Shown one piece after another: positions 1 through 64,000 of a stretch of 64,000 bases of DNA. Below the pieces are notes generated by a model. That model saw only the letters and a list, made by a program, of their open reading frames with translations, made no database searches and had not been told where the DNA came from. Source of the DNA: Anaerolineales bacterium (lineage in GTDB: Bacteria > Chloroflexota > Anaerolineae > Aggregatilineales > UBA2796); contig JABTTZ010000001.1 of assembly GCA_015075625.1 (NCBI GenBank), positions 682,001-746,000 on the forward strand. The letters run 5' to 3'. Numbering within the stretch: position 1 is the first letter of the stretch; the number at the start of each line of letters is the position of its first letter. Position numbers and translations under genes: made by a program.

Positions 1-366
1 GGAGGGCGTAAGACAGCCCCCAATCTGATCGCCATTCGCCGCTTGCGTTTGGCGGGGGACAAACCTATCGGCTACCATTTTGCTTATCTCCCCGAACGCT
101 GCGGGCGCTTCATCAACCAGGCTGCCCTAGAGGTAGGCGAATCGCTCGATTATCTCAACGGGCTGCCGGAGTTGGCGAAGGCGCGTCTGGAACGTACATT
201 AGAGGCACGCCCCGCCGGAGCGTTGGAAGTTCAGCATCTTGGCGTGGCGGTGGGAGCGCCCATCCTTTACCTTGAGCGGACAGTCGTCGCTGAATCAGGC
301 ATCGTTGTTGAATTCCTTCAGGCTGCCTTTCGGGGGGATCGGTTCAAATACCGTATCTCGATGTGA
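1..366 (+). CDS. GntR/HutC-family regulator, UTRA domain (5' end outside window)
   Basis: The reading frame is open from base 1, so the N-terminal winged-helix domain lies outside the window. What remains is the C-terminal part of a UTRA ligand-binding domain, the effector-sensing fold of HutC-type GntR repressors. The visible signs are the LRLAGDKPIGYH segment, a central LEVQHLGVAVGAPILYLERTV-like stretch, and the closing FRGDRFKYRI strand with which the family normally ends, followed at once by TGA. The ligand (often a sugar or amino acid derivative) cannot be told from this fragment. The natural end of the domain argues that this gene is intact at its 3' end, unlike the fragment that follows. 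Confidence 0.8.
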   Translation, partial: GGRKTAPNLIAIRRLRLAGDKPIGYHFAYLPERCGRFINQAALEVGESLDYLNGLPELAKARLERTLEARPAGALEVQHLGVAVGAPILYLERTVVAESGIVVEFLQAAFRGDRFKYRISM

Positions 367-380
367 TCGTTGTAATCTGA

Positions 381-1034
381 TCCTATACGGATGATCCTGA
401 TGAAGAAACGATTCGCTGGCTCGAAACAAACCTCCGGCTTCATCCGATCATCGTCAGTGATCTGCGGCGAGACGATACCCGTCCCGCCTTGCACGTCTAC
501 CCGGAATACATTTTTTTCTCGCTCATCCAGCCCCATACCCGCGCCCACCTGATCAATGGGCAGGAAATTCACTGCGTCGTTGGGAAAAACTACTTTGTCA
601 CCGTCCCCAAAAGGGATTCTAAAGGGGCGCAAGATGCCTATGAGCGCGTCGCCCAAAATGCCAGCGCCTGGCGGTTAGGGGCATCCTATTTCCTCTATCT
701 GGCAGCGCAGCACGTCATTGACGCCTATTACCCCCTTCTAGATCGCATGAGCCAAGCCCTCTACCGGTTGGAAGAAGATTTCATGCTGAACGGGACGAAA
801 GACAAACTTCGCAAGCCGATTTACGCCATGAAGCAGCAGTTCATCCACATCTTTTCGATGGTCTTCCTCCCCCTGACCTTCCTCACCAGCCTCTTTGAGT
901 TGAATTTTGTCTCGCTCAGCGATCCGGTTGTTTTGCCGATCAGCGGACGAGTTATGTTTTTGGGGGTACTCACCCTGATGGTCTTTTCGGTGGCTGCGAT
1001 AATCTATTTCTTCCGTCGGCGGGGGTGGATTTAA
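381..1034 (+). pseudogene. CorA-like magnesium transporter remnant, N-terminally and internally deleted
   Basis: The frame opens after a TGA at 378-380 and reads straight into the CorA N-terminal fold (DEETIRWLE, HPIIVSDL, DDTRPALHVYPEY). It has no start codon of its own before a TTG at 489. After ALYRLEEDFMLNGTKDKLRKPIYAMKQ it jumps to the first transmembrane helix (FSMVFLPLTFLTSLF). About 90-100 residues of the long stalk helices found in every CorA are missing, without a frame break. The signature GMN at the end of helix 1 is replaced by ELN. The second helix and the basic tail FFRRRGWI are present. CorA proteins are usually near 300-320 residues and need the GMN motif for Mg2+ selection, so I read this as a decayed gene. 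An assembly deletion is possible. Confidence 0.6.
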
Positions 1035-1081
1035 GCCGCTTTAGACAGGCAGTCCATAGTACAGCTAAGGTCGGTTGAACG

Positions 1082-1275
1082 TGTTAACCCCCTCGCCCCC
1101 CGTAAACGGAGAGGGGAGACCAACACCTGATCTCAGCGCCGTGCTTAAAGGCTTGTCCGGGAACGAGTAGTCCGTCAGGAAGATTTCTAGAAGAACCCTA
1201 ATCCCCCGTTCCCTTTCCCCGCACGCGGAGAAAGGGGAGAAATGCCACGGGCTAGGGGGTGAGGGTTTGCCCTAA
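1082..1275. repeat. Intergenic C-rich/G-rich inverted repeats between converging genes
   Basis: The spacer between the CorA remnant and the convergent methyltransferase holds no gene. It contains two imperfect inverted repeats. One is around 1088-1118 (CCCCTCGCC...GGAGAGGGGAG). The other is around 1201-1240 (CCCTTTCCCCGC...GCGGAGAAAGGGGAG) and is followed by a GGGTGAGGGTTT motif. The same kind of CCCTTTCCC/GGGAAAGGG hairpin recurs in spacers near 12.5, 19.1, 25.0, 36.4, 41.8, 61.5 and 63.4 kb. As RNA these would fold on either strand and could act as terminators, though there is no clean U tract. Confidence 0.5.
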
Positions 1276-1309
1276 ACGTTACCCATAATTTATGGATAGA
1301 CGCTTAGGC

Positions 1310-2020
1310 TTACAGGGGTTTGATCCCAATATACAGCCCACGATTCATCAAGCCCTGTGGGTCAACAACAATACCCAGACCCGCCGCCCGCACCGCCTCG
1401 GCATATTCATCCTCGGTGAACATATGCAGTTCGTGGTGTTCAATGAAATGGCGCGTCCCGCCTTCTCGCGTTGCCACCAGATGGTGCATGTCCATCACCG
1501 AGAGTCGTCCGCGTATCTCGCTCACCGACATACGGACGAGTTTGATCTCTGGCTCATCCACTGTGAGCATACTCAGCCGTCCGGGGGTGTATTGTTCCGG
1601 GGTAAACCACCCATCAAAGATCAGCATCCCGCCGGGGGCGACATGCTGCGCCATCGTCGCCACAGCCTTGTGTAAATCATCTGTGCTGTGCATGTAGCCA
1701 ATGGCGCTGAACAAGCACAGGACGACATCGAAGGTCATTCCCAAATCAAACGTCCGCATGTCCCCCTCGTGGATGGGCAGATCGGGCAGTTTCGCCCGCG
1801 CCACACGGAGCATATCGGGGGAGTAGTCCAGCCCTGTGCAAGTGTAATGATCGTTCAAATGGACGAGGTGCGCCCCGGTCCCACAGGCAACATCAAGGAT
1901 GGTGTGCGTTGGGCGCGACTCATAGCGGGCGAAGTAACCGCGCAGGGCGTTCACCTCAGCGCGATAATCTTTCCAGCGGTAAATTAGGTCGTACCACTCA
2001 GCAGAATTCTCGTAGGGCAT
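1310..2020 (-). CDS. Class I SAM-dependent methyltransferase
   Basis: A 236-residue Rossmann-fold methyltransferase. Motif I is clear (ILDVACGTGAH, about residues 41-51). The acidic end of strand 2 follows (TGLDYSPDML), then a motif II region (HEGDMRTFDLGMTFDVVLCLFSAIGYM), a common layout for the Methyltransf_25/11 group that acts on small molecules. The substrate is not predictable. A PGGMLIFDGW turn and a C-terminal beta segment complete the domain. It lies 15 bases downstream of malQ on the same strand and is the last gene of the minus-strand string. The start at MPYENSAEWYD is the only good one. Upstream Shine-Dalgarno matching is weak. Confidence 0.8.
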   Translation of the reverse strand: MPYENSAEWYDLIYRWKDYRAEVNALRGYFARYESRPTHTILDVACGTGAHLVHLNDHYTCTGLDYSPDMLRVARAKLPDLPIHEGDMRTFDLGMTFDVVLCLFSAIGYMHSTDDLHKAVATMAQHVAPGGMLIFDGWFTPEQYTPGRLSMLTVDEPEIKLVRMSVSEIRGRLSVMDMHHLVATREGGTRHFIEHHELHMFTEDEYAEAVRAAGLGIVVDPQGLMNRGLYIGIKPL

Positions 2021-2035
2021 AGATCGAACCTGTCC

Positions 2036-3598
2036 TCAGTCCTTCTTCCCCACCGCCCAATCGCGGCTTTCCCCTTCGGGACGGCTTGGGGGGGGATTCC
2101 AGCGCCCGTATTGGCGGGTGAGGAAGGCATACCGTTCCCGCGCCGGATTATCAAACCACGCCTCGGTGAATCGCCATGCCCAATTTCCGCCCGTTGTGCC
2201 GGGGATGTTCATCCGCGTATCCGCCCCAAAGCCAAAGACATCCTGTAAGGGGGCGATGAAGGTATGCGCCACCGACGACATCCCCAACCGGATCAATTCG
2301 ATATGCGGCTCGCTCACGGGGTGACCAATATACGCTTCAAGGTGGTTCCGGGCGTCGTAACTTGCCTCGCTGCTTTGCCACCAGCCAAGCGTCGTGTTGT
2401 TATCGTGCGTCCCGCTGTAGCAAATGCTGTTTCGCGTGTAATTGTGGGGAAGAAACACATTTTCCCCGTTGGGGTCATAGCTAAAAGCGAATTGCAAGAC
2501 CTTCATCCCCGGCAAATTGAAATCATCGCGCAGGGCGACGACGCCCGGCGTGATCACCCCCAAGTCCTCGGCAATGATCGGAAGATCGCCAAGCGCCTTG
2601 ACCATCGCCTCAAAAAACGGTTTGTTTGGTCCGGGTAGCCACTGCCCCTTCACGGCAGTTGGCTCTGTGCCGGGAATCTCCCAATAGGCTTCAAAGCCCC
2701 GGAAGTGATCAACACGTACAATATCGACCACCGCCAGCGTCGCCTTAAAGCGGCGAATCCACCACGCATAGCCATCTTTTGCCATGACATCCCAACGGTA
2801 AAGCGGGTTGCCCCATCGCTGCCCCGTCGCGCTGAAGTAATCCGGCGGAACGCCCGCCACCACCGTCGGGCTGCCATCGGGGTTCAGGTAATACAGGCTT
2901 GGGTTTGCCCACACATCGCTTGAATCGTGGGCGACAAAAATGGGAATATCACCCACAAACCGAATGCCTTTTCCGTTGGCGTAAGCCTTTAGCGCTGCCC
3001 ACTGCTCATGGAACACCCATTGGCGAAATTTCTGATCGCGGATTGCCGTCGCATGGTCTTTCCGCGCCTTCGCCAATGCCTCCGGCTTGCGCAGGGCATA
3101 GTCTGGCGTCCATTCCGTCCATGGGCGCAAATTGAACGAGTTTTTTAGGGCGACAAACAGGGCAAAGTCATCCAACCATTCGGCATTTTCCGCACACCAT
3201 GCTTCAAACCGCGTTTTTTCGGCGGCGTCGCCTATGGTGGTGAATCGTTCATAGGCTTTTGCCAATATCTGCGTGTGGTAATCAATCACCGGACCGTAAT
3301 CGACCTTAAAGGTTGGAAAGTCCGGCACATCGGCAAGATCGGCTTGCGTTAGCCAGCCGCGCCAAACAAGGCTTTCCAGGCTGATCAGGTTTGGGTTGCC
3401 CGCCATTGCCGAGAGTGTTTGGTAGGGCGAGTCAGCATAACTGGTGGGACCTAAGGGGAGAATTTGCCAATAGGTTTGCCCCGCAGCAACGAGGTAATCG
3501 ACAAAGCGGTAGGCATACGTCCCTAGATCGCCAATTCCATAGCGCCCGGGCAGCGAGGTCGGGTGGAGAAGTATTCCGCTTGCGCGTGGAAATTCCAT
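2036..3598 (-). CDS. malQ: 4-alpha-glucanotransferase (amylomaltase, GH77)
   Basis: This cytosolic enzyme moves alpha-1,4-glucan segments between maltooligosaccharides or glycogen-derived chains. The 520-residue length is that of Thermus-type amylomaltases. All three catalytic acids are placed as in the family: nucleophile Asp297 in RVDHFRGF, acid/base Glu344 in IIAEDLGV, and Asp399 in YSGTHDNNT. The N-terminus carries the usual RASGILLHPTSLPG and PYQ..SA.AGNP substrate-loop motifs. An AAAAGGA Shine-Dalgarno sequence stands about 8 bases before ATG. It lies downstream of gatB across a 110-base spacer holding a palindromic repeat, so it probably has its own transcript start. The tail after residue 500 is charged and variable. 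Confidence 0.95.
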   Translation of the reverse strand: MEFPRASGILLHPTSLPGRYGIGDLGTYAYRFVDYLVAAGQTYWQILPLGPTSYADSPYQTLSAMAGNPNLISLESLVWRGWLTQADLADVPDFPTFKVDYGPVIDYHTQILAKAYERFTTIGDAAEKTRFEAWCAENAEWLDDFALFVALKNSFNLRPWTEWTPDYALRKPEALAKARKDHATAIRDQKFRQWVFHEQWAALKAYANGKGIRFVGDIPIFVAHDSSDVWANPSLYYLNPDGSPTVVAGVPPDYFSATGQRWGNPLYRWDVMAKDGYAWWIRRFKATLAVVDIVRVDHFRGFEAYWEIPGTEPTAVKGQWLPGPNKPFFEAMVKALGDLPIIAEDLGVITPGVVALRDDFNLPGMKVLQFAFSYDPNGENVFLPHNYTRNSICYSGTHDNNTTLGWWQSSEASYDARNHLEAYIGHPVSEPHIELIRLGMSSVAHTFIAPLQDVFGFGADTRMNIPGTTGGNWAWRFTEAWFDNPARERYAFLTRQYGRWNPPPSRPEGESRDWAVGKKD

Positions 3599-3668
3599 GG
3601 TGAAAAATCCTTTTGTCTCTCAAAAAATTTGTATGTGGGGGAGTATAGCAAACATGGGCAACCTGTTG

Positions 3669-3699
3669 TGTAGGGGCGCATGGTATGCGCCCGTCTACC
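3669..3699. repeat. GTAGGGGCGCA palindromic element, malQ-gatB spacer
   Basis: A hairpin with GGGCGCA/TGCGCCC arms around a short TGGTA loop, flanked by GTAG...CTAC. It belongs to the palindrome family seen at 12365, 25123, 36506, 47249 and 48074 and occupies the middle of the only sizeable spacer in this gene string. Confidence 0.6.
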
Positions 3700-3708
3700 C
3701 ACAAATCG

Positions 3709-5181
3709 CTATGCCCGCGCCTTGAGCGCCGCCTCTAAGCGTGTACCCGTCAGTTCGGCGGGGAACTTTCCGCGCCCCTCCCGCATGACCTGCCCTAGCA
3801 GGAACTTCAAAACTTTTTCCTCCCCCGCCTTAAAGCGTGCCACTTCCTCTGGGTGAGCGTCCAAGATTTTGGTGATCGCGGCGTCAATCGCCCCTGTGTC
3901 TTGTGTCTGTTCCAGTCCTAGCCTTGCCACCCATGTCGCTGGCTCGCCCCCTTCGGCAAAGAGCGCATCAAGGACTTTCTTCGCCGCGTTGTTGTTGATT
4001 GTCCCTCCGTCCACAAGGGCAATCAGCGCGGCGATGCTTTCCGGCGTCACCTTTGTCTCAGCGACGCGCTCGGTGGGTAGGGCGATCTTGTTCATGCGGG
4101 CGAACAACTCATTGATGATCCAGTTCGCCGCTTTCTTCCCTTCTGCACCCGCCTTTAGGGTGGCTTCAAAGTAATCGGCAACAGGGCGTTCCGCCACCAA
4201 GATCGACGCTTCGTAGGCGCTCACCCCCGCGCTCATCAGGCGATCCCGTTTTGCGTCGGGGAGCTCAGGGAGCGTCTGGCGAATCGTCTCCACCCACTCG
4301 CGGCTGATATTCAATGGGGGCAAATCCGGTTCGGGGAAATAGCGGTAATCGTGGGCGCTCTCTTTCGTCCGCTGAAGGATCGTCTGTCCTTTCACCTCGT
4401 CCCAGCCCATCGTCGCCTGAACAACCGTTCCCTTCCCCTCCCACAGCTTGCTTTGGCGCTCAATCTCGTAATCCGAGGCACGCTGCACAGAACGGATACT
4501 GTTCAGGTTTTTTACTTCGGTTCGGGTGCGCAGTTCGCTGCTCCCAAGTGGGCGCACAGAGATGTTTGGCTCCATCCTCAAGACGCCCTTCGACATATCG
4601 CCGCTGTTCACCCCTAAATAGACCAAGATCGCCCGCAGCTTGCGCCCGAACGCCTCTGCCTCTGCTCCATTGCGAATATCCGGCTCGGTGACGATCTCCA
4701 AAAGCGGCACACCGGATCGGTTGAAATCGATCAGACTGCTGCTGCCGACATGGATGGATTTTCCGGTGTCTTCCTCAAGGTGGGCGCGGCGAATGCCGAT
4801 GCGCTTTGTCCCCCCGTCGGGGAGGTCAATCTCCAACCAACCGTTCGTGCAAAGGGGGAGTTCGTATTGGCTGACCTGATAGCCCTTCGGCAAATCGGGG
4901 TAAAAGTAGCTCTTGCGGGCAAAGACGTTCAGCGTGGCAATCTCACAGTGGAGCGCCAACCCCACACGAATGGCAAACTCCACCGCACGGCGATTGATCA
5001 CGGGTAGGACGCCGGGCATTCCCATACAGATGGGGCAAATGTGGGTGTTTGGGGCGGCGGTGGTGCTATCCACAACGGCACAGCCGCAGAACATCTTGGA
5101 ATCGGTTTCCAGTTCGGCGTGAATTTCCAAACCGATCACGCCTTCATAGTGCGTGGCGGCAGGTGTGTTTATGGCGGTCAC
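3709..5181 (-). CDS. gatB: Asp-tRNA(Asn)/Glu-tRNA(Gln) amidotransferase subunit B
   Basis: Subunit B of the GatCAB complex, which binds the mischarged tRNA and activates its side chain for amidation so that Gln-tRNA(Gln) and/or Asn-tRNA(Asn) can be made without the direct synthetases. At 490 residues it is full length. It shows the GatB entry motif ([13 protein letters not shown]), the zinc-type Cys pairs in KMFCGC and [13 protein letters not shown], the [20 protein letters not shown] core, and a helical YqeY-like tail ending in [13 protein letters not shown]. The start is GTG with GAGG about 7 bases upstream, 12 bases after the glycosyltransferase stop, so the two are probably cotranscribed. 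gatA and gatC are not in the window, which is common where the complex genes are dispersed. Confidence 0.96.
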
Positions 5182-5193
5182 GGGCGACCTCGT

Positions 5194-6159
5194 TTAGTCC
5201 TGTGTCAAGATGGATTCAATGTAGGCTATTGTAACACGGCGCGTTCGCTGCACGGTTCGCCGTTTGCCTAATAAGCGGGGAAGGTGCAAAATGCCAACGG
5301 CCATCCCGCGCAAACGGGCGCGGGCGGCTTTTCCCCGCCATGCCCGCAGCGCCTCCCACGCTGTTTTTGCCTGCCGCCGCAGAATACGCCCACCATGTTT
5401 GCGCCATACTGCACGCGGGATATCCTTCACCAAGACATAGATCGCGTTGCGCCCATCATAAAAACTTGCTGTGACACCGCCGCCCGTTGCCGAGAGCATA
5501 TGATAAACGACGGCACGCGGCGCATAAACACAGCGCCACCCCGCCAACTGCGCCCGCCACGCCAGATCAATATCTTCAAGGCTGAAGAAAAAATCATCGT
5601 CCAGCAGCCCAACCTGATCGAGCATCGTCCGGCGGTAGGCTGACGATCCCCCACAGGCGCTAAATACGTAACCCTCGGCGTCAAACTGCCCATCGTCGCG
5701 CTGCCAAACGCCTCGGTTTGCGGCGCTGCCATCGGTGCGGAACAAATCGCCAGCGGTATGAAAGTGATCGCGCTTGTCAAAAAGGAGCATTTTAGAGGCG
5801 ACCAATCCGGCATCAGGGTGGCGCTCAAAGGCGGCGACAACCTCAGCGATCCACGTTGGGGCAGCCTCGGTGTCGTTGTTCAGCAGGGCAAGGTAAGCGC
5901 CCCTTGCCGCGCTTAAGCCCGCATTGCACGCGCCGGTAAACCCCCGATTTTCGGAAAGCTGGACGAGGCGCACTTCGGGAAAATCGCGGGCGATGAGCGC
6001 TTGTGAGCCATCGTTGGAGGCGTTATCGGCAACGATGATTTCCACCTCTGGGTAAGTCTGGGCGCGAAGAGCGTTCAGGCAGACAGGCAGATAGCGTCCG
6101 CCATTCCAATTGGGGATGATTACCGAAAAGGCGGGCGATGTGCTGGACGTGTTGACCAT
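5194..6159 (-). CDS. Family 2 glycosyltransferase (rhamnosyltransferase-like)
   Basis: A 321-residue GT-A fold enzyme of the GT2 type that adds a sugar from a nucleotide donor to a growing glycan. Seen are the nucleotide-binding start (FSVIIPNWNGGRYLPVCL), the first acidic patch (IIVADNASNDGS), the DxD-like ALLNNDTE, and the acceptor/catalytic segment FFFSLEDIDLAWRAQLAGW. No membrane helices are seen. It follows rmlD by 9 bases, so a dTDP-rhamnose donor is a reasonable inference, and the ED.DL.WR layout agrees with WbbL-like rhamnosyltransferases. The C-terminal Arg-rich helix may sit on the membrane surface. Confidence 0.85.
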   Translation of the reverse strand: MVNTSSTSPAFSVIIPNWNGGRYLPVCLNALRAQTYPEVEIIVADNASNDGSQALIARDFPEVRLVQLSENRGFTGACNAGLSAARGAYLALLNNDTEAAPTWIAEVVAAFERHPDAGLVASKMLLFDKRDHFHTAGDLFRTDGSAANRGVWQRDDGQFDAEGYVFSACGGSSAYRRTMLDQVGLLDDDFFFSLEDIDLAWRAQLAGWRCVYAPRAVVYHMLSATGGGVTASFYDGRNAIYVLVKDIPRAVWRKHGGRILRRQAKTAWEALRAWRGKAARARLRGMAVGILHLPRLLGKRRTVQRTRRVTIAYIESILTQD

Positions 6160-6168
6160 GCGGCGTCG

Positions 6169-7035
6169 TTATCCCACCGCCCCTTCGCGCTCAACAAAAG
6201 CGCTCAGCGCCTCTTGCCAAGAGCGCAAACGAATTCCCATCGAGGCGGCAATGACATTGTGAAGGGGGGTGAAGGGCGGCGGCGCGGAGGGGCGTTCAAA
6301 ATCGCCTAAGGTAATCGGGGTGATTGGATACTCTGCCCGCCCAAACCTATCGAGGATATGGCGGGCAAATTCATAGCGCGAGGCGTAGCCTTCGTTGACA
6401 AGATGATAGACTCCATAGCGCCGCGTCTCGATCAAGGCAGCGACGGCAGCGGCGAGATCGTCTGTGTAGGTGGGGTTGGCAACCTCATCAGTGACAACGC
6501 GAATAGGGCGACCTGCGCCGGCGGCGGCGAGGATTTTCTGGAGGAAATTCATGCCATTATGGGCAAAGAGCCACGCAGTGCGGACGATGTAATGTTCCCG
6601 CAGCGCCGCGCCAATCATCCGCTCGGCTGCCCATTTGCTCTCGCCGTAGGGGTTTGCCGGATGTGTGGCGTCGTATTCATAGTAAGGCGATCCCTTCGCC
6701 CCATCAAAGACCTCATTCGTGCTGATCTGGCAAAGCGCTGCACCGATCTCGGCACAGGCAAGGGCAAGGTTTTGCGCCCCCACCGCATTCACGCGGTAGG
6801 CATCGGCGGGGTACAAGGCGCAGTGATCGACGTTTGTTAGGGCAGCGGCATTGATCACCAGATCGGGACGGTGGGCGCAGATCGCCTCCCGCACGGTGTT
6901 CCAATGGGTAATGTCGAGGTCGGCGCGGGGAATACCAATCGTGTGGTGTCCGGCAGCGGTGAGGCACGCCTCGACCCGCCGCGCCAATTTTCCCCCCGCC
7001 CCAGTGATTAGGATTTGCATCATAGATTTAAGCAA
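6169..7035 (-). CDS. rfbD: dTDP-4-dehydrorhamnose reductase
   Basis: An extended short-chain dehydrogenase that makes dTDP-L-rhamnose by reducing the 4-keto intermediate with NAD(P)H. Seen are the nucleotide-binding ILITGAGGKLARRVE, the RmlD-type DLDIT.W..V motif, STNEVFDG, the catalytic YGESKWAAE (YxxxK) and RTAWLFAHNGMNFL. Length 288 is normal. The frame begins MLKSMMQILITG, so the true start may be the third Met (7020). The longer frame overlaps the upstream DNA methyltransferase stop by 8 bases. rmlA, rmlB and rmlC are not in the window. Confidence 0.9.
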   Translation of the reverse strand: MLKSMMQILITGAGGKLARRVEACLTAAGHHTIGIPRADLDITHWNTVREAICAHRPDLVINAAALTNVDHCALYPADAYRVNAVGAQNLALACAEIGAALCQISTNEVFDGAKGSPYYEYDATHPANPYGESKWAAERMIGAALREHYIVRTAWLFAHNGMNFLQKILAAAGAGRPIRVVTDEVANPTYTDDLAAAVAALIETRRYGVYHLVNEGYASRYEFARHILDRFGRAEYPITPITLGDFERPSAPPPFTPLHNVIAASMGIRLRSWQEALSAFVEREGAVG

Positions 7036-7930
7036 ATAATGGCGATGGCACAGTCTCTAAACGCCGCTGCGCCATAGCAACATACTCAGGGTTCAATTCT
7101 ATCCCTACAAAGTCACGCTTCAAGGATCGGGCGACAACGGCGGTAGTTCCTGACCCCATGAATGGATCAAGGACAATATCCGTTTCTTTTGTCCCTGCAC
7201 GGATGCATAGTTCTACAAGATCAGGGGGGAAAACAGCAAAATGTGCCTCACGAAATTTCCCAAGCGGGATTGACCAGACCGTGCGTTTATTACGCCCTAG
7301 TGGGTGAAATGCTTGATCCCACCGCCCGCGATGCAAATTAGCATTACCCTGATTTTTTCCCTGTTCGGGTGTTCCTTCTGCCTTTCCAAAATGATTACGC
7401 CCCCCCTTCATTTTCGACTGTTCGGAAAAGGTCACATGGGCTTCACGTATTGCATCGGCGTAGTAGGTGTAAAGCATTTTTTTAGCGAATAAAAAGATGG
7501 TTTCGTGAGAGGTTGTCGGACGGTTCTTTACCGAGGAAGGCATTGCATTGGGTTTTTCCCAAATGATCTCGCTACGGAGCAGCCAGCCATCATCCTGCAA
7601 GGCAAACGCTACCCGCCATGGAATTCCCAAGAGTTGGTTATCTCGGTAAGTGTCTCCCAAATTTAACCAGATTGTGCCACTATCTTTCAACACACGGCGT
7701 AATTCTCCAAAAAGAGTGACCAACCGTCCCACATAATTAAGAGGGGATTTCTCTCGTCCTATCTCGTCATTACGAAGATCGGTGCGATCTTTTATATACT
7801 CCCGATGTCCAAAATAGGGCGGACTGGTGACAATACATTGCACGCTCTCCGTTGGCAATGTTTTTGCTATCGATAGACAATCTCCGGCGATGATTTGATT
7901 GACAAAAGGCTGTTGCGTCTGAGCGTTCAT
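7028..7930 (-). CDS. DNA methyltransferase of a candidate type II R-M system (TSPPY class)
   Basis: A 300-residue amino-methyltransferase with beta-class order: catalytic motif IV first (IVTSPPYFGHREY, about residues 34-46) and SAM-binding motif I near the C-terminus (VLDPFMGSGTTAVVARSLKRDFVGIELNPEYVAMAQRRL). TSPPY is usual for N4-cytosine and some N6-adenine methylases of small R-M systems. The target-recognition region is roughly residues 130-225 and gives no clear clue to the sequence recognised. The ATG at 7930 directly abuts the TAG of the upstream endonuclease-like gene, so the two are translated together. Base composition here is visibly more A+T-rich than in the neighbouring gatB or rfbD, which suggests acquisition. 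Confidence 0.88.
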   Translation of the reverse strand: MNAQTQQPFVNQIIAGDCLSIAKTLPTESVQCIVTSPPYFGHREYIKDRTDLRNDEIGREKSPLNYVGRLVTLFGELRRVLKDSGTIWLNLGDTYRDNQLLGIPWRVAFALQDDGWLLRSEIIWEKPNAMPSSVKNRPTTSHETIFLFAKKMLYTYYADAIREAHVTFSEQSKMKGGRNHFGKAEGTPEQGKNQGNANLHRGRWDQAFHPLGRNKRTVWSIPLGKFREAHFAVFPPDLVELCIRAGTKETDIVLDPFMGSGTTAVVARSLKRDFVGIELNPEYVAMAQRRLETVPSPLFA

Positions 7931-8920
7931 CTAAAGTTCCCCTTTGGGCGTGATGACACCCCCCAAAACAGAAGCGATAAAACGATTCAGCCCGCTTTGG
8001 TCATGTTCATCAAGACCCCGAAAATCTGTTGGCGACCCCTGAATGTGAATGAGATGATCAGCGACCTCGGTCAGGGTATCTGCCTCCCGCTGAGACCAAT
8101 GTTTTGCCACAATCACAACACCGATAAAATCCTCTGGATTATGGCTACGAACACTTTTTACAGCAGATAATATATCTCGTGAGAAGAGATGGGAATGTCC
8201 TCCTCCCTCTGTTTCACGGGTTTTGATGGCAATTAGAACACGACGGGAAACCCTGTCCTCAGCCCCGATCAACCGTGCCACAACATCATATGTTTCCTTA
8301 CCAATGGTTGTTTGTCCACTGGCAACAATCACATCGAGATAAATACCATAGTGCTTGGTGCGCTCGAACACATCTTCAATAGCGACGACCAATGCGGTAC
8401 GGATCGCCACTTCTAAATCATGTCCTTTGATGCTGCGTCGTGACCCCTCCAAACGATCTAGAATTACCTCGCGGATTGCTTCCCACTGAAAGGTTTTAAC
8501 CTGTTCTCGATAGGTTGTGATCAACAAAGCTAGGGCTTTGGTTTCCACCTCATGACGCCCCTCACGAGTCGTTTGGGCAATCCGTTGAATTAACGGACGC
8601 AAGCGTTGTTGATGGGCATCACGAATAAGCCACCCAAAGAAATAAAAGCAGGCTTTCGTATGGGGATATGTTCGTCCCACTCCGTCAAACAAGTGTGGCA
8701 CAGGCTCAGATCGGGATGGGATATAACAATGCTGAATACCCTTTCTGATAGCCTCTGCGTCTAGATGAGATAGAAATTGATGAAGGGATTGAGTTTGTCC
8801 TAGATAGCGCTGAAATTGTGTTTCCACCCAATCATAAAAAGGCTTTGCCCGATCTGCTAATGAAGTCAATTCGACAAGCCGTTGATGGGTGAAGTCCACA
8901 TTACCAATGACAACCATCAC
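7931..8920 (-). CDS. Candidate type II restriction endonuclease, PD-(D/E)XK-like
   Basis: A 329-residue protein I cannot assign to a named enzyme. A nuclease-like core lies at about residues 165-250. It has a conserved-looking helix HDLEVAIRTAL (Glu170), then GKETYDVVARL (Asp212), then a hydrophobic strand with RRVLIAIKTRETEGGGH (Lys233, Glu236), then HLFSRDI. Asp...Lys on successive strands with a Glu in the preceding helix fits a PD-(D/E)XK active site. Position next to the DNA methyltransferase, with no gap, is the other support. It begins with GTG in a GTGA overlap with the 1058-residue gene; an ATG follows directly. It shares the lower G+C of the methyltransferase. Confidence 0.65.
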   Translation of the reverse strand: MMVVIGNVDFTHQRLVELTSLADRAKPFYDWVETQFQRYLGQTQSLHQFLSHLDAEAIRKGIQHCYIPSRSEPVPHLFDGVGRTYPHTKACFYFFGWLIRDAHQQRLRPLIQRIAQTTREGRHEVETKALALLITTYREQVKTFQWEAIREVILDRLEGSRRSIKGHDLEVAIRTALVVAIEDVFERTKHYGIYLDVIVASGQTTIGKETYDVVARLIGAEDRVSRRVLIAIKTRETEGGGHSHLFSRDILSAVKSVRSHNPEDFIGVVIVAKHWSQREADTLTEVADHLIHIQGSPTDFRGLDEHDQSGLNRFIASVLGGVITPKGEL

Positions 8921-11900
8921 CCTTGCTCCCCGGCAAAGTAGCCACTCAGCCAGCGGAGCGCGTCAATCACCGTGCGCGGCTGCCCTTTCCCAATGAAAAG
9001 CTGCTTGCCCACACCCGTCGATTGCAAGCTGCGTTCATTCCCGCGCTCTCCCACGTAAAGGATGATCTGGGCAAGGCGTTGGGCATCCTCTACGAATGAA
9101 TCGCGCAGTTCCCGCTGTTTGAACAACGACACGCCGCTCCATAATCCCTCAATCTCGGCTGCCCACGCCGCACGCGGACTCTCTAACGTATTGTCTTCCG
9201 AGAAGGCGGCAATCATCCCCCCAAAGAGCGCCGCGATCAACTCCCCCTCCCGTAGGAGGATATTCACCGAACGCGCCCCCAATAGCATTCCCGACGCATC
9301 ACGGTTCAGGTTGATGTTCACCTCGCGCCCTTCGCTCAAATAGCCGCTCATCCATGTCAGCGATTCCACCGCCGTCATCGGCGCAATGCGATTCTTGATC
9401 AGGGCGAGGCGGCGTGCCTCGTTTTCGGCTTTGTTCCGCCGGACGGCGCGGCTGTTATGGAGCGCCGTGAGCCGCAAAATTTGCCCGCCAATGCGCGTGA
9501 GACATTCCGAAAGCCGCGCCCGCTCGCTGTTTGTCAGCCCGCCCGTGACGCTCTCTGCATTCCGTCGCAGCTTGATCAAACTGGGAAGTTCTTTCCCATC
9601 GCTGTAGAAGGTTGCCAAATCCAGCAAGAGATTCGCCGCCATCTTGACCCGCTCGGCAAATCCAACGAAATCCGGTCCCCCTACAATCTGGTGTAAGCGA
9701 TAGGTGGCGTCCAGCGCCGTTCCCACCTCTGACCCGTGCCGCGCAAGCAAACGCGGCACTTGCGCCCCTTGTTCCGCTGGAGCGCTGCGGATGTACGTCC
9801 GGGCAAGCTCCATCGCTGCCTCGCCCACCTCGGCGTTCCAGTTTATCAAGGGGAACATCCGATCCAGCAGGGCGGTGCCGCCTTCGCCAAAGGTCAACAT
9901 ATAACTCGTCAGGGCGCTGGCGGTGCGCAGCGCATCGTTCGTATCCCGCCGCTCACTGTGGGCTTGCAGCAGGCGGAGCGCTGGCTCAATTCCCAATGCG
10001 GCAATCAAGCGCGGCTCAGCGAACAGAATCCCCGTCAGATGGATCGCCGCATCCGTCAATTCGTCCGACCAATCCCCCGCTTCCAACGCGCCGAATTCGG
10101 CAAAAGCGGCATTAATCGCCTTCAGTCCGCCGCGCTGCAGCGCTTCGAGGGCAATTCCCATCAGGCGCGGCGGAAGGTCAACCCCTTTGTACGCCTCTCG
10201 CGCAATCTTGGAAAGCGTTTCTTGCCCGCTGCCTGTATAGAGCATGTCCTGATAAAAGGTGATCTGTTGGGCGGCGGCGTCAAACTGCCGCCGTGCCAGT
10301 TGAAGCTGCACTAAGGCACACTGCGCACCGGGCGGCATGACCCGAATCACCGTCAGTTGGCTAAGATCATTTACGACATGCCCCAAGAGCGCATCAAAGC
10401 GCCGCGCTTGTGGGGAATTTGCCAAGCGGATCAACCCCTTCAAGGCGTTTTCGTCAATGAGATCAAGGCGGGGGAGCGTCAGCGCCCACTCTACCAAGCG
10501 CCCTAAGATTACCGGCTGATAGTCCAGCCCAAACAATTCGGAGGCGCGGGCAAGGACACCCGCCTGAGCGGGTTCGCGCTGCCTCGCTGCCGGCAGCAAG
10601 AGCGGCATGATTCCGCGCAAACTGACCGGAAGCTGTGCCATGAGCGCTTGATCGGAAAACAACCGCTGTAAGCCGCCCAGCGGCACGTAGGTCATTGCCA
10701 AGAGGAACAGCAGACGGGCGATCTCGTTATTTTCATAGGCGCGTTTGCGGCACAAGCCAATCATCTGGGCAACTGCCGTGTCAATCTGCAAGACGGGCGC
10801 TGCGTCTAAAAAGGTATCCAGATATGCCGCGAGTTTTGCCGCATCACCCCTCAGCAGGGTGTTTAGGTGCGCCAACGCCGCCATCCCCAAAAGCGGACGC
10901 CAGCGAGTCACATCGACCCCAAGCGGAGCCTTCGCCACCCACATCTCGGCAAGGTGGTAGACCGAGAGTGCCTTATCCGTCCCCGCCGCCGCCCACAACT
11001 GCTCATAAATGGCGTCCGCTACCTCTTGGTTTTGGGCTGCCATTGCCGGAATAATCTCTGTATGTTCGTAGTCATTCGTCAGCAGCGAAAAGGTGACAAG
11101 GTGTTTGGCATACAGAACGCGCATATCATCGGGAAGAGTCGGGTCTTCTTGGAGGATCGAAGCGACCATATCGCGTCCGGCGGGAAGCCCCTCCCGTATG
11201 GCGCTGTCTAGGCTGGCGCGTTTGGACGCCCACGCCAGGGCGTTGCTCATCGTCTCGCGGCGCATCGAACGCCAAACCGCTGTCCGCGCCAGTTTGTCCG
11301 TCGCTTCAATAACGAGCGAGACATCCAGCCGCAGTTGGGACATGATGAACTTTGTGTAGGGGTCGTCGGGAATCTCCCCCGCCAACTTTCCTGTCTCCCA
11401 ATCAAAGGTCAGATGGCGATCCAATGCGACGGGCGACGCCATGAATTTGATCTGCGTGTTTGTTTGCGCCGGATCGATGACGTTCGTCGCAAAGGAAATG
11501 ACCACCCGCACCGGCGCAGGGAGCAAGCCAAAAATCCCTTGAATGAACGTCAACCGGGTGTCTAAGACAGCGGGGGCGTTCACAATGACCAGCCCCATCC
11601 CTTGCACAATGCCCGCCAACATTCCTTGCACGGTTTTCAGATTCCCCTTGCAGGCGTTCATGAGCGCAACCAGATCAGCGGCTTGCTGATCGTGTGTCGG
11701 CGGGGATACCTCGCTGAACAGCACCGGCGGCGTTTCCATCCGCTGTTCAACGGGGATCGGTGTGCGCAGATAGCTGCCCAAACAACGTAAATTGCCCCCC
11801 ATCAGCCGCACCATAGGGGCGGGCAGCAGCAGGTATTCAACCAACGGAGGGTTGCTGGGGCGCTGTTCGCTGCGGGCGAGGATATAATCAATAGTTTCGC

Positions 11901-12093
11901 CCTTGAACAAAGCAAGCGCCCCGGGCATCGTTGGGGTGCGCCCGGGTGGGGGGGGCAAAATGGCGATCCGCCGTACTTCGACAAGGTGTTCGGGGCGCAC
12001 GCCGCCCGAACGGGCAAGCGTCTGAGCGCTGCCCGTCGTCAATGCCATGGAGACTCGGTCAACTGAAAAGGTTTGTCCGTCAATGACTGCCAC
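8917..12093 (-). CDS. Large cytoplasmic protein of unknown function (1058 aa)
   Basis: No family recognised with confidence. There is no signal peptide and no membrane helix. The first 250 or so residues look alpha/beta, with a Pro-rich loop near residue 47 and a segment LLPAPVRVVISFATNV at about 190-205. That segment recalls the N-terminal/middle part of large GTPase-associated (GAP1-like) proteins of bacterial conflict islands, but this is a faint resemblance. From about residue 270 on it is a long run of amphipathic helices of HEAT/TPR-like solenoid character, with a last domain after residue 960 rich in short Ile/Leu strands. The start is GTG with a poor Shine-Dalgarno; ATG at 12048 is an alternative. 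It overlaps the endonuclease gene by 4 bases, so expression is coupled to the R-M pair. Confidence 0.75.
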   Translation of the reverse strand: MAVIDGQTFSVDRVSMALTTGSAQTLARSGGVRPEHLVEVRRIAILPPPPGRTPTMPGALALFKGETIDYILARSEQRPSNPPLVEYLLLPAPMVRLMGGNLRCLGSYLRTPIPVEQRMETPPVLFSEVSPPTHDQQAADLVALMNACKGNLKTVQGMLAGIVQGMGLVIVNAPAVLDTRLTFIQGIFGLLPAPVRVVISFATNVIDPAQTNTQIKFMASPVALDRHLTFDWETGKLAGEIPDDPYTKFIMSQLRLDVSLVIEATDKLARTAVWRSMRRETMSNALAWASKRASLDSAIREGLPAGRDMVASILQEDPTLPDDMRVLYAKHLVTFSLLTNDYEHTEIIPAMAAQNQEVADAIYEQLWAAAGTDKALSVYHLAEMWVAKAPLGVDVTRWRPLLGMAALAHLNTLLRGDAAKLAAYLDTFLDAAPVLQIDTAVAQMIGLCRKRAYENNEIARLLFLLAMTYVPLGGLQRLFSDQALMAQLPVSLRGIMPLLLPAARQREPAQAGVLARASELFGLDYQPVILGRLVEWALTLPRLDLIDENALKGLIRLANSPQARRFDALLGHVVNDLSQLTVIRVMPPGAQCALVQLQLARRQFDAAAQQITFYQDMLYTGSGQETLSKIAREAYKGVDLPPRLMGIALEALQRGGLKAINAAFAEFGALEAGDWSDELTDAAIHLTGILFAEPRLIAALGIEPALRLLQAHSERRDTNDALRTASALTSYMLTFGEGGTALLDRMFPLINWNAEVGEAAMELARTYIRSAPAEQGAQVPRLLARHGSEVGTALDATYRLHQIVGGPDFVGFAERVKMAANLLLDLATFYSDGKELPSLIKLRRNAESVTGGLTNSERARLSECLTRIGGQILRLTALHNSRAVRRNKAENEARRLALIKNRIAPMTAVESLTWMSGYLSEGREVNINLNRDASGMLLGARSVNILLREGELIAALFGGMIAAFSEDNTLESPRAAWAAEIEGLWSGVSLFKQRELRDSFVEDAQRLAQIILYVGERGNERSLQSTGVGKQLFIGKGQPRTVIDALRWLSGYFAGEQG

Positions 12094-12286
12094 AGGTGGA
12101 TTGTCCGCTGGCTAGAATGGTATCACTTCTAGACAATTCTACCTGATTCTATGCCATGCGCTTAGAAGGCGATGCGGTGTGCCGGAAAATTCAGGAAAAA
12201 TTAGGATATGGTTTACTAAGCACCGCCACAAAAATCCTTTGGGGCGGGGAAGATGGAAATACCTGTGCGGATATGCCTTTTAAAGG

Positions 12287-12548
12287 GGTGTCCGCACAGA
12301 GTCCAGCCTAAGAGAGTTGCCAAAGTAGCGAGGCGGTCTAGGCTCTGTTGGCAGAGTCATTCTCGTAGGGGCGCAATGCTTGCGCCCCTCACCGTCCATG
12401 AGCGTAAAGCAGCGGGCTAGGAGTAACCGCCCCTTCGGGGCTTGCCCCCACCCCCTAACACAGACAGGGACTCTCTCACCCTTTCCCTGTCTATGGGGAA
12501 AGGCGACTGCTGCGCAGTAACCGGGGGACATAGGCGGTCTTTTAGAGA
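12287..12548 (-). repeat. Composite dispersed repeat, copy A
   Basis: About 260 bases with no gene, matching the reverse complement of 24953-25232 nearly end to end by eye. The shared blocks, read on the minus strand, are: CGGTTACTGCGCAGCAG; a CCTTTCCC/GGGAAAGG hairpin; a GGGGCAAGCCCCGAAGGGG double hairpin; a TAGCCCGCTGCTTTA stem; a GGGCGCAAGCATTGCGCCC palindrome; and a CTGCCAACAGAGCCTAGAC tail ending near GTGCGGACAC. It fills the spacer upstream of the 1058-residue gene and downstream of the CAP protein gene. Confidence 0.75.
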
Positions 12549-12571
12549 CATCTACTTGGGTTATGTTTCAT

Positions 12572-14884
12572 TTAATTTCCTGAGCCGCCCGCCGCTTTCG
12601 GGAAGCTGACTGCGCAGCGACGCTCTGTTCCGGCACAGACGCCAATCACCTGATCGCCAAGCGTCACTTGGAAGGTGGCTGACCGCCACACCGCCTGATT
12701 CGCCGCGACCTGAATCTCGCTGCGCAAGACGCGACATTCCGACGGCATCACCACCGCCCCACCGAACGCCACTGCCGCAAGGCAATGCCCCATAGAAAAG
12801 CGCTCTGCTGGAAAGGATGCCACCCGCAGCCACGCTTCAAGGGCAATTCGCCGCTCGCCATTCGTGATTGCCAACCCTGTTAGGTTGAGCGGCGCAGGGG
12901 CAACATTGACAAGGGCGATACTGTCTGCCGAATAGGTCAACAGAAGGTCTGTCTTTCCCCCTACGGTGGTGGGCGAGATAGCCGCTTGGGTTGGGGTTGG
13001 CGTCATGGGCGGCGCCGTGATGGGAATCGTCGGGAAGGCTGTGGCGGTAGGAGTGGTCAGAATCCCAACAGGCGTTGTTTGCAGCGGCGCAGGGCGGGTA
13101 TTTGTTGGGAAACTGGTGACGAGGCGCATGATCGGCGTTGGGGTGGGTGTCAGCGTAAACTTGACTGTCGATGTGGCGCTGGGACTGAGCCTTGGGGTTG
13201 GCGTTGCCGTGTTTGGGAAACTGTTTGGAACGAGTGTCACCGTTGGCAAACTGGCGACAGCAGGCGTTGGGATGGGCGTTGCCCCCACCCGATTAAAAAC
13301 GGCATCGGCAGAGAGGGTTTGTGTATCGACAACAGCAATATCAAGAGAGAGATCAACAGGTATCGTTGTGCTAAATGTGCCGCTGACCACCTTCACTTGA
13401 ATCACACCCGTAAGCCCCGCCGGAAGGGGTATCTGAGGCGACCACGCCAGTGTTGCGGTGAGCGGGTTGCCATTCACCGAAAGAAGCTGCACTGTTGTCG
13501 CGCTAGGGCTGAGAGCGCCATAGCGGGAGAATTCCAACGTCACGTAAAGGTGCTGACGATCTGGCGCAACCAGCGCCGTTAACTCGTAGGGGCGTGAGCC
13601 AAAGACGACGATGAACACGTTCCCGCCCAACTGCTTGACAACGCCAATGCCTACCTCCCGATAGGCGGCACTCAGCGCCGCCTTGCGGTGAATATCAGAA
13701 CGCTGCCAATAGCCAATGGCAAAGGAGACATTCCCCACCGCCGCATTCTCGCCCACTTCCACGCGATCTGGGTTTTTGAAGAAGGGCCAATTGTAGACTT
13801 GCACAGCGCGTTGGCGAACATTTCGTCCCTTCTCATCGTCGTGATACTTTCCCGTGACTTCGATCTCCCCCAGACGGGGGGCAACGTAATCCGCCTGCGC
13901 TTGCGCCATACGCATGAGCGTTGTATTGATCCGTAAGGGGGCAAACCCCTCAGCGATGCGCCACTTATTCAACTGGGCAAAGATATCGAGCAGCATATCG
14001 GCTTCGTTTGCCACCTTGACCGCCCGTTTCCCCGCTTCCGCCGTCGGTGGGATGGGCGTTGCAGAAATAATCTTAAAAACCTCCGAAGCGGGCAGTGTTT
14101 TGGTGTCAACAACAACAAGGTCTGTGGTCAGGTTAACGGGAATCTGCGTTTGGAACGTCCCACTCACAACCTTCACCTGAATAACATTCGGCAGACCAGA
14201 GGGCAAGGGAATTTGGGACGACCACGCCCGAACCTCTGTGAGGGGCTTTCCCTCTACATCGATCAGTTGAACGGTTGTGGCGCTTGGACTCATCGGACGG
14301 TAGGGGGAGAGTTCAAGTGTGACATAAAGGCTTTGTCGATCTGGCGCAACCAGCGCCGTAAGGACATTCGGGCGAGCGCCAAGCGTCACATAATAGACAT
14401 CCCCCGCTAGTTTTTTGACGACGCCAATCCCAATCTCCCGATAGACAGGATTCAAGGCTGTGCGCCGGTGACTATCAGAGCGTTCCCAAAAGCCAAAGGC
14501 AAAGCTGGTGTTGCCCACCGCGACAATCTCGCCCACCTCCACTTGTTCGGGGTTGCCATAGAAAGGGTAGTTATAGCGTTCCACTGCCCGACGTTTGGCA
14601 TCCCGCCCTTGTTCGTCTTTGTGGTACTCTGCCTCGTCTTCAATGGCGCTGGCACGGGGGGCGACGAAATCTGCCTGATCCTGTGCCATACGCATCAGCA
14701 CAGGATTCACCTTCAAGGGCATGAGTCCCTGTGATATTCGCCACACATTCATCCGCGCAAGGACATCCATCATAATATCTGTTTCGCTGCTGCTTTGGGC
14801 TGCCGCAGCCCCTTGTGGAGGGACAATCATAAATGCGATAAGCGCTGCAAGGAGCAACCAATAAAGCAAAACATGGTGGCGCAT
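12572..14884 (-). CDS. Secreted protein with two tandem CAP/SCP domains and a Thr/Pro linker
   Basis: An N-terminal signal peptide ends near AAAAQSS (about residue 30). Two CAP (CRISP/antigen 5/PR-1, YkwD-like) units follow at about 35-165 and 297-430, each trailed by a similar 100-residue beta domain (VTLELSPYR.. / VTLEFSRYG..), so residues 35-280 and 297-550 are an internal duplication. The CAP-site histidines appear in both copies (YHKDE/YHDDE and SDSHRR/SDIHRK). The second copy keeps the usual GEN, while the first has GEI. Then come about 110 residues of TPTPT-type linker and a C-terminal domain starting near LLLTYSADSIALVNVAPAPLNLTGL, a form common at the ends of Anaerolineae surface proteins. 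It probably acts outside the membrane. The gene opens into a 120-base spacer with a TATACT-like -10. Confidence 0.85.
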   Translation of the reverse strand: MRHHVLLYWLLLAALIAFMIVPPQGAAAAQSSSETDIMMDVLARMNVWRISQGLMPLKVNPVLMRMAQDQADFVAPRASAIEDEAEYHKDEQGRDAKRRAVERYNYPFYGNPEQVEVGEIVAVGNTSFAFGFWERSDSHRRTALNPVYREIGIGVVKKLAGDVYYVTLGARPNVLTALVAPDRQSLYVTLELSPYRPMSPSATTVQLIDVEGKPLTEVRAWSSQIPLPSGLPNVIQVKVVSGTFQTQIPVNLTTDLVVVDTKTLPASEVFKIISATPIPPTAEAGKRAVKVANEADMLLDIFAQLNKWRIAEGFAPLRINTTLMRMAQAQADYVAPRLGEIEVTGKYHDDEKGRNVRQRAVQVYNWPFFKNPDRVEVGENAAVGNVSFAIGYWQRSDIHRKAALSAAYREVGIGVVKQLGGNVFIVVFGSRPYELTALVAPDRQHLYVTLEFSRYGALSPSATTVQLLSVNGNPLTATLAWSPQIPLPAGLTGVIQVKVVSGTFSTTIPVDLSLDIAVVDTQTLSADAVFNRVGATPIPTPAVASLPTVTLVPNSFPNTATPTPRLSPSATSTVKFTLTPTPTPIMRLVTSFPTNTRPAPLQTTPVGILTTPTATAFPTIPITAPPMTPTPTQAAISPTTVGGKTDLLLTYSADSIALVNVAPAPLNLTGLAITNGERRIALEAWLRVASFPAERFSMGHCLAAVAFGGAVVMPSECRVLRSEIQVAANQAVWRSATFQVTLGDQVIGVCAGTERRCAVSFPKAAGGSGN

Positions 14885-15003
14885 GGAGGTAAACCCTCTT
14901 TGAGAATTGCCTATGGCGTTCAGTATAATAGCGTTTTGTGTTATCTAGCCTAGCCAGTAGGTTAGGGTTTCATGGATTTTTTATGAAATTGGGGAGTAGA
15001 TTC

Positions 15004-15282
15004 ATGTCTGAATACATCAGCATTGAGGTAGATTTCGCGGATGATCCCGATGTTATCCGCCTTCTGACAAACATCCCCCTTCCCTCTGATACCGATGAAC
15101 ACTATACCGAGCGAGCGCAGGGCGAAGAAGGATCACCGTTGGCGCAATTTTTATTTGGAATTGAAGGGGTTGTGGCGCTCACAATTGAGGGAGGAACGCT
15201 CACCGTGACTCGCCAACCAGATGTGGAGTGGCATGTATTGATTGATGAGTTGAGCAATGCCTTGAAAGAATTTTTCCTCTAA
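15004..15282 (+). CDS. Stand-alone Nfu/NifU N-terminal domain protein
   Basis: The frame is open from 14938, but a GGGGAG Shine-Dalgarno at 14991-14996, eight bases before ATG 15004, fixes a 92-residue product. The second half (SPLAQFLFGIEGVVALTIEGGTLTVTR, then DVEWHVLIDELSNALKEFF) is the typical end of the Nfu N-terminal domain found on Fe-S scaffold proteins. The Cys-bearing NifU domain that carries the cluster is absent, as is usual for the short single-domain forms. A role in Fe-S assembly or quality control is inferred from the domain only. Neighbours do not help. Confidence 0.7.
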   Translation: MSEYISIEVDFADDPDVIRLLTNIPLPSDTDEHYTERAQGEEGSPLAQFLFGIEGVVALTIEGGTLTVTRQPDVEWHVLIDELSNALKEFFL

Positions 15283-15336
15283 GAACCGCCTCTGCCCACG
15301 CATCACAGAGGGTTTCGGAGAACGACAAGCGGGGTT

Positions 15337-17307
15337 ATGATTTCCCTCATGAGCGCACCCTCTAAGCCCCACATCAAACATATTTGGCTCTCTGTCGCCG
15401 TGATCTTGGGCATTATGACCCTTCTTGCCCTCAATTTTCCGAAAGATTCCTTTTGGTACGACGAAGCCCTAACCACCTATGTCGCCACCGACTCATGGGA
15501 GACACTCTGGCGCTGGTCTACCGAGGTTGATATTCAAGTTCCCTTTCATTATGTCGCGCTGCGCCTGTGGGCAGGGGTGGTGGGTGATTCCGAGTTCGCC
15601 TTGCGCAGTCTCTCCGCGCTTTCTATTCTTGTTGCGGCGGGCGGGATGATTGCCATTGGAAAGCGGGTTACCCCACGAACCGGCGCGGGACAGGTAGCGG
15701 CGGCACTCTTGGGCTTGCTTCCCGGTGTTTTATGGATTGCTTATGAAGTACGCGCTTATGCGTGGGGAGTGTGGCTCTATACATGGGCAACAGCTTTCTT
15801 GGTACACGCCCTCACCGCAAGGCGCATCACCACCGCCAGGATCATAGGGTATGGGCTGCTCATGGCGGGGGCGCTCTACACCCATTACACCGCGTTGGCA
15901 GGCTTAGCCGCACACGGCGTCATTGTGGGCGTTGCCGCCCTCCTCATGATCGCCCGTCGGACGCCTATTGAAATGATCGTCCGCCTTTGCGCTCCAATTC
16001 TTTTGGCGGCGCTTCTCTTTGCCCCATGGCTACCCATTGTGCGGGCGCGGGGGGCAGCAGATCGCAGTTACTATCCGGGGTCAATTCCCATCGATCAATC
16101 GATCCATGTGGCAGCGGCATTCAAAGCACTTGGACAGCAAGACCTCCCGCCTCTCCCTACCGCAGCGGCACTTGGCACGGGCTACCTTGTGCTGGTTGCT
16201 GTGGGGTTGGCTGCCGGATTGGGCTTTCAACGGACACGTCGTGCGGCGCTGGTTGCTCTGCCGCTGACCGTTGTCCCGCTCAGCGCGGTGGTGATCTTGC
16301 TGTTAGCCAACCCAAAACTTACTGGGCGCTATTTTTGGGCAGCATGGATCGGCGCTGATCTACTGATCGCCCTCGCCCTCGTCGCTCTCACCCGCTATCG
16401 AACCGTTCTCGCCGTTGGGCTTGCCGTTGTCCTGAGCGCCATTCCCTATTTGACGGGCGAGCGCGGCGAATCCCCCAACAGTGATTTTCGTGGCGCATTT
16501 GCTACGATTTGCCGCGACGGATCGCCCGATGATGTGATCTTGCTCCGCGATGGGACGCTGTTCGTGGCAGCACGGTATTACCTTGCCCGCCCACCTTGCC
16601 ATGCCCCCCGCCAAACCTTTGGGATGCCGGAGGCGCTGATTCCTGATGTAACCCGCCTTCTCGATTTAGGGGCGGCGCAAAGCGTCATTGCTGAGATTGC
16701 CCGGATGCGCCCGCCCAATGTATGGGTTGTGGCATGGCAAGGGGATGTTATGGAATCACAGGGGTTGGCATATGGCTTACTAGATGGGATTGTCCCCCAT
16801 ACAGTGATCAATCAGCCTTTTGGCGATGTCCGCTTGGATCGCTATACCTTTGGTCATGAGGCTGAATATGAACGTTTGGGAACAGTAGCTTCAGCCGGAA
16901 TCCTGAGCGATCCATCGGCAGAGTGGTATAACCTTCGCGCCCTACCCGATGGGGCAGCGTTGATCGCCCTTCGTCTGATTGCCCCGCCAACCGTTCACAA
17001 TGGGGATGTAATCACGCTTCAGGCGTGGTGGGAACGAGGGACGTTCCTTCAGCCCTCGTTACGGGTGAGCGCCCGCCTGACGACTCTGGATAATGGTTGG
17101 GTGTATACGCAGATCGATCAACCCCCCTCGGCATGGAAAAATGTCGATGATCGCTGGACACCCGGCGTCCCGGTGTTAGGGCGCTATGAACTGCGTGTGG
17201 GGGAAGATATTCCGGCGGGCGAGGTAGCGCTCCGCTATGTGATTTATGACACTAATAATGCCTTTGATCCTATCGTGATTACCGTAGCGAGATTGCGTGT
17301 CGAATGA
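15337..17307 (+). CDS. Polytopic membrane glycosyltransferase (GT39/PMT-like)
   Basis: A 656-residue GT-C type enzyme using lipid-phosphate sugars on the outer side of the membrane. After a first helix (about 14-32) comes the catalytic-loop signature FWYDEALTTYVATD with the acidic pair expected in the first extracytoplasmic loop. About ten further hydrophobic segments run to residue 375 or so. The last 250 residues are a soluble extracytoplasmic domain with a beta-sandwich tail (LRLIAPPTVHNGDVITLQAWWE). Such fusions are frequent in Chloroflexota. The start may be 15337 or Met5 at 15349; neither has a strong Shine-Dalgarno. Its stop overlaps the next gene (ATGA), so both are translated together. 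Confidence 0.85.
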   Translation: MISLMSAPSKPHIKHIWLSVAVILGIMTLLALNFPKDSFWYDEALTTYVATDSWETLWRWSTEVDIQVPFHYVALRLWAGVVGDSEFALRSLSALSILVAAGGMIAIGKRVTPRTGAGQVAAALLGLLPGVLWIAYEVRAYAWGVWLYTWATAFLVHALTARRITTARIIGYGLLMAGALYTHYTALAGLAAHGVIVGVAALLMIARRTPIEMIVRLCAPILLAALLFAPWLPIVRARGAADRSYYPGSIPIDQSIHVAAAFKALGQQDLPPLPTAAALGTGYLVLVAVGLAAGLGFQRTRRAALVALPLTVVPLSAVVILLLANPKLTGRYFWAAWIGADLLIALALVALTRYRTVLAVGLAVVLSAIPYLTGERGESPNSDFRGAFATICRDGSPDDVILLRDGTLFVAARYYLARPPCHAPRQTFGMPEALIPDVTRLLDLGAAQSVIAEIARMRPPNVWVVAWQGDVMESQGLAYGLLDGIVPHTVINQPFGDVRLDRYTFGHEAEYERLGTVASAGILSDPSAEWYNLRALPDGAALIALRLIAPPTVHNGDVITLQAWWERGTFLQPSLRVSARLTTLDNGWVYTQIDQPPSAWKNVDDRWTPGVPVLGRYELRVGEDIPAGEVALRYVIYDTNNAFDPIVITVARLRVE

Positions 17308-18422
17308 TGGCTCAGCGGCGGTCTCGTTTCCCCTTGTTCGCGCTGAATAGTCGCTTGCTTTGCCTTAGCTTTATCATCGTATGCCTGAGCCTTCTGTTAG
17401 GGAGTATGGGGAATGGCGGTAAGGGGGGAATCCGTCCGGCTGCCGCTCAAGCATCCCCCCGCTATGAGGTTTATCTTAGCCGAACAGCCAGCGGCGCATC
17501 CCTTTATTTTCTCGATGTGCGAACAGGATTAAGCACGGTTGTCCCCGCCAATGGTGAGGGGCATACCCCTCTTCGGGACGGGGTGTTATTTCGCGCTGTT
17601 GAGGGGGTAAAAATTGCTTACCCCGATGGGCGGGTGGGTCTCTTATCGGCAATCCCGCCCAGTTCAAGCGCGGAAACTGTTCAGCTTGTCACTGCCAGTA
17701 ATGGGGCGTGGATGGCATGGTCGGTGACTGCACGACGCGGACTGAACACAGTGAGTGAGGTGTTTATGGCTGATGCGCGGGGCGAAAACCAGCGCTCCAT
17801 CCTTTTTGCTTCCTCGCCAGAAGGGGTGGGAATTATCCCCCTTGCCCTGAGCGATGGAGGTGAGAGCTTGGTCTACGCCCGTGTCTCTGATCCAACGGCG
17901 GCACTGCCCCTGCTTCCAACCTATGGAACGGCGTTTCGTTTGGATACGGCAAGCGGGCAATCAACCACCCTTCCAGAGGCAGCCGAATGTCCCTGTGCGG
18001 TGGGGGTTAGCGCCGATGGGCGGTGGTTTGGGCGGCTTGTTCCTACTAGCGAGGGAATCGAACTCCGCCTTTGGGATGTGATCAGCGGGGCGGCGGCAGT
18101 TGTACCTTCCGGCGGGCGTGGGGATCGGGCGGGTAATTTATTGTTGACGATGGCGGCGGGCAAAGCGCTTTACCTCAGCGGGCGGGCGCTGGCAAATGGG
18201 CGAATTGAATACACCCTTATGCTGGCGGATTTGGGAACACAGAGCGCCCGCCCGCTCTCGAACGAGTTTCGAGGAATCATTCGCCCTCTCACTCTGAGCG
18301 CTGATGGCGAAAGCGCGATTCTCGTTGGCGTTGAACGCGACGGAACGTTCAAGGTAACCCTCAGCGATGGAGCGGTGACAACCGTTTCTGAGGCAGTTTA
18401 CCTCGGCACAGTGTCAGACTGA
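17304..18422 (+). CDS. Secreted protein with WD40/TolB-like beta-propeller repeats
   Basis: A 372-residue protein with a signal peptide (hydrophobic stretch about 17-36, cleavage near AAAQA). The mature part is made of repeated beta units of the 'state, mask, display' kind (LYFLDVRTGLSTVVP, VFMADARGENQRSIL, FRLDTASGQSTTLP, LRLWDVISGAAAVVP), the pattern of a TolB-type propeller. No catalytic motif is seen. Translational overlap with the membrane glycosyltransferase suggests a partner role in surface glycan work, but that is inference from position. Confidence 0.65.
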   Translation: MMAQRRSRFPLFALNSRLLCLSFIIVCLSLLLGSMGNGGKGGIRPAAAQASPRYEVYLSRTASGASLYFLDVRTGLSTVVPANGEGHTPLRDGVLFRAVEGVKIAYPDGRVGLLSAIPPSSSAETVQLVTASNGAWMAWSVTARRGLNTVSEVFMADARGENQRSILFASSPEGVGIIPLALSDGGESLVYARVSDPTAALPLLPTYGTAFRLDTASGQSTTLPEAAECPCAVGVSADGRWFGRLVPTSEGIELRLWDVISGAAAVVPSGGRGDRAGNLLLTMAAGKALYLSGRALANGRIEYTLMLADLGTQSARPLSNEFRGIIRPLTLSADGESAILVGVERDGTFKVTLSDGAVTTVSEAVYLGTVSD

Positions 18423-18517
18423 TATACCACCTTACCAAAATTTTACAACGGCTCAATCCTTTCACAGCATCTCACCGCTAAACTTATTGTCAACGACAAA
18501 GGAATCCGTAATCAGAA

Positions 18518-19024
18518 ATGAGAACCACCATGAAACCGATCAAAATCTGCCTGACTATCGCTGTAATTGGGGCGTTGCTCTTTGGAATGGCTGCCTTCCC
18601 CCTGACGGCAAGCGCCGCTGACGATATAACCGTCACCTTCACGGAAAAACAAATCAACGAAGCGCTGGCAAAAGCGCTCAAGGGCAATAAGCGATTCTCC
18701 GATGTTGTTGTTGACCTTCAAAAGGGTCAATTCCATGTCACCGCCACAATTACTGCCTCCGGCATAGCCTATGCGACGACCTCCACCTATGAAACGAAAA
18801 TTGTTGCCGGACGGATCGACCTCACCTTAACGGGCGCTTCGGTGGGTGGACAAGCGCTCCCCGAATCGCTTCTCGCCATCGTCAATAGCTCTGTGCGAGC
18901 GGTCATCCGCACCGCCATTCGCGCCCATCTGGTGCGGCTGAAATATGGGAGTTTTTGGGTGCGCAGCATGACCATCAGCGAGAGTGAACTGACTATCGTC
19001 GTGACGAAAACAAAACCCCGCTAA
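18518..19024 (+). CDS. Secreted LmeA/DUF2993-like protein, small paralogue
   Basis: A 168-residue protein with a signal peptide ending near ASAADD. The mature part begins with a VTFTEKQINEALAKAL helix and alternates long strands with a C-terminal helical piece (LLAIVNSSVRAVIRTAIRAHL), then a last strand pair. The same order, 'TxxQINAALA helix - strands - LLRDxILRxLE helix - TVxPEALTITI strand', occurs in the lipoproteins at 56640 and 57439. This elongated lipid-binding-type fold resembles LmeA/DUF2993 proteins, but I cannot verify it. A second ATG at 18530 is an alternative start; AAAGGA at about 18499 favours neither clearly. Confidence 0.6.
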   Translation: MRTTMKPIKICLTIAVIGALLFGMAAFPLTASAADDITVTFTEKQINEALAKALKGNKRFSDVVVDLQKGQFHVTATITASGIAYATTSTYETKIVAGRIDLTLTGASVGGQALPESLLAIVNSSVRAVIRTAIRAHLVRLKYGSFWVRSMTISESELTIVVTKTKPR

Positions 19025-19039
19025 AATCGAAAGAGAAGA

Positions 19040-19150
19040 TTAAGGGGACATCCCCCTCACCCGCAGCATTTCTCCCCTTTCCTTAGAGGGTCGCCCCTAC
19101 AGAGAGGCGCAGCGCGGGGGATAGGGGTTGTTTTACAAATTTTCTCGATA
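19040..19150. repeat. Intergenic repeat of the GGGGACATCCCCCTCACCCGCAG type
   Basis: No gene here. The block (GGGGACATCCCC hairpin, CACCCGCAGCATTTCTCCCC, then GGGGATAGGGGTT followed by a T-rich AAATTTTCT end) matches the spacer at 41752-41851 piece by piece. It sits between the convergent genes at 19024 and 19156 and ends in a T run, so it may end transcription from the left. Confidence 0.55.
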
Positions 19151-19155
19151 AACGA

Positions 19156-20379
19156 CTAGGCATACATCGCCTCAATCGCGCTGACCACCGCCCCAAACGC
19201 CGAACGCAACTGATCGGCGGTGGCAGCGACGCCCCCACCTTGTGCGGCGTTGGGTCGCCCCCCGCCCCGCGTTGAGCCGATTACACGCAATGCGGTTTTC
19301 AGTAAGCCGACACAATCCAACGCCACATCCTCTGCTCGCTGAACAATCACTTGACACTTTTCGCCAGCAAGGGCAACCAGCGCCAGCGCCCCTTCATGGG
19401 CTGTCACCTTTTGTGCCAAAAGACGCACCTCATCCACGCTTCGTTCACCTTCCTCATAAACCCCCACAACAAGACGCACCGTGCCGATGGTATGCGCCTT
19501 GCCGTACAAGGTTTCTGCCTCCATCGCCGCCTGTTGATCTCTTGCGGCGTTTAAGGCGCTGCGCATGAGGCGATTTTCGTCTTGCAGGCGCTCCACCGCA
19601 CTATCCAATTCGGGGATGCCTACGGTGAGCCGTGTTGTCAACTGGGCAAGGGCGGTGTTTTTGGTGCGATAATCGCGCAGCGCCCTGCCCCCACAGCGAA
19701 ATTCTAGGCGTGTCGTTGCTCCCCGCCGCTCCGCTTTGATAACCTTGATCAATCCAATCTCCCCCGAACGCTGGACGTGCGTTCCGCCACATGCCGTCAC
19801 ATCAAAGCCGCCAATGTCTACAATGCGAACCTTTCCTTCGACAGCGGGCATTTTACGGGTGGCAAGCGCTGCCAGTTCTTCGGGTGAGGGAAACCATTGG
19901 CGAACGGGATGATTTTCAAAAACAATGCGGTTGGCAAGGTCTTCCACCGCTGCCCACTCCGCAGGCGTTATGTCGATGCGATTCACGTCAATGGTCATGC
20001 TCTCGGCGCTCATGTGGACGCTGAGGGTGTCAGCGTTAGCGGCAAGCTCCAGCGCCCGCGAGAGGATGTGCTGCCCGCTGTGGTGCTGCCTGTAATCCAT
20101 CCGTCGCACCGCGTCAACTGCCCCCTCAACGAATGCCTCGCCTTGATAGGGAGCCGCAAGGATATGCAGCACAGCGCGATCTGCCGGACGAGTCTGAACA
20201 TCTATGACCAGAGCGCCGTTTAATGTTCCCTGATCACTTGGTTGTCCCCCGCCTTCGGGGTAAAAATAGGTACGATCCAAAATGAGCGCCGGGCGTCCTT
20301 TGTGATCGGTTTCCTCAAGGATGCGTGCGCTGAAGGTCAGCGTGGTGGTATCGTCATAGTAGAGGCGTTCGGTGGTCAT
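19156..20379 (-). CDS. Alanyl-tRNA editing protein, AlaX-L type with DHHA1 tail
   Basis: A free-standing editing hydrolase that removes Ser or Gly wrongly attached to tRNA(Ala). Seen are the EGGGQPSDQG loop, the zinc-site HHSGQHILSRA (HxxxH, about residues 98-108) and TACGGTHVQRSGEIG (Cys and His ligands), all in the order of the AlaRS editing domain. A coiled-coil follows (about 240-275), then a C-terminal DHHA1-like domain with the Gly-rich GSTRGGGRPNAAQGGG signature. At 407 residues it is the long AlaX class. No aminoacylation domain is present, so it is not a truncated AlaRS. It is divergent from the lipoprotein gene at 20.4 kb with only about 20 bases between. Confidence 0.93.
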   Translation of the reverse strand: MTTERLYYDDTTTLTFSARILEETDHKGRPALILDRTYFYPEGGGQPSDQGTLNGALVIDVQTRPADRAVLHILAAPYQGEAFVEGAVDAVRRMDYRQHHSGQHILSRALELAANADTLSVHMSAESMTIDVNRIDITPAEWAAVEDLANRIVFENHPVRQWFPSPEELAALATRKMPAVEGKVRIVDIGGFDVTACGGTHVQRSGEIGLIKVIKAERRGATTRLEFRCGGRALRDYRTKNTALAQLTTRLTVGIPELDSAVERLQDENRLMRSALNAARDQQAAMEAETLYGKAHTIGTVRLVVGVYEEGERSVDEVRLLAQKVTAHEGALALVALAGEKCQVIVQRAEDVALDCVGLLKTALRVIGSTRGGGRPNAAQGGGVAATADQLRSAFGAVVSAIEAMYA

Positions 20380-20392
20380 GGATTGCGTTCGC

Positions 20393-20398
20393 TATAAT
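20393..20398 (+). promoter_or_regulatory. Consensus -10 (TATAAT) before the lipoprotein gene
   Basis: A perfect TATAAT lies in the very short divergent spacer next to the AlaX start. No good -35 is found at 16-18 bases. If used, transcription would begin near 20405, which rules out the 20397 ATG as translation start. Confidence 0.35.
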
Positions 20399-20408
20399 GA
20401 GTGGCTAT

Positions 20409-21680
20409 ATGCTGAACAGTGTACCGAGAACCGCCCGAAGGGGCGATAACACACCATCTCCCACCGGTAAGAGACCCCGATATTTTCATAGGATGGTGGT
20501 CCTATGGATGGGGGCTGTTTTCTTTCTTGCCGGATGTGGAACGGGAACTGCCGTCCAGGTGGCAACCCCGATTCCACCGGACGCGAATTTTCGCACCTAC
20601 CGCCATCCTAGTGGGGTCTTTAGCCTGCGCCTCCCCCCCGATTGGGCGGTGCGGGATGTGAGTCACGGGGGGGTGATCCATGTCGAGTTTTCGGCGTCAG
20701 GGTCAGCCGGGCTGCCGGTTGCTGTTTACATTGTGAACACGGGTACAGTTTTAAGCGCTGCCGCGCTGCTCGATTCAATGGATCGCTTTCTGGTGTTGAT
20801 CAACCCCAAACCAGATAGTTATCATGAGTTGAGCCGGAATGCTCAGGGCGATGGCAGTTGGCGTGTGGTCGGCGTTCGCCAAACCCCTATTGGGGCGCGG
20901 ACGCTGAACACCTTTTTTCAGGCGAATGGCGCGTATCTGGCTGCCCTAGAAGCGGATATAAGCGATCTTGAAGGGGGCGCAATGGCAACCCTTCGGGCGG
21001 TGATCAATACCCTCCGTATCGATCCCTCGGCAGTGATCACCGCCAGCGATTTACGGGCTGTGGTGGAGGGTGGGTCGGTAGATACACCGGGCGTCCTCAG
21101 GTTTGATAACCTGTATGCTTGGACAACACCCACCGGCGAGTATGTCATTAATGGGGTGGTCACGAACACAGGGACAACTCCGCTGGAGGCAATTCGGATC
21201 ACGGCGCTTTTGTTTGATGCGAGCAATACCGTTTTGGAAACTGCCTCAAACGTTGTCGCCACAGAAATTGTCCCTGCGGGCGGGACCGCTCCCTTCAGTA
21301 TTCGCTTTCGGAATGGGCGTCCTACACAAGCGGTACGCTACGAACTGCAAGGGGCGGGACGTTATGCCGAATATGCCGTGAGTAGCTATTTAGGCGATGA
21401 TCAATTTATTCGTGGCAATGATCGTGCCAGCTACAATGCGAACGGTCACCTTGTCATTGTTGCCGATGTGGTCAACCGAACGCAGCAGGCAGCCTATTTC
21501 GTCAAGGCGATTGTGACCGTCTTTGATGATGCCTCACAGGTGATTGCCGCCGACAGCGTATTCCTGAACAAAGCCGCCCTTCTCCCCGGCGAGGTGGGGC
21601 GCTTTGAGATCACCTTTCCCGAATTGGGTGGGAGCGCCCTCCGTTACACAATTACCGTTGAGGGAAAATCGGCGCAGTAG
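20409..21680 (+). CDS. Lipoprotein with two FxLYD-type beta domains
   Basis: A basic n-region precedes a hydrophobic stretch and a lipobox (FFLAGC) in the first 45 residues, so the mature protein should be anchored by a lipidated Cys. Next is a PsbP/Mog1-like alpha/beta segment (FSLRLPPDWAV..., about 60-190). Two FxLYD-like beta domains follow (DNLYAWTTPTGEYVINGVVTNTG and RASYNANGHLVIVADVVNRT), each with the conserved G.V.N pattern. Three in-frame starts exist: ATG 20397 (lies in a TATAAT), ATG 20409 (used here) and ATG 20493, which would leave a signal peptide with no positive charge. Function unknown; probably a cell-surface adhesion or binding module. Confidence 0.7.
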   Translation: MLNSVPRTARRGDNTPSPTGKRPRYFHRMVVLWMGAVFFLAGCGTGTAVQVATPIPPDANFRTYRHPSGVFSLRLPPDWAVRDVSHGGVIHVEFSASGSAGLPVAVYIVNTGTVLSAAALLDSMDRFLVLINPKPDSYHELSRNAQGDGSWRVVGVRQTPIGARTLNTFFQANGAYLAALEADISDLEGGAMATLRAVINTLRIDPSAVITASDLRAVVEGGSVDTPGVLRFDNLYAWTTPTGEYVINGVVTNTGTTPLEAIRITALLFDASNTVLETASNVVATEIVPAGGTAPFSIRFRNGRPTQAVRYELQGAGRYAEYAVSSYLGDDQFIRGNDRASYNANGHLVIVADVVNRTQQAAYFVKAIVTVFDDASQVIAADSVFLNKAALLPGEVGRFEITFPELGGSALRYTITVEGKSAQ

Positions 21681-21693
21681 TTCACTGTATGGG

Positions 21694-22989
21694 TTAGACT
21701 GGATTGCCCGTCCGCCCGCTCAGCAGCGCCCCTGTGCCAGCGATCATCAGGGCGGCGGCAACCCCAAATCCAAGCAAAGGGGAAACTGCCGTCCAAAGGA
21801 CGCCCACCAGCGTGCTAGAGATAAACTTCGTTGTGCCGTTCACTGCCCCTAACGTCCCATAGCTCATCGTCAGGGTCTCTTGGCTCACCATCTCGGCGGT
21901 CACTGTCGATTCCAATGCTTCTTGTACGGCAATGTACAACCCGGCGACCAAGAAGATGCCGCCAAGAAAAACGACACTATCGACCTTGAACCAGAATGCG
22001 GCGACGGTGAGAAGGGCGGTAAACGCCCCAAGCCCATAGCCCATACTCAACACGCGATACGACCCGATCCGATCCCCTAGCAGTCCAATGGGGTAGGAGG
22101 TGACGACTTGGACAATGTTGCGCCAAATGTAGAGCAATCCGGCGATTTGTGCCGCCTGTATCACTCCCAAAGAGGGAGTAAGCAGCTGGGTTGCCGCCAG
22201 AATCAGCAAACTGTGGGAGAAATCGCCAATACCAAAAAGCCCCACCGCCCGCAAATAGCGCCGAAAGCGGGTGGGCAGTCTCCGCAAAGCAGCAAAAAAG
22301 TTAGGGGCGGGGTTGGCAGACTGTTCGGGGTCTTGCACGAAGATCAGAAAGGTGATCACCGCCAACACGCCGGGGATCACACTGAGCCAGAATACAAAGC
22401 GAAAGGGTTGGGCGGGGGCGCCCACGCCGCGTTCCTGAAACCAGCCCAATAAAAGAACGCCCAACAAGGGTCCAAAAACTGCACCGAGCGTATCCATGGC
22501 GCGATGAAATCCGAACGCCCGCCCGCGTATTTGTGGCGTGACGGATTGAACAACAATCGCATCCCGCAGCGGACCGCGAAGCCCCTTCCCAAACCATGAG
22601 ACTATCCGCCCCAACAAGAGCAAATGCCAACCGACGGCAAGGGCGATCAAAATTTGCCCGACTGGAGTCAGCCCATAACCAAGCAGCACCAATCGCTTGC
22701 GATGTCCCAATTTATCGGCAATATAGCCAGCGCCCATCTTGGTAAAACTGGCAATGGCGTCGGCAATTCCCTCAATTGTCCCTAAGAGGGCGGCGGGTAG
22801 ACCAAGTACGGAAAGGAAACCGGGCAAGATGACGGTGGTAGTTTCATAACAAAAATCGCCAAAGGCACTGGTCAGCCCTGCGCCTATAACGGTGCGGTTA
22901 AACCAACGTTTTGGTGTCTGTGGGTGAGGCAATTTTTCTGCTGCATCAAGGGGAGATGAAACGGGAGTAGATGGATCCGGCGTGTTCAT
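21694..22989 (-). CDS. Major facilitator superfamily transporter
   Basis: About twelve hydrophobic helices with the MFS loop-2 motif (GYIADKLGHRKRLVLLGY, a G.xxD..G.R/K form) and the half-repeat copy (PIGLLGDRIGSYRVL). A conserved cytoplasmic GKGLRGPLRDAIV loop follows helix 4. I recognise this loop from a subgroup of uncharacterised bacterial MFS proteins but cannot give a substrate. The frame runs to 23043, but AGGAAAG five bases before ATG 22989 marks the likely start (431 residues, MNTPDPSTP...). It converges with the lipoprotein gene, 13 bases apart. Confidence 0.88.
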   Translation of the reverse strand: MNTPDPSTPVSSPLDAAEKLPHPQTPKRWFNRTVIGAGLTSAFGDFCYETTTVILPGFLSVLGLPAALLGTIEGIADAIASFTKMGAGYIADKLGHRKRLVLLGYGLTPVGQILIALAVGWHLLLLGRIVSWFGKGLRGPLRDAIVVQSVTPQIRGRAFGFHRAMDTLGAVFGPLLGVLLLGWFQERGVGAPAQPFRFVFWLSVIPGVLAVITFLIFVQDPEQSANPAPNFFAALRRLPTRFRRYLRAVGLFGIGDFSHSLLILAATQLLTPSLGVIQAAQIAGLLYIWRNIVQVVTSYPIGLLGDRIGSYRVLSMGYGLGAFTALLTVAAFWFKVDSVVFLGGIFLVAGLYIAVQEALESTVTAEMVSQETLTMSYGTLGAVNGTTKFISSTLVGVLWTAVSPLLGFGVAAALMIAGTGALLSGRTGNPV

Positions 22990-23113
22990 GAGGACTTTCC
23001 TATATGAACCTATGTCCTCCCTAATTCTCCCTATAATCCGCAAAAGAACAAAGGCGGATAACTGCGCTCCTCTGTCCTAGATGGCAAGAGGAGCGGGATA
23101 TATCGCTGAATTC

Positions 23114-23428
23114 CTAATAGAACAAGCCCCAATCTTGGGCAACGCCTTCCTCCATCATCGAGGGGTCCCATAGTTCTGGGCTGAACTCAATGGTCGTCGG
23201 GACGCCCGTTGTCTCTTGGACGCACATCCGTGCCTGTTCCAAAAGCTGCGGACCATAAGGGCAGAACGGCGTTGTCAGGATCATCTTCACATGGGAACGA
23301 TCCGGGTGGAGGGTTACCTCGCGGATCAAGCCAAGCGCAACAACATCCAACCCAATTTCGGGGTCAATAACATTGCGCAACGCTAAAAGGACATCCGCCT
23401 CGGTTAAGGGGCTGGTGGGTGCGGTCAT
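23114..23428 (-). CDS. MIP18/DUF59 family iron-sulfur assembly protein (SufT/PaaD-like)
   Basis: A 104-residue protein starting at an ATG with AAAAAAGGA eight bases upstream; the longer frame to 23488 lacks such a signal. It has the DUF59 core: helix EADVLLALRNV, the DPEIG motif, strand VVALGLIREV, and a CP loop (TTPFCPYGPQLLEQ). The family helps mature Fe-S proteins (SufT) or serves oxygenase assembly (PaaD). The C-terminal 30 residues (SPELWDPSMMEEGVAQDWGLFY) are unusual for SufT and may define a subfamily. No suf genes are nearby. It is the second Fe-S assembly type gene in this window (see 15004). Confidence 0.8.
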   Translation of the reverse strand: MTAPTSPLTEADVLLALRNVIDPEIGLDVVALGLIREVTLHPDRSHVKMILTTPFCPYGPQLLEQARMCVQETTGVPTTIEFSPELWDPSMMEEGVAQDWGLFY

Positions 23429-23594
23429 CAGATGCAATCCTTTTTTCAGATGATTATCTCTATTATCGCACAGGATGCGCCAAATCACTACACCTGAACG
23501 CTGCCAAAATATTCAGAAATGATGAACGTTCCGACTCCCCACCGAATATTCCTCTATACTTTGCAAAATGCCCAAAGACAAGGGACACCTTTTC

Positions 23595-24812
23595 ATGATA
23601 CGGACATTCATTCGGCTGGCAGCGGCATGGATCATCACCGTAGGGGTTATCGCCCTGAGCAGCAGTGTGGGCGTGACAACCGTTCACGCCGGGGATTCCT
23701 CAAAAATCACCATTCTTGAAGAAACAACAACGAGTGTTTTCCGTCGCTATGTGCGTTTTGACCTTCACGCACGCATTGCCGAAGGGCGTATCGTCAAAGC
23801 ACGGATCATCTACCAGACGCGGGCGACAGGCGGCAGCACCGCTTTCCGTGTCACGGATTTTACCCCCGGACAAGAGGTTACTCTCAGTTATCTGTGGTAC
23901 ACCCGCTATGAAACAACCCCACCCTTCCAAATGATCACTTATCGATGGGAACTTCAAGACGACACCGGGCAGATTTATCTCACCCCTCGCCAAAAGGCTG
24001 AGATTACCGATACCACCCGCGATTGGCAGAGCCTTAACGTCGAAGGCATTACGGTCTATTGGTACGATCAAGACGCGGCGTTCGGGGAATCCCTTTTGGA
24101 AGCGGCACAGGCGGGTTATACCTTTGTGAAAGAGCGAACCGGCTTTACCCCTGAAGACGATCTGCGCATTGTTGTCTATAACGATTTTCGGGCGTTCTGT
24201 TCCATCTTTACCCCCGGTATGTGCCTTGATTGGTACGCCGGGGTTACCTTTGGCGGAGTCACCGTCCAATGGCTGATCCCTGATGAGCGTGATTTTGTGA
24301 TTCGGCAGGTTGTCCCCCATGAGCTTGCCCATGCCTTCCTTAACGATTGGCTAGATGGAAACACGGATAACGTCCCTCGCTGGTTCAACGAAGGGCAAGC
24401 AACGAACAACGAGTTAGAAGGCATTGATGAGGAAATTGAACGCGCCCGCCAACTGGCGATGATGGGCAATCTGGATCGCTTGCCCATCTTGGATCGGGTG
24501 GCAATTCAGGGGCGGGATAGTTCGCTAAAAACCGCAAATTGGTATGCCCAATCTGCCTCGCTGGTGGCATTTCTCTATGAACAATGGGGCGCCGATAGTT
24601 TGGGAAAGATTATCGAGCGTGTCCGCACCGGGGAAAAGTTTACGAAGGCATTGGCTGATCATACCGGGTTGACCTTGGAGGAATTTGAACTTGCGTGGCG
24701 TGAGTGGTTAGGCGTGACCACCCCGCCGCCCACCTTGCAAGTGACACCGACCTTAAACATCATTTTCCCACCAACACCAACCTATGAACCGACGCCCATG
24801 AAGCGCCCCTAA
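23595..24812 (+). CDS. Secreted gluzincin-type metallopeptidase (peptidase MA-like)
   Basis: A 405-residue protein with a signal peptide (hydrophobic 8-30, cut near VHAGD). A beta-rich region to about residue 140 is followed by a metalloprotease domain with HELAH (His242, Glu243, His246) and a downstream NEGQAT (Glu266) as third zinc ligand, the gluzincin arrangement of the peptidase MA clan. Helices with WYAQSASLVAFLYEQWG complete the fold, then a short TPTPT tail that may link to the wall. ATG 23595 is preferred over 23568 because it places the Arg directly before the hydrophobic core. Substrate unknown. Confidence 0.82.
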   Translation: MIRTFIRLAAAWIITVGVIALSSSVGVTTVHAGDSSKITILEETTTSVFRRYVRFDLHARIAEGRIVKARIIYQTRATGGSTAFRVTDFTPGQEVTLSYLWYTRYETTPPFQMITYRWELQDDTGQIYLTPRQKAEITDTTRDWQSLNVEGITVYWYDQDAAFGESLLEAAQAGYTFVKERTGFTPEDDLRIVVYNDFRAFCSIFTPGMCLDWYAGVTFGGVTVQWLIPDERDFVIRQVVPHELAHAFLNDWLDGNTDNVPRWFNEGQATNNELEGIDEEIERARQLAMMGNLDRLPILDRVAIQGRDSSLKTANWYAQSASLVAFLYEQWGADSLGKIIERVRTGEKFTKALADHTGLTLEEFELAWREWLGVTTPPPTLQVTPTLNIIFPPTPTYEPTPMKRP

Positions 24813-24952
24813 AGGCAGCCACAGGGAAAAGGCGGGTGAGACGCACGCCGCCGATCTCATCCGCACCCCTGTAAGGCGTGTCCGTAATTAGAAAAAGGAC
24901 ATCTGCCAAGAAGGGATAAACTCAAAAGTGACCAACTTGGCTGTGTTGACGG

Positions 24953-25232
24953 TTTTGGGTCAGAACCCCTATCCCCCCGGTTACTGCGCAGCAGTCGCCT
25001 TTCCCCGTACACAGGGAAAGGGGGAGAGAGTCCTTGTCTCTATTAGGGGGTGGGGGGCAAGCCCCGAAGGGGTGGTTACTTCTAGCCCGCTGCTTTAGCG
25101 GCGGGCGCACACGGACGGCGATGGGCGCAAGGCATGGCGCCCCTACGAGAATGAGGCTGCCAACAGAGCCTAGACACCTCAGCGCTTTGGCGTCTCTCTT
25201 AGGCTAACCTCTTTGCGGACACGCCTTATAGA
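24953..25232 (+). repeat. Composite dispersed repeat, copy B
   Basis: The fullest copy, about 280 bases. In order: CGGTTACTGCGCAGCAG; a CCTTTCCC/GGGAAAGGGG hairpin; GAGAGAGTCC; a GGGGCAAGCCCCGAAGGGG double hairpin; a TAGCCCGCTGCTTTAGCGGCGGG stem-loop; a GGGCGCAAGG/GGCGCCCCTAC palindrome; and CTGCCAACAGAGCCTAGAC with a CTCTCTTAGGCTAACCTC end reaching GCGGACACGCC. It ends just at the 3' end of the CHAT gene. The preceding spacer (24813-24952) holds nothing I can identify. Confidence 0.75.
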
Positions 25233-25234
25233 CC

Positions 25235-27376
25235 CTACTGAATTACCCGTGTCAGGGACAAAACCACCGCCGCTGCCCCCGCTGGCGGGCGGAACACCAA
25301 GCGGGCTAAATCAAGCTGTCCCGCCGGAGCGCTGATCGTCACCGTGTTTTCCCCGTCAGGGTTGACGCCCCCCGCCTCAACCTGCACCGTTTGGCGGCTG
25401 GTGACGCTTCCATCCCCGCCAAGCATCTCTAATGCATACTCGCCCGCCGCTACAGGGGCGAACGCCACCGTCACGGCAATGATTGAAGGGGTATCCTCAA
25501 CGGCATTCAAGAGGAATTCAAGCGGTGTCGTTTCGCAGCCGGGCGTCCCTTCGGCAGTGCCAACGACCAAGCGCGGCACATCGCGGGCGCTGATTGCCGC
25601 CCGCACAACGGCAGCCGCGCACGCCCCCTCACCCTGCGCACGGGGGAGGATGCCCCACCGTTCAAAGACTGCCGCTGGCAACACACCCGGTTCAATGAGA
25701 TCGCCGTTGGGAGCATTGGCAAAATCAACGACAAACGCTTCTTTGCCAAGTTCCACTGTTCGGTTTTGGAAATTGTTAAAGATATTCGTCTCTGGAATGG
25801 CATTATCAAAATTCACCCACGCCGTTGTGGTGAACGTCCCCCACCATGAAAAGCGGTAATTCGTGATCACCGTTGTGCTAAGACCCGGACTAAGGTTCAA
25901 AACCTCGCCGCGCAAGGTTGGTTCGGGGTTTGTTTGGGGATTCGTGGCAAACCACACCCAGGAAAACTTTCCCGAATCAGTCTTGCCCCGATTTTCAATC
26001 TTAATGGCAATTGTCGCTTGCTGACCCGGATTGGGGTTAGGTGGCAGGAAACGCACGCTCGAAACGACCAGATCAACATCAATTTTCCCTCCCGGTGGGG
26101 TGGGCGTTAGGGTAGCGACGTTCACATTGGCGGTTGGGGTTGGTGTGTCTGCCGGGGTACGTCCGGCGGCTAAGATGAATACCGCTACCGCAACGATGCC
26201 CATGACGCCAAGCAGGGCGAGGATCGGCGCACGCATGAGGACATCACGCACACCGCCGCCAACAGTAACCCCACTATCCATCCGTTTGGGGAACAGCACC
26301 CCCGATGCTGCCCGCAGATACAAGACGGGCGTCACCCACTCAAGGGTGTTCATCCCGCTGCTAATTGCCCGCCGTCCCTCGGCAACCGCTGCCTCAATGG
26401 GGTAGCCTTCCGAGAGGGCGCGGTAAAACTCCCCGGCAAAAAGGCGAGAGGCAGTGTCGCTGATCTCGAACTGCATAGCGACCACGGACGGAATCCCCCG
26501 TGTGACGATGCTAGAGGCAACTCCGGCAAAGGGGTCATCTTGATTGGAACGCGCCCCCTGACAAGCATTTATGACGACAAGCCGGATGCTGTTTTCTTCG
26601 CTCAGTTCACGGGCAAGCGCTTCTGCGCTCACGGGTACGGCTTCCCCGCTGCCGGCATCCTCAAAGGCAAGCATCCCTGCTTGCGAACGCTCATCAAAGG
26701 CGGCGTGACCGATGAAATGAAACACCTGAAAGGCGGTTCGTTCTCGAAGTTTCCGCTGAAGGGCGCTCAGATTGGCATCATCAACACGCACCAATTCGAG
26801 TAGCCCTCGCGCTCTCAGGTCGTTTGTCGCCGTAACAAGCGCTTGCCATTCCGCTTCTACATCAAGTTTATCAAGGTCTTTCGGGGTAGAAATCAAGACG
26901 AGGACACGTAAGGGAAGGGTGACCTCCACCAGCGGGCGGACGGTGAGTAAGCGTGGATAGCGCACCAATGGCGTCTGCCGAGAGAGGACAAGGTAATCGC
27001 TGTTGGGGTCGCGCATAAGCTCCCATGGGAGCAGTTCCAGTGACTTGGCGTTTTCCAAGCCAAGTTTGATCCGCAGTCCGCGTTCGCCCGCTTCTTTTAG
27101 GCTGTTGAAATAGGCGGTATAGACGCGCCCGGTGAAGATCAGCCCAAAGAGTTTTTCGCCAAAGGTGCGGGCAACCTTTGCCGCCGCGCCGCGTGAGATT
27201 TTGGGGTTACTGCCATCAAGGACGCCAATAACCTCGGCAATCTCCGCCTCCGTCAGCGTATAGGCGACCTCCACCGCCACCGACCCCGCCGGAGAATTGA
27301 CCACAGTCACCCGCAGTCGTTCGGGACTTAGGATGTCGATATTCAGTTCAAAATCGAGGTAATCCCCTGCGGGCAT
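25235..27376 (-). CDS. Membrane-anchored CHAT-domain caspase-like protease with CARDB domain
   Basis: Residues 1-360 hold an N-terminal alpha/beta region (a common lead-in to CHAT) and the CHAT peptidase: LPWELMRDP at 116-124, the catalytic His224 in FHFIGHAAF, and the catalytic Cys272 in VVINACQGA. The late conserved AVAMQFEISD.A and AVAEGRRAI helices are present. A transmembrane helix follows at about 383-404, then a short Thr/Pro linker and a CARDB-type beta sandwich (about 430-545, VRFLPPNPNPGQQATIAIKIENRG). A last domain reaches residue 713. The predicted topology is protease in the cytoplasm and CARDB outside, which suggests a transmembrane sensor or effector. It is divergent from the helicase pair at 27541. 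Confidence 0.9.
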   Translation of the reverse strand: MPAGDYLDFELNIDILSPERLRVTVVNSPAGSVAVEVAYTLTEAEIAEVIGVLDGSNPKISRGAAAKVARTFGEKLFGLIFTGRVYTAYFNSLKEAGERGLRIKLGLENAKSLELLPWELMRDPNSDYLVLSRQTPLVRYPRLLTVRPLVEVTLPLRVLVLISTPKDLDKLDVEAEWQALVTATNDLRARGLLELVRVDDANLSALQRKLRERTAFQVFHFIGHAAFDERSQAGMLAFEDAGSGEAVPVSAEALARELSEENSIRLVVINACQGARSNQDDPFAGVASSIVTRGIPSVVAMQFEISDTASRLFAGEFYRALSEGYPIEAAVAEGRRAISSGMNTLEWVTPVLYLRAASGVLFPKRMDSGVTVGGGVRDVLMRAPILALLGVMGIVAVAVFILAAGRTPADTPTPTANVNVATLTPTPPGGKIDVDLVVSSVRFLPPNPNPGQQATIAIKIENRGKTDSGKFSWVWFATNPQTNPEPTLRGEVLNLSPGLSTTVITNYRFSWWGTFTTTAWVNFDNAIPETNIFNNFQNRTVELGKEAFVVDFANAPNGDLIEPGVLPAAVFERWGILPRAQGEGACAAAVVRAAISARDVPRLVVGTAEGTPGCETTPLEFLLNAVEDTPSIIAVTVAFAPVAAGEYALEMLGGDGSVTSRQTVQVEAGGVNPDGENTVTISAPAGQLDLARLVFRPPAGAAAVVLSLTRVIQ

Positions 27377-27540
27377 GTCAGCATCTCCCGTGCGTATCGG
27401 GTGTCATAAGGGTTGATTTTAGGTTAAGACAAGGGATGTGTCAAAAGCAGGTGGGGTCGGGTGTAGGCGAATCCTACGCTTTCTGGTACAATGAGCGAAC
27501 GATTGTGCTAGAATGATCCCACACTGATGAGGACTCCGGT

Positions 27541-29685
27541 TTGAGCGATTTCCTCAGCTACCATGACGATGCTCGTCTTGACCGCCGTCTGTTTCTCAGC
27601 GGTGTTGCCGGGACGGGAAAGACAACCTACGCCACGCAGCATCTTCTCCGTTGGTTAGAACGTGGCACGCCGCCCGACACGATCTTGATCCTTGTCCCCC
27701 AAGTGACTCTCGGACGCCCCTATCAAAAAGCCCTGCACGATTCCACCTATGCGGGGGGCGCGGTGCGCATCCTCACCTTAGCCAGTTTAGCGCGGGCGCT
27801 GATTGAGGTGTATTGGGGATTGATCGCTGAAAAAATGGGGTTTGCCGATCCTGCCCGCGAACCGGTCTTTTTGAATGTTGAAGCGGCGCAATATTATATG
27901 GCGCGGGTGGCTGCGCCCGTCATTGGCGATGGACGCTTTGGTGCGGTGAATGTTGCCCCACAGCGCATCCTCTCTCAGGTATTGGACAACCTGAATCGGG
28001 CGGCAATCACCCGCTTTCCGGTGGATGAGATTGCCGAGCGACTGATCGCCGCATGGGGTGAGGAGCGCGATAAAACCCGCCCAAAGGTCTACGAGGCAGC
28101 GCGGGAATTGGCAAATGCCTTCCGCACCGAATGTCTGACCCACACCCTGCTTGATTTCTCGCTGATGATGGAGGCGTTCGCCGCGCACCTCTTGCCAGAC
28201 CCACACGTACAGGCATTTCTGCGCAATACCTTTCGGTACGTGATCGCAGACAACGTAGAGGAAGACAGTCCGCTTGCCCATGATTTTCTGCTGTGGTTTC
28301 TCCATCCCGAAAAGGGCGGCGCACAAGGGGCGTTGATCATTTACGACGAGGACGGCGGCTATCGTAATTTTCTCGGCGCGGACCCCGACAATGCTGCCCA
28401 GTTGGAAACCGTCTGTGAGGAGAAGATCGCCCTCCGCCAGTCGTTCATCATGTCGCCGCCGTTGGTCGCGCTTGGCGGGGCGTTTAACCGCGTGATGGGG
28501 GATCGCTTTGAGCCGACCCCAACCGATGCCCTCCCTGAATCCTTCAGCCTCGGCACGCGCCGTTTCTATCCACAGATGATCGATTGGGCAGTAGAGGAGG
28601 CAATCGCGCTGGTGAAAGCTGGCGTCCCCCCCCGCGAGATCGCCATCCTCGCCCCCTACCTGAACGACTCCCTTCGTTTCTCCCTCGTCTATAAATTTGC
28701 AGAGCGGGCGCGGGCAGAGGGTGTTGACCTCCCGACGCTCTCCCACCGTCCCTCGCGGGCGTTGCGTGATGAGCCGGTCACCCGCGCTTTATTGACCTTT
28801 GCCGGAATTGCCCATCCGGGGATGGGCTACCTCCCCCCAACAGAAGATGTTGGGGATGCTCTTTCCCAAGCCGTTGACGGGCTTGATCCTGTTCGGGCAA
28901 GGCTTTTGGCGGATATTGTCTACCGCAAAAAAGATGGTGTGGCGTCTTTTTCCCCCTTCGCCAAGATCAAAGCCGATGTCCAAGAGCGGCTCACCTACAC
29001 GGCGGGCGAACGCTTCGATCTCTTGCGCGAATGGCTGGATAGCTATCAGGCACAGTGTGAGATTGAGGGGCGCGTGCCGGTGGATCATTTCTGGCGGCGG
29101 CTGTTTGGGGAAGTCCTCTCCCAACCCGGCTATGGCTTTCATGGTGATTTAGAGGCGGGGCGGATCGCTGCCCAATTGATCGACTCTGCACAAGGCTTCC
29201 GGCGCGTCTTGTATCCCGGGACGGACTGGGATTGGGATCAGGTTGGCGGGGAATACATTGGCTTTGTGAACGCCCGCTTGCTGCCGGCGCTGTTTCCGCA
29301 AAGCTGGCAAGATGAAGACTCCAACGCCCTGTTCATCGCTCCAGCGTCCACCTTCCTCATGCGCAATCGCTATGTCGATTACCAATTTTGGCTAGATGTG
29401 GGCAGCCCCTCGTGGTCAGAGCGTCTGGAGCAGCCGCTGACGCACCCTTACGTATTGCGGCGGGATCGCCATCTCGATCAGGTTTGGACGGATGATGATG
29501 AAGACGACGCCCAAACAGGGGCGCTCTACAAGATCATCATTGGGTTGGTGCGCCGCTGCCGGAAACGAGTCTACTTCGCTTTAGCCGATTTGGGCGAGAG
29601 CGGGCATGAGCAGCGCGGCTTATTTTTGCGGAAGTTACAAGCGGCGCTGCGGGCGGGAACAAATGAGGAGGCGGTGGACGAATGA
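27541..29685 (+). CDS. SF1-helicase-like ATPase with degenerate Walker B (AddB/RecC-like partner?)
   Basis: A 714-residue protein with a clear Walker A at residues 21-29 (GVAGTGKTT) and UvrD-like strands after it (ILILVPQVTLG). Where UvrD helicases have DE.QD, this has VIADNVEEDS, so the Walker B acid pair is altered. No GDP.Q motif III or Arg-finger GxTRA motif is seen. The C-terminal third is helical and ends in an acidic tail. It recalls the helicase-like, catalytically reduced subunits of AddAB/RecBCD, but no nuclease motif is visible. It starts with TTG (AGGA eight bases before) and overlaps the true helicase downstream by ATGA, so the two proteins are made together and probably form a complex. 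Confidence 0.7.
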   Translation: MSDFLSYHDDARLDRRLFLSGVAGTGKTTYATQHLLRWLERGTPPDTILILVPQVTLGRPYQKALHDSTYAGGAVRILTLASLARALIEVYWGLIAEKMGFADPAREPVFLNVEAAQYYMARVAAPVIGDGRFGAVNVAPQRILSQVLDNLNRAAITRFPVDEIAERLIAAWGEERDKTRPKVYEAARELANAFRTECLTHTLLDFSLMMEAFAAHLLPDPHVQAFLRNTFRYVIADNVEEDSPLAHDFLLWFLHPEKGGAQGALIIYDEDGGYRNFLGADPDNAAQLETVCEEKIALRQSFIMSPPLVALGGAFNRVMGDRFEPTPTDALPESFSLGTRRFYPQMIDWAVEEAIALVKAGVPPREIAILAPYLNDSLRFSLVYKFAERARAEGVDLPTLSHRPSRALRDEPVTRALLTFAGIAHPGMGYLPPTEDVGDALSQAVDGLDPVRARLLADIVYRKKDGVASFSPFAKIKADVQERLTYTAGERFDLLREWLDSYQAQCEIEGRVPVDHFWRRLFGEVLSQPGYGFHGDLEAGRIAAQLIDSAQGFRRVLYPGTDWDWDQVGGEYIGFVNARLLPALFPQSWQDEDSNALFIAPASTFLMRNRYVDYQFWLDVGSPSWSERLEQPLTHPYVLRRDRHLDQVWTDDDEDDAQTGALYKIIIGLVRRCRKRVYFALADLGESGHEQRGLFLRKLQAALRAGTNEEAVDE

Positions 29686-32030
29686 CCCAACCCAAACGCA
29701 CCTCTAAACCGTTCTTCCGCAGCGGGCAAAAAGACATTCTCAGCGCCCCGCGTGGGCGGGTGGGCGTCTCTGCCGTGCCGGGCAGCGGCAAGACGTTTAC
29801 TCTAACACACCTCGCGGCGACGATCATCGAACGTATGGCGGATCAGGCGGCAAAAGGCGGCAAAAAAAGCGCCGCCATTGGCGATCAAGAAGTTCTGATC
29901 GTCACCTTTGCCAATGCCGCCGCCAACGCGATCAAGGCGCGGATTGCCGAGATTTTGGGGCGCAAGCGCGATATTCTCCCCCATGTTGGCTACCGTGTGC
30001 GCACGCTGCACGGGCTGGCACATGATATTGTGCGCGAACGTCCGGCGCTGGCGGGGCTGGCGGATGATTTTCAGATTGTGGACGAACGCACCAGCGAAAA
30101 ACTTCTGAGCGAGGTCGTCACTGCCACCTTACGCACTTCTGGCGCTGATCTTTTGCGGCACTATATTCATGGTGATCATGAGGCGAATATCCCTCGCCTG
30201 CTGAGCAATGATGCCCACGATCTATTTGTCCAAATCGCCTTGCGCTACATCGGGCGGGCGAAAGACCGCGAACTGACCCCCGCCGATCTGCGTACCGCCC
30301 TCGCTGCGCATGGCGATGATCCGGCGCGGCTGCCTTTGGCACGTTTTGGGCTGGAAGTCTATGAAAATTACCAACGTGGGTTGCAGATGCGCGGGGCGGT
30401 GGATTTCAACGATTTGGTACGGATGGCGCTTATGGCGCTGCGCACCGATGCAGGCTACCTTGCTCGCCTCCGCGCCCGCTATACGGCGATTCTCGAAGAC
30501 GAGGCGCAAGACAGCAGCGCCCTCCAAGAGACGCTCATCCGCCTGCTTGACCCCGCTGATTATTGGGTGCGCGTTGGCGATCCGAATCAGGCGATCAACA
30601 CGACCTTTACCAGCGCTGATCCGCGCTTTTTGACCCGCTTTCTGGATAGCCCACAGGTGAAGGCGTTTCTACTCCCAGAGGCGGGGCGTTCGGCGGCATC
30701 TATCCTTGACCTTGCTAATGAACTCGTGCGCTGGACAAGGGACGATCACCCCGTCCCTGAGCTGCGCTCCGCCCTCCGCCCACAGCAGATTGTGCCAACA
30801 ACGCCCAATGACCCGCAGCCCAACCCCCCGGTGAGCGAGTCGCAGGTGTTTATTGCCTACGAACCGGGGCAAAAAATTACGCCAGACCGCGAACGGGAAC
30901 TGATTATCGCCTCGCTCCAACGTTACCTACCGGAAAACCCAGAGCGGACAATTGCCTGCCTTGTCCCCGAAAACGCGGGCGGGTTCAAACTGAGCGAAAA
31001 GCTCCATGAGGCGGGTATTCCCTATGAAGAACTTCTGCGCAGCACCAGTACCACGCGGGAAACTGCCGCCCGCCTCCGCACTGCCTTAGAGTTCATCGCC
31101 ACCCCTGCCAAAGCGAACGGGGCGGAAAAACTAGCCGCGCTCTACCGTGATTACTGGTTTCCCCGTAACTTCGGGGCGGAAAATGATCACCCCGCCGAAT
31201 ATGATCTGTGGCGGGATACCCTCGTGAAGGGCTTTAACGCCTGCCGTCGGGTGGAGGCGTTCATCGCCCCCCCGCCGGATACCTCGCCGCTAGAGGCGAT
31301 CAGCTTTCCCTACGATGTGGCGACGTTGGACGCGCTTTACCATGACGATCTAGAGCGCTTCCGGGCAACGATGGCGCGTTGGCTGCGGGCAGCCATTCTG
31401 CCCATTGATCAACTCGTCTTGACCATTGGGCAAGATTTATACTCCGAACCGGCTGAGATCGCACTCTGCTACAAAATTGCTCATCTCTTGGGCGGTGTCG
31501 CCCGGAACGACCCCACCGCCCGTCTGTCGATCTTCATCCAAGAGCTAGAGAAGATCAGCAAGAATGAGCGAAAATTCATCGGCTTTGAAGACACTGCCGA
31601 GGGCTACCAGCCGAAACCGGGCGTTGTCACGGTGGCGACGATGCACGCGGCGAAGGGGTTGGAGTGGGATCGTGTCTACCTGCTTTCGGTGAACAATTAC
31701 AGTTTTCCCTCCCGTCAGCCTTATGATCACTACATCGCGGAGCGGTACTACATTCGCGATTCGCTCAATGTCGAGGCGGAAGCGCTCCAACAATTGACCT
31801 GTCTTGTGGAAGGGGCTGCCTACTATGAAGGGGCGGCGACCGAGCAAGCACGTATTGACTACTCGGCAGAACGGCTGCGCTTGCTCTATGTGGGCATTAC
31901 ACGGGCAAAGCGTGACCTCATTGTATTGTGGAATGTGGGGCGCTTTCATCATCGGGGGGCAGATCGGGAACAACAACCCGCCCTCCCATTGATGGCGTTG
32001 TGGGGATTCATGGAAAAGCGGCGGGGTTAG
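29682..32030 (+). CDS. UvrD/PcrA-like superfamily 1A DNA helicase
   Basis: A 782-residue helicase with the full motif set. Walker A is AVPGSGKT (residues 29-36); Ia is VTFANAAANAIKARI; motif II is ILEDEAQDSS; motif III is VGDPNQAI; motif V/VI is TMHAAKGLEWDRVYLLSV and RLLYVGITRAKRDLIV. It unwinds DNA using ATP. Unlike UvrD proper it has an inserted helical block around residues 480-570 and no C-terminal Tudor-like tail, and unlike AddA it has no nuclease domain. The 4-base overlap with the degenerate helicase-like gene makes a two-subunit machine likely. Confidence 0.92.
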   Translation: MTQPKRTSKPFFRSGQKDILSAPRGRVGVSAVPGSGKTFTLTHLAATIIERMADQAAKGGKKSAAIGDQEVLIVTFANAAANAIKARIAEILGRKRDILPHVGYRVRTLHGLAHDIVRERPALAGLADDFQIVDERTSEKLLSEVVTATLRTSGADLLRHYIHGDHEANIPRLLSNDAHDLFVQIALRYIGRAKDRELTPADLRTALAAHGDDPARLPLARFGLEVYENYQRGLQMRGAVDFNDLVRMALMALRTDAGYLARLRARYTAILEDEAQDSSALQETLIRLLDPADYWVRVGDPNQAINTTFTSADPRFLTRFLDSPQVKAFLLPEAGRSAASILDLANELVRWTRDDHPVPELRSALRPQQIVPTTPNDPQPNPPVSESQVFIAYEPGQKITPDRERELIIASLQRYLPENPERTIACLVPENAGGFKLSEKLHEAGIPYEELLRSTSTTRETAARLRTALEFIATPAKANGAEKLAALYRDYWFPRNFGAENDHPAEYDLWRDTLVKGFNACRRVEAFIAPPPDTSPLEAISFPYDVATLDALYHDDLERFRATMARWLRAAILPIDQLVLTIGQDLYSEPAEIALCYKIAHLLGGVARNDPTARLSIFIQELEKISKNERKFIGFEDTAEGYQPKPGVVTVATMHAAKGLEWDRVYLLSVNNYSFPSRQPYDHYIAERYYIRDSLNVEAEALQQLTCLVEGAAYYEGAATEQARIDYSAERLRLLYVGITRAKRDLIVLWNVGRFHHRGADREQQPALPLMALWGFMEKRRG

Positions 32031-32036
32031 CGTGCC

Positions 32037-32765
32037 ATGCCTGATGAGCCGGTTGATTCCAGTGATCCGACCTCTGCGATTGATCCTGATTACGACGCCC
32101 TGCGCGAAATCATGATTGCGACCCAGATCAGCGAGCGAGGAATCACCGATAAACGGGTGTTGGAAGCCTTTCGCCAGACGCCCCGCCATGACTTTGTTCC
32201 CCTTGCGGTGCGCCGGAATGCCTATGCCGACTACCCGCTGCCCATCGGTGAAAACCAGACCATCAGCCAGCCCTACATGGTTGCCGTTATGTTGGCGCTG
32301 CTCGCCCTGCGGGGGGGGGAGCGCGTCTTGGAGATTGGGGCGGGGTCGGGCTATCAAACCGCCCTGTTGTGCCACCTGTGCGGGTATGTGTATGCCATAG
32401 AGCGCTTTGAAACGCTTGCCACAAATGCTGCCGAAACCCTTCACCGCCTCGGCTATACGAACTTCACCATGTTTCATGGGGATGGCAGCGCCGGCTTGGA
32501 GGCATATGCCCCCTACGATGTCATTATTGCCGCCGCCGTCGCCCCTCGCGTGCCGCAGCCGCTCATCGATCAGCTTGCTGATGGCGGACGCCTAATCATG
32601 CCAATTGCGGCGGTTCACGCCCTCCCCTTTGGGCGGCGACGGAAAAACCCGGGCAACGATCAAATTTTAGTGGGTGTCGTGCGGCGCGGGGCAGACTATC
32701 TCCATCAAACATTCGGAGGTGTGCGCTTTGTGCCGTTAGTGGGGAAACACGGATTCAGAGAGTAA
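32037..32765 (+). CDS. pcm: Protein-L-isoaspartate O-methyltransferase
   Basis: Repairs isoaspartyl residues in aged proteins by SAM-dependent methylation. It shows the PCMT approach motif (RHDFVPLAVRRNAYADYPLPIGENQTISQPYMVA), SAM motif I (VLEIGAGSGYQTALL), the acidic IERFE turn and the VIIAAAVAPRVPQPLIDQLADGGRLIMP block. Length 242 includes a slightly longer acidic N-terminus than usual (about 25 residues). It lies six bases after the helicase gene and is probably cotranscribed. It ends next to an intergenic repeat. Confidence 0.95.
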   Translation: MPDEPVDSSDPTSAIDPDYDALREIMIATQISERGITDKRVLEAFRQTPRHDFVPLAVRRNAYADYPLPIGENQTISQPYMVAVMLALLALRGGERVLEIGAGSGYQTALLCHLCGYVYAIERFETLATNAAETLHRLGYTNFTMFHGDGSAGLEAYAPYDVIIAAAVAPRVPQPLIDQLADGGRLIMPIAAVHALPFGRRRKNPGNDQILVGVVRRGADYLHQTFGGVRFVPLVGKHGFRE

Positions 32766-32799
32766 ACCAAGCCTTACACCGTTGACTTGTGTATTCATA

Positions 32800-32890
32800 A
32801 AAAGGGGAGATTGTGAGGGGATGTCCCTCACAAAACGACTCTCCCTTCTCCCACAAGGGGCGAAGGGGGTTGGGGGGATGAGGGCTTCGA
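32800..32890. repeat. Intergenic GGGGATGTCCCTCAC-type inverted repeats
   Basis: The spacer 32766-33122 between pcm and the pyruvate dehydrogenase genes has no credible gene. It begins with a block related to the repeats at 19.0 and 41.7 kb (AAAAGGGGAGATTGTGAGGGGATGTCC-like hairpin, then CTCCCTTCTCCCAC/GGGCGAAGGGGG). The part after 32890 should hold the promoter and leader of the pdh genes, where I see no strong -35/-10 pair. Confidence 0.45.
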
Positions 32891-33122
32891 TGTAATCGCT
32901 AAACTGAATGAGGTGGGTACACTGCGAAAGCTCTATTGGTACATTGGCACATGAGCCGTGCGGCTCATTGGCACAGCCCTCACCGCTGTGGTACATTCAT
33001 GGGAAGATTTTTCCGAATTCCTGAGCAAACGATTAAGGGAAAACTGCGGCGGCAGGGAATTTGCCGTCGTTTTGGTGTGTCCGATTGGCGTGCTATTTTT
33101 GGAAGGGAGCGCCGTAACCATT

Positions 33123-34088
33123 ATGGCTGATCTCACCCTAGATCAGAAGTTGGAGATGTACCGTCAGATGGTGCTGATCCGACGCTTTGAAGAACGCTGC
33201 GAAGAGCTTTACGCCCAAAAGCGGATCGGCGGCGTCTATTTGCACCTTTACAATGGGCAAGAAGGCACAGGTGTCGGGGCGCTTTCTGCCCTGCGTCCCA
33301 CCGATCATGTGATCACCTCGTACCGCGATCACGGCATTGCTTTGGCAAAGGGCGTGGATGCCAACCGCCTGATGGCGGAGATGTTCGGCAAACGCACGGG
33401 TGTCAGCGGCGGTAAGGGCGGCTCTATGCATTTGGCAGATCGCTCCAAAAATATGTGGGGTGGGTATGCCATTGTCGGGGGGCATTTGGCGCTGGCGGCG
33501 GGCATTGCCCTCACCGCAAAATACACAAACAGCGGCGAAGTGATCATCTGCTTTATGGGCGATGGGGCGACGAACAACGGCTATTTTCACGAGTCGTTGA
33601 ACCTCAGCGCCGTGTGGGATTTGCCCGTCGTTTGGGTTATCGAGAACAATTTCTATGGCATGGGAACGCCCATTGAGCTTTCCAGCGGGCAAACGGAACT
33701 CCATAAACGCGCCATTGCCTATGGAATGCACGATATGGGGCGGGTCGATGGCATGGATGTGCTGACAATGTACGATGCCTCGGTAGAGGCGGTTGCTTAC
33801 GCCCGCGAGAAAGGACCCGTCCTCATCGAAGCGATGACCTACCGCTACAAGGGGCATGGCGTCTCGGATCGCAATTATCTGAAGCGAGAGCAAGAGATGG
33901 CGCTTTACAAAGAGCGCGATCCAATCACCCTGCTTGGCGATCACCTTAAGGGACTTGATTCGCAGGTGGCAACCACATTAGCACAGTTTGCCAGCAACGC
34001 CCATGAAACGGTAGAGGCAGCGATCCGCTTTGCGGAACAAAGCCCCGACCCCACCTATGACGATTTAATCAACCACGTTTACGCCTAA
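33123..34088 (+). CDS. pdhA: Pyruvate (2-oxo acid) dehydrogenase E1 alpha subunit
   Basis: The thiamine-diphosphate subunit that decarboxylates pyruvate or a related 2-oxo acid. It shows YRQMVLIRRFEERCEELY at the start, GGKGGSMH, and the ThDP/Mg motif GDGATNNGYFHESLN...WVIENN. Length 321 from ATG 33123. The open frame reaches back to 32958, but the extra 55 residues have no homology to the family and a Shine-Dalgarno-like GGAAGGGAG precedes 33123, so the shorter start is used. It is the first gene of a three-gene set with E1 beta (16 bases later) and E2. The sequence does not distinguish pyruvate from acetoin as substrate. Confidence 0.93.
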   Translation: MADLTLDQKLEMYRQMVLIRRFEERCEELYAQKRIGGVYLHLYNGQEGTGVGALSALRPTDHVITSYRDHGIALAKGVDANRLMAEMFGKRTGVSGGKGGSMHLADRSKNMWGGYAIVGGHLALAAGIALTAKYTNSGEVIICFMGDGATNNGYFHESLNLSAVWDLPVVWVIENNFYGMGTPIELSSGQTELHKRAIAYGMHDMGRVDGMDVLTMYDASVEAVAYAREKGPVLIEAMTYRYKGHGVSDRNYLKREQEMALYKERDPITLLGDHLKGLDSQVATTLAQFASNAHETVEAAIRFAEQSPDPTYDDLINHVYA

Positions 34089-34104
34089 AGGGGATGCGGG
34101 GATT

Positions 34105-35085
34105 ATGGCAGAGAAAGTAATGCCCATGCGTGAGGCGCTGCGTACCGCCTTGCGTGAAGAAATGATTCGGGATGAGCGCGTCTTTGTGATGGGGCAGGAG
34201 GTTGGCGCGTGGCAGGGGACGCACCGCATCACCGCTGGCTTTTTGGATGAATTTGGCGAACGCCGTGTGCGCGACACGCCAATCAGCGAGATGGTTATTG
34301 CCGGAGCAGCCGTTGGTTCGGCAATGTCCGGGCTGCGCCCTGTTGCCGAGATCATGACGATCAATTTTGCCTTCATCGCTATGGACGCCATTGTGAACCA
34401 CATGGCGAAAATACGGTACATGTTCAACGGACAGTTTAAGGTGCCGATGGTCTTACGCTGTGCCACAGGGTGGGGGATGCAAGCCACTGCCACGCACTCC
34501 GCCACCCCAGAGCCAATTTTTGCCCACTTTCCGGGGCTTTATGTGGGCTGCCCATCAACCCCGCGTGATGCAAAGGGTATGTTGAAGGCATCCATCCGCG
34601 ATGACAACCCTGTGTTGTTCACCGAGGTGATCGCCCTCTATGGAAAACCGGGACCCGTCCCCGAAAACCCAGAGTTCGTCCTGCCCATTGGGCGCGGTGA
34701 GATCAAGCGCCCCGGCAAGGATGTGACCATCGTCACCTTTGGGCGCGGCGTGGAGTGGTCGCTAGAGGCGGCAACGGAACTGGCAAAAGAGGGCGTTGAC
34801 TGTGAAGTTCTCGATCTGCGTTGGCTGCGTCCGCTCGATCTAAACCTTGTCTTTGAGAGCTTTAAAAAGACAAATCGCTGCGTGGTTGTTGAAGAATGCT
34901 TGCCCTTCTACAGTTTCGGCAGCGAGATCGCCGCGCAGATTCAGGATAACCTCTTTGACTACATGGATGCGCCCGTCAAGCGGGTCAGTTCTATGGATGT
35001 GCCGCTGCCGTATGCCCACGATATTGAATTGATGGCGCTGCCCGATGCCAAAAAAGTGATCGCCGCCGTGAAAGAGGTGTTGTAG
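34105..35085 (+). CDS. pdhB: Pyruvate (2-oxo acid) dehydrogenase E1 beta subunit
   Basis: The partner subunit that completes the E1 alpha2beta2 active site and docks on E2. It shows the usual opening (MREALRTALREEMIRDERVFVMGQEVG), DTPISEMVIAGAAVGSAMSGLRPVAEIM, and the C-terminal transketolase-like domain (VTIVTFGRGVEWSLEAA, DLRWLRPLD). Length 326 is normal. A 16-base gap after pdhA and a 2-base gap before the E2 gene support one operon. Confidence 0.95.
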   Translation: MAEKVMPMREALRTALREEMIRDERVFVMGQEVGAWQGTHRITAGFLDEFGERRVRDTPISEMVIAGAAVGSAMSGLRPVAEIMTINFAFIAMDAIVNHMAKIRYMFNGQFKVPMVLRCATGWGMQATATHSATPEPIFAHFPGLYVGCPSTPRDAKGMLKASIRDDNPVLFTEVIALYGKPGPVPENPEFVLPIGRGEIKRPGKDVTIVTFGRGVEWSLEAATELAKEGVDCEVLDLRWLRPLDLNLVFESFKKTNRCVVVEECLPFYSFGSEIAAQIQDNLFDYMDAPVKRVSSMDVPLPYAHDIELMALPDAKKVIAAVKEVL

Positions 35086-35087
35086 CC

Positions 35088-36338
35088 ATGTCGGAACAGG
35101 TGAAAATGCCGCCCCTCGGCATGAACATGGAACAAGGGACATTTCTGAACTGGGTGAAACAAATTGGAGAGACGATCCAGCAAGGTGAGGTGATCGCGGA
35201 GGTGGAAGCGGATAAGGCGACCATCGAGGTGGAAGCGCCGCTTGGCGGGGTCTTGCTCCAAACAAGTGTCAACCCGGGTGATACAGTCAACGTGGGACAG
35301 GTGATTGCCGTTGTGGGGGCAGCGGGCGAACGCGCTGCAAGCGCTCCAACGCCTGCTCCGGCGGCGGCTGGTAGCCCTTCGGTTGGTGCACCTAGTACAC
35401 CGAGTGCGCCCGCTGTTGAAGAAGATGCTGACCTCCCCGGTGGCGTGCGGGCGACGCCGATTGCCCGAAACATTGCCGCCGAACGCGGAATTGACCTGAA
35501 ATTGGTGAAGGGGACGGGACCGAACGGGCGGATCACAAAAGCGGATGTGGAAAGCTACACGCCACCCCAGAGCGCCGCTCCCGCGCCGGCTGTGGCGGTG
35601 GTGACGACAACGCCGCGTCCGGCGCAATCCCTTGTTCCCCCTTCCGGAGCGGGGATCACCGAAGAACCGCTCTCGCGGATGCGGGTGCGGATTGCCCAAC
35701 GAACGACAGAGAGCAAGCAGAACGTCCCGCATTTTTATCTGACCATCGAGATCGACATGGCGGCGACGGTTTCCCTGCGGAAGTTCATCAACGAAGAACT
35801 CCCCGACGATCACAAGGTGAGCGTGAACGACATGATTGTGAAGGCGGCGGCGCTGGCGCTGCGGCGTTTCCCGAACCTGAACAGCCATTTCTATGGGGAT
35901 AAGATCATCCGCTATCAGAATATCAACGTGGGCATTGCTGTCGCGCTCGATGGCGGCGGGTTGATCAACGTTGTGGCGAAAAACGCCGACAGCACGCCGA
36001 TCTCGCAGTTGGCGGCACGCAACAAGGTGATGATCGCCGGAGCGCGGGTGGGCAAGGTAAAGCCGGAAGATTTGGAAGGTAGCACCTTCACCGTCAGCAA
36101 TTTGGGTCCGTATGGGATTGAGCATTTCGAGGCGATCATCAACCCGCCGGAAGCGGCAATTCTTGCCGTCTCAGCGGCGAAGGAAGTCCCCGTTGTGATC
36201 AATGGCGAGATACGCATTGGCAGCCGCATGAAGGCAACGCTCAGCGTCGATCACCGTGTGAGCGATGGGGCGGAAGGGGCGCAGTACCTCAACGCCCTGA
36301 AGGAACTGCTGGAAAACCCCATGAAGCTGCTGCTGTAA
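35088..36338 (+). CDS. pdhC: Dihydrolipoamide acyltransferase (E2) of the pyruvate dehydrogenase complex
   Basis: One lipoyl domain (residues 1-78, lipoyl Lys in EVEADKATIEV), an Ala/Pro linker, a peripheral subunit-binding domain (about 123-158, ATPIARNIAAERGIDL..GTGPNGRITKADV) and a second linker. The catalytic acyltransferase domain ends in the active-site DHRVSDGAEGAQYL (DHRxxDG form). It carries the acyl group from E1 to CoA. The E3 gene (lipoamide dehydrogenase) is not adjacent, so E3 must come from elsewhere in the genome. A composite repeat copy follows directly. Confidence 0.95.
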   Translation: MSEQVKMPPLGMNMEQGTFLNWVKQIGETIQQGEVIAEVEADKATIEVEAPLGGVLLQTSVNPGDTVNVGQVIAVVGAAGERAASAPTPAPAAAGSPSVGAPSTPSAPAVEEDADLPGGVRATPIARNIAAERGIDLKLVKGTGPNGRITKADVESYTPPQSAAPAPAVAVVTTTPRPAQSLVPPSGAGITEEPLSRMRVRIAQRTTESKQNVPHFYLTIEIDMAATVSLRKFINEELPDDHKVSVNDMIVKAAALALRRFPNLNSHFYGDKIIRYQNINVGIAVALDGGGLINVVAKNADSTPISQLAARNKVMIAGARVGKVKPEDLEGSTFTVSNLGPYGIEHFEAIINPPEAAILAVSAAKEVPVVINGEIRIGSRMKATLSVDHRVSDGAEGAQYLNALKELLENPMKLLL

Positions 36339-36346
36339 CCTAGGTT

Positions 36347-36530
36347 CTGTTGACCGTTTTGGTTCAGAAGCCCTATCCCCCCTTTCCCTGTGTACGGGGA
36401 AAGGGGGAGAGAGTCCCTCTCTCTGTTTTACAGGGTGGGGGCAAGCCCCGAAGGGGTGGTTACTTCCTAGCCCGCTGCGTTAGCGCGGGCGCTCACGGGC
36501 GGCGCGGGGCGCAATGCATTGCGCCCCGCC
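36347..36530 (+). repeat. Composite dispersed repeat, copy C (3'-shortened)
   Basis: About 185 bases matching the first two thirds of copy B in the same orientation. It has the CCTTTCCC/GGGAAAGGGGG hairpin, GAGAGAGTCC, the GGGGCAAGCCCCGAAGGGG double hairpin, TAGCCCGCTGCGTTAGCGCGGGC, and a perfect palindrome with GGGGCGCAAT/ATTGCGCCCC arms at 36506-36527. It stops there, lacking the CTGCCAACAGAGCC tail. It also lacks the CGGTTACTGCGCAGCAG block of copies A and B. Confidence 0.7.
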
Positions 36531-36545
36531 AAAATTAATTTCACA

Positions 36546-37748
<1,203 letters not shown>

Positions 37749-38780
37749 TCACTCGTTGAACAGTTCCCCTACGCTGCGTCCCTCATGCGCTCGCTTGATT
37801 ACCTCGGCAATCAGCGGGGCAACACTCAGAATCGTCAAATTGGGCAACTTCTCAATCTTTGCCGCGGGAATCGGCAGCGTATTCGTCGTCACAATTTCCT
37901 GAATCGGCAGCGCTGTCAGGCGCTCTATCGCCGGACCGCTCATCACCGCATGGGTGAAGGCAACATAGACCTCCCGTGCGCCATTATCAAGGGCGACCTG
38001 CACAGCGTTGGAGAGCGTACCACCCGTGTCACATTCATCGTCAATGACAATTGCCGCCTTGCCCGCCACCTCCCCAATCAGGCTCATCACCTCTGCCTGA
38101 TCGCGGTTGCCGATGCGCCGTTTCTCCACGACGGCAAGGGGCATATCCAGCCGTGCCGCGTAGTTGCGCCCCCGTTTGGCAAAGCCCAAATCCGTGCTGA
38201 GGACAACGCCATCCTCAAGGCGTTTTTCCGCGAAATAATCGCTAATCAAATGGAAGGCAGTCAGCGCATCGCCCGGGATGCTGAAAAAACCCTGAATCTG
38301 CGGCGCGTGGAGGTCAATCGCCATGTAGCGATCTGCGCCAGCGACTTGGATCATGTCTGCCAGCAGACGCGCTGTGATCGGCACACGGGGCTGATCTTTC
38401 TTATCGCTGCGCCCATAACTGAAATAGGGAATCACCACATTGATCCGCCCCGCCGAATCCCGTTTGAGGGCGTCTAGGGTGATCAGCATCTCCATGATGC
38501 TATCGCTGACGGGGGCAGACATTCCCATGATGTAGTAGACATCTTGCCCGCGCACCGATTGCATGAGGCGGACGAAAATATTCTCATTGGAAAACTTGAT
38601 CACCTCATGTTCACACAGAGGGATGTTCAGATAGTCAGATACCTCTTGCCCAAAGGGAACGTAGGTTGAGCCAGAGATCAGTTTTATATCCCCATACTGA
38701 CCGGGTGGGGGGTTATCTGGCGAACTACCGGGGGCATAGATGTACTTTGTACCGGGAATTTTACGTGATTTCATGGTCAT
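37749..38780 (-). CDS. prs: Ribose-phosphate pyrophosphokinase
   Basis: Makes PRPP from ribose-5-phosphate and ATP for nucleotide, His and NAD synthesis. It shows LISGSTYVPFGQEVSDYL, the flexible-loop segment YFSYGRSDKKDQPRVPITARLLADM, the metal-binding DLHAPQIQGFF and the PRPP loop VIDDECDTGGTLSNA (usual form DDxxxTGGT). The frame reaches 38801, but GGAGGGG seven bases before ATG 38780 fixes the start at MTMKSRK, giving 343 residues, slightly longer than the usual 310-320 because of an N-terminal extension with a Pro-rich loop. Confidence 0.94.
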   Translation of the reverse strand: MTMKSRKIPGTKYIYAPGSSPDNPPPGQYGDIKLISGSTYVPFGQEVSDYLNIPLCEHEVIKFSNENIFVRLMQSVRGQDVYYIMGMSAPVSDSIMEMLITLDALKRDSAGRINVVIPYFSYGRSDKKDQPRVPITARLLADMIQVAGADRYMAIDLHAPQIQGFFSIPGDALTAFHLISDYFAEKRLEDGVVLSTDLGFAKRGRNYAARLDMPLAVVEKRRIGNRDQAEVMSLIGEVAGKAAIVIDDECDTGGTLSNAVQVALDNGAREVYVAFTHAVMSGPAIERLTALPIQEIVTTNTLPIPAAKIEKLPNLTILSVAPLIAEVIKRAHEGRSVGELFNE

Positions 38781-38973
38781 AGGTATCACCCCTCCACACA
38801 ATCATTTTGTGGTGAACATGAGTCTAACGCAAGGATGCAGTGAGAACAATGTGACCCCCATGAGCAAATGAAAGGGGGTTTCCCACCGTTCGCCCAACGC
38901 TCCCTCACCATCCAAACCCCTTATGTTATACTTTCCCTCCGCATTTTGAGTTACAAAATTAGGAAAATGACCC

Positions 38974-40611
38974 GTGCCGACCCCGCCTATTCATCCGCCA
39001 GTTGATGCCCTTGTTGAATGTGTTCCCAATTTTAGTGAAGGACGCCGCCCAGAGGTGGTTCGCGCCATTGTTGAGGCAATGACCACCACCGCCCCCATTA
39101 TCCTGCTCGATCACAGCAGTGACGCCGACCACAATCGCACAGTGGTCACTTTTGTGGGGACGCCAGAAGCGGTAGAGGCTGCTTCCTTTGCCGGAATCAA
39201 AACGGCTGCGGCGTTGATCAACCTTGATCAGCATGAGGGACAGCACCCGCGCATTGGGGCGACGGATGTTGTCCCCTTCATCCCCATCCGCGAGGTGAGC
39301 ATGGAGCAATGTATTGCCATTGCCAAACGGTTAGGGGCGCGGGTTGCCACAGAATTAAACATTCCTGTCTATCTCTACGAGGCGGCGGCAACCCGCCCAG
39401 AACGTGAAAACCTTGAAAACATCCGACGTGGCGAATACGAGGGCTTGAAAACGGTCATCGGCACAGACCCCAACCGATTCCCCGACTTTGGCAAGCCGGA
39501 ACTTGGCGCGGCGGGGGCAACGGTGATCGGCGCACGCGCCCCGTTGATCGCCTTCAATGTGTACCTCACTACCGCCGATGTACGCATTGCCCAACAGATT
39601 GCCAAAGCGGTGCGCATGTCCAGCGGCGGCTTGCGCTTTGTGAAAGGGATGGGCGTCCTTGTGGAGGGACGGGCGCAGGTGTCGATGAACCTGACCAATT
39701 ATACAAAAACGCCTATTCACCGCGTGGTGGAGATGATTCGCAGCGAGGCACAGCGTTATGGGGTGGGCATCGCCTATTCCGAACTCGTGGGGTTGATCCC
39801 TGATGATGCGCTGATCGACGCCGCCCAATGGTATTTGCAGTTGGATGCCTTCGAGAAACGGCAGTTGTTGGATCGTCGTTTGGCGGCGGCACATGCGGCG
39901 GCGCATCCCCGCCCCGCCATAAGCGAACCTCCCATCCCTGAAGATGCCACTCGGCTTGCTCAACCAACGCTCGGACTTCCCCCGGTGGAGGTGGCGCCCG
40001 ATGGGGTGAGCCGCTTTGTCAGCGAGGTTGCCGCAGGGACGCCCGTCCCCGGTGGCGGTTCGGTGGCAGCGCTGGCAGGAGCGTTGGCAGGGGCGCTGGC
40101 GGAGATGGTTGCCCGCCTGACGGTGGGCAAGAAAAAATATGCCGATGTCGCCCCGGAGATGGATACTATAGTCCTTTCCGCACAAGGCTTGCGCGGAAAG
40201 CTGCTATCCGCTGTCCAAGATGACTCTGACGCCTATCGCGCCGTCATGGATGCTTACAAATTGGACGCTATGCATCCAGCGCGTGAGGGGGCAATCCAAG
40301 CGGCACTGGAACGGGCGGCACATGTTCCCCTTTCGGTAATGCGCTTGGGGCTGGAAATCATGCGGCTGGCAAGAACCGCCGCCGAAAAGGGAAACACCAA
40401 CGCGGCTACCGATGCCGGCGTCAGCGCTTACATGGCGCTGGCGGGGATCGAAGGGGCGGCGCTGAATGTCCGCGTAAATGCCCAGAACCTTACCGCAGCG
40501 GGGCGGGCGGATGCGCTGCGGGCGGATGTCGCCGCGCTCTTGAGCGAAGCGCGGGGGATGATCGGCGTCATTGTGGCGGCGGTGGAAGGGCGCACGGGGT
40601 TAAAAAACTAA
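38974..40611 (+). CDS. ftcD: Bifunctional glutamate formiminotransferase / formimino-THF cyclodeaminase
   Basis: A 545-residue fusion. Residues 5-300 are formiminotransferase (LVECVPNFSEGRRPEVV, DHSSDADHNRTVVTFVG, QHEGQHPRIGATDVVPFIP). Residues 340-545 are the all-helical cyclodeaminase (FVSEVAAGTPVPGGGSVAALAGALAGAL..MVARLTVGKKKY). Together they pass a formimino group from formiminoglutamate to tetrahydrofolate and release ammonia. Such fusions are known in animals and some bacteria. No other histidine-degradation (hut) gene lies nearby. It starts with GTG; AGGAAAA lies 7-13 bases before it, and the nearby ATG 38967 is in another frame. The M23 peptidase gene begins three bases after its stop. 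Confidence 0.95.
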   Translation: MPTPPIHPPVDALVECVPNFSEGRRPEVVRAIVEAMTTTAPIILLDHSSDADHNRTVVTFVGTPEAVEAASFAGIKTAAALINLDQHEGQHPRIGATDVVPFIPIREVSMEQCIAIAKRLGARVATELNIPVYLYEAAATRPERENLENIRRGEYEGLKTVIGTDPNRFPDFGKPELGAAGATVIGARAPLIAFNVYLTTADVRIAQQIAKAVRMSSGGLRFVKGMGVLVEGRAQVSMNLTNYTKTPIHRVVEMIRSEAQRYGVGIAYSELVGLIPDDALIDAAQWYLQLDAFEKRQLLDRRLAAAHAAAHPRPAISEPPIPEDATRLAQPTLGLPPVEVAPDGVSRFVSEVAAGTPVPGGGSVAALAGALAGALAEMVARLTVGKKKYADVAPEMDTIVLSAQGLRGKLLSAVQDDSDAYRAVMDAYKLDAMHPAREGAIQAALERAAHVPLSVMRLGLEIMRLARTAAEKGNTNAATDAGVSAYMALAGIEGAALNVRVNAQNLTAAGRADALRADVAALLSEARGMIGVIVAAVEGRTGLKN

Positions 40612-40614
40612 GCG

Positions 40615-41637
40615 ATGCGTCGTACCCTCATCAGCATCCTTCTCGTCGGCTGTGTGGGAATCGCCCTCTTGGGGGCGCTTCCTCCCGCCTATGCTCAAAA
40701 CAACGAGACAAACACCCCATTTCCAACCAACACCCCCCGCCAGCGGGCAACCCCCTCGCCCACCTACACCCCGCCGCCGACAGTCACCCCCGCCCCCACG
40801 ACGATTAGCACGCTAATTCCGGGCGGCTTTGGGGGAGCGGATGCCACCTGGACGCCGCTCCCGCCCACCGAGTCAAACGTTGTGGAGGGTCATTTCCTCT
40901 TTCGCCGTCCCTTCAGTGACGACCTGATCACCTATTGGGCGCGGAACTACGCTTATGGCTCAACCAGCAACGGCAATTTGCGCGTCCATCACGGGCTGGA
41001 TTTTCCCAACCCTAGCGGCACACCCGTCCTCGCGGCGGCAGATGGCGTCGTCTATTGGGCGGGTGAAGATGTGACCACCTTGTTTGGTCCTCAGCCCGAT
41101 TTCTATGGACGGCTGATCGTCATTGAACACCCTTTTCAGTATGTCGGCGGCATCAAAATCTACACGCTCTACGGGCATTTGCGCGATGTGAATGTCACCG
41201 TTGGCGAAACAGTGACGGCGGGGCAGGTGATCGGTTATGTTGGCTCAGCGGGGATTGCCGCCGGAGCGCATCTCCATTTTGAAGTGCGGACGGGCGAACC
41301 GGAAAACTATTACGCTACCCGCAACCCCGAATTGTGGCTTGCCCCTTACCCAAATACGGGCGTCGTCGCTGCGCGGGTCATGGATGTCAATGGGACGCCC
41401 CTTCAGGGGGTGATGGTTGAGGTCAAGTCGCCCGGCGTCTACCAGCAAGCGTGGACGTATACGGGCTTTAATGTGAACGGCGATCTCGGCTTCAACGAGA
41501 ATGTCACCGTCCCCGATGTGCCTGCTGGCTACCACACCCTAACGATCACCGGGGCGGATACAATTCTCCGCTATCGGCGTATTGTTTATGTGGAGGCGGG
41601 CAAAGTCACCCTTGTCACGATCAATATCCAGCCCTGA
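40615..41637 (+). CDS. Secreted M23 (LytM-type) metallopeptidase with Thr/Pro linker
   Basis: A signal peptide (1-27, cut near AYAQN), about 50 residues of TPTPT linker, then an M23 domain with the zinc motif HHGLDFP (HxxxD, residues about 122-128) and HLHFEV (about 222-227), both intact. M23 enzymes cut peptidoglycan cross-bridges. The C-terminal 90 residues are a carboxypeptidase-regulatory-like beta domain (GVVAARVMDVNGTPLQGVMVEV) that may bind the wall. The ATG directly follows the ftcD stop, which suggests cotranscription although the functions look unrelated. Confidence 0.9.
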   Translation: MRRTLISILLVGCVGIALLGALPPAYAQNNETNTPFPTNTPRQRATPSPTYTPPPTVTPAPTTISTLIPGGFGGADATWTPLPPTESNVVEGHFLFRRPFSDDLITYWARNYAYGSTSNGNLRVHHGLDFPNPSGTPVLAAADGVVYWAGEDVTTLFGPQPDFYGRLIVIEHPFQYVGGIKIYTLYGHLRDVNVTVGETVTAGQVIGYVGSAGIAAGAHLHFEVRTGEPENYYATRNPELWLAPYPNTGVVAARVMDVNGTPLQGVMVEVKSPGVYQQAWTYTGFNVNGDLGFNENVTVPDVPAGYHTLTITGADTILRYRRIVYVEAGKVTLVTINIQP

Positions 41638-41696
41638 GACTTGCTATGATCTGGCTTATGCCCTAGTCGTCTATCAGGAAGATAACCATAGAAAGA

Positions 41697-41870
41697 GACG
41701 ACCCTCATCCCCCTAACCCCCTTCTCCCTGTGAGAGAAGGGGGAATCACATTTTTGAGGGGGCGTCCCCCTCGCCCGCAGCATTTCTCCCCTTTCCCTGA
41801 CTACGGGGAAAGGGGACGGGGAATAGGGGTTTTTTAGAAATTTTCTTGGTGGTCTACTAGCCCGCCTGAT
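41697..41870. repeat. Intergenic inverted-repeat block between M23 and propeller genes
   Basis: No gene. It starts with a CCCCCTTCTCCCTGTGAG/GAGAAGGGGGAA hairpin (41718-41744). It continues with GGGGGCGTCCCCCTCGCCCGCAGC and a CCCCTTTCCC/GGGGAAAGGGG hairpin, and ends in GGGGAATAGGGGTTTTTTAGAAATTTTC. This last part repeats the block at 19.04-19.15 kb. The GGGG..T6 end resembles a weak terminator for the M23 gene. Confidence 0.55.
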
Positions 41871-41890
41871 ATATAGTCCATGCTAAATTG

Positions 41891-42949
41891 ATGAGGATGA
41901 TCGGACAACCTGTGTCTATCACAAATCGAACGAAAACCCCACCGCAAGGCGGTGAGAATCCCTCCCCCCGCCGCCGCCTGCTCTATTTCCTGATCTTTGG
42001 GATGGTCATTGCCCTCATTGCTGGCGGGGGGTTCTTTCTTCTCTACAACGATGTAACCAACCGCTACAAGGGTGAGCGTCACGACGCCGTACCCGTCGCT
42101 GCTGGTGTGACGCTCACTGCTTACCTTCACTTTGAGGAAGCAAACGTGTTTCCCATTGGGATTACCGCCGCTTCCAACGGCGATCTCTACTTGAGCCTGT
42201 TTGGGAGGAGCGCGGTGAAGCGGGTGAGCGACAGCGGGCAAATGACCACCGCCGTTCCGCTCACCGCCCCCGGCGCAATCACCCTCGCCCCTGATGGAAC
42301 GCTCTATGTCATTGATTATTCCGCGCCGGATTTTCGTGCTTTGGGAACGCTCAAGCGCATAACGCCTGATGGGATGGTTCGTTTCCACGCCGAGACGATC
42401 AATCAGGTAGGGCTGCCTCTTTTTGCCGACCTCGCCCTTGACGAGGTGGGGAATCTCTACGTTTCTGACCCCGACAAGGGCGTGATCTGGCGCGTGACGC
42501 CGGAGGGGGCAGCGCTCGTTTGGTGGACGATTCCCCTTCTGGGGACGACGAAAGCACAGCCTATTGGGCTTGCCTATGAACCTAGCCGCAAATCCCTTCT
42601 CATTGCCGACGCCGGAACAGGGACGCTCTACCGCGCTGCCTTGACGGATTCTGTTCCTGTTGGCGAGCCGCTCTACCGCGCCGCTGGGGTTAACTTGCGG
42701 ACGGTTGCCGTCGATTCCGCCGGACGTATCTATCTGAGCTTGTGGCAAGGCGATAACGGTGTCGTGCGCCGGCTTGAACCAGACGGCACGCTGACGACGA
42801 TTGCTGAAAAATTCCGCGCCCCCTTAGGGATGCTTGCCAAAGGCAGTGTGTTGTACGTCGTCAATTCCGACATCACCGGACTGATCGATCAGATCGGGGA
42901 CAAACCACCGTTCACTGTAGATCGTCTTGACCTGAGCGTCCTCCCATGA
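41891..42949 (+). CDS. Membrane-anchored SMP-30/NHL-like beta-propeller protein
   Basis: One N-terminal transmembrane helix (about residues 33-55, LIFGMVIALIAGGGFFLLY) behind a basic segment, then an extracytoplasmic six-bladed propeller. The repeats are of the FPIGITAASNGDLYLSLF, LAPDGTLYVIDY, LALDEVGNLYVSD and VAVDSAGRIYLSL kind, as in SMP-30/gluconolactonase and NHL proteins. Metal and substrate residues cannot be assigned. In-frame starts lie at 41888 (TTG), 41891 and 41897 (ATG). The stop overlaps the alcohol dehydrogenase start by ATGA. Confidence 0.72.
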   Translation: MRMIGQPVSITNRTKTPPQGGENPSPRRRLLYFLIFGMVIALIAGGGFFLLYNDVTNRYKGERHDAVPVAAGVTLTAYLHFEEANVFPIGITAASNGDLYLSLFGRSAVKRVSDSGQMTTAVPLTAPGAITLAPDGTLYVIDYSAPDFRALGTLKRITPDGMVRFHAETINQVGLPLFADLALDEVGNLYVSDPDKGVIWRVTPEGAALVWWTIPLLGTTKAQPIGLAYEPSRKSLLIADAGTGTLYRAALTDSVPVGEPLYRAAGVNLRTVAVDSAGRIYLSLWQGDNGVVRRLEPDGTLTTIAEKFRAPLGMLAKGSVLYVVNSDITGLIDQIGDKPPFTVDRLDLSVLP

Positions 42950-44106
42950 CGACGCTCTCCTTTGAATTTGCCACCGCGACGCGGATTGTATTCGGGGCGG
43001 GGAAACTTGCCGAGATCGGCTCACTGGCAAAAGGATTCGGGCGGCGGGCGCTTGTTATCACCGGAGGGACGCCCGCCCGCGCCGAAGGGCTGCTAGGGCG
43101 TTTGCACGCCGCAGGTGTGCTGAGCATCCCCTTTTCTGTGGTTGGTGAGCCGACGATTGCTCTGGCAGCGGCAGGCGCGGCGGCTGCACGGGAATCGGCG
43201 TGCGATCTCGTCATTGGCTTTGGTGGGGGGAGCGCTCTTGATGCGGGAAAAGCAATTGCTGCTTTCGTCACGAACAGCGCTCCGCCGCTGCGCTACCTTG
43301 AAGTCATTGGCGAGGGAAAAGCCCTTGAACAGCCACCCTTGCCTTATATCGCCATTCCCACCACTGCCGGAACAGGCGCCGAAGTGACCCGCAACGCGGT
43401 TCTTACCTCCCCGGAACACAAGGTGAAGGTGAGCTTGCGCAGCCCGTTGATGCTTCCCCGCCTTGCCCTTGTCGATCCCGAACTGAGTTACGGACTCCCC
43501 CCCGCCATCACCGCCAGCACGGGACTTGACGCACTAACTCAAGTGGTTGAACCGTTTGTGTGCAACGCCCCGAACCCAATCACCGATGCGCTTTGCCGTG
43601 AGGGAATTCAACGAGGGGCGGCGTCGCTGCGCGAGGCATATGCAAAGGACACTCCCCGCGCCCGTGAAGGGATGGCGCTTTGCAGCGTGTTGGGGGGGCT
43701 GGCCTTAGCGAACGCTCGTTTGGGTGCGGTGCATGGTTTTGCCGCGCCGATTGGGGGGATGTTTTCCGCCCCACACGGGGCAATCTGTGCGGCACTCTTG
43801 CCGCAGGTCATGGCGATAAACATTGCTGCCTTGCGCAGCCGCGCTGCGGAAAATCCAGCCCTTCATCGTTATGAGGACGTTGCCCGCCTTCTCACCGGAA
43901 ACGCGGCAGCAGCGGCGGAAGATGGGGCGGCATGGGTGGCTGATCTGGTGAGCGCCCTCGCCGTTTCGCCCTTAGCCAGCTATGGCATTGGGGTGGACGA
44001 TTTGCCCGCGATTGTGGCAAAGGCACGCGATGCCAGTTCGATGAGAGGCAACCCCCTTCCCCTCACCGATGAGGAATTGACCGAAGTGCTTGTACGAGCG
44101 CTCTGA
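42946..44106 (+). CDS. Iron-containing alcohol dehydrogenase family protein
   Basis: A 386-residue group III alcohol dehydrogenase. It has the NAD-binding GFGGGSALDAGKAIAA and IPTTAGTGAEVTRNAV loops. The metal site is suggested by the later Asp and by His residues in LGAVHGFAAPIGGMFSAPHGAICAALLP. Substrate is unknown; the family covers short alcohols, lactaldehyde, maleylacetate and others. The N-terminus (LSFEFATATRIVFGAGKLAEIG) is standard. The 4-base overlap with the propeller gene means they are translated together, an unusual pairing of a surface protein with a cytosolic oxidoreductase. Confidence 0.92.
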   Translation: MTTLSFEFATATRIVFGAGKLAEIGSLAKGFGRRALVITGGTPARAEGLLGRLHAAGVLSIPFSVVGEPTIALAAAGAAAARESACDLVIGFGGGSALDAGKAIAAFVTNSAPPLRYLEVIGEGKALEQPPLPYIAIPTTAGTGAEVTRNAVLTSPEHKVKVSLRSPLMLPRLALVDPELSYGLPPAITASTGLDALTQVVEPFVCNAPNPITDALCREGIQRGAASLREAYAKDTPRAREGMALCSVLGGLALANARLGAVHGFAAPIGGMFSAPHGAICAALLPQVMAINIAALRSRAAENPALHRYEDVARLLTGNAAAAAEDGAAWVADLVSALAVSPLASYGIGVDDLPAIVAKARDASSMRGNPLPLTDEELTEVLVRAL

Positions 44107-44113
44107 GAGAGGC

Positions 44114-45976
44114 TTAGAGCGTCAGCAAGAACAAGCGATCATCGCGCTTGACCAACAACCCATCTTGGTAGGCACAGAGCGCATCTCCCTGCCCAACGAA
44201 GGTTTCCGTTTGGGTGAACACCTTGCCCCGTCCCCCGTTCAACCGCTCTTGGACGATTCCTACATCGGACGCCCGCAGCAGAATACCTGTCATATAGGCA
44301 TGTGCCTCCAATGGATCGAAATCCTCGGCTTTCACCGTGCGGGCGTTTGCCAAGCGCCCCTTCAGATCAACCTCATCAAGGCGCACCTGTTCCACCCCGT
44401 TGATCTGTGTATGGCGGGCGATTAAGACACTCTGCGGGGCAAAGTATGCGGTTATGCTGAGGACAACCTCACCGCGATCAAGAGGTGTCACCGCCGCATC
44501 GATGCGCGTTGAGCCATCGAGAAGGAAGAACGAATAGGCGCTGTAGACACGGAAGCAGCCGATCACGCGATCCATGTCGGGGGCAACCTGTATCCACGTT
44601 TGATTTTCGGCTGCTGCCATCACCGGCTGTTCTAACAGGTTGCCCTGTTCGATAGACCCGCGCATCAGATAGCCCCCCACAAGGCGATAGAGGTGGCGCG
44701 TGCTTGCCCCAAACATCGGGGCATTCCCACCATAGCGCCCCGTCGTCGTCTTGAGGATGCCCACCGGTTTACCTGTGCTGCAATCGACCACCATCAGGTC
44801 GTCACTATCGGGCGCGGGCGAAATGATGATCATATCCTCCAAGAAGGTGAACCGCGCATTGGAAAGGGCATCAAAGAGGACGACGCGCTGTGTCGCGCCA
44901 TTCCCTATGCGGTAGTAGATAAAGCGTTCGTTCTCGCGGGCGATCAGGCGGATCGTCTCGCCAGATACCTTCCATGCCACAATATTTCCCCCCGCTTGGA
45001 AAATCGGACGGCTGCCAGCAACTTGCCCGCCAAGTTTCGGCGTGGGCGGGGTGGGCGATGCCGCTGCACAGATGGGGCATTGCGCCCGACTGTCGGGGTA
45101 GCTTGCCCCACAATTGGCGCACTCCCGCAGCCCATTGAGGTAATCACAAAGCGCTGCTTCAGGGAATACCATGCGTTTGCCGGCAGTGAAGAATGTCTCA
45201 AAGCAGGTGATCAACTCATCGGTGAGCAGTTCTGGCGCGTAGGCAATGCGCGGGTATTTGACCTGTGCATCGAAGACGCTGATCCGCCCTTGCGCCCGCC
45301 CGATGAGCGTTGTCACGAGGGGATGAACGCCACCGTAGGGGTGCGTGAGTAAGAGCGACTTAAACAGCAAGACGGCGAAGGAGTACCAATCATGTTCCGG
45401 TTTGAAGATCGGCGCTTTGTCCAGATCAACGCCATAGAGAAGCGGATCGAGGAACGCCTCCGTGCCAACCATACAGGGGTGAGCGCCATATTGAAAACTA
45501 TCGGTGTCAATGAAGATCATCTCTGTGGGCGCTTTTCCCGCCGCCCCATTGAACATCAGGTTGAGATCGTTGAAATCGCCAACGACCATTCCTGCCTGAT
45601 GGATCGCCTGAAGCGTTCGCCATGTGTCAAGGAAAAGCGCCGTCACCTCCCGCGCTGTAATGCCGCTGGTGGCGCGGTAATTCTTTGTGGAAAGCCGTCG
45701 CACCTCTACATAATTCGGGTCTAAGAGCGCCATAGTGAACCCAACCACAGTTTTCGCGCTTTTGTCAAAGGTGAGCGTGCGGGGGGCAATCACCTGGTTG
45801 GGTAGGGCAGCACAGGCGGCAATCATATCGCGCAGCTTCCGGTCACGGGCGGGGGTGGGCTGGCTATAGACTTTCACCGCATCGCCCTTGTACCGGAAGA
45901 TTGTCGCCTCGCCGCCCATCCCAATCACATCTTTATCGGACAAATTGACTCGTTTGTTGTCAATGGTGACGTTCAT
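44114..45976 (-). CDS. Protein kinase-like protein with zinc ribbon and beta-propeller (TerY-P type)
   Basis: Residues 1-285 have a kinase fold: Gly-rich IGMGGEATIF, Lys35 in DAVKVY, the catalytic-loop equivalent VVGDFNDLNLMF (Asp134, Asn139) and the metal-site FIDTDSFQYG (Asp157). This GDFN/DTDSFQ form is that of the kinases paired with VWA and PP2C proteins in Ter-linked modules. A zinc ribbon follows (Cys286, Cys289, Cys300, Cys303), a short Pro-rich linker, then about 300 residues of repeated beta strands that look like a propeller. It is the last gene of the five-gene minus-strand operon, 42 bases after the phosphatase, and probably adds phosphates that the PP2C removes. Confidence 0.85.
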   Translation of the reverse strand: MNVTIDNKRVNLSDKDVIGMGGEATIFRYKGDAVKVYSQPTPARDRKLRDMIAACAALPNQVIAPRTLTFDKSAKTVVGFTMALLDPNYVEVRRLSTKNYRATSGITAREVTALFLDTWRTLQAIHQAGMVVGDFNDLNLMFNGAAGKAPTEMIFIDTDSFQYGAHPCMVGTEAFLDPLLYGVDLDKAPIFKPEHDWYSFAVLLFKSLLLTHPYGGVHPLVTTLIGRAQGRISVFDAQVKYPRIAYAPELLTDELITCFETFFTAGKRMVFPEAALCDYLNGLRECANCGASYPDSRAQCPICAAASPTPPTPKLGGQVAGSRPIFQAGGNIVAWKVSGETIRLIARENERFIYYRIGNGATQRVVLFDALSNARFTFLEDMIIISPAPDSDDLMVVDCSTGKPVGILKTTTGRYGGNAPMFGASTRHLYRLVGGYLMRGSIEQGNLLEQPVMAAAENQTWIQVAPDMDRVIGCFRVYSAYSFFLLDGSTRIDAAVTPLDRGEVVLSITAYFAPQSVLIARHTQINGVEQVRLDEVDLKGRLANARTVKAEDFDPLEAHAYMTGILLRASDVGIVQERLNGGRGKVFTQTETFVGQGDALCAYQDGLLVKRDDRLFLLTL

Positions 45977-46018
45977 GGCTGCCTTCCCTTATTCCCTGCG
46001 CTATCTGGTGCTGTTCAG

Positions 46019-46741
46019 CTATGCCCCGATTCGTTCCACCGCAATCACCGTAGCATCATCACGGAAACGTTTTTCTTGGCTGGAAAGAACGTTCAGCCAA
46101 CGCTGGACTCCGCGTGGGTGGGCTTTTCCCCACAGGTTAGGGAGAACGTCTGCCTCGAAACCATCCGTTGCGATGGCAACCCGCGCCCAATCTGAAGGGA
46201 GGGGGTAGATATCGAACCCGCTTGGTAGCGCTGCCTCTGCCAGCACCGCTGGATCAACAACGTGGTAGCCGATGTAGCTTGGCGTGTTATTTTCGTCGCG
46301 GCGAATCATCCGGCTATCCAGCACAATGAGTCCATCACCAGCGGCGAAGATAACCCCGCCGGTGGGTGTGATCACGACGCCAATCACGGTGAAAAGCAGG
46401 TAATCGCGGACAAAGCCCGGACGGTTCATCGGGTCTACAGCGCTGACGATTCCCTCTAAGAAGCGGATTGTTTCGGCATAGATCACATCTGGCAGTCCCT
46501 CTAGGGCGATTCCTTCCGCCAACGCCCGCGCCACCCGCCCGCTAATGAACTGCGCCGCCAACGCCGCACCCACCTCCGAACGCCCCCCAACGCCGCAGCC
46601 ATCACAGACAATACCAATCACCGCATCCGCCTGTTCAAGCAGGGTGTAGGCATCCTGACAGTTCATCCCTCGCAAAATATGATCGCGCCCTGTGACTTGT
46701 CCAGCGCGGGCGCGCAGCCGAATGTCCGCCGTCGTGGTCAC
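46019..46741 (-). CDS. PP2C-family Ser/Thr protein phosphatase
   Basis: A 240-residue phosphatase of the short PP2C class. It shows the opening GRDHILRGMNCQDAY, metal-binding VCDGCGVGGRSEVGAALAA (DG motif), VAIATDGFEAD and the closing FRDDATVIAVER (DD motif). It hydrolyses phospho-Ser/Thr with two metal ions. There is no sensor or membrane domain. Its start overlaps the NADAR gene stop by four bases (ATGA), and the kinase gene follows, so it should oppose that kinase. Confidence 0.9.
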   Translation of the reverse strand: MTTTADIRLRARAGQVTGRDHILRGMNCQDAYTLLEQADAVIGIVCDGCGVGGRSEVGAALAAQFISGRVARALAEGIALEGLPDVIYAETIRFLEGIVSAVDPMNRPGFVRDYLLFTVIGVVITPTGGVIFAAGDGLIVLDSRMIRRDENNTPSYIGYHVVDPAVLAEAALPSGFDIYPLPSDWARVAIATDGFEADVLPNLWGKAHPRGVQRWLNVLSSQEKRFRDDATVIAVERIGA

Positions 46742-47208
46742 TGTGTTCCCTCCGTTGTCTGTGTCTGTCCCTCTTGTTCACGAAGGATCGCCCGCACCGC
46801 AGCGAGGATCACACCGAGGCGGTTTTTTCCCGTGCCGTTCGTCCCAATGCCCCAGTAGTAATCCTTTGGCGCGTTCTCCACGAGCGCCTCATCGCCCGTT
46901 CCCAAGAGGATGGCGCGAATCGCCTCGTTTTGGCTGAACTTTGCCAAGACCGCCGCTTGCATAATCGCTTCCTTCACGCTCTCCCAATCGGGACGGAGTG
47001 GGCGTTTTCGATCCCGCCCCATCAACGCCGCCTGATTAGGCGTCTTTGCCAATCGGATTCGTTCGACATGCTCCGTGCCAACAAATTTCTGAGCTTGGAA
47101 GTAGTGTTCACTCGTTTTCCAGTACACGCCATCAAGGGTGAAGCCATGTCGGGAAAAGTTCGAGAAACAGCCGTGTTCCCCTGTTGTGGAATAGAAATAG
47201 ATGGGCAT
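46738..47208 (-). CDS. NADAR/YbiA-type N-glycosidase or ADP-ribose hydrolase
   Basis: A 156-residue NADAR domain protein. The core reads FSNFSRHGFTLDGVYWKTSEHYFQAQKF, then a GRDRKRPLRPDW segment, VKEAIMQAAVLAKFSQN and the end motif KDYYWGIGTNGTGKNRLGVIL. The conserved Glu of SEHYFQAQK is present. Family members cleave N-glycosidic bonds: E. coli YbiA acts on early riboflavin intermediates, and others remove ADP-ribose from guanine in DNA or counter NAD-derived toxins. No riboflavin gene is near. Its position between a VWA protein and a phosphatase points to NAD/ADP-ribose signalling. Confidence 0.92.
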   Translation of the reverse strand: MPIYFYSTTGEHGCFSNFSRHGFTLDGVYWKTSEHYFQAQKFVGTEHVERIRLAKTPNQAALMGRDRKRPLRPDWESVKEAIMQAAVLAKFSQNEAIRAILLGTGDEALVENAPKDYYWGIGTNGTGKNRLGVILAAVRAILREQEGQTQTTEGTQ

Positions 47209-47248
47209 AATCGTTTATCCTCTCAGAGACAACGCATCGAACGCCTGC

Positions 47249-47284
47249 CTTTTGTAGGGGCGCATGGTATACGCCCTACAAAAG
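47249..47284. repeat. Palindromic element between the VWA and NADAR genes
   Basis: Long arms CTTTTGTAGGGGCG and CGCCCTACAAAAG (13 pairs, one bulged G) around a CATGGTATA loop. It is the only substantial content of the 86-base spacer. As RNA it would form a strong hairpin inside the operon transcript and could lower or process downstream message. The element is related to those at 3669 and 48074. Confidence 0.7.
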
Positions 47285-47294
47285 AAAGAAGGTA

Positions 47295-48059
47295 CTACGG
47301 GGTGAAGAAATTGTTCCCCGTCGGCTGGATTTTCGCCTGACTTGCCTTGATGATGCTGCCGCTGACCAAGTTTAAGGCTTTGCGAATTTCCTTCGCGCCC
47401 GTCCCCGCCGTCATCAGCGAGGGGAAGCCCATTGCTTGGGCAATCTGGGTAAACATGGGTTCATCGCCAAAGCCGACGAACGCCAGTGAGTAGTATTCCT
47501 GCCGCAGCAAGTCGAGCGCTACAGTGCGGACGCTTGCCGCCGAATGACCGCTGCTGTTATCGCCACCATCGGTGACGACGACGACGATGCAGCGCGTCCG
47601 AATCCCGTTGTTGCGCAAATCCTGCCCATAGCCAACGATTCCAGTGAAGCTGTCCATCGTCGCATCATAGAGCGCCGTCCCGCCGTTGGGGGTGTAGTCC
47701 TGTGCCGTCAGGTCTTTCACGTTGTCAATGGGCGTGTAGTTGAACAGCAGCGACGGGCTATTCGCAAATTTCCACGCGCTAACGAGGATGCTGTCTTTCG
47801 CTTTGCTATCGTGCAGCGCCCGCATCATCTGGTTGAAGGCGTCGATCACGTCGTTACGAACGCTGTCCATCGAGCCAGATTCATCGAGTAAGACAGCGAG
47901 CAGTGTCACATCATCGGTGTTCAGATCGTCTACCTGCGCACCCACACAACCGAGTCCGGTCTGCCCATCAAGATTCTGCACCAGCAGGTCAACAGATTGG
48001 CGGCTCAGCCCATTCGATTGGGCATTTTGAAAAAGGGAATGAAGGTTTTGGCTGGTCAT
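47295..48059 (-). CDS. VWA-domain protein (TerY-like)
   Basis: A 254-residue von Willebrand A domain with a full MIDAS: LDESGSM (DxSxS), the Thr in NGGTALYD and the Asp in VVVTDGGDN. VWA domains bind a metal and a partner's acidic residue. It has about 45 extra N-terminal residues and no signal peptide, so it acts in the cytosol. VWA, PP2C and kinase together make the TerY-P triad described for stress- and metal-linked Ter systems, though no terC/terD/terZ gene is in the window. It lies second in the operon, 67 bases after the nicotinamidase-like gene. Confidence 0.9.
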   Translation of the reverse strand: MTSQNLHSLFQNAQSNGLSRQSVDLLVQNLDGQTGLGCVGAQVDDLNTDDVTLLAVLLDESGSMDSVRNDVIDAFNQMMRALHDSKAKDSILVSAWKFANSPSLLFNYTPIDNVKDLTAQDYTPNGGTALYDATMDSFTGIVGYGQDLRNNGIRTRCIVVVVTDGGDNSSGHSAASVRTVALDLLRQEYYSLAFVGFGDEPMFTQIAQAMGFPSLMTAGTGAKEIRKALNLVSGSIIKASQAKIQPTGNNFFTP

Positions 48060-48073
48060 TGGTTTGTCTCCAA

Positions 48074-48098
48074 GTAGGGGCGCATCGTATGCGCCCTC
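48074..48098. repeat. Palindromic element between the nicotinamidase-like and VWA genes
   Basis: GTAGGGGCGCATCGTATGCG followed by CCC gives arms GGGCGCA/TGCGCCC. It is the second copy of this element inside the same operon. Confidence 0.6.
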
Positions 48099-48126
48099 AT
48101 AAGTAGAATAGTGGTGGGAAAAGCGG

Positions 48127-49050
48127 TTAGCCGATTTTGTCGGTGGATTTCACCAGCTTGACACCCTTCGCCACGAACTGTTGAATGGCTGCCTCGGTTG
48201 CCTTCTCAAAACCCGGAATGGAGGAGGTGCAGTCATCCAAGAAGCGCAGCTTGCGGATCACCTCTGGGTGGGCGGCGAAGTGACGGACGACGCTGTTCAT
48301 CGTCTCCAACACGCAGTGTGAACGCGCCTGCCCCGCCACATAAATCAAGTCAAATTGGGCGACCATCTCCAGAAAGCGCGTATTCAAGCCGCCATCGGGG
48401 TGCTTGGGATACTTCACCTCTGGCTCAACGACGCTGTAGAACTCCGTGTGGGCAATCGTCCCCTTCGTCAGGAAGGTGGGCTGTGCCATCCGCGCTCCAC
48501 TGTGGTACATGATTGCCTCGGTAAGCGCCGGAACAAGCGCCCGTCCCGTTGATCCTTCCATGCAGTGGAAGGGCCAAATCATTAGCTGCTTCTTCCCAAC
48601 GTTTTCCAGTTCATCAAGGTACTTGATCGACCAAATCGGTTCGGTAATCGGTGTCCAAATCCCCTTGCGCACATCGTCGGCGCTAATCGCTGTGAAGGGT
48701 GCGGGGCGTTCACCCCTGCTGTTCTTCCACCACGAGGGGTAGAAAATCTGGAAAGGCGTATGGGTATCCAACGAGGCGGCAATCTGGGTGATCTGGTGGG
48801 CATTGCGATAAAGCCAATCTACCGTGCGTACCGTGTCATCCACCGCCCCCGGCACAGAGAGATTGCCGATTGGCGCGGGAAAGACAAAATCAACTTGCAT
48901 ATCGATTAACCAGGCAAGGACGCGAGTGCCATCAGCGCTGGCGGGGGTTTGGAAGTCCGCGACGCCCATTTCGTAGGCACGCTGCATGTTCGGTTCATAC
49001 ATCGTACCAACTTTGCGGGGGTCAAAGAGAGCCATCGTAGGGGTGGTCAT
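48127..49050 (-). CDS. Nicotinamidase-like cysteine hydrolase (isochorismatase superfamily)
   Basis: A 307-residue hydrolase with the Asp-Lys-Cys triad of nicotinamidases: LIDMQVDF, the Lys in TKGTIAHTEFYS and the Cys in VAGQARSHCVLETM. A metal site is suggested by SLDTHTPFQIF (DxH) and WPFHCMEGS. Nicotinamidases turn nicotinamide, the product of NAD-consuming enzymes, into nicotinate for salvage. This protein is about 100 residues longer than PncA, with an extended N-terminus and a middle insert around WWKNSRGE, so the substrate could differ. It is the first gene of the NADAR/VWA/PP2C/kinase operon, with its own promoter-like sequence upstream. Confidence 0.85.
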   Translation of the reverse strand: MTTPTMALFDPRKVGTMYEPNMQRAYEMGVADFQTPASADGTRVLAWLIDMQVDFVFPAPIGNLSVPGAVDDTVRTVDWLYRNAHQITQIAASLDTHTPFQIFYPSWWKNSRGERPAPFTAISADDVRKGIWTPITEPIWSIKYLDELENVGKKQLMIWPFHCMEGSTGRALVPALTEAIMYHSGARMAQPTFLTKGTIAHTEFYSVVEPEVKYPKHPDGGLNTRFLEMVAQFDLIYVAGQARSHCVLETMNSVVRHFAAHPEVIRKLRFLDDCTSSIPGFEKATEAAIQQFVAKGVKLVKSTDKIG

Positions 49051-49093
49051 GATCGTTTATCCCTTCAAACTGTGCTTGTCATTTCTGTTCATG

Positions 49094-49121
49094 ATTACAG
49101 TGTAAGGGATTCATCTGACAA
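49094..49121 (-). promoter_or_regulatory. Candidate sigma-70 promoter of the NADAR operon
   Basis: On the minus strand TTGTCA (49121-49116) and TGTAAT (49099-49094) are 16 bases apart, each five of six to consensus, 43 bases before the ATG of the first gene. An AGGGA Shine-Dalgarno stands about nine bases before that ATG. Confidence 0.55.
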
Positions 49122-49168
49122 GGCTATGGCGGCGGTTTGAAAAAGTTCTGAACAAAATCAACTGAATA

Positions 49169-49196
49169 AAAAGGACGGTATTTAAGCCGTCCTTTT
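49169..49196 (-). terminator. Rho-independent-like terminator after the aminotransferase gene
   Basis: A ten-pair stem (AAAAGGACGG/CCGTCCTTTT) with an eight-base loop TATTTAAG. Read on the minus strand it ends in a T-rich run (CCGTCCTTTTTATT), about 75 bases after the aminotransferase stop. It separates that gene from the NADAR operon. Confidence 0.75.
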
Positions 49197-49272
49197 CGCC
49201 ACCATCTGTAAGGGGCTGAATGCATCTACATCAACCCTCTTTATTTTTACTTACTGCCGTTTACTTCTTATC

Positions 49273-50445
49273 CTATCTCCGTACCCTTGTCAGACGTTCT
49301 GCCGCTGCTGTGAGTGTTAAATCCTGTTTGCAGATGGCAAATCGCGCCAGATGTGCCACGCGGTGCTTTTCGGGTGGGGTGTAAAAGGCGCTCGGCGGGA
49401 TGCACGCAACACCCACCTCACGGATCAGCCATTCGGCAAACTGAACATCGTTTGTCACGGCGGGGGGCGCTCCCGAACGCCAATCGACCATGACGAAATA
49501 CCCCCCTTGCGGGGTTAGGGGGGTAAACCCCGCCTCCCCCAAAACGCCCATCAGGTAATCGCGCCGCCGCTGAAAGGTGCTGTGCAATCCTCTAAAATAG
49601 GCGTCGGGCAGGTGGAGGGCGGCGGCGGCGGCAACTTGGAGCGGCGTGGCAACGGCGTAGGTGATGAACTGATGCGCTCTGTTCACGGCTGTCACCAGCG
49701 CGGGCGAGGCGATCACCCACCCAATTTTCCAGCCCGTGACGCTGAAGGTTTTGCCCAAGCTGCTGATCGTGATCGTCCGTTCCGCCATGCCGGGGAGCGT
49801 CGCCAGCCGCAGATGAGGCGTGCCGTCGTAAAGGATGTGTTCGTAGACTTCATCGGTGATGGCGATCAGGTCGCGGGCTTGGCACAGGCGGGCAATGTCC
49901 TCTAATTCCGCTCGGTTATAAACCTTTCCGGTGGGGTTGTGCGGGGTGTTGATAATGATCGCCCGTGTGCGGGGGGTGATTGCCGCTGCAAGTTCGGCGG
50001 GGGTAAATGCCCAGTCTGGCGGATTCAAATAGACATAGCGCGGACTGACGCCGCCCATCGTCATGTTGGGGACATAGCTATCATAGGTGGGGGCAAAAAC
50101 GATCACCTCATCACCCGGGTCGGTCACACCGAGGATCGCCGCAAACATCGCCTCGGTTGCCCCCGCAGTGATCAACACCTCGGTGGCGGGGTCGATCTGC
50201 TGCCCATAAAAACGGAGGGCGTGCTGTGCCACCGCCTCCCGCGCTGCCTGTGTGCCAATGCCCGGCGCATACTGGTTTTGGGCAGAGCGAAGGGCGTATT
50301 CGGCGGCGGCGATCACCTCGGCAGGGGCATCGAAATCCGGCGCACCTTGCCCTAAGTTTACGGCATTGTGCTGGCGGGCAAGGGTGTTTATCTCAGCGAA
50401 AATGGTCGTCCCAAAGGGGGCGACACGGGCGGACATTCCGGGCAT
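49273..50445 (-). CDS. PLP-dependent class I aminotransferase
   Basis: A 390-residue fold-type I aminotransferase. It shows VNLGQGAPDFDAPAEVI at the start, the phosphate/ring contacts NTPHNPTGKVY and ITDEVYEHILYDG, the PLP Lys in SSLGKTFSVTGWKIGW, and the C-terminal FAICK substrate-carboxylate region. The form is closest to methionine or kynurenine aminotransferases (YbdL/KAT class). The frame continues to 50652, but GGGAGG eight bases before ATG 50445 marks the start; the extra 69 residues would run through a hairpin repeat. Confidence 0.92.
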   Translation of the reverse strand: MPGMSARVAPFGTTIFAEINTLARQHNAVNLGQGAPDFDAPAEVIAAAEYALRSAQNQYAPGIGTQAAREAVAQHALRFYGQQIDPATEVLITAGATEAMFAAILGVTDPGDEVIVFAPTYDSYVPNMTMGGVSPRYVYLNPPDWAFTPAELAAAITPRTRAIIINTPHNPTGKVYNRAELEDIARLCQARDLIAITDEVYEHILYDGTPHLRLATLPGMAERTITISSLGKTFSVTGWKIGWVIASPALVTAVNRAHQFITYAVATPLQVAAAAALHLPDAYFRGLHSTFQRRRDYLMGVLGEAGFTPLTPQGGYFVMVDWRSGAPPAVTNDVQFAEWLIREVGVACIPPSAFYTPPEKHRVAHLARFAICKQDLTLTAAAERLTRVRR

Positions 50446-50549
50446 ACAAACAGCCTCCCTTCGGGTGCGGCACAAGAGTCTATCGGCAACGTATCCTCGG
50501 CACCCACCTGCCGGACTGAAAACAGATTTGGGGGTTTCTCTGGTCTCAG

Positions 50550-50569
50550 CCCCGTGCTTTAGCACGGGG
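50550..50569. repeat. CCCCGTGCTTTAGCACGGGG hairpin
   Basis: A perfect nine-pair palindrome with a TT centre in the spacer between the LCP gene and the aminotransferase. It corresponds to the CCCGCTGCTTTAGCGGCGGG-type stem inside the composite repeats. The arm bases differ while pairing is kept. Confidence 0.6.
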
Positions 50570-50615
50570 ACAAGACGCCTACCTTGTGGGTCAACATAAT
50601 CATTGGCGGCACACG

Positions 50616-52721
50616 TTAATTCACCGCTGTGCCAAAGCCCGGTGCGCTGCACGGGTTGTAATCCGCGCCGAGGACAATCTTGAAGGATACTGTGGCATTG
50701 GGGTCGGGTTGGCTAATCACCGCGCTTGCCCGCACATTCAACGCCCGCAGCATCCGCTGTAACGTCTGCGGCGAAGCGCCCCCTGTATAGTCATAGACCA
50801 CCGTCTTGGGGGCAGCCTCCAGCACCCCGCCCGATGTAGCGGCAAAGCCCCCCCATCCTAAGGCGTCAATCGCCACCCGTTCCAAATCGGGGACACCAGA
50901 GCCATTGATCACTTCCATTGCCCCTAAGGATTCGGTTATCCGATTCGTCGGCGGCGTATAGAAGTTTAAGAGGGTGTTTGCCATCCCCTCTGGGATCGGG
51001 ATTTGAACAGCTTCGTTCTGCGGGGTTGTCCAGCCATCCGTCTCCCGCCCCTTGACCATCGTAAACTGGGTGATGTTCGCCGGGTTCAAGTTCAGCGCAA
51101 CAGGCAGCAGTCCGATAATGTCTTGAAGTTGGAGGTTTGTCTCCACAATCTGGGTTGCTTGTCCCCACAGTTCGGGCGCTTTCGCCAGCAAGCCCTGATC
51201 GCGTGCCTCCCGCCAGATTGCCCGCAAAATTTGCTGTTGGCGGCGGTTGCGGTCAAAGTCGCTCGTCCCGGTACGCATCCGTGCATACCACAGCGCGGTG
51301 ATCCCATCCAAGCGGTAATAGCCCGGCGTCAGTTGGAAGTTCTCTTCAAAGATTGGGGCGTTTTGGGCGTCATATTGACCGGTGAATTTCGGACCCTTAA
51401 TGGGGCAATCCACCGCCAGCGAAACACCGTTCAGCGTGTCGATGACCTGCTTAAACCCGTTAAAGCTGATCCGCGCATAGAAATGGATCGGGATGCCCAA
51501 GTTGTAGAGGATCGTCTCTTGGAGCAGCCCAAACCCGCCATTTGGCTGCCACCCAACGGATTCCCCCCATGTATAGGCGACATTGATCCGCTGCATCCCT
51601 AAATTGGGAATACACACGAACAGATCGCGGGGGATGCTCAACATGGCGACAGTGTTTGTCGTCCGGTTGACGGAAACCACCAGCATCGTATCGGTGCGGA
51701 AGGAACGTTCCGTCGGGTCGAGATCGGAATCGCTGCCGATCAAGAGGATATTCATAATGTCGTAGGTGCCCGCTTGCAGCCGTGCCGCACGCGGTGGGAT
51801 CGCCGTTGGTGGGGTACTTTTCCCTTCGCAGGCATCACGTCCCGGCACACGGGGCAGGGTGCTGGTTGCTCCGGCGGTTGGCAAGGCGGCAATGACCGTC
51901 GGCGCAATCGTTGGAGCTTCGGTGGGCAGCACCGTTCGGGTTGGACGGCGCGTGTTCGTCGGCGGCGGCGTCACGGCGATAAGCGTCGTCCCCATCGTCT
52001 CGGTTGCCGTCGGCGGGAGCGGCGTTTCGGTCAGCGTGGCGGTGAATGTTGCGCTCGCTGTATGCGTATGGGTCGCTGTTGCCGTGTCCGTTGGGCGCTC
52101 TGTTGGCGTCAGACTCGGTGTGATGGTTGGCGTCGGTGGTGGCAGTGTGGGTGTGACACTTGACGTGGCGCTTGGCGGGATCGGTGTCTCCGTCGGAAGA
52201 ATCGCCGCCCCTTGCGGCGTCGCCGTCATAATAGTCACTTCGCTGATCAGCGTTGGTAGATCGGTTTGTGTCGGTTCCCCTGTTGGGCTATCGGGGGTGG
52301 GCGTCGCTGAGGGTGGCAGGGGGGACGCAGTAATTGTTGGTGTGAAGGTGGGTGGTTCGGGGGAAGGCGTCGCCGTCTCCAGTGGGCGTTCGAGGGGCGT
52401 CTCAAGAGGCGTCTCAAGAGGCGTTAGCAAGCGCTCACTGATCGCCGTTTCTGTCATGGAGAACACATCGAGAGCCGTGGTGGGCTGTGTCGTTGGGAGC
52501 GGAGAAGCAAGGCGAGTGGCATTGAGAAGGGCTAACGCGGTGGCTGTGCCGGGGTAAACAATGCTCTGCGCTGTTTGTGTGGCGTATACTGCCCTTCGTG
52601 TGTTCAAATCGCGTAGACCATTTAGCGCGAGATGCGCCAAAAGGATGATGGTGCCGATGCTAATGAGCGTAAACACGCCCCGAAAAAACAGCCCAAGATA
52701 GCCAAACAACCGTTGTCTCAT
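50616..52721 (-). CDS. LytR-CpsA-Psr (LCP) protein with very long Thr/Pro linker
   Basis: A 701-residue envelope protein. One N-terminal membrane helix (about 8-33) is followed by some 250 residues of extracytoplasmic TPTPT/ETPLETPLE linker. Then comes the LCP domain (MNILLIGSDS, FRTDTMLVVSV, AMLSIPRDLFVCIP, and the Arg pair in ALWYARMRTGTSDFDRNRRQQ). A LytR_C domain follows (MEVINGSGVPDLERVA..). LCP enzymes transfer polymer from a lipid carrier to the cell wall or to proteins. The linker DNA has a short tandem repeat (GAGGCGTCTCAA units near 52390-52430), so its length may vary. Confidence 0.92.
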   Translation of the reverse strand: MRQRLFGYLGLFFRGVFTLISIGTIILLAHLALNGLRDLNTRRAVYATQTAQSIVYPGTATALALLNATRLASPLPTTQPTTALDVFSMTETAISERLLTPLETPLETPLERPLETATPSPEPPTFTPTITASPLPPSATPTPDSPTGEPTQTDLPTLISEVTIMTATPQGAAILPTETPIPPSATSSVTPTLPPPTPTITPSLTPTERPTDTATATHTHTASATFTATLTETPLPPTATETMGTTLIAVTPPPTNTRRPTRTVLPTEAPTIAPTVIAALPTAGATSTLPRVPGRDACEGKSTPPTAIPPRAARLQAGTYDIMNILLIGSDSDLDPTERSFRTDTMLVVSVNRTTNTVAMLSIPRDLFVCIPNLGMQRINVAYTWGESVGWQPNGGFGLLQETILYNLGIPIHFYARISFNGFKQVIDTLNGVSLAVDCPIKGPKFTGQYDAQNAPIFEENFQLTPGYYRLDGITALWYARMRTGTSDFDRNRRQQQILRAIWREARDQGLLAKAPELWGQATQIVETNLQLQDIIGLLPVALNLNPANITQFTMVKGRETDGWTTPQNEAVQIPIPEGMANTLLNFYTPPTNRITESLGAMEVINGSGVPDLERVAIDALGWGGFAATSGGVLEAAPKTVVYDYTGGASPQTLQRMLRALNVRASAVISQPDPNATVSFKIVLGADYNPCSAPGFGTAVN

Positions 52722-52834
52722 GACACCCGCGCTTATATACCAATGTGGATAGCGCCGGAAAGAATAGCGGAAAACAGCCGAATTTGCGAGGGTTCGTAGG
52801 GCAAACGCCTAATCTATCGCACTGAATTTTCCTC

Positions 52835-54730
52835 TCAGCCAAGCCAATGAGCAGCAATAACCATCCGCCGAATCAGGGTCAGCGCAAAAGAAGACTCCCA
52901 CCCTGCCTCATACGCCCTATAATCAGGCAGCCCTCTGATCCGCCCCGCAAGGTGGCGTACTTCGTCAAGATTCAGAATAGATACAAAGCCTTCTAGGTCA
53001 GAATCAAACAGCCTATCTACGAACGGGCGTGCCGTTGTCAGTAGATCGTGGACGAGGGAGAGGGCAAAATCGCTCTTGGTCAAACGCGCCCGCACCGATT
53101 CAGGGAGCATTTCCGCCAGCGCCCGCCGTGCCAATGAACGGGTGACCCCGCTGCGCATTTTTTGTTCTGGCGGCAGCGCCAAACAAAACCTAACCAAATC
53201 GAGATCGTAAAAGGGGTGGCGCATGGCGATCCCCGCCGCCCCGCCAATGGCGTCGATCTCTGCTAAGAGGATTGCCCGCCGCGCACGCCCTAGCCCCTGA
53301 TGGTGTGCGAGATGCTCCATGCGGGGGGCTGGTTCTTTCCAACGGGGAATGGTCAGCAGTCTATCGTTTGCCAAAAGACGTTTACGCCAGCCATAAAGCG
53401 GATCGCTCTGGCGCGGTTTGAGGATGGCGGCGGCGGTATTTTTGGCAAGGCGACGGGTTGTCCCTTTCCCCAACCCTCGGCGGAGCATCTGCATCCCTTT
53501 CAGGTAGGCAGCCAACCGCCCTCGTTTTAAGAAATGGGCAAGCGCATCCCGCGTTTTGTAAAGGTAGGCATGGGCTGTTGTCCCCCGTAACGCCGCTGCC
53601 GCCTTTGCCTCCCGAAGGAAGGCATCCCAATCCCCTTGTGCGGCTAATTCGTCAAGGTATGTCCAGCCGTGTGAAAGGACGCCATCACCATCTTCGCCAT
53701 CAAGCATCACGCGGACGCCGAGATCGTGTGCCGCCCGATTGAGCGCGAGGTGCGCTGCCCCGTTCATGCTGAAGATAGGCTGTCCATGTGCCTGAAGCAG
53801 CCTATCTAGATGATCAAAGGCGCTCCCTTCGGCAACCTCGTGATGGATCAAACCACCCGTCGCTGCCACCGCACGGGCAAAGGGGCGTTCATCCCGTTCG
53901 GGCGTGTTGGGGGGAACAAGGTGAAAAGCGTGCAGTGAGCCGCCCTCAGCCGCCTTGCTGCTGGATAAGATTGACCGTGCCATGACGGTGATCAGGCTTG
54001 AGTCCAAGCCGCCGCTCAGATGTGTGCCGATGGGCTGCGGCGGGCTAGCGAACACCTCTCCCATTCGCCGTCGTACTGCTTGGGCAAAGTGTTCCCGAAA
54101 GGCTTCTTCATAGGCGCGGTCATCGGGCAAGCGAAGAAAGCCTTCCATTGGCGGGAGGGGAGTTACTCTTACCTGCGGGGTGCGCTCGGCTGCCCCGATT
54201 TCAACAGAACCGCCACAGGGAATCAGGGCAATGTCGCGGTAAAAGGTGAGCGTTTCTGTGTCAAGGTTCAGAAGGTAGGCGGCAAGATGAGACTCATCGA
54301 TCCGGCGGGGAACATCGGGCAGCGCCAAAATTGCCCCTAACTCCGTAGCAAAGGCGCAAAAAGATCGACAAGCGTAATAATAGACGGGGCGTGCGCCAAA
54401 GTGGTCGTGCGTCAGGGTGAGCCGTTCCGTCGGGGCATCCCACAAGGCGGCACTGTATTCACCGGGGATGTGCTGTGCCGTCTCCGTTCCCCACCGAACA
54501 AGCCCTTCGTATAAGACGCTATGAGGTTGGGTGCTGCTCACAGCGAGGAATAGAGAGGGGGGATCGCTCTCGATCCGAAGTGAGGCATCCTCACCAAAGG
54601 CGGCAAGATGAACGCCACCCGTGATCCATGTCTGGGCAGTCCCTCGGTGAGCAAGCGCTCCAATCATCGCCTGAAACCCGTCGAGAGCCGGTTGGCGATC
54701 CCAACACACGAACCCACAAAGTGCGCTCAT
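52835..54730 (-). CDS. Asparagine-synthetase-like protein, candidate lasso-peptide cyclase
   Basis: 631 residues: an N-terminal Ntn-amidotransferase-like half and a C-terminal ATP-pyrophosphatase half with the PP loop SGGLDSS (239-245), a LDGEDGDGVLSHG loop and GIAMRHPFYDLDLV. In true asparagine synthetase the nucleophile is Cys2 (MCGI..). Here the protein begins MSALCGF, so the Cys cannot be N-terminal, a hallmark of lasso macrolactam synthetases, which adenylate an Asp/Glu side chain of the precursor. It lies divergent from the peptide gene at 54851, which carries a lasso leader motif. The alternative is another AsnB-like amide or ester former. Confidence 0.78.
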   Translation of the reverse strand: MSALCGFVCWDRQPALDGFQAMIGALAHRGTAQTWITGGVHLAAFGEDASLRIESDPPSLFLAVSSTQPHSVLYEGLVRWGTETAQHIPGEYSAALWDAPTERLTLTHDHFGARPVYYYACRSFCAFATELGAILALPDVPRRIDESHLAAYLLNLDTETLTFYRDIALIPCGGSVEIGAAERTPQVRVTPLPPMEGFLRLPDDRAYEEAFREHFAQAVRRRMGEVFASPPQPIGTHLSGGLDSSLITVMARSILSSSKAAEGGSLHAFHLVPPNTPERDERPFARAVAATGGLIHHEVAEGSAFDHLDRLLQAHGQPIFSMNGAAHLALNRAAHDLGVRVMLDGEDGDGVLSHGWTYLDELAAQGDWDAFLREAKAAAALRGTTAHAYLYKTRDALAHFLKRGRLAAYLKGMQMLRRGLGKGTTRRLAKNTAAAILKPRQSDPLYGWRKRLLANDRLLTIPRWKEPAPRMEHLAHHQGLGRARRAILLAEIDAIGGAAGIAMRHPFYDLDLVRFCLALPPEQKMRSGVTRSLARRALAEMLPESVRARLTKSDFALSLVHDLLTTARPFVDRLFDSDLEGFVSILNLDEVRHLAGRIRGLPDYRAYEAGWESSFALTLIRRMVIAAHWLG

Positions 54731-54741
54731 TGGAATGTGAG

Positions 54742-54770
54742 TTGCGTACCGCGAGGGAATTGTCTATACT
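54742..54770 (+). promoter_or_regulatory. Candidate promoter of the lasso-like precursor gene
   Basis: TTGCGT (54742-54747) and TATACT (54765-54770) are separated by exactly 17 bases, 80 bases before the peptide start. The -10 is five of six to consensus and the -35 three of six. It lies just upstream of the divergent cyclase-like gene start. Confidence 0.5.
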
Positions 54771-54850
54771 GATCACAATTAATCTGATTGGGGTTCATCC
54801 TATGCAGACTATCCAAAATGATCTGGGATAGGGAGTAAAAGGGATCATCC

Positions 54851-55018
54851 ATGTTTATAGAACCGTCCCCATCTGCTCCAAACACAGCAGGCAAGGCTAT
54901 CAAAAAGCACTACACCACGCCAAAATTAACCACCTATGGTACCTTGGCACAGCTTACCCATGATACGCTCACCGGGACGATCATTGACGATACCGATTTC
55001 AACCGTCCCGAAAGCTAA
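54851..55018 (+). CDS. Candidate lasso-peptide precursor (55 aa)
   Basis: A short gene starting at ATG 54851 with AAAGGGA six bases upstream and TAA at 55016-55018. Residues 21-36 fit the lasso leader motif YxxPxLxxxGxxxxxT exactly (Tyr21, Pro24, Leu26, Gly30, Thr36), the part bound by the RRE domain. By the rule that this Thr is at -2, the leader ends with His37 and the core is DTLTGTIIDDTDFNRPES (18 residues). Asp46 is core position 9, where the ring-forming acid is expected (7-9). Core residue 1 would be Asp, which is unusual; Gly is most common. The Thr/Asp-rich core is acidic. RRE and protease genes are not adjacent. Confidence 0.7.
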   Translation: MFIEPSPSAPNTAGKAIKKHYTTPKLTTYGTLAQLTHDTLTGTIIDDTDFNRPES

Positions 55019-55036
55019 ATCGGCGGAATATCACTA

Positions 55037-56476
55037 TCATTGCGCCAAATCTTTTCCGACGATCAAGACAATATCGGCGGGGGGGTTTGGCTCCGAGCCG
55101 GCAGTGATGATCGTATTTGTCAGCCCTAATACTTCGGCAAGATAGCGAGCTGTCTTGAATTTGCTGCCATAAACACGAATCTCACTCTGTCCGTAAAGAC
55201 CGACGCCTTCGGCATTCCCCACCCCTACAATATTAAACCCCGCCCCCACAAGGCGATCTCGCGTCCGCCCCGCCAACCCATCGATTCCCGCCCCATTCGC
55301 TATATAGATGGTCGCGTTTTCTTCCGATGCCTGCGGGTTGCTGGGACCGCCCTGCCCGGTGGTGAACAGGTCGCCCACAAGTTGGTAGATTCCCTCATAG
55401 AAGGGCGTCATGACCTGCTCACCAGATTGCAGTGTCGCCGGAAGAAGCTGCCCGCCTTTTTCCGTCTTGATTGTCAACACCGCAGATTTGATTTCCTTTA
55501 CATCTTGGGCAAGAGAGGCTAATTGAAGCGCCTCCTCAAAGGTGAGATTCGTCTTGATGTTTTCGGCAAGGGCACTCCAAATCTCTGGCGCACGCCCAAT
55601 CAGAGTCGATAGCCCGCCAAGCGTCAACACCTTGTCTTTCACTGCCCGAATCACTTCTTGTTGGCGCTGCGCCCGTCCAATATCATCTCCCGCATTGTGA
55701 CGCACCCGCGCATATTGCAGCAGGCGTGTGCTGTCCAATTCTTGACAGCCGGGTTGAAACTCGACGGTGATCACCCCGTAGGTTTCTGTATCTGGGTAGT
55801 TGGCATCAAAGATGCGATCCGTCGGGCAGACCTGGATCGTCCCAATGGCGTTGATCAGCGTCTCAAATGCCTGAAAATTGATCAGGACATAACCCTGAAT
55901 GGGAATGCCCAGAAGGTTTTCGACTGTTTTCACCGCCAACGCTGCCCCCCCGCCTGGGTATTCGTTCAGATCGCCAATATAATTCGCCGCATTGATTCGG
56001 TTTGGCGAGAGCGGCGCATTGAATCCCGGAATCTTTACATAGACATCACGGGGGATGGAGAGCATCGCCGCCTGTTTGCTGATCGGGTCAACACTGAGGA
56101 CGATCAGCGTATCGGTGCGGAAGGGTCCCGTCTCTTGGGGGCGCTGATCAATACCGAGCAGGAGAATCGTCACCCGTTTCGGATCATTCCAGGTGGGAAG
56201 CGCCGTCGGCTCAACAGGGGCGACGGCGACGGGCGTTCCATCCGTTCCTGACTCGGTGGCAAGGGGGGGCGGCGTCTCTGTGTCGGCGGCGATCAAGGGG
56301 ATAGGCGTTGGGCGGATCGCCCCTACTTGCGGCGGTGGGGGAAGCTCAATGGGAGATTGAAGTACCACCGTTTTGACGCCGTTGTAGGCGGCAAACGCCC
56401 CTCCCACCGTCAGCATCGCGCCGACAATCAGAATGACCAACACAAACAAAGGCGAAATACGCATCCGTGATTCCAT
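55037..56476 (-). CDS. LytR-CpsA-Psr (LCP) protein
   Basis: 479 residues with an N-terminal membrane helix (about 8-32), a short Pro-rich segment, the LCP catalytic domain (VTILLLGIDQRP, FRTDTLIVLSVDP, AMLSIPRDVYVKIP, YARVRHNAGDDIGRAQRQQEVIRAV) and a C-terminal LytR_C domain (ATIYIANGAGIDGLAGRTRDRLV). The conserved Arg and Asp residues of the active site are present. It is convergent with the lasso-like peptide gene, 18 bases apart, and may simply be a wall-polymer ligase. It is the second LCP gene within 6 kb. Confidence 0.93.
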   Translation of the reverse strand: MESRMRISPLFVLVILIVGAMLTVGGAFAAYNGVKTVVLQSPIELPPPPQVGAIRPTPIPLIAADTETPPPLATESGTDGTPVAVAPVEPTALPTWNDPKRVTILLLGIDQRPQETGPFRTDTLIVLSVDPISKQAAMLSIPRDVYVKIPGFNAPLSPNRINAANYIGDLNEYPGGGAALAVKTVENLLGIPIQGYVLINFQAFETLINAIGTIQVCPTDRIFDANYPDTETYGVITVEFQPGCQELDSTRLLQYARVRHNAGDDIGRAQRQQEVIRAVKDKVLTLGGLSTLIGRAPEIWSALAENIKTNLTFEEALQLASLAQDVKEIKSAVLTIKTEKGGQLLPATLQSGEQVMTPFYEGIYQLVGDLFTTGQGGPSNPQASEENATIYIANGAGIDGLAGRTRDRLVGAGFNIVGVGNAEGVGLYGQSEIRVYGSKFKTARYLAEVLGLTNTIITAGSEPNPPADIVLIVGKDLAQ

Positions 56477-56639
56477 CCCCTAAGCAACTAACGCGAACGC
56501 GCTGGCATTATAGCCGAAAGTTGATGAGGGATCATGAGAAGGATGATGAGAAAATGCCAGAAAATGCTCTAGTATTCGCCTCCTGCCGCACGTCGTGGTA
56601 GAGTCAACATTGGGCATTCACAGGAGGGCTGAGAGCGCG

Positions 56640-57434
56640 ATGGACGGACGAACACGGTTGGGGGGACTGATTCTTCTCATTCTCTTAGGTGGTTTGGTGG
56701 GCTGTACCCCACCCGTCCCCACCGCAACCCTGCGCCCTGTGGCGTCTCCCACCCCGCAGTTGTTCGCCACCGTTGTCGTGACGCGCCTTTCGGCAACCAA
56801 CTTGCCCACATGGACTCTCCCGCCAACCTTCACCCCGCGTCCAACAAGCACCCGCCTACCCACGAACACACCCATTCCCTCGCGCACCCCGCGCCCATCT
56901 GCCTCCCCCGTTGGCGGCGAGCCTGGGATGATCAGCAAAGATGGGCGGCTCACCGTTGCCTGGACGTTGGACAGTCTGAACGCGGCACTCGCAATGGAAC
57001 TACGCGAGACATGGTATACGGGTGAGATCAATGTTGAGCCGAAGGCACGCCTCAGCAAAGAATCGCTGCTCCTCGAGGTGAACTTTAACGATTTCACCAC
57101 AAGCGGCATTTCCGCCGAGTTTGAGTTCAAACCGCGCATCTTGAGCGGTCAGCTTTACCTCGTTGTTCAGAAAGTGCGCACCACCACTGGCGGAGGTTTG
57201 ACAACAGCCCGTGTGGAGCTAGGCACGGAGATGCTGCGCCGAGCGCTGATGATGCGCGTTGTTCCCGCCGCCATACGGCGCTTTGAAAAGGATATCGCCA
57301 CCTTTGATACGCTTGGGGTCACCCTCACCGAGACCGGCGGCACATTCACCGTGCAAATTACCGGAACAGCAACAGGGACGCCAACTGGCACGCTGACGGA
57401 AACGCCCACCCCATCAGCGACGCCCACCCCCTAA
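56640..57434 (+). CDS. Lipoprotein of the LmeA/DUF2993-like type with Thr/Pro linker
   Basis: Starts at ATG 56640 (AGGAGGG about ten bases upstream; the frame itself opens at 56595). Signal peptide with lipobox LVGC (Cys22), then a Thr/Pro linker (about 25-88), then a soluble domain: WTLDSLNAALAMEL helix, long alternating strands, the LRRALMMRVVPAAIRRFEKDI helix and a last GVTLTETGGTFTVQI strand. It ends in a second TPTPT tail. The domain order parallels the next gene and the one at 18518. Five bases separate it from its neighbour, so the two are a pair made by duplication. Confidence 0.7.
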   Translation: MDGRTRLGGLILLILLGGLVGCTPPVPTATLRPVASPTPQLFATVVVTRLSATNLPTWTLPPTFTPRPTSTRLPTNTPIPSRTPRPSASPVGGEPGMISKDGRLTVAWTLDSLNAALAMELRETWYTGEINVEPKARLSKESLLLEVNFNDFTTSGISAEFEFKPRILSGQLYLVVQKVRTTTGGGLTTARVELGTEMLRRALMMRVVPAAIRRFEKDIATFDTLGVTLTETGGTFTVQITGTATGTPTGTLTETPTPSATPTP

Positions 57435-57438
57435 CCAG

Positions 57439-58185
57439 ATGAGCGGCGTCAAGGCACGACGGGGGTTGTGGTGGGGCATTGCCCTTTTTGCGCTGATCAG
57501 CATTTTGCTCAGCGCCTGTGGCGGGCAGCCGCCTGAACCCACCGTGCCACCCGCGAGAACTGTCACCGCGACGGTTGACGCCACGCCTACAGGGAGCGGG
57601 AGCATCACCCCGCCTCCCACAATCACCCTGCTGCCAACATGGACGCCCGCCGCATCGGTGACACCGCTGCCCACCCTTCGGACGCTCCCCTCGCCCACGC
57701 CGCTCCCCCCAACGGCAACACTTGACCCTGCCGGCGAAGCACCCCCTGCTATCCGCCCGAACACGGCACGCGGGCGCGATGTGATCCTGACACGGGCGCA
57801 GATTAACGCTGCCCTTGCCCGCGCCTTTGACTCCGCCCCTTTTTCATCCTACAGCGCCGCCCCAACGATTGACTTGGGCTTTAATTTCCTCACTCTCAAG
57901 GCATCCCTGATTCCCTTAGGCTCACCTATTGGGGCGTCACCCATTGAGGCGGAACTGATGATCCAGTTCCGCCAGCCGGGGGGCTATCTGGAAACCTATC
58001 CCGTTGAGCTTGTCCCCCTCGATGCGCGTATTGGTACACGCCTGATCAAAGCCAGTGAGGGGCTGTTGCGCGATGTGATTTTGCGTTTACTGGAACGGGC
58101 AGTCGAAGGCGAGATCGTATTCGTCAGCGCGGTGACAGTCCGCCCAGAGGCGCTGACAATCACTATTGTTCGGCAGGGAGAATAG
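57439..58185 (+). CDS. Lipoprotein paralogue of the preceding gene (LmeA/DUF2993-like)
   Basis: 248 residues, lipobox LSAC (Cys27), a Thr/Pro linker (about 33-100), then LTRAQINAALARAFDS, an extended strand pair, the KASEGLLRDVILRLLERAV helix and a TVRPEALTITIV strand. This matches the order of the 168-residue protein at 18518 closely, helix for helix. The folding type suggests binding of an elongated hydrophobic ligand at the cell surface, but that rests on resemblance only. Confidence 0.7.
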   Translation: MSGVKARRGLWWGIALFALISILLSACGGQPPEPTVPPARTVTATVDATPTGSGSITPPPTITLLPTWTPAASVTPLPTLRTLPSPTPLPPTATLDPAGEAPPAIRPNTARGRDVILTRAQINAALARAFDSAPFSSYSAAPTIDLGFNFLTLKASLIPLGSPIGASPIEAELMIQFRQPGGYLETYPVELVPLDARIGTRLIKASEGLLRDVILRLLERAVEGEIVFVSAVTVRPEALTITIVRQGE

Positions 58186-58198
58186 GAGCATACCCGTC

Positions 58199-59011
58199 GT
58201 GAATTCTGCGGCAAGCACCATCTTGTTCATCGATTTGGATGGAACGTGCATGGTAAATCCCTTTGCGCGGCAAGTGTTCCCTCGTGTCATGGGGATGCTC
58301 TCGCAGGCATGTGCGCTCCCCCCCGAAAATCTGCTGCGGCAAGTCCTTGCCGAAAACGCCCACCGTCAGACGCTCCCCAATCCCCTTTCCGCCGCCTGGG
58401 TATGGGATTGGGATCAGATTGTCCAAGAAATTGCCGGACGGCATGGCATCCCGCTAGGGGTAATCCCCCTCGATATATGCGCTGTCCTTGCCCGCCAGTA
58501 TGCCGCCCCGCCCGACACGGCAACCCTTGACGAGGCAGAAGTACACCTGTGCGCCCTTCGCGCCGCGCACCGCGTTTTGAATGTCGCCTCGATGGGCTTA
58601 AATGTCTACCAACGCCCCGTCTTGGATGCGCTTGGTCTGACGGAGTGTTTCGATGACTTCCTGATGCCCGATATAACTGGTTTTCAAAAGACAGAGCGGG
58701 GTTTCTTTGCTCGCTACCTAGATGACCCCGCTGCCCCACCGCACCGCTGCTACATCAGTGTGGGTGATAATTTTATGCACGATGTTGCCGCCCCAAAACG
58801 CTTGGGGTTCAGCGCTGTGCTGCGCCTTCCCGTTCCAGAGCTAGAATCCCTTTCGCCCTTTGAGCGCCCCGCCCACATTGAGCCATTTTCAGCGCACATC
58901 CAGCGTTACCCTGCCGAGACCGGAGGGGTTCTCCCCGACGCGGTGATCGTCCACCTGAGCGAATTGGCAGAGGTGGTGCGCGTCTTAGAAGCAAACGCGC
59001 CAACGGGCTAA
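58199..59011 (+). CDS. HAD-superfamily hydrolase
   Basis: A 270-residue phosphatase-like protein with HAD motif I LFIDLDGTCMVNPFA (nucleophile Asp and acid Asp), a helical cap (about 30-110), motif II around VASMGLNVYQ, Lys in GFQKTERGFF and motif IV SVGDNFMHDV. The family removes phosphate from small molecules; the substrate is unknown. A GTG start at 58199 with GGAG about nine bases before fits better than the ATT-like beginning at 58166. It is convergent with the glycosyltransferase downstream, one base between the stops. Confidence 0.85.
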   Translation: MNSAASTILFIDLDGTCMVNPFARQVFPRVMGMLSQACALPPENLLRQVLAENAHRQTLPNPLSAAWVWDWDQIVQEIAGRHGIPLGVIPLDICAVLARQYAAPPDTATLDEAEVHLCALRAAHRVLNVASMGLNVYQRPVLDALGLTECFDDFLMPDITGFQKTERGFFARYLDDPAAPPHRCYISVGDNFMHDVAAPKRLGFSAVLRLPVPELESLSPFERPAHIEPFSAHIQRYPAETGGVLPDAVIVHLSELAEVVRVLEANAPTG

Positions 59012-59012
59012 G

Positions 59013-60329
59013 TCAGTTCGGCGGAGATGAGTCCGCCGGAGGTGGAAAAAACGCCGCCCCCACCAACGGGAAAAAGGCAGCTATCCCCGCCAAGCCGTGC
59101 CGCGTATCCAATACCGCCGTTTGAAGCGCCACCGCTAAGCCAATGACGACAACGAACAACAGCCCCAAAACAAAGAGATGTGTGCGTTTGCCCCGCCGCC
59201 ACAAGCGCACACCCCCCACCGCCGCCCCTAGAATCATCCCTATGTTGATCACTCCCCCTACAGGACGAGGAAAAAAGCTGTCATCCGGCGCGACGGTCAA
59301 AATACGCCAGATACCATAAGGCGTGTTCAGGATATACCACTGTGGGTATTTCAGGATCGTCTCAAGGGCAAGTGTGCTGATCACCGCATGTTCGGCGGGC
59401 GTCGGTTGGTAGTAGTCCCAAATCGCCACCGGCGAGATGCTTTCCAATGGGGGGATAGCGTTCCCCTGTCGCCGCTCAATCTCTTGAATATAGCGGGCGT
59501 AAATAAGCTCAACGGGATCGTCCGTTGCCCGCCGTTCGGAGGAGGTGGCACGCATAAAGAGGAGCATCCACTGTCCAGCAGTGGAAAAGGTGGGAATTCC
59601 CCCATACACCGCATTGCGCAGTGTGGGTAAAACAAAAGGCAGGGCGGCAATTGCCACCCACATAGCCACAATAGCAGCCCGTCCATACAGCCGCCACGTC
59701 CGACGCAGCCGCCAAAGGATAATTGCCACAAGCAGGAAGGGCAGGACAATCGTCGCTGAGCGTCCCAGATTTGCCAGCGCAAACAATGCGCCAGCAATGA
59801 GCAGATCATGCCACATTGGGCGCTTCAAAAAGCGGGCAAAAAAGACCAGCCCATAGACGAGGAAAACCATCATGAGCGCGTCCGTCATGTAACAGACGCT
59901 TGCCGAGATCATCGCTGGATAACAGGCGGCAGCCAGCCCCGCCACGAATGCCCCTCGCCCAGATAAGCCGATTAGATGGGCAAAGCGGTAGATCAACAGA
60001 CAGGTCAACACGTTCAGAAGGAGGTTGATCCCAATAATCACGATGGGGCTTTCCCCCACCACCGCATAGATCGCGCCGGCAAGGGCGGGAAACAAAAACG
60101 GGCGCGGGAGGAAGGTACTCGGACTCAGATCGCCAATCAGGTAAACATGGTGTGCCATACCGAGGTATGTTCCGGGATCGCCCCCACAGCGTGGGGCGGG
60201 ATCAGCCTGTTGAATCAAGTACACATTTACAAAGGGAATCCCTCGCAAAAGGAGGGCGAGAGCGGCAATCATCAGCAGATGTGCCAACTGTGAGCGGGTC
60301 TTGGGGGTAGGGATTTCATTCATAAGCAC
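59013..60329 (-). CDS. Polytopic membrane glycosyltransferase (GT39/ArnT-like)
   Basis: 438 residues with about ten hydrophobic helices. After the first helix the extracytoplasmic loop has VNVYLIQQADPAPRCGGDPGTYLGMAHHVY, with the acidic residue pattern of GT-C transferases. Further helices run through to a C-terminal hydrophobic segment and a short hydrophilic tail. No soluble C-terminal domain, unlike the protein at 15337. Donor and acceptor unknown; a polyprenyl-phosphate sugar is expected by family. Confidence 0.8.
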   Translation of the reverse strand: MLMNEIPTPKTRSQLAHLLMIAALALLLRGIPFVNVYLIQQADPAPRCGGDPGTYLGMAHHVYLIGDLSPSTFLPRPFLFPALAGAIYAVVGESPIVIIGINLLLNVLTCLLIYRFAHLIGLSGRGAFVAGLAAACYPAMISASVCYMTDALMMVFLVYGLVFFARFLKRPMWHDLLIAGALFALANLGRSATIVLPFLLVAIILWRLRRTWRLYGRAAIVAMWVAIAALPFVLPTLRNAVYGGIPTFSTAGQWMLLFMRATSSERRATDDPVELIYARYIQEIERRQGNAIPPLESISPVAIWDYYQPTPAEHAVISTLALETILKYPQWYILNTPYGIWRILTVAPDDSFFPRPVGGVINIGMILGAAVGGVRLWRRGKRTHLFVLGLLFVVVIGLAVALQTAVLDTRHGLAGIAAFFPLVGAAFFPPPADSSPPN

Positions 60330-60376
60330 ACTATAATACCCCGCGCCAAAGGGTCATTTTTTTGGGAGATTATGGC

Positions 60377-61519
60377 ATGACACAAACAGCAGCAATCATC
60401 GGAACAGGCTTTATGGGGCGTGTCCACACAGAGGCGCTCCGGCGGGTGGGCGTCACCGTCCTCGGCATATTAGGATCATCCCCAGAGAAAAGCCGTCAAG
60501 CGGCAGAGTCGTTCGCCATCCCCCACGCCTACCCCCATGTTGACGCCCTCGCTGCCGATCCATCGGTGCAGGTCGTTCATGTAACCACCCCTAATAAGGA
60601 TCACTTCTCCCAATGCGAACGCCTTTTAAAGGCGGGCAAACATGTCATTTGCGAGAAGCCGCTCGCGATGAACGCCGCAGAATCAGCGCAGTTGGTCGCC
60701 CTTGCCGCCGCACACCCCACCCTTGTCGCCTGTGTCAATTACAACCTTCGCTATTACCCCATGATCCAACACTGCCGCGCCATGGTGCGGGCGGGCGAAA
60801 TTGGGACCATCCTTGCCGTGCGCGGGGCATATGTCCAAGATTGGCTGCTCTACCCAACGGATTGGAATTGGCGGGTAGAGGCAGCGGCGGGCGGCAAACT
60901 GCGGGCAGTGGGCGATATTGGGACGCACTGGTTGGATATGATCAGTTTCATCACCGGACTCACCGTTGAATCGCTCTGCGCAGACATGGCAACCGTCCAC
61001 CCCACACGCCGCAAACCCCGCCACACGGCAGAAACCTTTCAAAGTGCTGGCGCACAAACCACCGACGATACCCGCGTCGATACCGAAGATTGGGCGAGTG
61101 TCCTGCTCCGTTATGCGGGCGGTGTGCGGGGGGCAATGAGTACCGGACAGATCACCGCCGGGCGCAAGAATTCACTCAGCTTTGAAATTTCCGGCTCAAA
61201 AGGGGCGCTGGCGTGGCATCACGAAAACCCCAACGAACTGTGGATCGGGCGGCGCGATACGCCAAACGAGGTAATCATCAAAGACCCAAATCTGATGCGC
61301 CCCGAAGCGCGGGACTATGCCAACTATCCGGGAGGTCATGCCGAGGGCTATTCGGAGACCTTCAAAGAACTCTACCGTGCGGTGTACAGGTACATTGCAC
61401 AGGGCGATTTCGCCGCTCCGCGCCCGTTCCCCACCTTTGCCGATGGACATCAGCAGATGTGCCTGTGTGACGCCATCCTTGCCAGCCACGAAGGGCATGG
61501 GTGGGTGACGGTAGGCTGA
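60377..61519 (+). CDS. Gfo/Idh/MocA family NAD(P)-dependent oxidoreductase
   Basis: 380 residues. N-terminal Rossmann domain with [19 protein letters not shown], the [34 protein letters not shown] block (EKP motif, Lys typical) and the C-terminal alpha/beta domain with [17 protein letters not shown], where D..TH is the usual catalytic region. It probably oxidises or reduces a sugar or inositol. The preferred ATG at 60377 has GGGAG about nine bases upstream; the frame opens at 60362. A sugar-binding protein gene faces it from the other side of a terminator. Confidence 0.92.
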
Positions 61520-61540
61520 GAGGTTCGGGGGAATCAAAAA

Positions 61541-61568
61541 CCCCTTTTCCCGCGTGCGGGAAAAGGGG
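61541..61568. terminator. Bidirectional hairpin terminator between converging genes
   Basis: Arms CCCCTTTTCCCGC and GCGGGAAAAGGGG match perfectly, twelve or thirteen pairs around a GT-containing tip. It stands 22 bases after the Gfo/Idh/MocA stop and 40 bases from the binding-protein stop on the other strand. It lacks a long U run but is well placed for both genes. Confidence 0.6.
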
Positions 61569-61608
61569 GTGATCTCCGTCCGACGCTTTCGCGCCGGAAT
61601 CACCTAGT

Positions 61609-62979
61609 TTACTTGCCGCCTGCTTCATCCAGCAGTTTGTTTGCCGCTTCGTCCAGCGCCTTCAGCGTTTCGGCAACATCCGCGCCATCGAGGATGTTAT
61701 TGAACGCCTTGCCCGCTTCGCTGCGGACGGTCTGGTAGACGGACACGCCGGGTTCTTCGTTCGTGCTGCCCAAAAGGTCAAAGACCTGCTTGTAGGGAGC
61801 GCCTGTGCCTTCTTTGGCAAAAACCTCGCCAAGCGCATCTGCCGCCGACTTGCGCACGGGGAAGTAGTTTGTCCCCGCCGCCCAGAGTGCCTGCGCATCG
61901 GCTTCGCTGAACCAGCGCATGAACAACCACGAGGAAAGAATTTCCGCCGGGGTCTTGCCCTTGCTAACTAACGAATTGCTTGCGCCGTAAACATTCTGGA
62001 TCGGTACATCCCCATAGCCCGGGATCGGACCAATGGCGAATTGGAAGGGCTTCTCAGACTTGGAAATTGCATCCCACACGAAGGGAATACCAGAGGATGA
62101 ACCGGTGTAGAACAGCGACTTGCCATTGGCAAAGCTGTTCTGGTCGGCGTTGCGCTCTGGGATTTTCTTCGCACAGCCTTCAGCGATCATCTCCTGCATC
62201 ACGGTGGGCATTTCGGTCACGTTTTCGTAGGTGAACCCGTTTTCCGCATCATACATGTTGCTGCCCGCGGCAAATGCTGCCGCTGCAAGGAACGAAGCAT
62301 CCGTGCGCACCATGTACCCATCACGATTGGCGGGGTCAACGGCGACGAACTTACAGGTAACTTCCTTGAATTCTGCCCACGACTTCGGCGGCGCATCGTA
62401 ACCGAGTTCCTTCAGCGCGTCGGGGTTGTAATAGAGCGATTCCATCGAACGGTAGGTGGCAAAGCCGAGGCGCTGCCCATCGAAGGCACTGCTCAGATCG
62501 CTGAAGAAGAAATTCACGAAGAAATCGTCCTCAAAGTCCTGAATGCCAATGACCGGATCGCTGAACAAGGGGTTCATATCAGCCAACGCGCCGTCGTTCT
62601 GATAGACAGTGGCTTGGTTCGGGTAGGCTACAACAATGTTTGGCAGTTCGCCTGTCTGCAACCCGGCGGTCATGGCGGTGAAGGCGTTGTCGTAATTTTC
62701 CTTCGTCACTGCCTCTGCCGTGATGCCAAAGGGGTTTTCGGCATTGAACTTCTCAACGAGACTCTTGACAACTTCTTCACGGCTGCCCGTGTGCTGGTGC
62801 CACCAAACAATTTTTGTACCCTTCACATCAACGCCCTTGAAGTCGCCATCAGCAAGGGGCAAGCTCAAATCAAAGGTCTTTACATACTTGCTCGTTTGGG
62901 CGTGGGCGTTCCCACCAACCATCCCAAACAGGACGGCGGCGACGAGCGCAACCACTAACATAAGATTGAATTTACGCAT
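61609..62979 (-). CDS. ABC transporter extracellular sugar-binding protein (family 1)
   Basis: 456 residues. Signal peptide (1-28, cut near AHAQT), then a family 1 solute-binding fold with GTKIVWWHQHTGSREEVVKSLVEKFNAENPFGITAEAV at the start, the ANGKSLFYTGSSSG hinge region and SSWLFMRWFSEADAQALWAAGTNYFPVRKSAAD near the end. It captures a sugar or sugar derivative for an ABC importer. No lipobox is seen. No permease or ATPase genes are in view downstream on the minus strand; the next gene there is absent within the window. Confidence 0.92.
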   Translation of the reverse strand: MRKFNLMLVVALVAAVLFGMVGGNAHAQTSKYVKTFDLSLPLADGDFKGVDVKGTKIVWWHQHTGSREEVVKSLVEKFNAENPFGITAEAVTKENYDNAFTAMTAGLQTGELPNIVVAYPNQATVYQNDGALADMNPLFSDPVIGIQDFEDDFFVNFFFSDLSSAFDGQRLGFATYRSMESLYYNPDALKELGYDAPPKSWAEFKEVTCKFVAVDPANRDGYMVRTDASFLAAAAFAAGSNMYDAENGFTYENVTEMPTVMQEMIAEGCAKKIPERNADQNSFANGKSLFYTGSSSGIPFVWDAISKSEKPFQFAIGPIPGYGDVPIQNVYGASNSLVSKGKTPAEILSSWLFMRWFSEADAQALWAAGTNYFPVRKSAADALGEVFAKEGTGAPYKQVFDLLGSTNEEPGVSVYQTVRSEAGKAFNNILDGADVAETLKALDEAANKLLDEAGGK

Positions 62980-63063
62980 GGATACAATCCTCCCAAAGGG
63001 TAGACGTTCTCATTCGTTGGGGATTTCTTTCCTCAACTACGTTTAGAGAGCATACCGAAATGA

Positions 63064-63080
63064 TGTTAAGAGTTTGTTAA
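63064..63080. promoter_or_regulatory. Candidate operator: two TGTTAA half-sites 11 bp apart
   Basis: Two direct copies of TGTTAA (63064 and 63075) one helical turn apart, about 85 bases upstream of the sugar-binding protein start. A regulator of the sugar-binding gene could bind here. The A+T-rich setting makes chance a real alternative. Confidence 0.3.
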
Positions 63081-63189
63081 ATATTGCGCGGGCTTGATTA
63101 ATTTCTGAGAGTAGTTTCGTTGTCGTCACGCCGTATTCATTGTGGGCTCCCCACTCCCAAAGGGCAGTCCAAGCCGGAAGTTCCCTCAA

Positions 63190-63450
63190 GCCTCTTGTGG
63201 AAGAAGGGGGTAGGGGGATGAGGGCTCCCGCCTAACGTCTAAGCATGTTTTGCGCCAAAGAAGGGAGAAAAACCTGTGCCACTACGCCTTTAAGCCCTGT
63301 CGGGGCGGTTAGCCATAGCCCGCTACTTTTAAGGCGGGCGTTCCCCCGACGGGGTGAGGGTTTGCGCCCAAAAGGGTGGGTGGGAGGCACAGCCTCCCAA
63401 AGAGTCTATCCCCCCTCTCCCTGTCGCGCAGCGGAAGGGAGAGGGGGTGA
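63190..63450. repeat. Diverged composite repeat, copy D
   Basis: Pieces of the composite repeat in changed order: GAAGGGGGTAGGGGGATGAGGG, GCCCTGTCGGGGCGGTTAGCC, a TAGCCCGCTACTTTTAAGGCGGGCG stem, then CCCCCTCTCCCTGTCGCGCAG with GAAGGGAGAGGGGGTGAGGG. The stem again pairs although bases differ from copies A-C. The rest of the 0.7 kb spacer up to 63676 should hold the aconitase promoter. I see an A+T-rich stretch at 63610-63630 but no clear -35/-10 pair. Confidence 0.5.
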
Positions 63451-63676
63451 GGGCAACGGATGCTTGATGCGCCCACATTTGTTGCGGTAAAGGCAGTAGA
63501 AAAACCCGTAGGTATGCGCCATGCCGCTTTTTCACTGTGGCTGTATTGAGACACCTTACACACATCCGAAAATCATTATCGATACGCCACCCTTCCCAAT
63601 CTGGGTTAAAATAAAAATACACCTATATTTTTTAACGACCCCGCGACGACACACGGGATCACCGAGAGGAGCCCCA

Positions 63677-64000
63677 ATGACCTCCAACCCAATGGATCGG
63701 TTTGGCGCACGCACCGCCTTTGAAACGGGCAGCGGTTCGGCGTTCATGTACCGCATCAATCGCCTCGAAGAACTCAAGATCGCGCCCGTATCCCACCTTC
63801 CCATCTCCATGAAAATTCTTCTCGAATCCGCCCTCCGTAACCTAAACGGCTATGACGTGACCGAGGATGACGTAGTAGCGCTTGCCGAATGGAACGCCAA
63901 GCAGCCCGCCTCCCGTGAAATTCCCTTCATGCCCGCCCGTGTTCTCATGCAAGATTATACCGGCGTCCCCTGTATGGTTGATCTTGCCGCTATGCGCAAC
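63677..64000 (+). CDS. acnA: Aconitate hydratase (3' end outside window)
   Basis: The first 108 codons of an aconitase of the AcnA/IRP type: ATG 63677 with AGAGGAG a few bases before, then INRLEELKIAPVSHLPISMKILLESALRN, the family's opening, and PFMPARVLMQDYTGVPCMVDLAAMRN. Full AcnA is about 890-900 residues, and the Cys ligands of the 4Fe-4S cluster come later. It interconverts citrate and isocitrate in the citric acid cycle. Confidence 0.93.
   Translation, partial: MTSNPMDRFGARTAFETGSGSAFMYRINRLEELKIAPVSHLPISMKILLESALRNLNGYDVTEDDVVALAEWNAKQPASREIPFMPARVLMQDYTGVPCMVDLAAMRN

Follow-up and report, generated by a model that had tools for sequence, protein, structure and literature searches.

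In lasso peptide pathways, an RRE protein (B1) binds the leader of the precursor (A), a leader peptidase (B2) cuts it and a cyclase (C) closes the ring. The closest described systems are those with discrete B1 and B2 proteins and a cyanobacterial-type cyclase (NF033535), which share with the locus reported here the leader motif, a Thr at −2, an acid at core position 9, and an asparagine synthetase (AsnB)-like cyclase without Cys2. Where a lasso cluster has several precursors, they share one machinery, and noncognate leaders are bound by the RRE FusB1; RREs can also discriminate between leaders (PMC13381572). The Bacillota LPP and paeninodin systems resemble the genome studied here in having two RiPP pathways, YxxP/WxxP leaders, and discrete RREs per genome; their RREs, however, evolved to hold the pathways apart (PMC13381572), whereas our gene inventory suggests that one RRE is shared. 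The unclustered lanthipeptide proteases described in PMC8960859 belong to another RiPP class, and they differ from the present case, in which neither the leader-binding protein nor the peptidase is encoded at the locus and the peptidase gene lies within a second lasso locus. We found no description of a lasso system with its core genes at separate loci in the open-licence literature that we searched.

Within the window (the whole 64-kb stretch of DNA analysed, from the genome here called G000), a gene for a lasso-type macrolactam cyclase (631 aa; 52835..54730, minus strand) and a gene for a lasso-type precursor (55 aa; 54851..55018, plus strand) diverge from a 120-bp intergenic region (54731..54850). 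This confirms the arrangement given in the original prediction, an asparagine synthetase homologue on the other strand 120 bases from the peptide gene. As judged from sequence, there are three departures from the usual lasso pair: machinery in trans, a core that begins with Asp, and an eroded N-terminal domain in the cyclase. Compared with the NF033535-type systems, in which the relatives of the window cyclase sit in full B1-B2-C-A clusters, the window locus has neither B1 nor B2, the two C/A pairs of the genome have a single B1 and a single B2 between them, the predicted core starts with Asp1, and the cyclase, with its eroded domain, scores below the model cut-off.

We assigned the cyclase using NCBIfam and Pfam profiles, a phylogenetic tree, column conservation, an AlphaFold model, and Foldseek. 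It scored 342 bits against the NF033535 lasso cyclase model and 165 bits against asparagine synthase, whereas an AsnB-like paralogue from G000 scored oppositely (287 and 521 bits). Because 342 bits lies under the curated NF033535 cut-off of 525, which the relatives in G178 and G092 clear (847 and 736 bits), we file the enzyme as lasso-type by phylogeny and not as a member of this narrow, one-group model. In the tree it sits on a long branch, and its sister is a cyclase encoded in a B1-C pair of the same genus (support 95/87); both belong to a supported (starred) clade whose seven cyclases all come from lasso contexts. Its relatives in G178, G384, and G092 are located in full B1-B2-C-A clusters, and the five AsnB-type paralogues of the genome form a separate clade (99/98). 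The profile comparison of LasC with AsnB that had been proposed as a check and the tree thus agree in grouping the enzyme with lasso-cluster cyclases and not with ordinary AsnB. The N-terminus reads MSALCGFV, with Ser in place of the AsnB catalytic Cys2, and all five paralogues start MCGI, which bears out the earlier remark that Cys2 is missing. Searches for further relatives were sparse in return: a contig scan with the window cyclase alone as the query found none, a family-level search found one only, and a sequence search of solved structures gave amidotransferase relatives only.

The two domains of the cyclase have fared differently. The synthetase domain keeps 20 of the 22 columns conserved in other lasso cyclases, as do the relatives from full clusters, and it retains SGGLDSS, E280, and D348, the marks of an intact ATP-binding/synthetase domain. 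The N-terminal glutaminase-like domain is short by ∼27 residues and keeps 9 of 27 conserved columns (77–100% in other lasso cyclases). AlphaFold modelled the protein with confidence (pLDDT 83, pTM 0.87), and Foldseek placed the model in the AsnB/beta-lactam synthetase fold class. Domain erosion and a long branch would suit a decaying relic, that is, a former full type-I cluster (B1, B2, C, and A, as in G178 and G384) that recently lost B1 and B2 and left A and C unused. Both ORFs are intact, however, and the conservation of the synthetase domain at the level of full-cluster relatives and the confident model likewise argue against a relic. The conservation pattern is more in keeping with a working cyclase whose N-terminal domain drifts freely than with a dead gene.

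The precursor gene, identified as an ORF with a motif and translated as MFIEPSPSAPNTAGKAIKKHYTTPKLTTYGTLAQLTHDTLTGTIIDDTDFNRPES, carries the leader recognition motif YTTPKLTTYGTLAQLT (YxxPxLxxxGxxxxxT; 54911..54958, plus strand). Direct reading gives Y21..P24.L26...G30.....T36, the exact spacing claimed for the 55-residue gene at 54851, and the same motif recurs across the class, in the precursors of about 25 lasso loci. The match to NF033528 (lasso_cyano) is weak (E 2e-5) and below the cut-off of that model. Exactly one motif ORF in a plausible position lies in the 64-kb window, where first-order Markov simulations yielded 0.01 per 64 kb on average. Over the whole genome (4.68 Mb), the DNA form of the motif matches 13 times, as does a reversed control, and precursor-like motif ORFs adjoining lasso-type cyclases number only two, the window ORF and that of the second lasso locus. 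A Shine-Dalgarno-like AAAAGGG (54837..54843, plus strand) stands 7 nt ahead of the ATG and upholds the good ribosome-binding site of the original prediction; the −10/−35 pair proposed with it was not recovered, as a sigma-70 scan of 54500–55200, which spans the intergenic region, found no promoter-like match. Directly 5′ of the Shine-Dalgarno lies a nine-codon mini-ORF, MQTIQNDLG (54803–54832, plus strand), which may act as a leader or in translational coupling.

The promoter result counts towards a relic, but the precursor retains its motif, spacing, Thr at −2, and Asp9, which counts against one. These data also bear on the reading that the pair is an ordinary AsnB-type amidotransferase beside a small chance ORF. 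The fold class is the same, the ATP-binding SGGLDSS is common to AsnB, beta-lactam synthetase, and the window cyclase, and amidotransferases, beta-lactam synthetases, and AsnB are the closest matches among solved structures. The window cyclase nevertheless has Ser2 where AsnB has its N-terminal Cys nucleophile, its glutaminase domain is eroded, and both its profile preference and its phylogenetic grouping are with lasso cyclases; a single motif ORF 120 bp from such a gene is far above the chance expectation. The tree and the motif statistics rule this reading out, and we leave it only a vanishing probability. We conclude, on sequence evidence, that the window precursor is a genuine lasso peptide precursor gene beside the gene for its own ring-closing enzyme.

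Under the rule that Thr occupies −2, cleavage after His37 (one residue past Thr36) would release an 18-aa core, DTLTGTIIDDTDFNRPES (54962..55015, plus strand), with Asp as residue 1 and Asp as residue 9. The predicted ring acceptor is Asp9 (54986–54988, plus strand); the earlier claim of an Asp at core position 9 holds if cleavage falls after Thr36-His37. An acid at positions 7 to 9 is thereby present, and the small first residue that is usual for, but does not define, classic lasso peptides is absent. The pattern x-x-x-[T/N]-G-x-x-x-D9 is common to the window core and to those of the two nearest informative relatives, G092 (L060; QMVTGDMGDKT) and G080 (L058; NSMNGDQPDVG), which also have the acid at position 9 and, like the window core, lack Gly1. 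The G080 precursor is likewise divergent from its B1-C genes. A search for homologous precursors by motif, suggested with the original prediction, was favourable on balance: no close orthologue was found, but the core pattern recurs in these two relatives. Metanodin offers a parallel, by description and not by sequence, in its nonclassical first residue and Thr at −2; its Asn1, as opposed to the Asp1 predicted here, was shown experimentally, so the classic set of first residues is not strict (PMC12670498). Asp as core residue 1 was not found in the literature consulted.

The same features raise the question of whether the product is threaded. A nonthreaded, leader-derived RiPP, either a branched-cyclic macrolactam or a peptide with some other modification, produced by a divergent cyclase whose N-terminal domain is altered, would account for an unusual core (Asp1, an acidic ring region, and bulky residues only at Phe13 and Arg15, in the tail) and for an N-terminal domain unlike that of other lasso cyclases. 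Against this, the Asp9 ring size and the core pattern are common to G092, whose cyclase clears the NCBIfam lasso cut-off, and we consider a nonthreaded product doubtful.

Neither an RRE (B1) nor a leader peptidase (B2) gene was found at the window locus, and own-type copies of both are absent from the pair, whose relatives have them beside C; this would suit a relic. The search of the genome for the two genes that the original prediction had recommended returned one of each above cut-off, both outside the window, and their presence elsewhere argues against a relic. With 98.5% completeness in 5 contigs (4.68 Mb), the assembly leaves a small chance that a B1 or B2 was missed. The one PqqD/RRE above the Pfam cut-off lies on C1 at ∼360.8 kb, outside any lasso cluster and at a distance of 374 kb from the window pair; among NCBIfam models it matched lasso_PqqD_Bac best (62 bits, below the cut-off of 80), with PQQ_PqqD at 20 bits. 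The one Transglut_core3/lasso B2 (lasso_biosyn_B2) above cut-off lies on another contig (C2, ∼785.9 kb), where it is the first gene of a second lasso locus (locus II) in the order B2, cyclase, precursor. Locus II has no B1, and its predicted core, GLLNPPLE8PIFPFSLCNPGT, is classic-looking (G1..E8). All four functions (A, B1, B2, and C) are present in the genome; their location in one cluster, which is usual but not defining, was not found. There is an overlap between the lone RRE gene and the beginning of an FAD_binding_5 (molybdopterin dehydrogenase-type) gene (L020:8100-9078, minus strand). We rejected the idea that the RRE belongs with this FAD-binding gene as a general explanation, as the homologue in G010 has other neighbours.

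Gene partition in relatives provides context for this arrangement. The same-genus genome G010 has a B2-C-A locus without B1 that is syntenic with locus II of G000 (36–59% identity), and, apart from it, a B1-C pair truncated by the end of a contig and an RRE that stands alone. This RRE and the lone one of G000 are sisters (98/87), joined in the tree by the RRE of G073 (92/88, not starred), a genome whose cyclase falls with those of locus II (82/85). The simplest reading is therefore that the lone RRE is the B1 of locus II, moved away from it. RREs like those of its relatives are missing from the window pair; the sole resident RRE is of a different type, which counts against its use by the window precursor, given that RREs can discriminate between leaders. 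B1 and B2 are adjacent in most relatives of the class. In G295, which is 98% complete and comes from another family, the genes are divided between a B1-C-A locus and a B2-C-A locus, and the genome has a single B1 and a single B2 above cut-off, so complementary halves of leader removal lie at two loci in at least one unrelated genome. Read from gene content, the G295 partition is an independent parallel to that of G000. In G468, a B1-C pair and the only B2 are on different contigs, with B1 close to a contig end. The recurrence in G295 is a further argument against a decaying relic, which we regard as unlikely on balance, though less so than a nonthreaded product.

Two LytR-CpsA-Psr paralogues flank the window pair (50616-52721 and 55037-56476, both on the minus strand). 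No orthologous site of the pair was found beside LytR-CpsA-Psr orthologues in G010, G003, G001, or G007; the G010 orthologues of the flanking genes are on separate contigs with no A-C pair alongside. G010 also has two precursor-like genes, both near contig ends (L187:1449-1652, core GTSSGIGQD9AAYSFS; L197:131-328, core GTGGSAGD8SNLAFS).

Several other loci of the survey are unusual. A lone type-I RRE in G209 (L140:1018-1314) has no B2 in the 8 kb examined, and the same genome has a full lasso cluster (L142). At L174:1006-3619 and L176:2462-5108, B1-B2 pairs are followed by an AsnB-like gene that is closer to ordinary AsnB paralogues than to lasso cyclases. Three loci in class relatives (L062:6399-7454, L147:4486-5032, and L052:11-682) combine an RRE and/or B2 gene with a lasso-type leader and a Gly/Arg/Lys-rich tail (NFGMSGQPGRGRGRGRR, ASTARGRKKKKK, and KPGKGKGNAYG..) that has no acid at 7 to 9; no cyclase gene was found near them, and their products may be linear RiPPs. 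The predicted cores of three type-I precursors (L071:1025-1189, L141:7219-7440, and L072:3920-4066) have no Asp or Glu at 7 to 9 and one at 10 or 11, and two of them have paired Cys, which could reflect an unusual ring size or shifted cleavage.

From genes, family placements, copy numbers, and positions that are directly established, we infer processing in trans, a cleavage site, a ring, and threading as follows. The lone B1 (C1, ∼360.8 kb) would bind the YxxPxL leader of the window precursor and hand it to the B2 encoded at locus II (C2, ∼785.9 kb), which would cut after His37. The window cyclase would then adenylate Asp9 and close an amide bond between it and the alpha-amine of Asp1. The predicted product has a 9-residue ring, a 9-residue tail, and a calculated monoisotopic mass of 1990.91 ([M+2H]2+ 996.46), that of the core less one water. 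Locus II (B2-C-A, with its G1..E8 core) would draw on the same B1 and B2. Action in trans is proposed because of the B1 and B2 copy numbers. A leader-profile test leaned towards the resident RRE type (log-likelihood ratio +3.6; 24 of 28 correct in leave-one-out), with the N-terminal half of the leader pulling the other way, and this lean is suggestive only.

Together, the placement of the cyclase, the single distal RRE and B2, and the recurring core pattern favour the split lasso locus with RRE and protease genes in trans that was first put forward, the trans action itself being predicted. We think it probable that the window pair is genuine and that the two cyclase/precursor pairs rely in trans on a single B1 and a single B2. 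The fuller account stands at about an even chance: a distributed lasso system with two C/A pairs at separate loci and a stand-alone B1 and a B2 elsewhere, a partition that would have evolved repeatedly (G000/G010 and G295), and one cyclase that takes a core starting with Asp1 and whose glutaminase-like domain has shed most of its conserved features.

Lasso mining usually seeks A, B, and C in one cluster, so that C/A pairs without an adjacent B1 and B2 would be passed over. What the N-terminal domain does in lasso cyclases has a natural test in the window cyclase, where it is eroded. If several C/A pairs depend on a single RRE and a single peptidase, recognition would be separable from cyclisation in nature, and cores could diversify without carrying a whole cluster with them.
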